Shown here: positions 1 to 35,178 of the stretch, piece after piece
Layout of the letters: every line of letters starts with the position of its first letter
Numbering within the stretch: position 1 is the stretch's first letter
DNA from: Bacteroidota bacterium
GTDB taxonomy: Bacteria; Bacteroidota; Bacteroidia; Chitinophagales; UBA10324
DNA: 35,178 nt
Assembly (NCBI GenBank): GCA_014190575.1
Contig: BJGQ01000035.1
Location: 1-35,178 of the forward strand
Reading direction: 5' to 3'
Notes under the pieces: model-generated
What the model saw: the letters and a program-made list of their open reading frames with translations, nothing else
The model's database searches: none
What the model was told of the DNA's origin: nothing
Program-made: the position numbers and the translations under genes

Positions 1-407
1 CATCCAATTCAGGAAAAGTAATTCTGCAGGATCAAAGTACTTCTACCGGTCCGGTTTGTATCGGAACCACACAATCAGCAAGCGGATACAAGTTGTGTGT
101 GGACGGAAAAATAATTTGCGAAGAAGTTAAAGTTCAGAATAACGCCTCGTGGCCTGATTATGTTTTTACTCCTTCCTACAAACTGCCTGATTTGCTTTCA
201 CTCGAAAAACAAATTCAGATTGCAGGTCATCTTCCCGGTGTTCCTTCTGCACAAGAAGTTTGGGATAACGGAATTTCTCTTGGTGAAATGCAGGCAACAC
301 TACTGCAAAAAATAGAAGAGCTTACACTCTATATGATAGAACAGCAAAAACAAATCAATCAACTGAAATCAGAGAATGAAGAATTGAAAACTTCATTGCT
401 GAAATAA
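1..407 (+). CDS. C-terminal part of a surface/tail-fibre-like protein with coiled-coil end (5' partial)
   Basis: The reading frame is open from base 3 to the TAA at 405-407, so the start lies upstream of the window. About 134 residues are visible. They contain a tract common at the C-terminus of large Bacteroidota surface and tail-fibre-like proteins: GYKLCVDGKIICEEVKV, then WPDYVF, then HLPGVPSAQEV, then GISLGEMQATLL. A heptad-rich segment rich in Lys, Glu and Gln closes the protein and should form a trimeric coiled coil. From knowledge of similar proteins, this end resembles intramolecular-chaperone (peptidase S74-like) tails that trimerise a beta-rich shaft; I cannot see a catalytic Ser/Lys dyad, so self-cleavage is not supported. 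The TTG at 93 could pose as a start, but the matching family sequence continues upstream of it. The next gene starts 27 bp downstream in the same direction, so the two may be co-transcribed. Confidence 0.72.
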   Translation, partial: SNSGKVILQDQSTSTGPVCIGTTQSASGYKLCVDGKIICEEVKVQNNASWPDYVFTPSYKLPDLLSLEKQIQIAGHLPGVPSAQEVWDNGISLGEMQATLLQKIEELTLYMIEQQKQINQLKSENEELKTSLLK

Positions 408-434
408 TTATTCACTGAATAAAATTTTTTAGCG

Positions 435-3386
435 ATGAGAAAGATATTAATGATAATGCTGAGCACACTTTGGATTAGTGCGCAGGCGCAGCAGCCGGAA
501 TCTTCGGGTTACAAAAATTTCTATGATTACCAAAAAGCATTTTATGAAAAGTATAAATCAGAAGCAGAAACTGATAAAGATGCTGAAGAAGAGGAGGGTG
601 AGCAGCATGAAGAAGAGTTTGAACACTTCAAGCGATTTGAAAAATGGAATGCACCACGATTGTTTCCAACCAGTGAATGGAAAAACACTTATCAGGCAGC
701 ACTCAATGCTGAACTTGAATTGAAAAATCAATTTCGTTCAAGCAATGGAAGATGGCAGGCATGCGGACCTAACAACATAAATAATGTTACGAATTTAGTG
801 GATGGAATTGGTAGAGTGAACAGAGTTGTGATTGGTCAGTCAGGAGCAATTTATGCTGCAACCGACCAGGCAGGACTTTGGAAAAGAGTGGGAAGTTCAT
901 GGTCGTGCCTCACTAATTTTATTCCGAACCTCAGTGTTTCGGGAATCGCCATTGACCCGCTCGATGAGAATGTGATTTACATCATTACCGGAAATTCTGA
1001 TGGCGCCAATGGTCCCGCGCTTACTTCAGATGGAATTTACAAAACCAATGACGGAGGAATTTCGTGGTACAGAACAGGGTATCAATTGCCTGCCAACAGT
1101 GACTGGCGTGGATATAAAATAGTTGTAAATCCTAACCTGGGGAATGTGTTGATGGTCGCATCAACCGCAGGGATTTTACGCACCACCGATTCCGGATTAA
1201 CATGGGATACTGTTTTAGTTGAACCCGGATTTGCATTTACTGATATTGAAATGAAACCCAATAACTCGAACTACTGGTATGCATCAACAGAAAATTTTAT
1301 TTACAGAACTATTTCAAATGGCGCTTCGTGGAGCACTCCGCATGCTACCAACGCAATTAATGCGGATAATAAAGTAACCAGAACTGTAATTGCTGTAACA
1401 CCTGCGAATCCAAATGTGGTTTATGTTTTAGCGGGAGGAACAATGCCCGGCTCAAGTGGTTTTGTTCGTTTGCTCAAGTGTTCGAATGCAGGCACCACAT
1501 TCTCATTTACAACCATGTCTGATTTTTCCAATGCTCCAAACATTCTTGGATGGACACATAATGGTTCTGATATGGATAAATCGCAGGCAGGTTATGACCT
1601 TTGTATTGCTGCTTCCACCACCAATGAAAATCAGATTTACACCGGAGGAATTAATGTTTGGTACAACGGAGCTGGCGGTGCATCCGGCTCGTGGTCATTA
1701 GGCAGTTACTGGGTAAATGACGGAAGCACCACAGTTGATAAAATGCACGCCGACCAGCATGATTTACTCATGTTCAATGATGATTTATACATCGGCAACG
1801 ATGGAGGAATTTTTTATCAGGACAGGCAGGCAATTGACCCGAACTGGGATGCACTTTATTCTGGGATGAACATTACTCAGTTTTATTCTCTTGAGTTAGA
1901 CCCAACAAATCCCAACGGACATACGCTGCTTGGTGCGCAGGATAATGGAGTAAAACTTTATGATGGAGACGATAATTTTCAAACTCTTTTAACAGGAGAT
2001 GGGGGAGAAGGTTGTGTAGACCCTACTGATAACAACCGATATTACTTTTATATGAATGACAACCTTTATAAAGATGGCTGCGACCTGTGCTGGCCTGGAA
2101 CTGATAGCCCGCAACCGGGATGTGGCTGTCCCGATGATGTTACTGATACACCTTCATGGGTTGGTGACCGGGCACTTGAGATAAATCCTCAGAATCACTC
2201 GCAGCTTTTTTCAGGATACACTTGTTTGTTCAGAACAGATAATGAGGGAGGAAACTGGAGCTGGCAAACATCAGTTCCTTGTGCCGGGGGAACAATCATT
2301 GACCTCGACTTCGATGCATCCAATCGTTTGTGGGTGCTTAAGCCCGGTTCTGTATTCAGGCAGAACTCAAATGGCTCAACAAGTTTTACTAATGTAACTT
2401 CGAACTTACCTGTATCAACTGCATTCCTTACAGGGCTTGCCTGTTCCAACACAAATTCCGAAGTGGCGTTTGCATGTTTCTCCGGATATGCTGATGGAAC
2501 AAAAGTTTACTACACCAATAATGGAGGCGCAACCTGGTCCAACACTTCCGGGTTTCTTCCGAATGTTCCGGTCAATTGCATTGTCTATCATCCGAACAGT
2601 GAAGAAGGAGTTTATGTCGGAACTGATATTGGTGTTTTCTATTCTGATTTGAATACGCTCTTATGGACTCCGTTCAGAAACGGAATGCCATCAGTAGCTG
2701 TAACAGATTTAGAAATAAGTACTGTTGACAACATGCTCTATGCATCCACTTTCGGTCGCGGATTATGGAAGACGGATTTATTCAACGGCTGCCAGAACTA
2801 CATCCGGATTTTGAGCGGTGTATTATCCAGCGATGGATATGTAGGTTCGTTTCAGTTCACATCCGGCTACAATACTTACCGCGCAATTGATTCCATTGCT
2901 GTGAATATGCCACTTACTGCGGGACTCGGTCAAAATGTAACAATGATTTCAGAAGGATACATCCGCCTTGCTGAGGGCTTTGAAGTAAAGAACAATACCG
3001 ACTTCCGCGCTTTCAGCGATTCGTATTGCTTCAACACATTCAGCTCTTATCTCAAGGGTGAATACGCAGGTGAAATGGTTGCGCCTGAAAATCAAAATTC
3101 AAATCCAGATACAGAGGAAGACATTCAACTTTCTGTTTATCCCAATCCGTTTGTGAATGAATTGAAATTAGGAATTGCAATTCCTGATGATGAAACTCCC
3201 TTGCAGATTTTCTTTTCTGATTTAACTGGAAGAGCCATTGCTGTTCCATATTCGTTGAATTCAAATGGAAGTGTACATGGTTTCAGGTTTGATACTTCAG
3301 CACTCAGTGATGGCGCTTACTTAATTACAGTTCGCTCCGGAAATAATATTCAAACAAAGAAGGTTATAAAACTATCCGCAGAATAA
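435..3386 (+). CDS. T9SS-secreted beta-propeller (sortilin/BNR-like) protein with type A sorting domain
   Basis: This 983-residue secreted protein begins with a signal peptide (MRKILMIMLSTLWISAQAQQ, cleavage near residue 19). A short acidic stretch with runs of Glu follows (about 41-65). The main body (about 100-780) is a beta-propeller of the sortilin/VPS10 or BNR type, seen as recurring blade motifs such as GIYKTNDGGISW, GILRTTDSGLTW, LFRTDNEGGNWSW and VYYTNNGGATW. Residues about 785-860 match the 3-coathanger stack module of Bacteroidota exoproteins (AEGFEVKNNTDFRAF). The last 80 residues are a T9SS type A sorting domain (YPNPFVNELKLGI ... DLTGRA ... GAYLITV ... KKVIKL), so the protein should cross the outer membrane by T9SS and be anchored or released. 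The substrate is unknown; such propellers often bind glycans or proteins, but no catalytic residues are evident. A strong terminator lies 25 bp after the stop. Confidence 0.9.
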   Translation: MRKILMIMLSTLWISAQAQQPESSGYKNFYDYQKAFYEKYKSEAETDKDAEEEEGEQHEEEFEHFKRFEKWNAPRLFPTSEWKNTYQAALNAELELKNQFRSSNGRWQACGPNNINNVTNLVDGIGRVNRVVIGQSGAIYAATDQAGLWKRVGSSWSCLTNFIPNLSVSGIAIDPLDENVIYIITGNSDGANGPALTSDGIYKTNDGGISWYRTGYQLPANSDWRGYKIVVNPNLGNVLMVASTAGILRTTDSGLTWDTVLVEPGFAFTDIEMKPNNSNYWYASTENFIYRTISNGASWSTPHATNAINADNKVTRTVIAVTPANPNVVYVLAGGTMPGSSGFVRLLKCSNAGTTFSFTTMSDFSNAPNILGWTHNGSDMDKSQAGYDLCIAASTTNENQIYTGGINVWYNGAGGASGSWSLGSYWVNDGSTTVDKMHADQHDLLMFNDDLYIGNDGGIFYQDRQAIDPNWDALYSGMNITQFYSLELDPTNPNGHTLLGAQDNGVKLYDGDDNFQTLLTGDGGEGCVDPTDNNRYYFYMNDNLYKDGCDLCWPGTDSPQPGCGCPDDVTDTPSWVGDRALEINPQNHSQLFSGYTCLFRTDNEGGNWSWQTSVPCAGGTIIDLDFDASNRLWVLKPGSVFRQNSNGSTSFTNVTSNLPVSTAFLTGLACSNTNSEVAFACFSGYADGTKVYYTNNGGATWSNTSGFLPNVPVNCIVYHPNSEEGVYVGTDIGVFYSDLNTLLWTPFRNGMPSVAVTDLEISTVDNMLYASTFGRGLWKTDLFNGCQNYIRILSGVLSSDGYVGSFQFTSGYNTYRAIDSIAVNMPLTAGLGQNVTMISEGYIRLAEGFEVKNNTDFRAFSDSYCFNTFSSYLKGEYAGEMVAPENQNSNPDTEEDIQLSVYPNPFVNELKLGIAIPDDETPLQIFFSDLTGRAIAVPYSLNSNGSVHGFRFDTSALSDGAYLITVRSGNNIQTKKVIKLSAE

Positions 3387-3411
3387 AAATTCATTTCATC
3401 CTGTGAATTAG

Positions 3412-3447
3412 AAAATCCGCTCTGAAACTTTCGGAGCGGATTTTTTT
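3412..3447 (+). terminator. Intrinsic terminator of the propeller gene
   Basis: An 11-bp perfect stem (AAATCCGCTC paired with GAGCGGATTT, plus flanking A/T pairs) closes a short loop and runs into a T tract at 3441-3447. It begins 25 bp after the stop at 3386, as expected for a Rho-independent terminator. Confidence 0.85.
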
Positions 3448-3505
3448 GTCAACTATTTTTTTCTCTGTTGATATTCATTCCACTCAGTGCTCGACATTTG
3501 AATTT

Positions 3506-3513
3506 TATTTTTG
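3506..3513 (+). promoter_or_regulatory. Candidate -7 box (TATTTTTG)
   Basis: This exact match to the Bacteroidota -7 consensus TAnnTTTG lies 76 bp before the GTG start at 3590 and after the terminator of the previous gene. No well-spaced -33 TTG is visible. The region is A/T rich, so a chance match is possible. Confidence 0.3.
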
Positions 3514-3589
3514 AAACATTGCATCAACAATTTATCTCAGTGATAATCCGTTTTAAATTTTTCTGTTTCTAAAATAAATCTGTGAATCT

Positions 3590-4492
3590 GTGACTAAAAT
3601 TCGAAACCTGCTTTTAGTGTCGCTGCTGATATTTTCGTTTAACGAAAAATCCGTTGCGGGAATTGCGCCTGAAGATTTACAAACACTTCGCACTTATGAA
3701 GACACACTATCTGATTTGAGCGATTCGATTGTGGATGGTTCGGAGCAGGGAATTCGGGTACAGGCATGTTATGATTTTATCAGAACGCTGGTGAAGGCAT
3801 TGAAAGTGAAAAACTCTTTTGAATATCCATTCGACAGTGTGAAGCACATTAACATCATGTATCCTGAAGACCGGAGTTTCAGAATATTCAATTGGAATGT
3901 GTTAAAAACCACCGGGGTATATCGCTATTATGGAGCCATTCAGAAAAAATCATCTCAATTAAAAATCTGGCCATTGTATGATTATTCCGATTATATGAAA
4001 AATCCACAAGACACCATTACTTCAAGTGAAAAATGGTTTGGTATGTTATACTATCAAATTAAACAAGAAGGAAAACAATACCTGTTATTTGGCTGGGATG
4101 GAAACACTTTGCTGAGCAATAAAAAGATAATTGATGTATTGAGTTTCGATAAAAAAGGAATCCCTGTTTTCGGCTCAAAAATTTTCAATACCGGAACTAT
4201 GGAGGCACCACATTATTTGGCAAGATTTATTATTGAGTACAAAGAAAATGCACAGGTAAGCATGCGATTCGATAACGATTTGCAGATGATAATTTACGAC
4301 CACTTGATCCCGATAGCCCCAAAAGCCGAAGGCATGTATTCTTACTATGTTCCTGATGGAAGTTACGAGGCATTTGAATTGAAGAAGAAAAAGTGGACGC
4401 ATGTTCAGTCAGTTTTTAATTCAACACAAGACCAGCCCCCGTTTCCTGAACCAATTGATTTTGATAAAAAGGAAAAGGAGAATAATAAGTAG
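3590..4492 (+). CDS. Secreted protein of unknown function
   Basis: This 300-residue protein opens with a plausible signal peptide (MTKIRNLLLVSLLIFSF, then a likely cleavage near Ala-Gly at 23-24). The start is GTG: no ATG is available before an in-frame TAA at 3575, and starting later would lose the signal peptide. The mature part is mixed alpha/beta with conserved-looking aromatic patches (FRIFNWNVL, YRYYGAIQKK, KWFGMLYYQI, YLLFGWDGN) and a highly charged tail. I recall similar unnamed proteins in other Bacteroidota with the YRYYG and GWDGN patches, but I know no function and do not assign one. It has its own candidate promoter and a hairpin 3' end, so it looks monocistronic. Export to the periplasm is an inference from the N-terminus; no lipobox and no T9SS tail are present. 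Confidence 0.75.
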   Translation: MTKIRNLLLVSLLIFSFNEKSVAGIAPEDLQTLRTYEDTLSDLSDSIVDGSEQGIRVQACYDFIRTLVKALKVKNSFEYPFDSVKHINIMYPEDRSFRIFNWNVLKTTGVYRYYGAIQKKSSQLKIWPLYDYSDYMKNPQDTITSSEKWFGMLYYQIKQEGKQYLLFGWDGNTLLSNKKIIDVLSFDKKGIPVFGSKIFNTGTMEAPHYLARFIIEYKENAQVSMRFDNDLQMIIYDHLIPIAPKAEGMYSYYVPDGSYEAFELKKKKWTHVQSVFNSTQDQPPFPEPIDFDKKEKENNK

Positions 4493-4504
4493 TTAACTTC
4501 ATTT

Positions 4505-4580
4505 ACCGCAGAGGCGCAAAGACGCAGAGAAAATTTTCAATTAGAAACTCTGCGGCTCTGTGCCTTTGCGGTTATTTTTT
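4505..4580 (+). repeat. Long inverted repeat of the CGCAGAG family, acting as terminator
   Basis: The left arm (4505-4529, starting ACCGCAGAGGCGC) pairs with a right arm (4548-4572, ending GCCTTTGCGGT). Of 25 positions, 21 match, and three of the four mismatches are transitions. The right arm is followed by TTATTTTTTT, so the RNA would form a strong hairpin plus U tract 12 bp after the stop of the preceding gene. The left arm recurs with two differences at 34222-34246, and a diverged right-arm-like copy sits at 7171-7199. It is therefore both a dispersed repeat and a probable terminator. Confidence 0.7.
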
Positions 4581-4606
4581 TCATTCCCAAATCTTCAAAT
4601 CATAGT

Positions 4607-4614
4607 TACTTTTG
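4607..4614 (+). promoter_or_regulatory. -7 box of the pepA-pdxA promoter (TACTTTTG)
   Basis: This exact TAnnTTTG match lies 21 bp before the pepA ATG, within the context TTACTTTTGCC that resembles the boxes before gltA and carA. No clear -33 TTG at the usual spacing was found. Confidence 0.5.
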
Positions 4615-4635
4615 CCGACCTAATACTTTTATCTG

Positions 4636-6084
4636 ATGAAAATCACTTCTGTTCCTCAAGCTGCTAAAACTGATGCGGTTGTTATTCTCGCCACAAAAAA
4701 AACAGACTGGAAAAAACTGAAAGTCATTCACCGCAATGACATCAACATCATTACTTCCAATCTAAAAAATGATATAAAGAATTTCATTTTGCAGGGAGGA
4801 AAAGTGCCGGTGGTGATTGCAATCGCTGAAGACAAAAAAGAAATCAATAAAACAAACGAAGCCATTCGCAAAGCAGGTAATGCTGTTTGCGGAATTGCAA
4901 ATCGTTATAAAATCCGAACTTTAACAGTCACCAACGAAAGCGGAATTGCCGGAGCACACTTTCCGTTTACCGAAGGTTTGGCAATGAGCAATTATCAGTT
5001 TATCAAGTATCGCAAGGATGAAAAGAAAACCGCCAACACACTGCGCGAAATAAAATTACTGACGAAAGATTCTTCAAAGACTGAAGTCACAAAACTTCAA
5101 ACCATCATTGAAGCCATTTACATGGTTCGCGATTTAGTGAACGAACCGGTGAATCATTTGAATGCAACTCAATTGGCTGAAGCCATTAAGGCAGCAGGTG
5201 TAACAGCCGGTTACACCACTACTATTTTCAACAAAAAGAAAATTGAAGAACTGAAAATGGGCGGACTGCTTTCTGTCAATCAGGGAAGCATTGATCCGCC
5301 AACTTTCAGCATAATGGAATACAACCCTGCCAATGCAGTGAACAAGCAACCAATTGTATTAGTTGGTAAAGGTGTGGTGTATGATACGGGAGGATTATCG
5401 TTGAAACCAACCGCCAACAGTATGGATTACATGAAGTGCGACATGGGTGGTGCAGCAACTATCACAGGTGCATTATACATAGCAGCAAAAACCGGTTTGC
5501 CATTACACATCATCGGCTTGGTTCCGTCAACCGATAATCGTTTGAATGGAAATGCTTTTGCTCCAGGCGATATCATAGACATGTACGATGGAAGCACAGT
5601 TGAAATGTTAAACTCCGATGCTGAAGGAAGAATGATACTGGCTGATGCGCTTGCGTTTGCTAAACAATACAAACCTGAATTGGTAATTGATGTGGCAACT
5701 CTTACAGGTGCAGCACATCGCGCACTCGGCGATTTTGCCATTGCATACATGGGAACTGCTGATGCACAAAAGAAAAATCAATTGGAAGAAAGTGGTCATG
5801 AAGTGTATGAGCGCTTAGTTGGTTTTCCATTGTGGGATGAGTACGGTGACTTATTAAAAAGTGATATTGCCGATATGAAAAATGTTGGCGGCGCATTGGC
5901 CGGACACATTACCGCCGGAAAGTTTTTAGAAAAATTTACTGATTATCCGTGGTTGCATTTGGATATTGCGGGCATCGCTTTTTTCCAAACCAATCAGGGG
6001 TATAAAGGGAAACATGCATCGGCGTTTGGTGTGCGTTTGTTATTTCGTTTCTTAGAAAAATTAGCAACAACAAATAATGGCTGA
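4636..6084 (+). CDS. pepA: Leucyl aminopeptidase, M17 family
   Basis: This 482-residue cytosolic metallo-exopeptidase removes N-terminal residues from peptides using two bound divalent metals; family members are hexamers. The N-terminal half (about 1-155) is the divergent M17 regulatory domain. The catalytic domain carries the diagnostic motifs: VGKGVVYDTGG (Lys245, Asp250), SLKP (Lys257), MKCDMGGAA (Asp269) and NSDAEGR (326-332, supplying Asp328, Glu330 and Arg332). All expected metal ligands and the catalytic Lys and Arg are present. NSDAEGR replaces the commoner NTDAEGR. The length is normal for the family. The ATG at 4636 follows a TACTTTTG -7 box by 21 bp. The gene overlaps pdxA by 8 bp, implying one mRNA and translational coupling. 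Exact peptide preference cannot be read from the sequence. Confidence 0.96.
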   Translation: MKITSVPQAAKTDAVVILATKKTDWKKLKVIHRNDINIITSNLKNDIKNFILQGGKVPVVIAIAEDKKEINKTNEAIRKAGNAVCGIANRYKIRTLTVTNESGIAGAHFPFTEGLAMSNYQFIKYRKDEKKTANTLREIKLLTKDSSKTEVTKLQTIIEAIYMVRDLVNEPVNHLNATQLAEAIKAAGVTAGYTTTIFNKKKIEELKMGGLLSVNQGSIDPPTFSIMEYNPANAVNKQPIVLVGKGVVYDTGGLSLKPTANSMDYMKCDMGGAATITGALYIAAKTGLPLHIIGLVPSTDNRLNGNAFAPGDIIDMYDGSTVEMLNSDAEGRMILADALAFAKQYKPELVIDVATLTGAAHRALGDFAIAYMGTADAQKKNQLEESGHEVYERLVGFPLWDEYGDLLKSDIADMKNVGGALAGHITAGKFLEKFTDYPWLHLDIAGIAFFQTNQGYKGKHASAFGVRLLFRFLEKLATTNNG

Positions 6085-7132
6085 GCATAAACCGATTATC
6101 GGAATTACGAATGGAGATGTGAATGGAATCGGGTTAGAAATAATTCTGAAGACACTGAGCGATAACAGGATTATGGAGTTGTGTACTCCTGTAATTTACA
6201 GTTCGGCAAAAGTTGTTTCGTTTCATCGCAAGGCAATCAATCTCGGAAGTTTAAATTATTCGCAAAGCAATTCAGTTGAAAATCTGCAACCGAATACCAT
6301 CAACATTATAAATTGCTGGGATGAAGAAGTGAATGTTCAGTTAGGAATTGATAATGCAGTTGGTGGAAAATATGCATTCAAAAGTTTAAACGCCTGCACT
6401 TTTGATTGGGTGGAAGGAAAAATTCAGGGGATGGTTACTGCTCCCATTAACAAGCACAACATGCCGACTGAAGAATTTCCATTCAAAGGTCATACTGAAT
6501 ATCTGGCGAGCAAGTGCGATGGAAATCCGCTGATGATTATGTGCAGCGATGAATTAAAAGTTGGTTTGGTTTCCGGTCATGTTCCGGTAAATGAAATTGC
6601 AGGTAAGGTGAAAAAAGAAATCATTCTGAAAAAACTGCAACTGCTGAAAGAATCATTGCAAAAAGATTTCGGAATTGATAAACCAAAAATTGCAGTGCTC
6701 GGTTTAAATCCGCACAATGGCGATAACGGATTAATTGGCGGTGAAGAAAACACCGAAGTGATTCCTGCAATCAATGAAGCGAAAACAAAAAACATTTTAA
6801 CCTTCGGGCCATTCAGCGCCGATGGATTTTTTGGCGGACATCAATATAAAAAATACGATGCCATACTCGCCATGTATCATGACCAGGGATTGGTTCCATT
6901 TAAAACAATCAGTTTTGAAAGCGGAGTAAATTATACTGCGGGCTTACCTTTCATTCGCACCTCGCCCGACCACGGACCGGCTTATGATTTAGCAGGAAGA
7001 AACATGGCAAGTGAGGAATCATTTCGCAGTGCGCTTTTTATGTGCATTGATATTTATCGTCAGCGAAAAGGATATACTGAAATGCACGCCAATCCGATTA
7101 AGCATAAAGAATTGGAAAGGGAAAGAGGATAA
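6077..7132 (+). CDS. pdxA: 4-hydroxythreonine-4-phosphate dehydrogenase PdxA
   Basis: This enzyme oxidises 4-phosphooxy-threonine with NAD(P) and decarboxylates the product, feeding the DXP-dependent route to pyridoxal phosphate. The protein is 351 residues, typical of PdxA. The family motifs are in order: GITNGDVNGIGLEI at the N-terminus, VTAPINK, FKGHTEYLA with metal ligand His139, LGLNPHNGD with His213, GPFSADGFF, and MYHDQGLVPFK with His268. The tail GPAYDLAGRN also fits. All three metal-binding histidines are present, so it should be active. The ATG lies inside the last codons of pepA (8-bp overlap), so it is probably translated by re-initiation from the pepA message. The pairing with a peptidase has no obvious pathway logic. 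Confidence 0.96.
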   Translation: MAEHKPIIGITNGDVNGIGLEIILKTLSDNRIMELCTPVIYSSAKVVSFHRKAINLGSLNYSQSNSVENLQPNTINIINCWDEEVNVQLGIDNAVGGKYAFKSLNACTFDWVEGKIQGMVTAPINKHNMPTEEFPFKGHTEYLASKCDGNPLMIMCSDELKVGLVSGHVPVNEIAGKVKKEIILKKLQLLKESLQKDFGIDKPKIAVLGLNPHNGDNGLIGGEENTEVIPAINEAKTKNILTFGPFSADGFFGGHQYKKYDAILAMYHDQGLVPFKTISFESGVNYTAGLPFIRTSPDHGPAYDLAGRNMASEESFRSALFMCIDIYRQRKGYTEMHANPIKHKELERERG

Positions 7133-7170
7133 ATAATAATTTGAATCAGATTTTTTTAAAAAACATTTTT

Positions 7171-7199
7171 CTCTGTGTGCTCAGTGCCTCCGTGCGAAA
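7171..7199 (+). repeat. Diverged solitary copy of the CGCAGAG repeat
   Basis: The stretch reading CTCTGTGTGCTCAGTGCC and continuing to CGAAA resembles the right arm of the inverted repeat at 4505-4572. It lies in the 114-bp gap between pdxA and the next gene. The copy is degenerate and unpaired, so it is unlikely to terminate transcription. Confidence 0.4.
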
Positions 7200-7246
7200 T
7201 TTGAATCGGCAAAGATTTCAATAACTATAGAACTTGAAATAAATTT

Positions 7247-9154
7247 ATGGCTGACAAAAAGAAAGAAGTCGTAAAGCAAAAACCAAAAACACAAAATCAA
7301 TCGTCAGGCAGCAATCGTTTTTATCTGCTGCTGCTTTTCATTTTCACTTTTATTATTTACGGAAATACTTTATGGAATGATTATGCATTGGACGATGGAA
7401 TTGTAATTACAGAAAATCATTTTGTACAGAGAGGTGTATCAGGCATTGCTGATATTCTCACACATGATTCATTTACAGGCTGGCAAAAAAATGTAAACAA
7501 TGATGTAGCAGGCGGAAGATATCGTCCGCTTTCGCTGGTCAGTTTTGCCATTGAACATTCCGTGTTTGGAAATAATCCGGGCGCAAGTCATTTCGTAAAT
7601 GTGCTGTTGTTTGCATTATTAGGAATCACAATTTTTATTTTACTAAATCAATTATTGATTGATACCCAAACAAACTATTCTTATCTAATTCACTTGCCGT
7701 TTCTCACCGCTTTACTTTTCATTGCTCATCCTGTTCACACCGAAGTTGTTGCAAACATTAAAAGCCGAGACGAAATTCTTTCATTGCTATTTTCAATAGT
7801 TGCTTGCATATACTTTTTGAAATTTATTGATGAAGAAAAAAAGCTAAAAAATATTTTATTCGGTTCCTTATTTTTCTTTCTATCGATGCTATCAAAAGAA
7901 AATGCAATTACCTTTTTGATAATTATTCCATTGATGCTTTGGTTTTTCAGGAATGAAATTTTTATAAAATCAATTGTGCCTTTTTTTATCTCTCTTGCTG
8001 TTACCGCTTCCGCGTTTCTTTTTCTCCGTGGTACTTTTTCAAATTCAGCAATCAATAAAGAAGTTACCGACCTGATGAACAATCCATTTATGGGCATGTC
8101 CTTTTCTCAGAAATATGCAACCATCATTTACACATTCGGAAAATATTTATGGCTGTTGATTCTTCCTTTTCATTTAACGAACGATTATTATCCATATCAG
8201 ATTTCCATTCACGAATTCAGCAGCATCGGAACAATTATCAGCTTATTGGTTTGTGTTGCATTTTTAATAATTGCTATCATTCAATTTTCTAAAAAAACAA
8301 TTTTCTCCTTCTCAATAATTTATTTTTCTGTCACTTTATCTGTTGTTTCTAATCTTGTTTTTCCGGTTGGCACATTTATGTCTGAACGGTTTCTGTTTAT
8401 GCCTTCATTGGCATTTTGCTTTGTATTTGCTTACATTATCAGTCTAGTTCCGTTTTACAAATTCAACTCTTTTCCGTTTTCAAAAACTGAAATATCTTCC
8501 AAACTTATTGCTGCCGGTTTCTTCAAAATGCGGATCATTCAACTTCTGCTGATTATTATTATTGGATCATATTCTATTAAAACAATTGCACGAAATACTT
8601 TTTGGAAAAACAACTTTTCTCTTTTTACTGAAGACATCAACAACTCACCTAATAGCGCAATGGCACATCATGCAGTTGCTGCTGAATACCGTAAACTTGG
8701 TGAAAAAGGTAAGGATACCAATACCCAAAATAATTTTTTTATTAAAGCAATTGAAGAAGATAAAATTGCAATAGCCATTAACCCGAATTATGCACAGGCC
8801 TATTACAATATTGGTATCAGTTACCTGATGCTGCAGAAAACACACGAAGCTAAAGCCGCTTTTATAAAAGCAATATCAATTGCACCCAAGTATTTTGATG
8901 CAATAAATAACCTTGGCTATTGTTTCATTCAGGAAAACAAACTCGATTCTGCTCTGCTATTTTGCACCACAGCTTCAAAAATTGACACCACTTATTTTAG
9001 GCCGTACGGTATGATCGGGAATATTTACCTGAAAAAACTGGATATTGAAAAAGCATTTTATTATTTTCAAAAAGCTCACACCCTTGAACCAAATGATGCA
9101 GCCACAACCAAAGCATTTAAAGATATCAATGCTATTATTAAGAATTCTAACTAA
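7247..9154 (+). CDS. TMTC-like integral-membrane glycosyltransferase with C-terminal TPRs
   Basis: This 635-residue protein has a basic cytosolic N-terminus (rich in Lys), roughly ten hydrophobic segments between residues 25 and 460, and a soluble C-terminal part with about three TPR units (residues about 505-620; AQAYYNIGISYL, FDAINNLGYCFI, FRPYGMIGNIYL). The first external loop carries DDGIVITEN soon after the first membrane segment and GRYRPLSLVSFAIEH. The next loop has AHPVHTEVVANIKSRDEILS. These are hallmarks of the GT-C fold TMTC/DUF1736-type family, where loop-1 acidic residues serve catalysis. By family knowledge it would move a sugar from a lipid-phosphate donor to a protein on the periplasmic face. 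Donor and acceptor are unknown. O-glycosylation of secreted proteins is common in Bacteroidota, so targets among the exported proteins here are conceivable but unproven. It starts 114 bp after pdxA. Confidence 0.8.
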   Translation: MADKKKEVVKQKPKTQNQSSGSNRFYLLLLFIFTFIIYGNTLWNDYALDDGIVITENHFVQRGVSGIADILTHDSFTGWQKNVNNDVAGGRYRPLSLVSFAIEHSVFGNNPGASHFVNVLLFALLGITIFILLNQLLIDTQTNYSYLIHLPFLTALLFIAHPVHTEVVANIKSRDEILSLLFSIVACIYFLKFIDEEKKLKNILFGSLFFFLSMLSKENAITFLIIIPLMLWFFRNEIFIKSIVPFFISLAVTASAFLFLRGTFSNSAINKEVTDLMNNPFMGMSFSQKYATIIYTFGKYLWLLILPFHLTNDYYPYQISIHEFSSIGTIISLLVCVAFLIIAIIQFSKKTIFSFSIIYFSVTLSVVSNLVFPVGTFMSERFLFMPSLAFCFVFAYIISLVPFYKFNSFPFSKTEISSKLIAAGFFKMRIIQLLLIIIIGSYSIKTIARNTFWKNNFSLFTEDINNSPNSAMAHHAVAAEYRKLGEKGKDTNTQNNFFIKAIEEDKIAIAINPNYAQAYYNIGISYLMLQKTHEAKAAFIKAISIAPKYFDAINNLGYCFIQENKLDSALLFCTTASKIDTTYFRPYGMIGNIYLKKLDIEKAFYYFQKAHTLEPNDAATTKAFKDINAIIKNSN

Positions 9155-9238
9155 GTTGTAATTCAATAAAAGGTAGCCATCAAATGCAAGCACTTTTTTA
9201 TAAATAATTTTCTGAACCAAAGCATACGAGTATAAGTT

Positions 9239-9246
9239 TACATTAG
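9239..9246 (+). promoter_or_regulatory. Candidate -7 box of sod (TACATTAG, one mismatch)
   Basis: This octamer differs by one base from TAnnTTTG and shares the TTACATT core seen before gltA and carA. It lies 39 bp before the sod ATG. Confidence 0.35.
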
Positions 9247-9285
9247 CAATCTCAAAAAAATTCATAAACTAAAAACACAAATAAT

Positions 9286-9897
9286 ATGGCTTTCACATTA
9301 CCCGCGTTACCTTATGCTACCGATGCATTGGAACCACACATTGATGCAATGACAATGACCATTCATCACGATAAGCACCACGCTGCTTATGTAAATAATC
9401 TGAATGCTGCGCTCGCCGGCAAACCCGAAGAGAATATGAGCATTGACGAAATTGTAAAAACCATTTCGAAATTTCCGATGCCTGTGCGCAACAATGGCGG
9501 CGGACATTACAACCACTCGTTGTTCTGGACCATTATGAAACCGGGAGGTGGCGGAAGCCCGAAGGGTGATTTGGATGCAGCCATTAACCGCGACCTTGGA
9601 AGTTTCGAAAAGTTTTATGAAAGTTTTAATGCAGCAGGCACCACCAGATTTGGCAGCGGATGGGCATGGCTGATTGTAAATGCTGATAAAAAATTACAGG
9701 TGTGCAGTACACCCAACCAGGATAACCCGATGATGGATATTGCTGAAGTAAAAGGAACTCCGATACTCGGTATGGATGTGTGGGAACATGCCTACTATTT
9801 AAAATACCAGAACAAGCGCCCCGATTACATTGCCGCTTTCTGGAATGTAATTAACTGGGACGAAGTAAGCTTGTTGTTTGCTCAAGCGACTAAGTAG
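9286..9897 (+). CDS. sodA: Superoxide dismutase, Mn/Fe family (Mn-type signature)
   Basis: This 203-residue cytosolic enzyme converts superoxide to oxygen and peroxide. It starts [20 protein letters not shown], the standard N-terminus of the family. The four metal ligands are His27 ([11 protein letters not shown]), His77 (HYNHSLFW), Asp164 and His168 (DVWEHAYY). The second-sphere glutamine that typifies Mn enzymes is at residue 145 (TPNQDNP), with a Gly-rich GGGHYNHS tract rather than an Ala-Gln pair, so Mn use (or cambialism) is the better guess. There is no signal peptide. It stands alone, with a weak promoter-like box upstream and an intrinsic terminator 22 bp downstream. Metal choice cannot be settled by sequence alone; sodB is the alternative name if iron is used. 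Confidence 0.95.
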
Positions 9898-9918
9898 TTT
9901 TTAATTTTTTTATTTATG

Positions 9919-9952
9919 AAAAAGAGAAGCGCGAAAGTGCTTCTCTTTTTTT
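9919..9952 (+). terminator. Intrinsic terminator of sod
   Basis: An 11-bp stem (AAAAGAGAAGC with GCTTCTCTTTT) around the loop GCGAAAGT is followed by more T residues. It starts 22 bp after the sod stop. Confidence 0.88.
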
Positions 9953-9978
9953 ATTTGTTGTTGTATGAAATATTCTAA

Positions 9979-10194
9979 AATTTATCCTCTGATAAAGTTA
10001 AATTTCAACTCCATTCCCCTTGCAACATTTGCACAATAGAAATTTCAAATACACTCGGCGAGGTATTTCAAAGTGCTGAGTTTAAAGTTCAAAGTGTTGC
10101 CACTCTGAATCTTCAATCGAAACCTTCCGGCATTTATTTTATAAAAGTTAAAAGCGATAAATGGAGCGAGGTGAAAAGAGTGGTGAAGGAGTAA
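9979..10194 (+). pseudogene. Orphan remnant of a T9SS type A sorting domain
   Basis: From an in-frame stop at 9976 to the TAA at 10192-10194 there is an open stretch of 71 codons. Its last 54 or so residues read like the end of a T9SS type A sorting domain: TIEISNTLGEVFQS, then KPSGIYFIKVKSDKW, ending VKRVVKE. No start codon, signal peptide or passenger domain precedes it; the sod terminator lies just upstream. The usual YPNP motif is also missing or decayed (the segment before it reads LHSPCNIC). It therefore looks like the surviving 3' end of a lost secreted-protein gene. It could not be exported by T9SS without an N-terminal signal, so I treat it as non-functional. It falls between sod and the inverted-repeat element at 10205-10451, in a patch with other signs of turnover. 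Confidence 0.65.
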
Positions 10195-10204
10195 AACCGT
10201 GAAG

Positions 10205-10451
10205 ACTCACCCACGCACAACTAACACTCAGCGTTTACTATTTCCACCCTCTCTGATTTCAGAGTTAAAATATCATTCGGAGTTTGATAAGAAAACAAAG
10301 AGGGAGTTTGTATAAACAACTGAGAAAAAAACTCTGAATTATATTTTTCTCCCTCTCATTTTTCCATCCATAAGTTTTTGTTCTGCTTTGAGTTTGAAAA
10401 AAGAGAGGGTGTGTTTACATAAGGCAATCGAAATAGTTGGCGTGGGTGAGT
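10205..10451. repeat. 247-bp MITE-like element with nested inverted repeats
   Basis: The ends are perfect 12-bp inverted repeats: ACTCACCCACGC at 10205-10216 and its complement at 10440-10451. Inside them are a second 10-bp pair (CACCCTCTCT at 10245-10254 with AGAGAGGGTG at 10402-10411) and a third 8-bp pair (AGAGGGAG at 10299-10306 with CTCCCTCT at 10349-10356). A small palindrome, CTCTGATTTCAGAG, lies at 10251-10264. No coding potential is evident. The nested symmetry fits either a miniature inverted-repeat element or a large structured RNA. It begins 10 bp after the sorting-domain remnant and ends just before the DUF559 gene. I see no clear flanking target duplication and no second copy in the window. 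Confidence 0.55.
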
Positions 10452-10491
10452 AAAAGTGATTAAGAATAGAAGTAAAAATTATTTTCACTCC

Positions 10492-10866
10492 ATGAAATCT
10501 CCTGTTGAACTTGCACGGGAACTGAGAAAAAGGCAAACTCCTGAAGAAGAAAAACTCTGGAGCCTGCTTCGCAATAGAAAATTAGTCGGGTATAAATTTT
10601 TACGACAACATCTAATCATTTACAAGAAGATTGATTTTAAAAACAATTTTTTCACTCTTGATTTTTATTGCAATAAGAAAAAATTAGCTGTTGAGTTGGA
10701 TGGTGGTTATCATGATTTCAATACTGATTACGACAGAGAAAGAGATATTATTTTACTTGAAAACAAAATAAAAGTGCTCAGAATAAAAAATGAGGAATTG
10801 AAAACGGATGAGAAAAAAGTATTGCAGAAAATTATTGATTCTTTAAATGACAAGTCGGGCAATTAA
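10492..10866 (+). CDS. DUF559 (Vsr/MutH-like nuclease superfamily) protein
   Basis: This protein of about 124 residues opens MKSPVELARELRKRQTPEEE, the usual DUF559 beginning, and continues with LWSLLRNRKLVGYKFLRQH. The core has an acidic residue in LDFYC and the pair Glu-Leu-Asp in LAVELDGGYH, matching the D...E-x-D/K-like active-site layout of Vsr-type and other PD-(D/E)XK-related endonucleases. The C-terminal VLRIKNEEL fits the family. An in-frame GTG at 10456 would add 12 residues, but homologues begin near the ATG at 10492, so I chose that. DUF559 genes have no agreed function; DNA cleavage or repair is an inference from the fold. The gene sits directly downstream of the inverted-repeat element and converges on the chitinase gene. 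Confidence 0.82.
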   Translation: MKSPVELARELRKRQTPEEEKLWSLLRNRKLVGYKFLRQHLIIYKKIDFKNNFFTLDFYCNKKKLAVELDGGYHDFNTDYDRERDIILLENKIKVLRIKNEELKTDEKKVLQKIIDSLNDKSGN

Positions 10867-10892
10867 TAGAAATGCTTATTGAAATTTCCTTC

Positions 10893-10930
10893 CAATTCCA
10901 TTTTTGTATAATTATATAAATATGGAATTG
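10893..10930. repeat. Hairpin between convergent genes
   Basis: CAATTCCAT (10893-10901) pairs with ATGGAATTG (10922-10930) across an A/T-rich 20-bp loop. It lies between the convergent DUF559 and chitinase genes. Neither strand shows a T tract directly after the stem, so terminator function is uncertain. Confidence 0.35.
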
Positions 10931-10984
10931 AGATAATAATGCAATTACCTGTTCAAGTATTTTGCAATATTCTATTCCTGAAAA

Positions 10985-12625
10985 TCATTCTTTAACAAAT
11001 TTCTTTCTGTAAATATTTCCAGAGGTTGTGTAAACAGAAATAAAATAAAATCCAGAACTGAGTTCGCTCACATTTATTGAAGCCGCTGATTCTTCGAACG
11101 GAAATGAAACCGTATTCACTTTTTCTCCCAATGAATTAAAAACTTCTATTGTTTTTATTTCTTCATCAGAATGAAGTTCAATAAACAACAATTGCGAAAC
11201 CGGATTCGGATAAATTTTCATAGAAGAAATTATAGCGACTGATTCTGTTTTCATTGCCGGAGTAGTAAAAGTTTTTATTGCGCCCCATGCACTCCACACT
11301 ATAGGACTTGAGCTACACTTACTTCTTACAGTCCATTGGTAAGCTGTTGAAGGCAATAAGGCTGTTATTATTTTAAATCCGGTGTTGGTGTTAATGTTCT
11401 TTGAAGTCCATGTTGTTGTTCCTGTTTTTCTGTATATGACTTGATATGCAACAGCGCATTGGTTGGTTGTCCATGTTAAAGTTGCTGCTGACGCAGTGAT
11501 GGTTGTTGCAATCAAATTGGTTGGCTTCGGACATGGATTGCAAACAACAGGAGTAGAAAATATTCGCTGATAATTTGTTGCATATGAGTATGCTCCATTG
11601 CAAGTACTCACTGCATCCCAGTTCACCGACCAGGTCATCATTCCTCGAAGAGTTGGATAACCACCTGAGAGTGAAAGCGTGTAATTGCCTGGTCTTGGTC
11701 CGGTTCCTCGCAAATAATCTATAGCATCTTTTACAACAGCTGTATCTGTGTACCCCCCACCTGCTGCCAATGAACATGAAGGTAAACCAATGGCAACTTT
11801 GCCTGGTGGTAAACCATTAAAAAATCCACCAGCAGTATTAAATCCATGAATCACTGCATCAGTCATTGCAATAATAAAATCTGCTGTGCCTTGTGTGTAA
11901 ATATTTCCATCAATGCCATACATGGAACCACTGTTGTATAACTGCACTTGTAAAATATCCAGTGAATCTCGCAGGGCGTTTATTACCGGAAGGTAAGCAC
12001 CCCATATACTTCCGTACGATGACTGCCCACCCTGCACAAATGCAGTTTCGGGAGCCATGGTAAGTAATAATTTTTTATTGTGTGAAGTGTGATAGCTCTG
12101 CATGATTTGTTTTACCGCATCAATAAGATTCAGAATTTTTGAATCGGTTGGATTTGCAATAGTTCCGCCACTCACTGTAACTGAACTTCCTTCAAAGTCA
12201 ATATCAATACCATCGAAACCATAAGTATTAATGATGCTGATCATTGAACTGATGAAACTATTTTTCTCATTTAAATTATCAAGCGAGATGGGTGAAGTTG
12301 CTCCACCCATGCTGATCAGTATTTTTTTTCCCTGACCTTGCATTGCTTGTATCTGAGAAATTAAAGTTGCCTGTGAAACCTGGTCGGGAGAAAACTGCAT
12401 ATTGTAATCAGTGCCTGCAACCGGAACAGCAAACGAAACTTCAACCACATTGTATCGCGGGTCAATTGCATTCAATTGAATGTATGGTGAACCCGGATCG
12501 CTCCAGTTATGCCAGTAACCCACCAATGCAGGATTCGGTATTTGGGCAAATGATTTTTCATTAACTAAATACAGAAATGAAATTAAGATTAGAATAAATT
12601 GAATTGCGCGAATTATTTTTTTCAT
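10985..12625 (-). CDS. Secreted GH18 chitinase with Fn3 domain and T9SS sorting domain
   Basis: This 546-residue exoenzyme should hydrolyse chitin or related beta-1,4-GlcNAc polymers. I start it at the ATG at 12625, because the protein then opens with a good signal peptide (MKKIIRAIQFILILISFLYL, cleavage after SFAQ); an upstream start at 12700 would bury it. The GH18 barrel spans about 33-360. It shows YWHNW at the start, KILISMGG, the catalytic DGIDIDFE (Asp138, Asp141, Asp143, proton donor Glu145), LLTMAPE and QVQLYN, so all key residues are intact. A fibronectin type III domain follows (about 364-457; CPKPTNLIA ... YQVIYRKTG ... YQWTVRSKC). The end (about 468-546) is a T9SS type A sorting domain starting KIYPNPVSQ. 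The domain order fits secretion outside the cell or surface display. No dedicated chitin-binding module is visible. The gene is transcribed alone, separated from the next operon by that operon's terminator. Confidence 0.93.
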   Translation of the reverse strand: MKKIIRAIQFILILISFLYLVNEKSFAQIPNPALVGYWHNWSDPGSPYIQLNAIDPRYNVVEVSFAVPVAGTDYNMQFSPDQVSQATLISQIQAMQGQGKKILISMGGATSPISLDNLNEKNSFISSMISIINTYGFDGIDIDFEGSSVTVSGGTIANPTDSKILNLIDAVKQIMQSYHTSHNKKLLLTMAPETAFVQGGQSSYGSIWGAYLPVINALRDSLDILQVQLYNSGSMYGIDGNIYTQGTADFIIAMTDAVIHGFNTAGGFFNGLPPGKVAIGLPSCSLAAGGGYTDTAVVKDAIDYLRGTGPRPGNYTLSLSGGYPTLRGMMTWSVNWDAVSTCNGAYSYATNYQRIFSTPVVCNPCPKPTNLIATTITASAATLTWTTNQCAVAYQVIYRKTGTTTWTSKNINTNTGFKIITALLPSTAYQWTVRSKCSSSPIVWSAWGAIKTFTTPAMKTESVAIISSMKIYPNPVSQLLFIELHSDEEIKTIEVFNSLGEKVNTVSFPFEESAASINVSELSSGFYFISVYTTSGNIYRKKFVKE

Positions 12626-12741
12626 AACTGTAGTTTTGTGTGAAAGAAAATTTATTCGTTCGAATATATTATGTGAAGAATAAAATTCAGTAAAAGACAA
12701 TAGCTATTTTTTTATCGGTAATCAATTGGCGATTTATTAAA

Positions 12742-12776
12742 TAAAAAAACCGCTCTGATATAAAATCAAAGCGGTT
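12742..12776 (-). terminator. Intrinsic terminator of the SprB-PorP-PorE-like operon
   Basis: Read on the minus strand, AACCGCTTTGAT pairs with ATCAGAGCGGTT (one G-U pair) and is followed by a run of seven T. It lies 24 bp after the stop of the OmpA-family gene, so it ends the three-gene transcript and shields the chitinase gene. Confidence 0.85.
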
Positions 12777-12799
12777 CAGTATTGTTCTTGAAAATAATT

Positions 12800-14725
12800 T
12801 TACTTCAAATCCAAAAAGCCAATCACTTTAAATTCAGTGCGACGATTTTCCTGGTGTTGTTCTTCAGTACAACTTTCGCAAGAAGGTGCACACTTAACAG
12901 TTGGCATTGATTCACCATATCCTTTTGCTGTGATACGGTCTTTTGCAATTCCCTTACTGATTATATAGGCAACAGCGCTAACTGCTCTGCTTTGCGATAA
13001 TTTTTGGTTGTATGCATCTGTACCGCGGCAATCGGTATGCGAACTTAATTCTACTTTAATGCTCGGATTATCGTTCAGAATTTTTACCAGCTTATTTAAC
13101 TCTAATGCAGCATCCGGGCGAATGTTTGCTTTATCAAAATCATAATAAATATTCTTGAGTACGATTGGTTTGTTCAACTCAATTTTTTCCATCTCAATTT
13201 TTAATTTCACAATCATATCTTCCGATTGCTTCTTGCCTATTGTGCTGATGTCTTCTGTCTTTGAAAAATAGCCATCCTTATTCCCACTTACTGAATAGTC
13301 TGTATTTTCATTTAATTGAAACATGAAATTCCCATCGCTACCTGTGGTTGTATTTTCCTTTCGTCCGGTTTTTTTATTTAGCAATACAATGGTTGCACCC
13401 TGCACCGGTGTCTGATCCTTTTTATTTACAACAGAACCACTGAGTGTAAATTTTAAATCAGGCTTGCGAAAGTGATATATTTTATCATTGCTGCCATTAC
13501 TGCTTTCTCTGTTGCTCGAGAAATATCCGGTTTCGCCACCTTTTTCAGGAAGGTAACCAAAGTCGTCGTGTGATGTATTAATTGGATAACCAATATTGTG
13601 TGGACGGCTCCAGCTACTTCCTTCCTTAGTTGATGAATATATATCTAATCCACCTAATCCATATAATCCATCGGAAGCAAAGTATAAAACAGAATCATTT
13701 TCGATGTATGGAAACATTTCGTTCATCGGAGTGTTAATAGTTGCCCCCATATTTACGGGCGTACCCCAACCATCTCCTTCTTTTTTTACCATCCAGATAT
13801 CAGTTCCTCCTTGTCCACCCGGCATATCACTTACAAAATATATTGTTGCTCCACGATTGGCAATTGCAGGATGACCACAAGAATAATCATTGCTGTTAAA
13901 AGGTAACTCCTTTATGTTGTTCCATTCCCCGTTTTCATCTTTTGCACTTGAATATATTTTCATAAGCGCAATGTCTTCGCTGCTTTGTTTTATTTTTTTG
14001 TTGATGTAATTATTCCTTGTGAAATACATCGTGCTGCCATCAGGTGAAAAAGTTGCATCTGCATCGTGATACAATCCATTTACTGCACCTTTTAATAATT
14101 CAGGTGATGCAAAATTTCCTTCGCCGTTGTCTTTTGCATAATACAAATCAAGATAGTTATGCCCGGTCCATGCATATACTTTAGCGCTTGAATTCCGATC
14201 AGATGAAAAAACGATTCCTCCATTATAAAACACAGGTGCCATGCTTGAGCCGGTGTTGATGGCCACATCCTCCACAACATATTTTGATGAGTCCATTTTA
14301 AAATGATTGACTGAATCACATGAAGCAAGCATCATGGTTCCGGTTTTTTCATTTGGCATTTTTTGTAAATAAATATTCAGTATTCCTTTTGCGTCTTCAT
14401 AATTTCCATTCTCCATCATGGCTTGCGCACAGTATATAAAATCACTTGGCTTCGCATCAGGTAATCCAATTACTTCTTTGTACCACTTCTCTGCCATTGG
14501 TGCATTGTTTGACTGCCGGTAATCTTCAGCAAGCATTTTTTTTGCTTCCGGAAAATCTTTCATCGACAAACATTTTTCCAATTTCGGAATGGATTTATTG
14601 TATGCCATATCCTGATTGAACCGTTCACCTGCCAGGTAGTATGATCCTGCACAGCCGCTGAGTGTTAGCACCATCGCTGTAACAGGTATCAGATTTTTTA
14701 TTTTTAATAGAGTCATGTGTTTCAT
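12800..14725 (-). CDS. PorE-like OmpA-family lipoprotein (TPR, PD40 propeller, CRD, OmpA)
   Basis: This protein has 641 residues from the ATG at 14725; the TTG at 14740 is less likely. A lipoprotein signal ends in LTLSGC with Cys25 as the lipidated residue. TPR-like helices (about 30-140) precede a PD40/WD40-like propeller (about 145-430; VFSSDRNSSA, ATFSPDGSTMYFTRN, IYFVSDMPGGQGGTDIW, YFASDGLYGLGGLDIY, YFSSNRES). A carboxypeptidase-regulatory-like beta domain follows (about 440-515). An OmpA C-terminal domain closes it (about 525-635; NIYYDFDKANIRPDAA, LSSHTDCRGTDAYN, LSQSRA), keeping the Asp and Arg used to hold peptidoglycan. This architecture is that of PorE, a T9SS-associated protein, and of many PorE paralogues paired with PorP/SprF. 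It probably sits in the periplasm, tied to the outer membrane by lipid and to the wall by OmpA. It is the last gene of the operon, 29 bp after porP/sprF. I regard it as a paralogue dedicated to this operon, not necessarily the core PorE. Confidence 0.9.
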   Translation of the reverse strand: MKHMTLLKIKNLIPVTAMVLTLSGCAGSYYLAGERFNQDMAYNKSIPKLEKCLSMKDFPEAKKMLAEDYRQSNNAPMAEKWYKEVIGLPDAKPSDFIYCAQAMMENGNYEDAKGILNIYLQKMPNEKTGTMMLASCDSVNHFKMDSSKYVVEDVAINTGSSMAPVFYNGGIVFSSDRNSSAKVYAWTGHNYLDLYYAKDNGEGNFASPELLKGAVNGLYHDADATFSPDGSTMYFTRNNYINKKIKQSSEDIALMKIYSSAKDENGEWNNIKELPFNSNDYSCGHPAIANRGATIYFVSDMPGGQGGTDIWMVKKEGDGWGTPVNMGATINTPMNEMFPYIENDSVLYFASDGLYGLGGLDIYSSTKEGSSWSRPHNIGYPINTSHDDFGYLPEKGGETGYFSSNRESSNGSNDKIYHFRKPDLKFTLSGSVVNKKDQTPVQGATIVLLNKKTGRKENTTTGSDGNFMFQLNENTDYSVSGNKDGYFSKTEDISTIGKKQSEDMIVKLKIEMEKIELNKPIVLKNIYYDFDKANIRPDAALELNKLVKILNDNPSIKVELSSHTDCRGTDAYNQKLSQSRAVSAVAYIISKGIAKDRITAKGYGESMPTVKCAPSCESCTEEQHQENRRTEFKVIGFLDLK

Positions 14726-14754
14726 TTTTCCTGCTTGCAATTCTTATTCTGAAA

Positions 14755-15687
14755 TTAGAAATATCGAGGTGTTTTTACTTTCATAATGTCGTATCCGAAA
14801 TCGTATCCGATCATTATTTCATGTGAACCGTTTGAATAATTCTTTAACAATGAAGTTGTGAAGTCATAAGCATATCCGATGCGAAGCTGCTTGGTAGCCT
14901 GCAACTCAATCATCCCCACTGCCGCATCACCCGTACGATACGCTCCACCAATCCACAATACTTTTTTGATTAATAAATTCAGATTAAAATCAAATTCAAC
15001 CGGCGTGTTTTGCGAATATTTAATCAACATCGCTGGCCGTAAAACAAAATCAGGATTTATTTCTATTGCTCCGCCCATTGTAAAGAAGTAGTGTCGCACT
15101 TGCTTTGGAACAATGTTGTTTTGAATATTAAAACTTGCTGGTCGTGATGGATCGTAACTTAAAAGTTCAGGCACTGATAATCCCATGTAAAATTTATTGC
15201 TGTACATGTAGGCACCTGCGCCAAAGTTTGGAAGTATATTGCTCACTGATGATGGATCAAACAAAGCATCTGGTTTATCCCATACTACCAATTGGCTGAG
15301 TTTTGAATTGAAATATGAAATACCGCCGCGCAATCCTAAACCCAATTTTAATTTTTTATTCAACTGCATGTGGTATGCATAATTCGCATAAACATCATAG
15401 CGACTGGTAACACCTATTTTATCAGCAGCTAGTTCCAATCCCAATCCAACTTTGCGTGTGCGTGTGGGCCCGTGAATAGTTGCTACAAATGTTTTTGGTG
15501 CTCCATCAAATTTCACCCACTGATTGCGGTATAACAATGATGCTGAAGCATATCGTTTGCTTCCTGCATAAGCAGGATTCACCAACAGGTTGTTGAACAT
15601 GTACTGGCTCAACAATACATCCTGCTGCGCATACGATGCAAGTGACAGCATCGAGCAAAAAGTCAGAACAATTATTTTCTTTATCAT
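14755..15687 (-). CDS. PorP/SprF family type IX secretion outer-membrane protein
   Basis: This 310-residue beta-barrel protein starts with a signal peptide (MIKKIIVLTFCSMLSLASYA) and then the family hallmark QDVLLSQYMFNNLLVNPAYAG. Further family features are RNQWVKFDGAPKTFV, the repeated amphipathic strands, IGGAYRTGDAAVGMIELQ and the C-terminal HEIMIGYDF ending in Phe, as usual for an outer-membrane barrel. In gliding Bacteroidota, SprF is needed for export or surface attachment of SprB, and proteins with type B sorting domains depend on a cognate SprF-like partner. Here the gene lies 50 bp after a giant SprB-repeat protein with just such a C-terminus, so it is very likely that protein's partner. 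The length is normal for the family. Position 2 of the three-gene operon. Confidence 0.94.
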   Translation of the reverse strand: MIKKIIVLTFCSMLSLASYAQQDVLLSQYMFNNLLVNPAYAGSKRYASASLLYRNQWVKFDGAPKTFVATIHGPTRTRKVGLGLELAADKIGVTSRYDVYANYAYHMQLNKKLKLGLGLRGGISYFNSKLSQLVVWDKPDALFDPSSVSNILPNFGAGAYMYSNKFYMGLSVPELLSYDPSRPASFNIQNNIVPKQVRHYFFTMGGAIEINPDFVLRPAMLIKYSQNTPVEFDFNLNLLIKKVLWIGGAYRTGDAAVGMIELQATKQLRIGYAYDFTTSLLKNYSNGSHEIMIGYDFGYDIMKVKTPRYF

Positions 15688-15737
15688 GCCTTTGAGTTTT
15701 CTTTTTTCGTTTAAATGAATTTTTGTTCTCTGATTTT

Positions 15738-18700
15738 TTATCTTCTCATGTCAACATATCCTGAAAGTGGTGTGGTCAGGTTGCTCGATTCGAAAATCAC
15801 GAAGTAGGTTCCATCAGGTAGTTTATCGCCACTGTTGTTGGTTCCATCCCACTCATTGTTGTAATTTTTCTTTTCGTAAACCTTATTACCCCATCGGTTA
15901 AACACCATTAAGTTGTTATCTGGATAATGAATTAATCCATGTATGACAAAGTAATCATTCGGGCCATCGCCGTTCGGTGAAAATCCGGTAGGCATTTGCA
16001 AAGTATCCTCGTTGCATTCTTCCGGTGGTTTCACTGTAATGATTAATGTGTCTGTAGCTATGCAATTTCCATCGGTCACAGTCCAAACGATAATGTTTTG
16101 TCCAACTGCTAATCCTGAAGTCGTAGATGATGGATCTGCTTCATTAGAGAATGTAATTCCATTATCAGAGCTACTCCATGTTCCGGAACCTGATGACATG
16201 CTTCCACTCAACTGAATATTTACAGTGTCGCATGTTGATTGATCGTTGCCTGCATCAGCATTTAAATCGGTTACTATAAGCGTAGCTGTGTCGGTGAATG
16301 TGCAGGTGCCATTTGATATTGTCCACACAAATACATTATTTGTATTTCCAAGTCCGGTTACTACTGTTACAGACAATGATGGGTCAGCAATATTTCCTGT
16401 TCCATTTATCAAGGTCCATGTTCCGGTATATCCTGTTGGAAGTGTTGCTGTTAATGTTCCATCAGTTCCGCAAGCTATAGTAGTTCCACCTCCTGTGAAT
16501 GTTGGTGGAGCTGGGTTATCTAAAGTTGCTGTTGCCACATCAGAACATCCGGTTGCATCTGTAACTGTAACAGTATAAGTACCTGAAGAAAGTCCTGAAA
16601 CCGTTAGAGTGGTTGAACCATTTGACCATATGTAACTAAAAGGTGCTATGCCTCCAGTTGTGTTTACTGATAAAGCTCCGTTTGTTGCATCATGACAAGA
16701 AATGTTTACATCTGTATTTATGCTCGCTGTAATTGCTATTGCTGGATCAACTATGGCTGAGAGAGTATCGGTGCAACCATTCGCATCAGTCACTGTTACA
16801 AAATAAGTTCCTGCTGCAATTGCGTTAAGGTCTTGCGCTGTTTCAGAGTTACTCCAGTTATAATTGTAAGGTGATGTTCCGCCAGCTACACTAATATCTA
16901 TTGCCCCACTGAGTAAATTCTGACAGTTTACATCTGTGATAGAAACTATTGTTGCATCTAAAACTAACGGCTGTGTGATAACAACATTTGTGGTATCAGA
17001 ACAACCGTGCGCATCGGTTACAGTTACAAAATAAGTTGCGGCTAGCAATCCTGTGATAGTATCGTTGACAGAAGTTGTTGACCATAAATAAGTGTATGGT
17101 GCTGTTCCGCCTGATGCTGTTACTACTGCCACACCGGTTGCATTGCCGTTACAATTTACTTCAAGTGATTGGGTGGCTGTTGCATTTAATGGTTGTGGTT
17201 CAGTTAAATTAACTGTTGCAGTTGCTGTGCATCCATTGGCATCGGTTATTGTTACAGTATAATTTCCAGCTGCAACATTTGCTAAATCTTCAGTGGTTGC
17301 TCCGTTGCTCCAATTGAAATTGTATGCCGCAGTTCCACCTGATACAGTTAGATTTATTGTATCGGAATTTATCCCTGAGCATGAAATGGAATCAGTTATT
17401 GTTATGTTGGCTATCAATTGCATTGGTTCATTCACACTGAATGAATCTATCGCTTGACAATTATTTACATCTGTTACAGTAACATAATAAATATTACCGC
17501 TGATGTTTGTTAAGTCTTCAGTAGTTGCGCCATTTGACCATGAATAAGAATAGGCTGCTGTACCACCCATAATAGTAATATCAATACCACCATTCAAACT
17601 TCCAAAACAAGTGACATTGGTAATGACAGTATCCATTATCATTAACACATCTGGTTCAGTAATATTTGCTGTGCCAGTTGCAGTACATCCGTTAGCATCT
17701 GAAACAGTTACATTATAAATAGCAGGATCTAAACCTGTTAGGTCTTCTGTTGTTTCTCCATTGCTCCAGTTAAATGTATAAGGTGCTGTGCCACCACTCG
17801 GTGTTAAATCTATTGAACCATCTGCTGCACCATTACAAGTTACATTGGTTGGATTTATTGCTGATGCATTAACGGCAGTTGGCTGATCAACAATTGTACT
17901 TGCAATAGTTGAACATCCATTCACATCAATAACAGTAACAGCATAAGCACCTGCTATTACACCTGTTAAATCTTCTGTTGTAGCTCCGTTGCTCCATGTA
18001 TAGGTGAATGGCGCTTGTCCATCAGTAACAGTTAAATCAACTGAACCCGTTGTATCACCAAAACATCCTGAAACATTTGTTGGATCAGCAACCGCTGTCG
18101 GACTTCCTACCTGAACAATATCAAGTGATGTTGCAATCACAGTTGTACATCCATTGGCATCAGTAACAGTTACATTATATGATCCTTCACTAAGTAATGA
18201 TAAATCTTGTGTGGTTGCGCCATTGTTCCAGTTATAACTATATCCTGGTGTTCCACCTGTAACAGAAATATCTATTGAACCTGTTCCTGCAGCAGTACAA
18301 CCAAGTGTGTCAGTCCACGCATCAACAGAAATTGTTAAGGCAAGTGGTTCGGTAATTAAATCTGAAGTTGTTGCTGTACATCCATTAGCATCAGTAACTG
18401 TTACATCATAAGTACCCGGACAAAGATTATTTAATGAAGCAGTAGTTGAACCATTGCTCCATTGATAATTGTAAGGCGAAGTTCCACCTGAAACAGTTAA
18501 TACAACACTTCCGTCGCACGCACCAAAACATGTAACATTTGTTGAAGAAGCTGCAACTGTCGCAATTAATAATTGTGGTTCAGTAACTGTTGCACTTGTA
18601 GTTGTTGAACATCCGTTTACATCCAATACAGTTACAGAATATATTCCTGCTGTTAATCCTGATATGTTCTGGCTGGTTTCGCCATTGCTCCATGTGTATG

Positions 18701-21700
18701 TAAAGGGTGCCAGTCCATCAGTAATTGTTAAATCAATTGCTCCATTTGAATTTCCAAAACATCCGGTCACATTTGTAATTGTTGTTGATGCAATCGGATG
18801 ATCAACCTGAACAATTGTTAAATCCGCAGATAATGTTGTAGTGCATCCATTGGCATCAGTGATCGTTACATTATAAGTTCCTGCAGATAGACCTGATAAA
18901 TCCTGAGTAGTTGATCCGTTGCTCCAGTTATATGAATAAGCAGTTGTTCCACCTGAAACTGAAATATCAATTGCGCCTGTCCCTGTTGCATTGCAACCGA
19001 GCGTATCAGAGAAAGTGATTACTGAAGCAGATAAAACCACTGGTTCCGTAATTATTGAACTTGTTGTTGCTGTGCATCCATTGGCATCTGTTACTGTTAC
19101 ACTAAATGTTCCAGGAGAAAGATTAATCAGCGCCGAAGTAGTATTTCCATTTGACCAATTGTAATTATACAATGGAGTTCCACCTGAAACATTTAAAACT
19201 ACAGTTCCATCGGCTGCACCATTGCATGTAACATTTGTAGATGATGCTGAAACAGTAGCAATTAACAATGCTGGTTCGGTAACGGTCGCGCTTGCGGTTG
19301 TTGAACATCCGTTTACATCCAATACTGTTACGGAATAAACTCCAGCCACAAGCGTTGATAAATCCTGTGTGGTTGAGCCATTGCTCCAAGAATAAGTAAA
19401 GGGCGCCTGTCCATCTGTAATTGTTAAATCAATTGCTCCATTTGAATTTCCAAAACATCCGGTCACATTTGTAATTGTTGTTGATGCAATCGGATGATCA
19501 ACCTGAACAATTGTTAAATCCGCAGATAATGTTGTAGTGCATCCATTGGCATCAGTGATCGTTACATTATAAGTTCCTGCAGATAGACCTGATAAATCCT
19601 GAGTTGTTGATCCGTTGCTCCAGTTATAAGAATATGCAGTTGTTCCACCAAAAACTGAAATATCAATTGCACCTGTTCCTGTTGCATTACAACCGAGTGT
19701 ATCCGTATAAGAAGTAACTGTTGCAGATAAAGTCAAGGGCTGTGTAATGATTGAAGTAGAAGTTGCAGAGCAACCATTCGCATCTGTTACTGTTACACTA
19801 AATGTTCCAGGAGAAAGATTAATCAGCGCCGAAGTAGTATTTCCATTTGACCAATTGTAATTATAAACCGGTGTTCCACCTGATACCGAAAGTGAAATAC
19901 TCCCATCACCATTTCCATTACATGAAACATTTTGAACTGTTGGTGAAATTGTAAGCACTAATGGTTCAACTAAAATTATTGTTGAACTTGTGGTTGCTGT
20001 ACATCCATTTGCATCGGTAACAGTAACACTGAAAGTTCCTCCTGCTAAACCAGATAAATCCTGAGTGGTGGCACCGTTGCTCCAGTTATAAATATATGCT
20101 GCAGTACCTCCTGCAACAGTTAAATCTACTGCTCCATTATTTGCTCCATTACAAGTTGGACTGCTTGAACTACTGATTGAAGCAGTTAAAATTATCGGCT
20201 CGTTTATGGTATAAGAAGTTGTGTATGAACAATTATTTACATCGGTAACAGTTACTGAATATGTTCCACCTGAAAGATTGGTTAAGTCTTCGTTTGTAGA
20301 ACCATTGCTCCAAATAAAAATATAAGGAGGCAATGTTCCACCAATGACAGTAATATCTATGTTACCATCACCTGCGCCATTACAAGAAACATTGGTTATA
20401 ACCTGAGTTGAAATTGTAAGCACATCAGGTTGAACTAAATTTTCTGTTTTAACAACATTGCATCCATTAGCATCGGTTATTGTAACTGTATATGCTCCAG
20501 CGCCAAGACCTGAAATGTTGGCAGTTGTTGCTCCGTTCGACCATATATAATTATATGGACTAGCACCACCTGTTACAGTTGAATTTATATAACCATCAGT
20601 TGCCCCATTACATGTTACACCGTTTTCATTGTAACTGGATGGAGTAAGTGTGGCATTTAAATTTCCTGATTGAGTAAGTGTGATTGACGAAACATTTGTA
20701 CAGCCATTGGCATCAGTAACTGTTACACTAAATGTTCCTGCTCCTATTGCTGATAAATCTTGCGTGGTTGCTCCGTTCGACCATAAATAAGTGTATGGAC
20801 TTGCACCGCCTGTTACGGTTAAATCAATGCTTCCATCATTGCCTATGCAAGTAACATTATATCCGCCAGCGAAAGTTGGTGAGATAGGTGTTAAACCAAT
20901 TGTATCAGGTTCGGTTAAAGTGACAGATGTTGAAACTGTACAACCATTCAAGTCAGTTACAGTTACAGAATAAATTCCTGCTCCAACATTTGATAAATCT
21001 TGCGTGGTTGATCCATTGCTCCAATTATAAGAGAATGGAGAAGTTCCTCCTGCAGGTGTTAAATCAATTGAGCCGTTTACACTTCCACTACATGCAATAT
21101 TGTATCCGCCATTATAAGTTGATGAAACGGTTGGAGATGTTAATGGTGTTGGTTGCGTGATTGTTGATGTCGCAGTTGTTGAGCAATTATTTGCGTCGGT
21201 TACCGTGACAGTATAAGTGCCTGCACTAAGTGAACTTAAGTCTTGGGTAGTTGCTCCATTGCTCCAGATATATGTAAATGGTGATGCTCCGCCAGTAACT
21301 GTTAAATCAATACTTCCATCAGAATTTCCATTGCATGAAATATTATTTCCATTGTATGAAGAAAGTGTGGCGCCAAGTGTCAATGTTGTTGATTGAATTA
21401 GTGTAACAGTTCCTGTACTTGTACAACCATTCGCATCAGTAATTGTGACATCATATGTTCCGGCAGAAAGCCCGGATAAATCTTGAGTGGTTGCACCAGT
21501 ACTCCATAAATAAATAAACGGTGCTGTTCCACCTGTTATGGTTAAATCAATGCTTCCATCATTTCCCAAACAGGTAACATTAAATCCTCCATTGAAAGTT
21601 GGACTTATTAAAGTTGAAACAAGAGTATCGGGTTGTGTTAAAGTAACTGAATCAATAGCAGGGCAACCATTCGCATCATTGACTACTACACCATAAGTTC

Positions 21701-24700
21701 CTGCAGTCAACCCTGTGATATCCTGAGTAGTTTCTTCGTTTGTCCATTCGTAAGTATAAGGTCCTGTTCCACCTGTAACTGTTAAATCAATTGAACCATT
21801 TGATGACCCATAGCAACCCACATTACTTCCACCATAAGTTGAAAGAAAAAATGAAAGAACAACTGGAGTTGGTTCAGTAAGTGTTTTACTTCCTGAACTT
21901 GTGCATCCATTTACATCAGTGATAGTAACTGAATATGTGCCTGCTGTAAGAGAACCTAAATCTTGTGTAGTTTCTCCATTGCTCCAGATAAAAGTATATG
22001 GAGAAGTACCACCACTAATACTAGTTGTAATAATTCCATCAAACAATCCATTGCAACTTATGTTAAATCCTCCAGCAAAAGTAGGACTTGTTAATGTTGG
22101 TGAAACAGTAGCTGGTTCAGTAAGTGTAATGCTTGATGTAATTGTACATCCATTTGCATCGGTAACAGTAACCGCATAAGTTCCTGCTCCAATTGAAGAA
22201 AGGTTTTGTGTTGTTGATCCATTACTCCACAAATAAGTATAAGGCGAAACTCCGCCTGTAACTGTTACTGAAATACTACCATCAGTACTTCCGTTGCAAG
22301 ACAAATTTGTTCCACCTGTTACCGTAGGAGAAACTAAAACAGGAGCAATTGGTATTGGCTCGGTCAGCGTTTCAGAAGAAATTGCAGTACAACCATTGGC
22401 ATCAGTTACTGTTACTGAATATGTTCCTGCTGAAAGTGAATTAATGTCTTGTGTTGTGGCTCCGTTACTCCATGAATAAGAGTATGGAGAAGTTCCACCT
22501 GTAACAGTTGCATCAATGCTTCCATTGGTTGCGCCGTCACAGCCAACATTATATCCATTATAACCGGATAGTGTTGAAGATATTGTTATGGGAGCTGGCT
22601 CGGTAAAGGTAAATGAATCTTGATTTGAACATCCGTTCAAGTCATAAACTGTAACACTTATTGTTCCTGCACCTAATCCCGAAACTGATGAAGAAGTTGC
22701 TCCATTACTCCATAAATAGGTATAGGGCAATGAACCACCGGTTGCTGAAACAGAAGCTGAACCATCAGTTCCTCCGTTACAAGTAACATTTGTTCCACCA
22801 TTAACTGTTACACCTGTAATAAGTGGAACAAGTATAACCGGTTCAGTTAATGTTACTGACCCTGTGCCTGAGCATCCATTCGCATCGTTTACAGTCACGC
22901 TGTAAGTTCCTGCTGTGAGGTTTATTAAATTTTGTGTAGTAGCTCCATTGCTCCATATATAATTATAAGGCGAAGCTCCACCGCTAACAGAAGTATTTGC
23001 AGATCCACTTGATTCACCATTACATCCTATATTATATCCACCCCCGTTTACCGGGCTTGTAACTGTAACACTTAAAGGTGCAGGTGGAGTTATTGTATAA
23101 GTTTGAGAAGCAGTACATCCGTTCAAATCAAAAACTGTTACAGTATAATTTCCTGCTGCTAGTCCTGTAATATCTTGTGTTAAACCTCCATTCGACCAGA
23201 AATATAAATAAATTGGAGTTCCACCACTTACTGATATAAATATTCCACCATTGCTTGCTCCGTTACAACTTGTACCGAAGCCATTGTAATTTTTCAAACT
23301 ATCAAGTGCAATTGTGATTGGTCCGCCTGGTTGTGTTAAGGTTAAAGAGCCATTGCCTAAACATCCGTTCGCATCAGTAATTGTTACGCTCACTGTTCCT
23401 GCAATTAAACCTGAAATGCCTGATGTAGTTGCACCCGTACTCCATAAGTAAGAATAAGGCAATGTACCACCTGTAGCTGTTACCGATGCAGTTCCAGTTG
23501 CATCTCCATAGCATGCAACATTTACTCCGTTAACCGAGGTACTTGTTATTACCGGAACTACAACTCCCGGTTGTGTTATTATTTGAGATCTTGTTGCAGT
23601 ACATCCGTGAGCATCAGTTATTGTTACAATATAAGTTCCAGCGCTTAATCCACTAAGGTCTTGGGTTGTTGCTCCATTGCTCCATAAATAGTTATATGGG
23701 GATGTTCCGCCAATAACCGTTAAATCAATTGCTCCGGTTGATTGGCCGTTGCAACTTACATTAGTAGTTGAGGTAACTGATGAACTTAATGTTGCCGGTT
23801 GAGTAATTGTTGTACTTCCGGTTTTTGTACATCCGTTGGCATCTGTTATTGTTACTGAATATGTAACACCACCTGATAATCCTGTGGCTGTTTGAATTGT
23901 TTGACCATTGCTCCATAAATAAGTGTAAGGAGCAATACCTCCGGTTGGCGTCGCAGTTCCTGTTGCATTTGTACTTCCATTACAGTTAGCCGAAGTTGAA
24001 GTAACAGACAGAGCCAGAGCAGCAGGTTGAGTTAGCGTAACAGTTGTATCTTTTGTACAACCATTAACATCAGTAATTGTAATACCATAGGTTCCAGCCG
24101 CCAATCCATTAATAGTTTGAGTAGTTGCTCCGGTTGACCAATGGTAGCCAATAGGTGTTTGATTACCGCTAACATTAGCAGTAACGGAACCATTACTTCC
24201 TGCATTGCAACTGATTTGGTATCCATTATAGGTAGGACTAACAAAAGTTATAATGTGCCTAGGAACAACTATTGAGTAGGAATAAATCTGGAATGCATTG
24301 TAATTACAATTATCATCTCTAACAGTTACTGTAAAAGTATATGGTTGATCTCGGGCATCAAGTAAAGTAGGACTCCAGCAAAAAGTTCCAACAGGATAAT
24401 TCGGACTTGCGCCTCCTTGATTTGCAATTGTAAATGTTGAGCCTGGAATTGAAGTTGTAGATGTTGAGGTCATGGTAATATGTTGACCAATATTTCCATC
24501 ATTGGAATTAATAGTAAAGCAGGTTGATCCACCAGGACAAATAATAGTTGAGTAATTTGATGTGCCGTTTATTCCGGAAGCTGTAGGAAGTAAATTTGTT
24601 CCACAATCTTTAATCCAGAACTGCATATCTCGAATAACGCTTCCGATTAATACTCCACCTCTGTATTCTTTGACTAAAACCGCACAAACTGCAACTTGTC

Positions 24701-25487
24701 CAACAGTTGTTGGTGTCATTGTAATATCACCCGTTGAAGAATTAATTGCAACTGCTGGCGTTGATGTCAACCAATTGGTTGCACTATAACCAGCAAGAAA
24801 TCCAACATCAACTGTTGAACTTCTTTTGGGATTAATAAAGGAATACGACAATGAATCTCCATTTGGGTCAACAACTCCATGATTAAATGTGAAAGCCTGA
24901 TTGGAACAAACAAATGCGACAGGAATATTTGTAAAAGTTGGAGAACTGTTATGATTAGCTGCAACATTATTTAAAAATGCTTCAACATATAATGCATTAC
25001 CAGTTGATGAATTGTTACAATTTGCCTGATTTGTTATTGTACTGATTGCACAATTCCGACAACAAACTGAATAACTGAATATCCAATCAACACATTGTGT
25101 TGGTAGAGTTACATTTCCACGATAGGTATATTGTTGTACTCCGGGATTTGTTCCACCATTACAATAAGTAAATGTTGGATTACATGGAAAAGTTATTTCC
25201 TGTCCGGTTCCTGCAATAGGATTAAGTGTAACATTAAAATTTTGTGCACAGCTTGTTGACTTTACATTTAAAGTAACAGTATTAGGAGCAGCTACTCCCT
25301 GACAATCTCTGTAAAAATTTACTGTGATTTCATAAATATTTCCTGAAATCCAGCGATAAGTTAAATCGGACCCGGCCGCGTGCGTTGCGTAAGCATTATT
25401 GGAAACACCAATGAATCCAATAGCAATAAAAAAACTAATAATTAAAAAAGCGGACCTATGAAGGATCGTTTTGTATTGATTAAGCAT
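15738..25487 (-). CDS. Giant SprB-repeat surface protein with T9SS type B (gliding motility) C-terminus
   Basis: This 3249-residue secreted protein (about 330 kDa) is the first gene of the operon. The N-terminus has a signal peptide with a hydrophobic run (AFLIISFFIAIGFIGV), cleaved near NAYA-THAAG. Residues about 37-410 form a beta-rich, Cys-rich N-terminal region beginning THAAGSDLTYRWISGNIYEI, as found ahead of many gliding-type adhesins. Residues about 411-2992 are 33 tandem SprB repeats of 75-82 residues, each with a C-x-G motif, a GG.(S/A)PY.Y.WSNG core, an AGTY.VTVTDANGC strand and a closing TEP or TQP. Two Ig/PKD-like domains follow (about 2993-3155; ADAGNDQSTC). The C-terminus (MPTGFSPNGDGPNDYFVI ... 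FNRWGNKVYE ... DGTYFVIFE) is the T9SS type B domain. The likely role is a long surface filament or adhesin for gliding, attachment or polysaccharide binding. Motility itself cannot be inferred from one protein. Confidence 0.95.
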   Translation of the reverse strand: MLNQYKTILHRSAFLIISFFIAIGFIGVSNNAYATHAAGSDLTYRWISGNIYEITVNFYRDCQGVAAPNTVTLNVKSTSCAQNFNVTLNPIAGTGQEITFPCNPTFTYCNGGTNPGVQQYTYRGNVTLPTQCVDWIFSYSVCCRNCAISTITNQANCNNSSTGNALYVEAFLNNVAANHNSSPTFTNIPVAFVCSNQAFTFNHGVVDPNGDSLSYSFINPKRSSTVDVGFLAGYSATNWLTSTPAVAINSSTGDITMTPTTVGQVAVCAVLVKEYRGGVLIGSVIRDMQFWIKDCGTNLLPTASGINGTSNYSTIICPGGSTCFTINSNDGNIGQHITMTSTSTTSIPGSTFTIANQGGASPNYPVGTFCWSPTLLDARDQPYTFTVTVRDDNCNYNAFQIYSYSIVVPRHIITFVSPTYNGYQISCNAGSNGSVTANVSGNQTPIGYHWSTGATTQTINGLAAGTYGITITDVNGCTKDTTVTLTQPAALALSVTSTSANCNGSTNATGTATPTGGIAPYTYLWSNGQTIQTATGLSGGVTYSVTITDANGCTKTGSTTITQPATLSSSVTSTTNVSCNGQSTGAIDLTVIGGTSPYNYLWSNGATTQDLSGLSAGTYIVTITDAHGCTATRSQIITQPGVVVPVITSTSVNGVNVACYGDATGTASVTATGGTLPYSYLWSTGATTSGISGLIAGTVSVTITDANGCLGNGSLTLTQPGGPITIALDSLKNYNGFGTSCNGASNGGIFISVSGGTPIYLYFWSNGGLTQDITGLAAGNYTVTVFDLNGCTASQTYTITPPAPLSVTVTSPVNGGGYNIGCNGESSGSANTSVSGGASPYNYIWSNGATTQNLINLTAGTYSVTVNDANGCSGTGSVTLTEPVILVPLITGVTVNGGTNVTCNGGTDGSASVSATGGSLPYTYLWSNGATSSSVSGLGAGTISVTVYDLNGCSNQDSFTFTEPAPITISSTLSGYNGYNVGCDGATNGSIDATVTGGTSPYSYSWSNGATTQDINSLSAGTYSVTVTDANGCTAISSETLTEPIPIAPVLVSPTVTGGTNLSCNGSTDGSISVTVTGGVSPYTYLWSNGSTTQNLSSIGAGTYAVTVTDANGCTITSSITLTEPATVSPTLTSPTFAGGFNISCNGLFDGIITTSISGGTSPYTFIWSNGETTQDLGSLTAGTYSVTITDVNGCTSSGSKTLTEPTPVVLSFFLSTYGGSNVGCYGSSNGSIDLTVTGGTGPYTYEWTNEETTQDITGLTAGTYGVVVNDANGCPAIDSVTLTQPDTLVSTLISPTFNGGFNVTCLGNDGSIDLTITGGTAPFIYLWSTGATTQDLSGLSAGTYDVTITDANGCTSTGTVTLIQSTTLTLGATLSSYNGNNISCNGNSDGSIDLTVTGGASPFTYIWSNGATTQDLSSLSAGTYTVTVTDANNCSTTATSTITQPTPLTSPTVSSTYNGGYNIACSGSVNGSIDLTPAGGTSPFSYNWSNGSTTQDLSNVGAGIYSVTVTDLNGCTVSTSVTLTEPDTIGLTPISPTFAGGYNVTCIGNDGSIDLTVTGGASPYTYLWSNGATTQDLSAIGAGTFSVTVTDANGCTNVSSITLTQSGNLNATLTPSSYNENGVTCNGATDGYINSTVTGGASPYNYIWSNGATTANISGLGAGAYTVTITDANGCNVVKTENLVQPDVLTISTQVITNVSCNGAGDGNIDITVIGGTLPPYIFIWSNGSTNEDLTNLSGGTYSVTVTDVNNCSYTTSYTINEPIILTASISSSSSPTCNGANNGAVDLTVAGGTAAYIYNWSNGATTQDLSGLAGGTFSVTVTDANGCTATTSSTIILVEPLVLTISPTVQNVSCNGNGDGSISLSVSGGTPVYNYNWSNGNTTSALINLSPGTFSVTVTDANGCSATSTSIITQPLTLSATVTSYTDTLGCNATGTGAIDISVFGGTTAYSYNWSNGSTTQDLSGLSAGTYNVTITDANGCTTTLSADLTIVQVDHPIASTTITNVTGCFGNSNGAIDLTITDGQAPFTYSWSNGSTTQDLSTLVAGVYSVTVLDVNGCSTTASATVTEPALLIATVSASSTNVTCNGAADGTVVLNVSGGTPLYNYNWSNGNTTSALINLSPGTFSVTVTDANGCTATTSSIITEPVVLSASVITFSDTLGCNATGTGAIDISVSGGTTAYSYNWSNGSTTQDLSGLSAGTYNVTITDANGCTTTLSADLTIVQVDHPIASTTITNVTGCFGNSNGAIDLTITDGLAPFTYTWSNGETSQNISGLTAGIYSVTVLDVNGCSTTTSATVTEPQLLIATVAASSTNVTCFGACDGSVVLTVSGGTSPYNYQWSNGSTTASLNNLCPGTYDVTVTDANGCTATTSDLITEPLALTISVDAWTDTLGCTAAGTGSIDISVTGGTPGYSYNWNNGATTQDLSLLSEGSYNVTVTDANGCTTVIATSLDIVQVGSPTAVADPTNVSGCFGDTTGSVDLTVTDGQAPFTYTWSNGATTEDLTGVIAGAYAVTVIDVNGCSTIASTIVDQPTAVNASAINPTNVTCNGAADGSIDLTPSGGTAPYTFNWSNGETTEDLTGLDPAIYNVTVSDANGCTATGTANITEPDVLMIMDTVITNVTCFGSLNGGIDITIMGGTAAYSYSWSNGATTEDLTNISGNIYYVTVTDVNNCQAIDSFSVNEPMQLIANITITDSISCSGINSDTINLTVSGGTAAYNFNWSNGATTEDLANVAAGNYTVTITDANGCTATATVNLTEPQPLNATATQSLEVNCNGNATGVAVVTASGGTAPYTYLWSTTSVNDTITGLLAATYFVTVTDAHGCSDTTNVVITQPLVLDATIVSITDVNCQNLLSGAIDISVAGGTSPYNYNWSNSETAQDLNAIAAGTYFVTVTDANGCTDTLSAIVDPAIAITASINTDVNISCHDATNGALSVNTTGGIAPFSYIWSNGSTTLTVSGLSSGTYTVTVTDATGCSDVATATLDNPAPPTFTGGGTTIACGTDGTLTATLPTGYTGTWTLINGTGNIADPSLSVTVVTGLGNTNNVFVWTISNGTCTFTDTATLIVTDLNADAGNDQSTCDTVNIQLSGSMSSGSGTWSSSDNGITFSNEADPSSTTSGLAVGQNIIVWTVTDGNCIATDTLIITVKPPEECNEDTLQMPTGFSPNGDGPNDYFVIHGLIHYPDNNLMVFNRWGNKVYEKKNYNNEWDGTNNSGDKLPDGTYFVIFESSNLTTPLSGYVDMRR
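16512..24255 (-). repeat. 33 tandem SprB repeats, about 234 bp each
   Basis: These are coding repeats inside the giant surface protein. I counted 33 units by hand, each ending near TEP/TQP and each containing one Cys before the GG core and one in the NGC (or NNC/TGC) motif. Units 19-27 (about 17880-19970) form three tandem copies of a three-unit block with a 232-residue (696-bp) period. Confidence 0.9.
18721..19604 (-). repeat. 188-bp perfect direct repeat spaced 696 bp
   Basis: The 188 bases at 18721-18908 are identical to those at 19417-19604. With the same offset, 19085-19159 matches 19781-19855 over 75 bp. The copies fall in SprB units 20/21 and 23/24, and 19 and 22. They mark a recent duplication or gene conversion within the gene. 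Confidence 0.9.
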
Positions 25488-25500
25488 CCAGTATGATTTT

Positions 25501-25520
25501 GTAATTTGTAAAGTAATTAC
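25501..25520. promoter_or_regulatory. Dyad in the leader of the SprB-like operon
   Basis: GTAATT and AATTAC flank an 8-bp spacer (25501-25520), between a candidate -7 box and the start codon at 25487. It could be an operator or a small leader hairpin. The 6-bp arms are A/T rich, so chance is not excluded. Confidence 0.25.
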
Positions 25521-25537
25521 CTTTTAATTTTCCGGTG

Positions 25538-25546
25538 CAAAGTATA
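25538..25546 (-). promoter_or_regulatory. Candidate -7 box of the SprB-like operon
   Basis: On the minus strand this reads TATACTTTG, close to TAnnTTTG but with one extra base between the TA and TTTG parts. It lies 50 bp upstream of the giant gene's ATG. The match is imperfect, and no -33 TTG is seen. Confidence 0.3.
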
Positions 25547-25741
25547 TTGTTGTTTTCTCGACCGATAGTTAAATTTTAAATGATATTCACAAAATGTCGT
25601 TGATTGGTGGTAATTAATTGGACACATTAAAAATTACTTCAATTTCTTTTGTTTCTAAAATAAAAAAGTGTTCAATCAATCATTTTTTAAGAGCTTCATT
25701 TTCATTTTCAAAAAATCATAATTTCAGACAACAGATTTATT

Positions 25742-25749
25742 TACATTTG
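25742..25749 (+). promoter_or_regulatory. -7 box of gltA (TACATTTG)
   Basis: This exact TAnnTTTG match in the context TTACATTTGGCC lies 28 bp before the ATG, so the leader would be about 20 bases. The same TTACATTTG core precedes carA at the same distance. Confidence 0.55.
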
Positions 25750-25777
25750 GCCTTCGAAAAAAAAGTCGCGAATAATA

Positions 25778-27097
25778 ATGGGTGTTTTAAAAAACAAATT
25801 TAGAGAGATTTCAGGACCTGTTGCTCAGGAAGTAAAAGCATTGATAAAAGATCACGGTAATCTTGAACTTGGTACATATACAATAGATCAGGCGTATGGT
25901 GGCATGAAGGAAATTAAAGCATTGGTGACTGAGACTTCATTACTGGATTCAGTAGAAGGAATTCGTTTCCGTGGTTACACTATCCCTGAGTTGAGTGAAA
26001 AATTACCGAAAGCAGAAGGGTGCACTGAGCCATTGCCCGAAGGATTATTTTATCTGATGCTCACTAATGAGTTACCTTCTCACAGCGATGTTGAACACAT
26101 AAGTAATACATGGGCACGCCGTGGAATTGTTCCGCATCATGTATTTAAAGTTTTAGATGAACTTCCGAAAACAACCCATCCTATGACACAATTCAGTATA
26201 GCTGTTATGGCTTTACAAACTGAAAGTGTTTTTGCAAAAAAATATCGTGATGGAATAAGCAAGAAGGATTACTGGGATCCGATGTTTGAAGACTCAATGA
26301 ATCTGATTGCCCGATTGCCTCGTGTGGCTGCATATATCTACCGCAGAACATATCACAATGACAAACACATTGAACCTGATTCGCAATTGGATTGGGCTGC
26401 AAACTTTGCGCACATGCTTGGCTTTGATAATCCATCATTCAAAAGTTTGATGCGATTATATATGACTATTCATGCTGATCATGAGGGAGGAAATGTTTCT
26501 GCTCACAGTACACACTTGGTTGGTTCTGCATTGAGTGATGCTTATCTTTCTTTCACAGCAGGAATGAATGGATTGGCAGGACCGTTACATGGACTCGCTA
26601 ATCAGGAGGTGATTCGATGGGTGATGCAAATGCAAAAAGAAATTGGTTCGAAGAGTCCGAGTGAAGAACAGATTGCAGATTACATACACAAAACTTTAAC
26701 CGAAGGAAAAGTTGTTCCGGGTTATGGTCATGCAGTTTTGCGCAAAACTGATCCTCGCTTTACCGCGCAAATGGAGTTTGCAAAAAAATATTGTCCTGAT
26801 GATGAATTGGTGAATACAGTTTGGAGAATTTATAAAGTTGCTCCTCCAATTTTAGAAAGCACCGGAAAAATAAAAAACCCGTGGCCGAATGTGGATGCTC
26901 ACTCTGGTTCATTGCTGGTTCATTATGGGTTGGTGGAGTATGATTTCTATACAGTGCTGTTCGGTGTATCGCGCGCGTTGGGAGTTTTAACTTCGTTGTG
27001 CTGGGATCGTGCGCTTGGTTATGGAATTGAGCGACCAAAGTCAGTTACTACTGAATGGATTAAATCTTATATCGCTTCGAAGTCAGTGAAATCTTAG
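25778..27097 (+). CDS. gltA: Citrate synthase, eukaryotic (mitochondrial-like) type
   Basis: This 439-residue TCA-cycle enzyme condenses oxaloacetate and acetyl-CoA to citrate. The catalytic triad is present: His271 ([14 protein letters not shown]), His318 ([16 protein letters not shown]) and Asp373 ([10 protein letters not shown]). The sequence follows the eukaryotic-type branch rather than the common bacterial Glt[53 protein letters not shown] and the closing [14 protein letters not shown] are all mitochondrial-style. Bacterial members of this branch are known, including in Bacteroidota. This branch is generally dimeric and lacks the NADH-sensing N-terminus of Gram-negative hexameric GltA, which is indeed absent here. 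There is no targeting peptide. The gene is monocistronic, with a good -7 box 28 bp upstream and a terminator 24 bp downstream. Confidence 0.95.
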
Positions 27098-27118
27098 GTG
27101 AACAAATAGCTTTTAGAA

Positions 27119-27153
27119 TGAAAGCCATCTTGAAAAAATCAAGGTGGCTTTTT
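27119..27153 (+). terminator. Intrinsic terminator of gltA
   Basis: AAAGCCATCTTGA pairs with TCAAGGTGGCTTT (one T-G wobble) around an A-rich loop and is followed by TT. It lies 22-24 bp after the gltA stop and just before the end of the convergent ABC exporter gene, so it may serve both strands. Confidence 0.8.
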
Positions 27154-27156
27154 CAT

Positions 27157-28920
27157 TTACACCAACAACCTCTCTTTTCGAAATTGCATCTCGTATAATT
27201 TTTTATAGAAGCCGTTGAGTGCAATGAGTTGTTCGTGGGTGCCGCATTCTTTTACTTCGGCGTGGTCGAGCACGAGTATGGTGTTTGAATTTTGTATGGT
27301 GCTGAGCCGGTGCGCGATGATGATGGAGGTGCGGTTGCTCACCATTTTCGTGATTGCTCGTTGTATGATTTGTTCGCTCTCAGTGTCAATCGAAGAAGTT
27401 GCTTCATCTAAAATTAAAATTGCCGGGTCGTGAACGAGTGCGCGCACAAACGAGATGAGTTGCCGCTGCCCCATGGATAGTGTGGCGCCGCGCTCTTTCA
27501 CAAGGTAATCGTATCCGCCAGGTAAGTGTTCGACAAACTCATTGACACCGCAAAGTTGTGATGCACTAATTACCTGCTCGCGCGAAATACTTTCGTTGCG
27601 AAGGCGGATATTATCAAGCACGGAACCTGAAAATAAAAACACATCCTGCAAAACCATTCCGAGATTTTTGCGCAGCGAATACACATCGTAGTCGCGGATG
27701 TCAACGCCATCAATGGTGATGCGCCCGCGGTGCACATCGTAAAAACGCATGAGCAAATTGATCATAGTGGTTTTTCCGCTGCCGGTGGCGCCCACAATGG
27801 CGAGCGACTCGCCAGCTTTTACTTTGAACGAAACATCTTTGAGCACATAGTATTCATCATCGTAAGCGAACCACACATTTTCGAAAGCAATTTCGCCTTT
27901 GAGTTTTCCGGCGCTTATTTTTCCGGTGTTTTGAATGCGGTCGTCGCTGTCAATTAATTTGAAAACGCGGTCGGCTGCCACCATGCCCATTTGAAGTGTG
28001 TTGAATTTATCGGCGAGCATGCGGATGGGGCGAAACAATAAGTTGATGCAAATGATGAATGAGTTGAGCATGCCGACTGTTACATCGTTCTGCAAATATT
28101 TTCCGCTCCAGTACCACACGAGCAGCGAGATGGCGAGTGCGGAAATGATTTCGACCATCGGAAAAAAAATGCTGTAGTACCAGTTGCTGCTGATGTGCGC
28201 ATTGCGGTGGTCACCGTTAATGATTTTGAATTTTGCCATCTCCCGTTCTTCGGCGGTGAAGAGTTGCACTACGCTCATGCCGGTTAAATGTTCCTGAACA
28301 AAAGTGTTGAGGCGCGCGACCTGGTTGCGCACCTCGGTGAATGATTTTTTTATTCCTTCTTTAAAAATCCATGCAGATAAAATGAGCAACGGCAGAATCG
28401 ACATTGCCACCAGTGTGAGTTTCCACGACATGCTGAACATGAAAATCAGCACCACAATAATGGTGAGCAGGTCGCTGAGAATGGTGATGATGCCTTCCGA
28501 AAAAATATCGTTGATGGTTTCCACATCGTTCACTGTTCGGGTGGTGGAAATGCCGATGGGTGTTTTATCGAAGAAGCGGACATTCATGTGTAACAGGTGC
28601 GCGAAAACTTTTACGCGCAGCCGCTGAATGATATTTTGCCCGAGCAGTGCAGTGGTGAATGTGAATTGGTACGAAAGAAATCCCTGCACGAAAAGTGAAA
28701 TGAGCAGCACTGAACTCATGGTCATCAGCATTTGATAATTGCCTTGCAGAATATATTTATCGAGTGTGATTTGAATGATGTACGGATTGAGAATGCTTAA
28801 GCCCGCCATCAACACAGCAATAAAAACAGCTGTATAAAATTTTGTTTTGTGCGGTGCCGCGAGGCGCAACACGCGCATGAGCAAACCGAAATCAATAAGT
28901 TTGTAAAATATTTTTTTCAA
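27157..28920 (-). CDS. MsbA-like ABC exporter (permease and ATPase fused)
   Basis: This 587-residue half-transporter works as a dimer in the inner membrane. The first 320 residues hold six hydrophobic segments of the type I exporter fold, with the family signature TRTVNDVETINDIFSEG. The ATPase domain (about 345-580) has Walker A GATGSGKTT (377-385, Lys383), a Q-loop (LGMVLQDVFLFSGSV), the signature LSMGQ (481-485, with Met for the usual Gly), Walker B ILILDEATSS (Asp505, catalytic Glu506) and the H-loop IIAHRLST, so it should be active. Lipid, lipid A-core or drug export are all possible. The start is TTG at 28920: an in-frame TAA lies immediately before it and the next ATG is 14 codons further in. 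The DNA is visibly richer in GCG and CGC codons than its neighbours. It is transcribed alone, convergent with gltA. Confidence 0.92.
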   Translation of the reverse strand: MKKIFYKLIDFGLLMRVLRLAAPHKTKFYTAVFIAVLMAGLSILNPYIIQITLDKYILQGNYQMLMTMSSVLLISLFVQGFLSYQFTFTTALLGQNIIQRLRVKVFAHLLHMNVRFFDKTPIGISTTRTVNDVETINDIFSEGIITILSDLLTIIVVLIFMFSMSWKLTLVAMSILPLLILSAWIFKEGIKKSFTEVRNQVARLNTFVQEHLTGMSVVQLFTAEEREMAKFKIINGDHRNAHISSNWYYSIFFPMVEIISALAISLLVWYWSGKYLQNDVTVGMLNSFIICINLLFRPIRMLADKFNTLQMGMVAADRVFKLIDSDDRIQNTGKISAGKLKGEIAFENVWFAYDDEYYVLKDVSFKVKAGESLAIVGATGSGKTTMINLLMRFYDVHRGRITIDGVDIRDYDVYSLRKNLGMVLQDVFLFSGSVLDNIRLRNESISREQVISASQLCGVNEFVEHLPGGYDYLVKERGATLSMGQRQLISFVRALVHDPAILILDEATSSIDTESEQIIQRAITKMVSNRTSIIIAHRLSTIQNSNTILVLDHAEVKECGTHEQLIALNGFYKKLYEMQFRKERLLV

Positions 28921-29033
28921 TTAGAGGTGGCTTCTTTAATTAAAGTGAATGCAATATTACTGCGATACAATTATTTAAATATTGCTTAGTAAATTTTAAT
29001 ATTGAAACACTAAATGACTCATAAGTATTTTAT

Positions 29034-29041
29034 TATTTTTG
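29034..29041 (+). promoter_or_regulatory. Candidate -7 box (TATTTTTG) of the small lipoprotein gene
   Basis: This exact TAnnTTTG match lies 36 bp before the ATG at 29078. The surroundings are very A/T rich, so the support is moderate. Confidence 0.4.
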
Positions 29042-29077
29042 TTTTAATTAATTTTTTAAACCAATAAATTCGAATCA

Positions 29078-29374
29078 ATGAAAAAATTATTTTCTGTTGT
29101 TTTTCTTTTTGCTATTCTTCAAATAATAAGTTGTGAAGCCTTAAAAATGGGAACTTTACAAATTTCTAATAATAGTTCTAATCCGTATTCTTTAACAATT
29201 GATGGAATGAATAAAGGAACTATAAATGGAAATACTTCAAAGGATTTTAAACTTGCAGAAGGAGAACACACAGTTTCAGCAACTCAACAATCAGGTTATT
29301 TAATTTATGCAAGTGTTTATTCAAATACTTTAAATGTCTATAGTGGGCAAAAGACAAATTGGAATTTCCCGTAG
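29078..29374 (+). CDS. Small lipoprotein, PEGA-like beta fold, unknown function
   Basis: This 98-residue protein starts MKKLFSVVFLFAILQIISC, a lipoprotein signal with Cys19 as the likely lipidated residue (ISC-E). The remainder is beta-rich: MGTLQISNNSSNPYSLTID, then GTINGNTSKDFKLAEGEHTV, ending NVYSGQKTNWNFP. The order of strands and the phrases GxLxIxN and LxxGxHTV recall PEGA-type domains of surface proteins, but the match is by eye and weak. The reading frame is clean, with an ATG start and a promoter-like box, so it is probably real. It converges with truA, 69 bp away. No partner gene is evident. Periplasmic or outer-membrane location is inferred only from the signal. Confidence 0.7.
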   Translation: MKKLFSVVFLFAILQIISCEALKMGTLQISNNSSNPYSLTIDGMNKGTINGNTSKDFKLAEGEHTVSATQQSGYLIYASVYSNTLNVYSGQKTNWNFP

Positions 29375-29443
29375 AAATAAATCTAACGAAGTCCGAGCAA
29401 GGTTACTGTAATCAGAAACTAACTTGCACATTTTTCATCGCGC

Positions 29444-30262
29444 TCATTCCTTCAAATTATTTTCTGAGTACCGAATGGTTTCAATCAATGGTTCAGGAAA
29501 ATAACCTTCCGGATATTTTACTGCGGTTAGTGTTAATCCGTTTGCTGGCGCAGAGAAATCTGTTTTCTGATTTACTGCACTGTTGAGCAATTTTATGAAA
29601 TTTTCTTTCGATAGTTTTTGTCGTCCGCCTGCAATCATGGTTGCGACTAAACCTCTCACCATGCCGCGAAGAAAGCGATTTGATGAAACATAAAAGGTGA
29701 TGGTCTTTTTTTCTGCATCCACTTTCCATTCGGCTTGCGAGATGGTACAGATGGTTGTCTTGACTGTTGTTCTTCGCTTACTGAAAGCTGCATAATCTTT
29801 ATGTTCGAAAAGCAGTTGCGAAAAATCATTCAAAATATTTACATCGAGCTTGTAGTATGGATAGAAGCAAGCGGTCTCGGCGATGAAAGGATTTTTTTCG
29901 TAACTCAAAACATATTCATAGCTGCGCGAAATGGCATCGAAGCGAGCGTGAGATTTCATTCCCATTTTGAAAATATTCCGCACAGCAATATCCCGTGGCA
30001 ATAAAAAATTCAGCTTGCGTAAAAAATCGTTTTCAATTTCAGCAATGGTTTCGAAGTGCAGAAAGTTTTGTCGAGCATGTACACCAGCATCAGTGCGACT
30101 GCTTCCCATCGAGGAAATATCTTCACGAAGAATGGTGGAGAGTTTTTCATTTACATATTGCTGAACAGAAGTTCCGTTTTTCTGAATCTGCCAGCCGTGA
30201 TAGTTTGTGCCGATGTATGAAAACTCCAGAAAATATTTTTGATATTCTTTTTCCTCAGACAC
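29444..30262 (-). CDS. truA: tRNA pseudouridine(38-40) synthase TruA
   Basis: This 272-residue cytosolic enzyme converts uridines at positions 38-40 of the tRNA anticodon stem to pseudouridine. The N-terminus YFLEFSYIGTNYHGWQIQ is typical, as is the catalytic motif SSRTDAGVHA with nucleophile Asp58. The C-terminal half shows FLRGMVRGLVATMI and the closing GLTLTAVKYP, both family marks. The length is normal. The start appears to be GTG at 30262 (GTGTCTGAGGAA). No ATG is better placed, and the preceding gene stops 4 bp upstream, so truA is the last gene of a minus-strand cluster and probably coupled to hepT. Confidence 0.95.
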   Translation of the reverse strand: MSEEKEYQKYFLEFSYIGTNYHGWQIQKNGTSVQQYVNEKLSTILREDISSMGSSRTDAGVHARQNFLHFETIAEIENDFLRKLNFLLPRDIAVRNIFKMGMKSHARFDAISRSYEYVLSYEKNPFIAETACFYPYYKLDVNILNDFSQLLFEHKDYAAFSKRRTTVKTTICTISQAEWKVDAEKKTITFYVSSNRFLRGMVRGLVATMIAGGRQKLSKENFIKLLNSAVNQKTDFSAPANGLTLTAVKYPEGYFPEPLIETIRYSENNLKE

Positions 30263-30266
30263 TTAA

Positions 30267-30602
30267 TCAGAATTTTGCTTTGGAAAGTTCTTCTTTTAAA
30301 TGCGGAAGGTCTAACTGAATGATATCCCAAATCCGTTCGTAGTTGACTTCAGAATAATCATGAATGATTCTGTTTCTGAATGCTTTCATTTCTTTAAAAG
30401 CAATAGTCGGATTTGCTTTTTGAAATGCTTCAGAAAACCTTGTTGCTGCTTCTCCAATTATTGAAAAATTTCTGATTACAGCATCCTGCGTTTTTATATC
30501 ATCAACAAACTGAGTAAAGGAAATTCCTGAAATATATTTTTCTATTCTTTCAATACATCCAAGAATATCTTTTACGAGTAAATCATTTTCACGCTTGGAC
30601 AT
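30267..30602 (-). CDS. hepT: HepT-like HEPN toxin (DUF86)
   Basis: This 111-residue all-helical protein of the HEPN superfamily carries the canonical RX4HXY ribonuclease motif at Arg76-His81-Tyr83 (RNRIIHDY). In characterised MntA-HepT pairs (type VII toxin-antitoxin), HepT cleaves RNA and is silenced when MntA attaches AMP groups to the Tyr of this motif; that Tyr is present here. The preceding helix (IIGEAATRFSEAF) is also typical. The start codon lies inside the last 14 bp of the mntA-like gene, the usual coupled arrangement. The gene sits between mntA and truA in a cluster with gaps of only a few bases, so it is likely co-transcribed with housekeeping genes. Activity is inferred from the intact motif; a chromosomal, domesticated role is possible. 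Confidence 0.88.
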   Translation of the reverse strand: MSKRENDLLVKDILGCIERIEKYISGISFTQFVDDIKTQDAVIRNFSIIGEAATRFSEAFQKANPTIAFKEMKAFRNRIIHDYSEVNYERIWDIIQLDLPHLKEELSKAKF

Positions 30603-30900
30603 ATTGAAGTTCGTTCATGATTTGTGAAGAAATTTCTTTTATACGCATGTGCTTCACACCTAAAGGTGAAAGTATATCTACTTTTCTTTCAAATTTATTT
30701 TCGAGGTAATCTGCCAAATGAAAAAACCCAAACCCAATCGGTTTATTAAATTCAATAACCAAATCAACATCACTCTCAGGTGTAACAGTATCGCGAACGA
30801 ATGAACCGAACAAACCAATCCGCTCTACGCCATATTCCTTTTGCAGAAATGGAAGTTCCTGTTTCAAAATTTTAATAAGAGAATTTTTATCGTTAATCAT
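30589..30900 (-). CDS. mntA: MntA-like minimal nucleotidyltransferase antitoxin
   Basis: This 103-residue protein has the complete minimal nucleotidyltransferase signature: Gly32-Ser33, ten residues, then Asp44-x-Asp46 (GSFVRDTVTPESDVDLVIEF), plus the third acidic residue Asp75 in RKVDILSPLG. These residues bind two metals for transfer of AMP to a protein target. In type VII toxin-antitoxin systems this enzyme AMPylates the HEPN toxin encoded next to it, and the two genes overlap by 14 bp here. It starts with ATG at 30900, 13 bp after the thiolase stop, with no room for a conventional promoter, so it probably depends on read-through from upstream. Confidence 0.9.
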   Translation of the reverse strand: MINDKNSLIKILKQELPFLQKEYGVERIGLFGSFVRDTVTPESDVDLVIEFNKPIGFGFFHLADYLENKFERKVDILSPLGVKHMRIKEISSQIMNELQYVQA

Positions 30901-30913
30901 TCTGTAAAATTAC

Positions 30914-32110
30914 TTACAAGCTTTCAAAAATAATTGCAGCACCTTGTCCGACTCCGATGCACATTGTTGCCAAACCATATTTTGCTTTTCTTCTTTTCAT
31001 TTCGTGAATGAGTGTTGCAGAAATTCGTGAACCACTGCAACCAAGCGGATGTCCGATGGCAATTGCACCACCATTCACATTCACTTTTGATTCATCTAAT
31101 TTCAAATCACGAATGCAGGCGATGGATTGTGAGGCGAATGCTTCATTTAATTCTATCAAATCAATATCACTCACCTTTAAACCTGCGCGTTGCAATGCTT
31201 TTTGTGTTGCTGGCACCGGACCTATTCCCATGTATGCCGGGTCAACTCCTGCTGCTGCACTCGCAACTATTCTTGCAATCGGAGTGAGATTCATTTCTTT
31301 CACTACAGTTTCATTGGCGAGAATTAAACATGCTGCTCCGTCATTTATTCCGGAAGAATTTCCTGCTGTAACAGTTCCGTCTTTTTTAAAAGCAGGTTTC
31401 AACTGTGATAGTTTTTCAATTGATGTCAATCGCGGATGTTCATCCTTTTCAAATGATTTTACTTCACCTTTTTCATTGCAATAATTTACTGAAATTATTT
31501 CGTCGGCGAATTTCCCTGCTTCATGTGCTGCCAAATATTTTGCCTGAGATGAATGAGCAAATCGATCTTGTTCATCACGATTGATTTTCCATTTCTCCGC
31601 TACATTCTCTGCAGTTTCTCCCATAGAGAAGGGATAATATTTATCGGCTAATAATTTATTGGTGAATCGCCAGCCGATTGTGGTATCATAAATTTCGGTT
31701 TTGCGACTGAATGCGCTATCTGATTTTGCCATTACAAAAGGTGCGCGGCTCATGCTCTCCACTCCGCCAGCAATATAAATTTCTCCCTCACCGCACTTGA
31801 TTGCACGGGTTGCATCCATGACAGATTGCAAACCACTTGCGCAAAGCCGGTTGACTGTTATACCTGCAATTTCAACTGGCAAACCCGCAAGCAACAATGC
31901 CATGCGCGCTACATCTCTGTTCGATTCGCCTGCCTGATTTGCATCACCGAAAATCACTTCTTCAATTCGCTTCAAATCAATTTTCGGATTGCGCTCAATA
32001 ATTTTTTTTATTACCAGCGCCGCCAAATCATCGGGGCGAACTGAACTAAGTGCGCCTCCGTATTTTCCAACCGGAGTTCTGAGGGCATCAATTACAAATA
32101 CTTCTTTCAT
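30914..32110 (-). CDS. Acetyl-CoA acyltransferase (thiolase), PcaF/PaaJ-like
   Basis: This 398-residue degradative thiolase cleaves a 3-ketoacyl-CoA with CoA to give acetyl-CoA and a shortened acyl-CoA. The catalytic residues are Cys90 (NRLCASGLQS), His354 (AIGHPLGCSG) and Cys384 (MCIGVGQGA). Several stretches point to the 3-oxoadipyl-CoA thiolase subgroup: ALSSVRPDDLAALVI, ANQAGESNRDVARMALLLAG, MSRAPFVMAKSDSAFSRKTE followed by IYDTTIGWRF, and GIGPVPATQKAL. That would place it at the end of the phenylacetate or beta-ketoadipate pathway, but no other genes of those routes are nearby, and a general fatty-acid role is possible. The length is typical. A TAATTTCG box lies 19 bp upstream. It heads a tight cluster with mntA, hepT and truA. 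Confidence 0.92.
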   Translation of the reverse strand: MKEVFVIDALRTPVGKYGGALSSVRPDDLAALVIKKIIERNPKIDLKRIEEVIFGDANQAGESNRDVARMALLLAGLPVEIAGITVNRLCASGLQSVMDATRAIKCGEGEIYIAGGVESMSRAPFVMAKSDSAFSRKTEIYDTTIGWRFTNKLLADKYYPFSMGETAENVAEKWKINRDEQDRFAHSSQAKYLAAHEAGKFADEIISVNYCNEKGEVKSFEKDEHPRLTSIEKLSQLKPAFKKDGTVTAGNSSGINDGAACLILANETVVKEMNLTPIARIVASAAAGVDPAYMGIGPVPATQKALQRAGLKVSDIDLIELNEAFASQSIACIRDLKLDESKVNVNGGAIAIGHPLGCSGSRISATLIHEMKRRKAKYGLATMCIGVGQGAAIIFESL

Positions 32111-32129
32111 CAGGTTTATTGATTGCGGG

Positions 32130-32137
32130 CGAAATTA
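32130..32137 (-). promoter_or_regulatory. Candidate -7 box (TAATTTCG) of the thiolase cluster
   Basis: On the minus strand this octamer differs from TAnnTTTG at one base and lies 19 bp before the thiolase ATG, in the 57-bp gap after the methyltransferase gene. It would let the thiolase-mntA-hepT-truA cluster start here. Confidence 0.35.
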
Positions 32138-32167
32138 ATGTAGAACAGTTACAGAATTCTAAACAAA

Positions 32168-32857
32168 CTAACTGAGCTCAAATACATTCAATTCTAAATT
32201 GCCGCTCCAAACAATCCGGCAAATACTAATAAATCCGGAATCATAAAACAGTTTTTCGAAAACCGGATTCTGATAAATAATGCAAATTCTCCTCGGTGAT
32301 AATTCAAAACTCTTTCTGATATTTTTTATTACTTCGATCATAGTTTTTTTACCAAATGGATTGAACATAAAAATCACATTGATAGAGTTCGGAATATCAT
32401 AAGTTGCGGCATCAATATTATCAATTTCAAAATCCGAATTGTTAAACCGCTTGCTGATTTCATTACAAGCGACAGTTGCATTTTGCAACCCTTCCTTATC
32501 CAAATCAATTCCTGAAACTTTATGAAAGCCGATACTTATTGCAGCTGCCAATATTTTTCCCGATCCACAACCAATATCAATAAAGTTAGATTCCGCAGGA
32601 TTAATCCTTGCTTTATTTATTCCTTTAAAAAATAAATAGAAAAATCCATTTGTATTTCTGTGACTGTCTTTTAAAACTGATTCTTCAATAGTATTCTCTA
32701 AATTACTTTGAAGATTGGGAGTGTTTAATTTCAGTTTCCGGTCGTAATAAAATTCATACAACAATAAAATTGCTGAGTGATAAATTCCTCTTTTATGTGC
32801 TGATACTTTAAATCTTTTGTAAAAATCTGATATAAAGTATTTTACTTTTTTAAACAT
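32168..32857 (-). CDS. Class I SAM-dependent methyltransferase, substrate unknown
   Basis: This 229-residue protein has a basic, helix-rich N-terminal 90 residues and a Rossmann methyltransferase core. Motif I is DIGCGSG (94-100), the acidic residue closing strand 2 is Asp118 (GIDLDKEG), and strand 4 ends in FMFNPFG (Asn-Pro-Phe at 166-168). An NPF/NPPY-type motif here is common in enzymes that methylate amino groups of bases or protein side chains, so an N-methyltransferase is a reasonable guess, not a finding. The substrate cannot be told. It is the most upstream gene of the minus-strand run ending in truA, 57 bp before the thiolase. It diverges from carA across a 260-bp A/T-rich gap. Confidence 0.8.
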   Translation of the reverse strand: MFKKVKYFISDFYKRFKVSAHKRGIYHSAILLLYEFYYDRKLKLNTPNLQSNLENTIEESVLKDSHRNTNGFFYLFFKGINKARINPAESNFIDIGCGSGKILAAAISIGFHKVSGIDLDKEGLQNATVACNEISKRFNNSDFEIDNIDAATYDIPNSINVIFMFNPFGKKTMIEVIKNIRKSFELSPRRICIIYQNPVFEKLFYDSGFISICRIVWSGNLELNVFELS

Positions 32858-33081
32858 TAATCTGTAATGGAAGAAATAAAAAATGAAAAAAATTAATTGC
32901 TGTTTTTACAACAATACTATTCAAATATTTCAATTTATCATTTTGCTTTTAAAAAACTGCCATAATTGTCAGTTGTATTCAGAAAAAAAATTTACACTCA
33001 ATTTTCGCTTTCAAAAACAAAAAACTTATTCACAACTATTCCACTTTGCCGCTCTCAACTTTTAATCTTCATTTTTGAAAT

Positions 33082-33089
33082 TACATTTG
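33082..33089 (+). promoter_or_regulatory. -7 box of carA (TACATTTG)
   Basis: This exact TAnnTTTG match in the context TTACATTTGCGC lies 28 bp before the carA start, the same distance as the gltA box. The rest of the 260-bp gap (32858-33117) is A/T rich and shows no convincing gene. Confidence 0.55.
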
Positions 33090-33117
33090 CGCGGCTTCTA
33101 AAACCGCCTGTTTCAGT

Positions 33118-34206
33118 TTGAAAATTCCCGCAGTTTTATTGCTTGAAGATGGAACCGCCTACCATGGTTTTGCAGGCGGAAAAGTTGGCACCGCCTACGG
33201 TGAAATTTGTTTTAACACCGGAATGACCGGCTATCAGGAAATTTTTACTGACCCTTCTTACTTCGGACAAATATTGGTTGCCACGCACGAACACATTGGC
33301 AACTACGGAATAAAAAATGATGAAATAGAAAGTGATTCCATAAAAATTTCGGGATTGGTTTGCCGCAGTTTCAATGTTACTTATTCGCGTAAGCTGGCGA
33401 ACATGAGCATAAAAGAATATTTTCTTGAACAGAATAAAGTGGCAATCACCGGAGTTGATACGCGCGCAATCGTGCGGCATATCAGAAGCAAGGGTGCAAT
33501 GAATTGCATTATCAGCAGTGAGAATACTGACTTGGATTCTCTGAAGAAAAAACTGAAAGAGGTTCCTTCAATGGCGGGGCTGGAATTGAGTTCCGTGGTA
33601 AGTACGAAAGAACCCTATTTTTTCGGAGATGAAAATGCTTCGATGCGGATTGCGGTGCTTGATTTAGGAGTGAAGAAAAATATTCTGCGCTGCCTGAGAG
33701 AACGCGGTGCCTACCTGAAAGTGTTTCCGGCAAAAACAAGTTTGAAAGAAATGGCTGCATGGAATCCAGACGGATATTTTATTTCGAATGGACCCGGCGA
33801 CCCTGCTGCAATGCCTTATGCTGTTCAGACGGTGAAAGAAATTTTGGAAACAAATATTCCGTTGTTCGGAATTTGTTTAGGTCATCAGATTCTGGCTGAA
33901 GCAACCGGAATCAGTACTTACAAAATGCACAATGGTCATCGCGGTTGTAATCATCCGGTGAAAAATTTAATCACCGGTCATTGCGAAATCACTTCGCAAA
34001 ATCATGGATTCAATGTGAAGGATGAAGAAATAAAAGACCACGCCGAAGTTGAAATCACGCATGTGAATCTGAATGATAAAACCGTTGAAGGCATTCGATT
34101 GAAAAATAAAAATGCTTTCTCTGTTCAGTATCATCCTGAATCATCCCCAGGTCCGCATGATAGCCGTTACTTGTTTGATGATTTTATTAAGATGATAAAA
34201 AATTGA
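33118..34206 (+). CDS. carA: Carbamoyl-phosphate synthase small subunit CarA
   Basis: This 362-residue glutaminase subunit supplies ammonia from glutamine to the large subunit CarB for arginine and pyrimidine synthesis. The N-terminal CPSase domain shows LLLEDGTAYHGFAGGKVGT, NTGMTGYQEIFTDPSY and GVDTRAIVRHIRSKGAM. The class I glutamine amidotransferase domain has SNGPGDPA, the nucleophile Cys253 (FGICLGHQILAEA) and the His339-x-Glu341 pair (VQYHPESSPGPHDS). All catalytic residues are present and the length is normal. The start is TTG at 33118: it gives the expected N-terminus, sits 28 bp after a TACATTTG box, and an in-frame stop lies a few codons upstream with no ATG between. carB is not adjacent; enolase follows after 125 bp containing a repeat. 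Confidence 0.95.
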   Translation: MKIPAVLLLEDGTAYHGFAGGKVGTAYGEICFNTGMTGYQEIFTDPSYFGQILVATHEHIGNYGIKNDEIESDSIKISGLVCRSFNVTYSRKLANMSIKEYFLEQNKVAITGVDTRAIVRHIRSKGAMNCIISSENTDLDSLKKKLKEVPSMAGLELSSVVSTKEPYFFGDENASMRIAVLDLGVKKNILRCLRERGAYLKVFPAKTSLKEMAAWNPDGYFISNGPGDPAAMPYAVQTVKEILETNIPLFGICLGHQILAEATGISTYKMHNGHRGCNHPVKNLITGHCEITSQNHGFNVKDEEIKDHAEVEITHVNLNDKTVEGIRLKNKNAFSVQYHPESSPGPHDSRYLFDDFIKMIKN

Positions 34207-34221
34207 TTTGAAATAAATTTT

Positions 34222-34246
34222 ACCGCAGAGGCGCGGAGACGCAGAG
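34222..34246 (+). repeat. Solitary left arm of the CGCAGAG repeat
   Basis: This 25-bp stretch matches the left arm of the inverted repeat at 4505-4529 in 23 positions and likewise starts a few bases after a stop codon. No right arm follows, so it cannot form the same hairpin. It lies between carA and enolase. Confidence 0.6.
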
Positions 34247-34328
34247 AATAAAAAAATCAATTATTTTTTTTCATTGGCAAAAACCCGAAATTATAAACCC
34301 GAAACTCGAAACAACATTTAATTTTTAG

Positions 34329-35178
<850 letters not shown>

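Follow-up and report, generated by a model that had tools for sequence, protein, structure and literature searches.

Probable gene conversion between old three-unit blocks in a giant SprB-repeat adhesin gene

Concerted evolution by gene conversion is known in repeated genes, where it leaves tracts without synonymous differences and a partial within-species clustering of the repeat. SprB, the gliding adhesin of Flavobacterium johnsoniae with SprF as its carrier, is a protein of about 6500 amino acids, and sprB reportedly lies in an operon with sprC and sprD. In F. johnsoniae, sustained movement on the track depends on a Cys-X-Cys through which SprF bonds to GldK (PMC12635249). The periscope proteins (SasG, Rib, Sgo_0707) are built of tandem surface modules; they rest on high DNA identity between repeats, and intragenic recombination is proposed to alter repeat number (PMC8201768). 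Our literature search, with most subscription journals outside its scope, returned no title or abstract opening that deals with gene conversion, or with repeat change by blocks, in SprB-repeat genes.

Here we analyse such a gene in a window (the whole stretch of 35,178 nucleotides of Bacteroidota DNA; Table 1). The gene product resembles adhesins: a giant T9SS type B protein of the cell surface, composed of SprB/Ig-like units. Following a signal-peptide-like start (judged by eye) and an N-terminal domain extending to about residue 470, unit segmentation gives 33 units of 76-82 residues, and Pfam finds 33 PF13573 stretches. A CHU_C sorting domain lies at the other end (one Pfam match, 91.3 bits against a cut-off of 27), together with the type B sorting domain TIGR04131 of NCBIfam (47.7 bits, cut-off 35). 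From what is known of these families, the units would form a rod projecting the N-terminal domain from the cell, and CHU_C would anchor the adhesin to the adjacent SprF-like carrier.

The locus was compared with five relatives (G001 to G005), one genome per species, among which G003 is the sole one with an unbroken adhesin gene. Citrate synthase adjoins the adhesin orthologue in all five (95.0-98.4% amino-acid identity). An orthologous carrier (89.7-92.9% amino-acid identity) lies 3' of the adhesin in all four relatives with a C-terminal piece (G003, G005, G002 and G001); for G004, a search for a close C-terminal part of the adhesin gene gave 32% identity at best.

Table 1. Coordinates of the adhesin gene, its neighbours, the block copies (W1 to W3) and the identical tracts.
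Feature	Position	Strand	Details
Giant T9SS type B surface protein gene	15738-25487	(-)	3249 aa; ORF list, Pfam, NCBIfam, unit segmentation
PorP/SprF family carrier gene	14755-15687	(-)	PF11751 264.5 bits, TIGR03519; downstream of adhesin, co-oriented
PD40 + CarboxypepD_reg + OmpA protein gene	12800-14740	(-)	Pfam/NCBIfam; resembles CHU_0125 and PorE families, under both curated cut-offs
Citrate synthase gene, synteny marker	25778-27097	(+)	PF00285; divergent upstream neighbour of adhesin
Three-unit block copy 1 (W1)	19323-20018	(-)	aa 1824-2055; orthologous to block 1 of G005 and G003
Three-unit block copy 2 (W2)	18627-19322	(-)	aa 2056-2287
Three-unit block copy 3 (W3)	17931-18626	(-)	aa 2288-2519; closest is last block of G001 (85.1% nt)
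Tract A, copy 1	19417-19604	(-)	188-bp exact match to 18721-18908
Tract A, copy 2	18721-18908	(-)	188-bp exact match to 19417-19604
Tract B, copy 1, probable donor	19780-19865	(-)	86-bp exact match to 19084-19169
Tract B, copy 2, probable recipient	19084-19169	(-)	groups here with block 1 of G003 and G005 (identity profile, tree)

A preliminary description of this DNA had called the gene SprB. Its SprB repeats, T9SS type B sorting domain and adjacent PorP/SprF carrier are shared with F. johnsoniae SprB/SprF and agree with the name; the C-terminal tail of the carrier and the lack of an sprC/sprD operon do not. Unlike F. johnsoniae SprF, the carrier has no cysteine in its C-terminal tail, which ends in KTPRYF, its sole cysteine being in the signal-peptide-like start. 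All four carrier orthologues examined likewise have no Cys-X-Cys in the C-terminal tail. Among the 12 PorP/SprF paralogues of the genome, none has Cys-X-Cys in the last 60 residues; 10 have at least one cysteine in the last 10 residues, the two without being the adhesin's carrier and L099. The adhesin is also about half the size of SprB and, in contrast to the F. johnsoniae locus, is flanked by a divergent citrate synthase upstream and an OmpA/PorE-like gene downstream; no sprC/sprD operon is present at the adhesin locus, where the neighbours are citrate synthase, PorP/SprF and OmpA-PD40. Of the gliding machinery, GldB (217.1 bits, cut-off 190) and GldD (241.5, cut-off 120) pass in the genome; the best GldJ stretch scores 345.6 against a cut-off of 458.2. 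With the carrier tail and the operon at odds with it, the name SprB is doubtful for the adhesin gene.

The grappling hook protein GhpA of Aureispira (PDB 9flp and others) matches the adhesin at E 6.6e-44 with the whole protein and 1.9e-50 with a C-terminal query. The best-matching stretch is the last 253 residues of the adhesin, and the T9SS type B sorting end belongs to what the two have in common. We rejected a GhpA-type hook protein, as only this C-terminal part matches well and a PDB search with residues 1-470 gave no chain with an E of 1 or less. For the blocks described below, the one-block structure model has a mean pLDDT of 73.8 (52.2 to 33.6 for the other four models) and a pTM of 0.48. 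Fold search with it shows the predicted strands in an Ig-like arrangement; none of the 50 matches listed has a TM score above 0.35 to the model, and the best match is a GhpA fragment (E 8.9e-06). The three blocks compared with PDB by phmmer gave one weak match (4ler, E 0.015).

Like the periscope proteins, the adhesin is made of tandem surface modules, but its tandem units are not highly identical. Neighbouring units share on average just 55.3% of their nucleotides; similarity across the whole unit array is highest at lag 3 (mean 60.8%, maximum 88%), and the recombining element is the three-unit block. The preliminary description had placed three tandem copies of such a block at 17880-19970. 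The copies are in register, and their period of exactly 232 codons (696 bp) holds in all three without indels; the region was right, its limits about 50 bp out of phase with the unit boundaries at 17931-20018. Tandem Repeats Finder, whose longest period is 500, reported nothing. Copies 1 and 2 are 82.2% identical in nucleotides (79.3% in amino acids), compared with 70.1% (69.8%) for copies 2 and 3 and 65.7% (61.2%) for copies 1 and 3.

The perfect 188-bp stretch reported for copies 1 and 2 (tract A) was confirmed: no exact run at offset 696 is longer, and among all other offsets from 60 to 2999 the best one reaches 30 bp. A second identical stretch at the same offset (tract B) is present as well, with a length of 86 bp and not the 75 bp originally given. 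Tracts A and B are the only direct exact repeats of at least 40 bp in the window, which holds no inverted exact repeats of that length. A looser tract at offset 696 covers 308 bp at 95.8%. Synonymous-codon shuffles that keep the protein (n=300) give a longest run at this offset of 18 bp in the median and 41 bp at maximum, so the 188-bp run is not explained by protein similarity.

Between copies 1 and 2, none of the 48 synonymous sites in tract A and none of the 20 in tract B differ. In tract A, these copies differ from copy 3 at 27.4 of the 48 synonymous and 38.6 of the 138 nonsynonymous sites. Outside both tracts, dS is 0.84 for copies 1-2, 1.04 for copies 2-3 and 1.11 for copies 1-3. In shuffle tests, the longest concordant run of copies 1-2 (66 of 279 polymorphic sites) was reached in 0 of 20000 shuffles, compared with 204 of 20000 for the pair W2-W3. 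Using synonymous differences alone, the share was 0.00435 for copies 1-2 and 0.0304 and 0.0224 for the other two pairs. A ten-block test, confined to the first 594 nt and with G004_2 partial (198 of 232 residues), was negative for the block pair of G003 (0.137). The value of 0.0138 for G005 is not evidence for conversion because the background is similar, namely 0.0092 for W1/G003_1 and 0.0184 for W2/G005_1 across species, besides W2-W3 above. Only copies 1-2 here and the G004 pair (0 hits) stand out.

Block 1 has positional orthologues in G005 (82.0% nt) and G003 (76.6% nt), and for this reason the block duplication is old. The number of blocks nonetheless varies between species, with three here and two in G003, a difference of one 232-aa block. 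Elsewhere in their genes, G003 and G005 carry an extra three-unit block of 241 aa that is missing from the present gene. The present gene and its G003 orthologue (3249 and 3259 aa) both have 33 SprB stretches because the extra 241-aa block of G003 offsets the extra 232-aa block here. If its two contig pieces are joined through the 136 bp in which they overlap, the G005 adhesin would reach about 3260 aa. The G002 fragments, with a break inside the block, were not used as a block, and block identities with the partial G004_2 refer to a shorter length.

Trees of the tracts conflict with the tree of their flanks. In tract A, W1 and W2 group together (ultrafast bootstrap 98), as do G003_1 and G003_2 (97); the G005 blocks stay apart from each other, and support for the G004 pair is 53. 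Outside the tracts, W1 is split from W2, falling with G003_1 and G005_1 apart from all other blocks (97). In this tree G004_1 sits with G004_2 (60) and not with the other first blocks, and internal support in the second-block group is 40-65 except for W3 and G001 (99). For tract B, copy 2 is placed with block 1 of G003 and G005 (96). The relatives thus agree with copying between blocks: block starts mostly group by position, and the tract A region by species in two genomes. G004 has its own exact tract of 92 bp elsewhere in the block (block nt 298-389), a length found in 0 of 5000 shuffles. In L110, another SprB-repeat gene of the genome analysed here, there are 10 exact runs of at least 60 bp; among the 8 listed, 7 are partial-period and 1 is full-period. 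Since both kinds occur among them, partial- and full-period marks are distinguishable.

With a probability of roughly 80%, we read the array as the product of old three-unit block duplications and occasional whole-block gain or loss, with gene conversion between blocks 1 and 2 as the latest step. The comparison with relatives shows that old duplications of three-unit blocks built the array. Unequal homologous recombination between blocks may have added or removed a whole block now and then, giving the observed difference in number between species. Most recently, short non-reciprocal copying would have homogenised parts of blocks 1 and 2 in two tracts, the first of about 190-300 bp and the second of 86 bp, with block 1 as the probable donor and block 2 as the probable recipient of the second. 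The separate tract in G004 indicates that such copying recurs in the genus. The gene shows bounded tracts without synonymous differences inside otherwise diverged copies, the feature of gene conversion, and lacks identity over the full 696-bp period, the feature of a recent unequal crossover. Compared with concerted evolution in repeated genes, the process is of the same kind, here inside one coding sequence and on a higher-order block. For a known kind of adhesin, such repeat dynamics are ordinary.

The preliminary description held that the array grows by unequal exchange of multi-unit blocks, that its newest step looked recent, and that repeat number may vary between cells or strains. Block-wise change is borne out by the lag-3 peak and by the 232-aa and 241-aa blocks that distinguish G003, with unequal exchange as its presumed mechanism; recent growth is not. 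Recent amplification of whole blocks by unequal crossing-over could produce the exact 232-codon period, the long exact runs and the differing block number, but a fresh 696-bp exchange should show as 696 or more identical bases, and the exact runs span just 188 + 86 of 696 bp. Gene conversion is the best reading of the newest event. The remainder of copies 1-2 has a dS near that of the other pairs, a contrast with the tracts that largely refutes amplification and led us to discard recent whole-block duplication. The orthology of block 1 in G005 and G003 also speaks against amplification, which we consider very unlikely. Quite unlikely, too, is the import of the tracts by homologous recombination from another strain's gene, instead of copying between blocks of one gene. 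Import would yield equally sharp tracts with dS 0, but the tracts and the sister block agree in exact register, and the block-1 type of copy 2 in tract B needs a between-block step in some strain anyway.

An assembly artefact, with the repeat created or mis-resolved by a short-read assembler, is highly improbable. Elsewhere in the genome, exact overlaps of 127 bp that resemble artefactual duplications flank two 10-N gaps, and the block region or its edge is where contigs of G004, G005, G001 and G002 start or stop. On the other side, the window has no N, and blocks 1-3 differ at the junctions and in unit 1, which by our reasoning makes them three distinct blocks with both junctions read and the assembled path the only one taking the loop once; hidden identical copies may exist. 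The draft genome is of short-read type, and its k, probably 127 (judged by the gap overlaps), is shorter than the 188-bp tract; because identical copies would collapse, the number of block copies is a lower bound, and errors in the assembly path are conceivable. Least credible is selection for identical sequence, by protein or RNA constraint, in place of recent copying. Tract A does cover conserved unit cores (in a block alignment of 8 of 10 blocks, G005_1 and G004_2 left out), but copy 3 has diverged there and the codon shuffles fall far short of 188 bp, and on these two grounds we rejected constraint. In addition, the identity of W1 to G005_1 and G003_1 drops to 0.62-0.83 over windows 421-541.

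Gene conversion between blocks thus remains our preferred reading, and it offers a worked example of recent homogenisation on an old duplication, as opposed to recent growth, behind a long perfect repeat in a giant adhesin gene. The two are separated by dS inside versus outside the tract. For organisms like this one, short-read genomes give too low a count of identical blocks, and SprB repeats alone do not make a protein the gliding adhesin. Because both genes have 33 SprB stretches despite differing extra blocks (232 aa and 241 aa), we also raise, as a tentative and rather unlikely idea, that whole three-unit blocks are gained and lost while selection holds total unit number constant (length homeostasis). 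If so, selection would act on rod length, and the blocks would stay recombinable through conversion. That the unit number is equal while the blocks differ poses a testable question about selection for adhesin length.

The three-unit periodicity within the giant gene is borne out by a 696-bp diagonal, on which the longest exact run reaches 188 bp; the runner-up offset gives 30 bp. None of 300 synonymous-codon shuffles that kept the protein produced a run above 41 bp at this offset. The preliminary description correctly placed three in-register copies here, with limits about 50 bp out of phase, and the second exact run that it reported at 75 bp exists with a length of 86 bp. Mean nucleotide identity among the 33 units is 60.8% at lag 3, and 55.2-57.0% at lags 1-2 and 4-9; the lag-3 mean was matched by 0/5000 shuffles of unit order. 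The excess is strongest in the block region and weaker in the array's first half. The same test gives 0/5000 for the orthologues in two relatives, G003 and G005 (the latter a partial gene), and a share of 0.0008 for the partial gene of a third, G004.

Features of the giant gene and its neighbourhood
Feature	Coordinates	Strand	Description
Giant adhesin-like gene	15738-25487	-	3249 aa; N-terminal domain, 33 SprB-repeat stretches, CHU_C type B T9SS sorting domain
Block copy 1	19323-20018		77+77+78 aa, without indels
Block copy 2	18627-19322		77+77+78 aa, without indels
Block copy 3	17931-18626		77+77+78 aa, without indels
Tract A (copy 1 / copy 2)	19417-19604 / 18721-18908		
Tract B (copy 1 / copy 2)	19780-19865 / 19084-19169		
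PorP/SprF carrier	14755-15687	same as giant gene	adjoining giant gene
OmpA-PD40 protein	12800-14740	same as giant gene	PD40-CarboxypepD_reg-OmpA domains
Citrate synthase		divergent	far side of giant gene from carrier

The draft genome comprises 3.19 Mb in 91 contigs, one of which is the entire window (35178 bases) and contains no N. Elsewhere in this genome, two 10-N gaps lie inside repeat-rich genes (L111, 1373-1382; L114, 5508-5517), flanked by exact 127-bp overlaps. These are probably artefactual duplications that reveal the k-mer length, and they point to a de Bruijn assembly with k=127. A tract of 188 bp exceeds this k and therefore had to be resolved by the assembler. The differences between the blocks outside the tracts put the three distinct blocks and their junctions on firm ground. 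The block number is a minimum, as further identical copies would have collapsed in the assembly, and it may or may not vary between cells.

The block repeat is an old higher-order duplication on which recent patchy gene conversion has probably acted. Copies 1 and 2 show no synonymous difference in the 188-bp tract A (0/48 sites) or the 86-bp tract B (0/20 sites), and comparison with the third copy, as the preliminary description had proposed, gives differences from both at 27.4 of the 48 tract A sites. Over the remaining 143 codons dS is 0.84 for copies 1-2, close to the 1.04 of copies 2-3 and the 1.11 of copies 1-3. The longest concordant run of polymorphic sites between copies 1 and 2 covers 66 of 279, equalled in 0/20000 shuffles; for synonymous differences alone, the shuffle share is 0.00435 compared to 0.0304 and 0.0224 for the pairs that include copy 3. 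The newest step had been read as recent growth by unequal exchange. Unequal exchange with a 696-bp period necessarily leaves identity over one complete period or more, and the high-identity segment around tract A spans only 308 bp, so that recent unequal exchange is very unlikely, in line with the dS of 0.84 outside the tracts. A better candidate for recent growth is L110 (on G000:C23, open frame of 3329 aa), a further SprB-repeat gene in this genome, which has an exact repeat of 370 bp at offset 1161 and one full-period case at offset 207 (327 bp, with 287 bp exact); of its 10 exact runs of 60 bp or more, seven of the 8 listed are partial-period.

Among the five other genomes of the genus that were searched, the orthologue has the same citrate synthase as its neighbour in 5/5 (95.0-98.4% aa). 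In 4/4 with a C-terminal piece found, the gene is followed by the same carrier (89.7-92.9%) and then the OmpA protein (72.4-91.8%). Only G003 has an unbroken orthologue (3259 aa, 33 SprB stretches), with two 232-aa blocks and, in the first half of its array, an extra three-unit block of 241 aa also present in G005. Block number changes between species; the near-equal length of the two complete genes, each with 33 SprB stretches, is a curious point that two genes are too few to decide. The G002 orthologue (L053, L071) has almost nothing between its first repeat unit and one of the units of the 232-aa block; the contig ends within this block, and the gene may be much shorter or misassembled. Pieces made mostly of 75-aa units (L052/L069 in G003, L050 in G004, L051/L070 in G005) look like a second, paralogous giant gene in three relatives. 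A search of the window's genome for a second such N-terminal part gave nothing above 39% identity.

Copy 1 is closest to the first block of G005 (82.0% nt), then that of G003 (76.6%), and because of the tracts its identity to copy 2 (82.2%) nearly ties with the former. Copy 3 best matches the last block of G001 (85.1% nt). N-terminal dS from the window gene to G005, G004, G003 and G002 is 1.0, 1.3, 1.43 and 1.46. Taken together, these comparisons make the duplication of the block older than the split from G005 and G003. In 60-nt windows over the first 150 nt, identity to the first G005 block is 0.82-0.88 for copy 1 and only 0.52-0.63 for copy 2. In the block middle, same-genome blocks are more alike than orthologues in the window gene and G003, and likewise, at another place, in G004.

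Outside the tracts, copy 1 and the first blocks of G003 and G005 split from all other blocks (support 97). The first G004 block there joins the second (60); in the first 150 nt it is separate from the second-block group (93). The tract A tree pairs blocks of one genome: copies 1 and 2 (98), those of G003 (97) and, at only 53, those of G004; the two G005 blocks show no grouping in this tree. In tract B, copy 2 joins copy 1 and the first blocks of G003 and G005 (96), which makes copy 1 the probable donor. G004 carries an independent 92-bp tract (0/5000 shuffles); the share is 0.0138 for G005 and 0.137 for G003. Two different-species pairs score 0.0092 and 0.0184, so values near 0.01 are background. 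Recurrent conversion in the genus rests firmly on G004, plus G003 by its tree.

Periscope proteins are proposed to change length when repeats of high identity recombine within the gene (PMC8201768). The single units of the present array have diverged too far for this, and it is the block that recombines. The C-terminal 253 aa of the giant protein resemble GhpA of Aureispira, unlike the N-terminal part. The neighbouring PD40-CarboxypepD_reg-OmpA protein resembles CHU_0125 (502.7 bits, cut-off 620) and PorE (438.1 bits, cut-off 600), in both cases below cut-off. Beside the adhesin cluster, 10985-12700 encodes a chitinase-type (GH18) protein that carries a T9SS type A sorting tail.

The name SprB fits the repeat domains and type B class of the protein, but is made doubtful by its carrier. 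In F. johnsoniae, a C-tail Cys-X-Cys of SprF bonds GldK and is required for sustained track movement (PMC12635249), whereas the window carrier lacks any C-tail cysteine, as do 4/4 orthologues in the relatives examined. At least one cysteine occurs in the last 10 residues of 10/12 PorP/SprF paralogues of the genome, and CxC in none. The genome has GldB and GldD homologues above cut-offs and a GldJ-like protein below its cut-off. The missing cysteine may mark an adhesin that is not tied to the gliding track, and the giant protein may be anchored statically instead of being driven along it.
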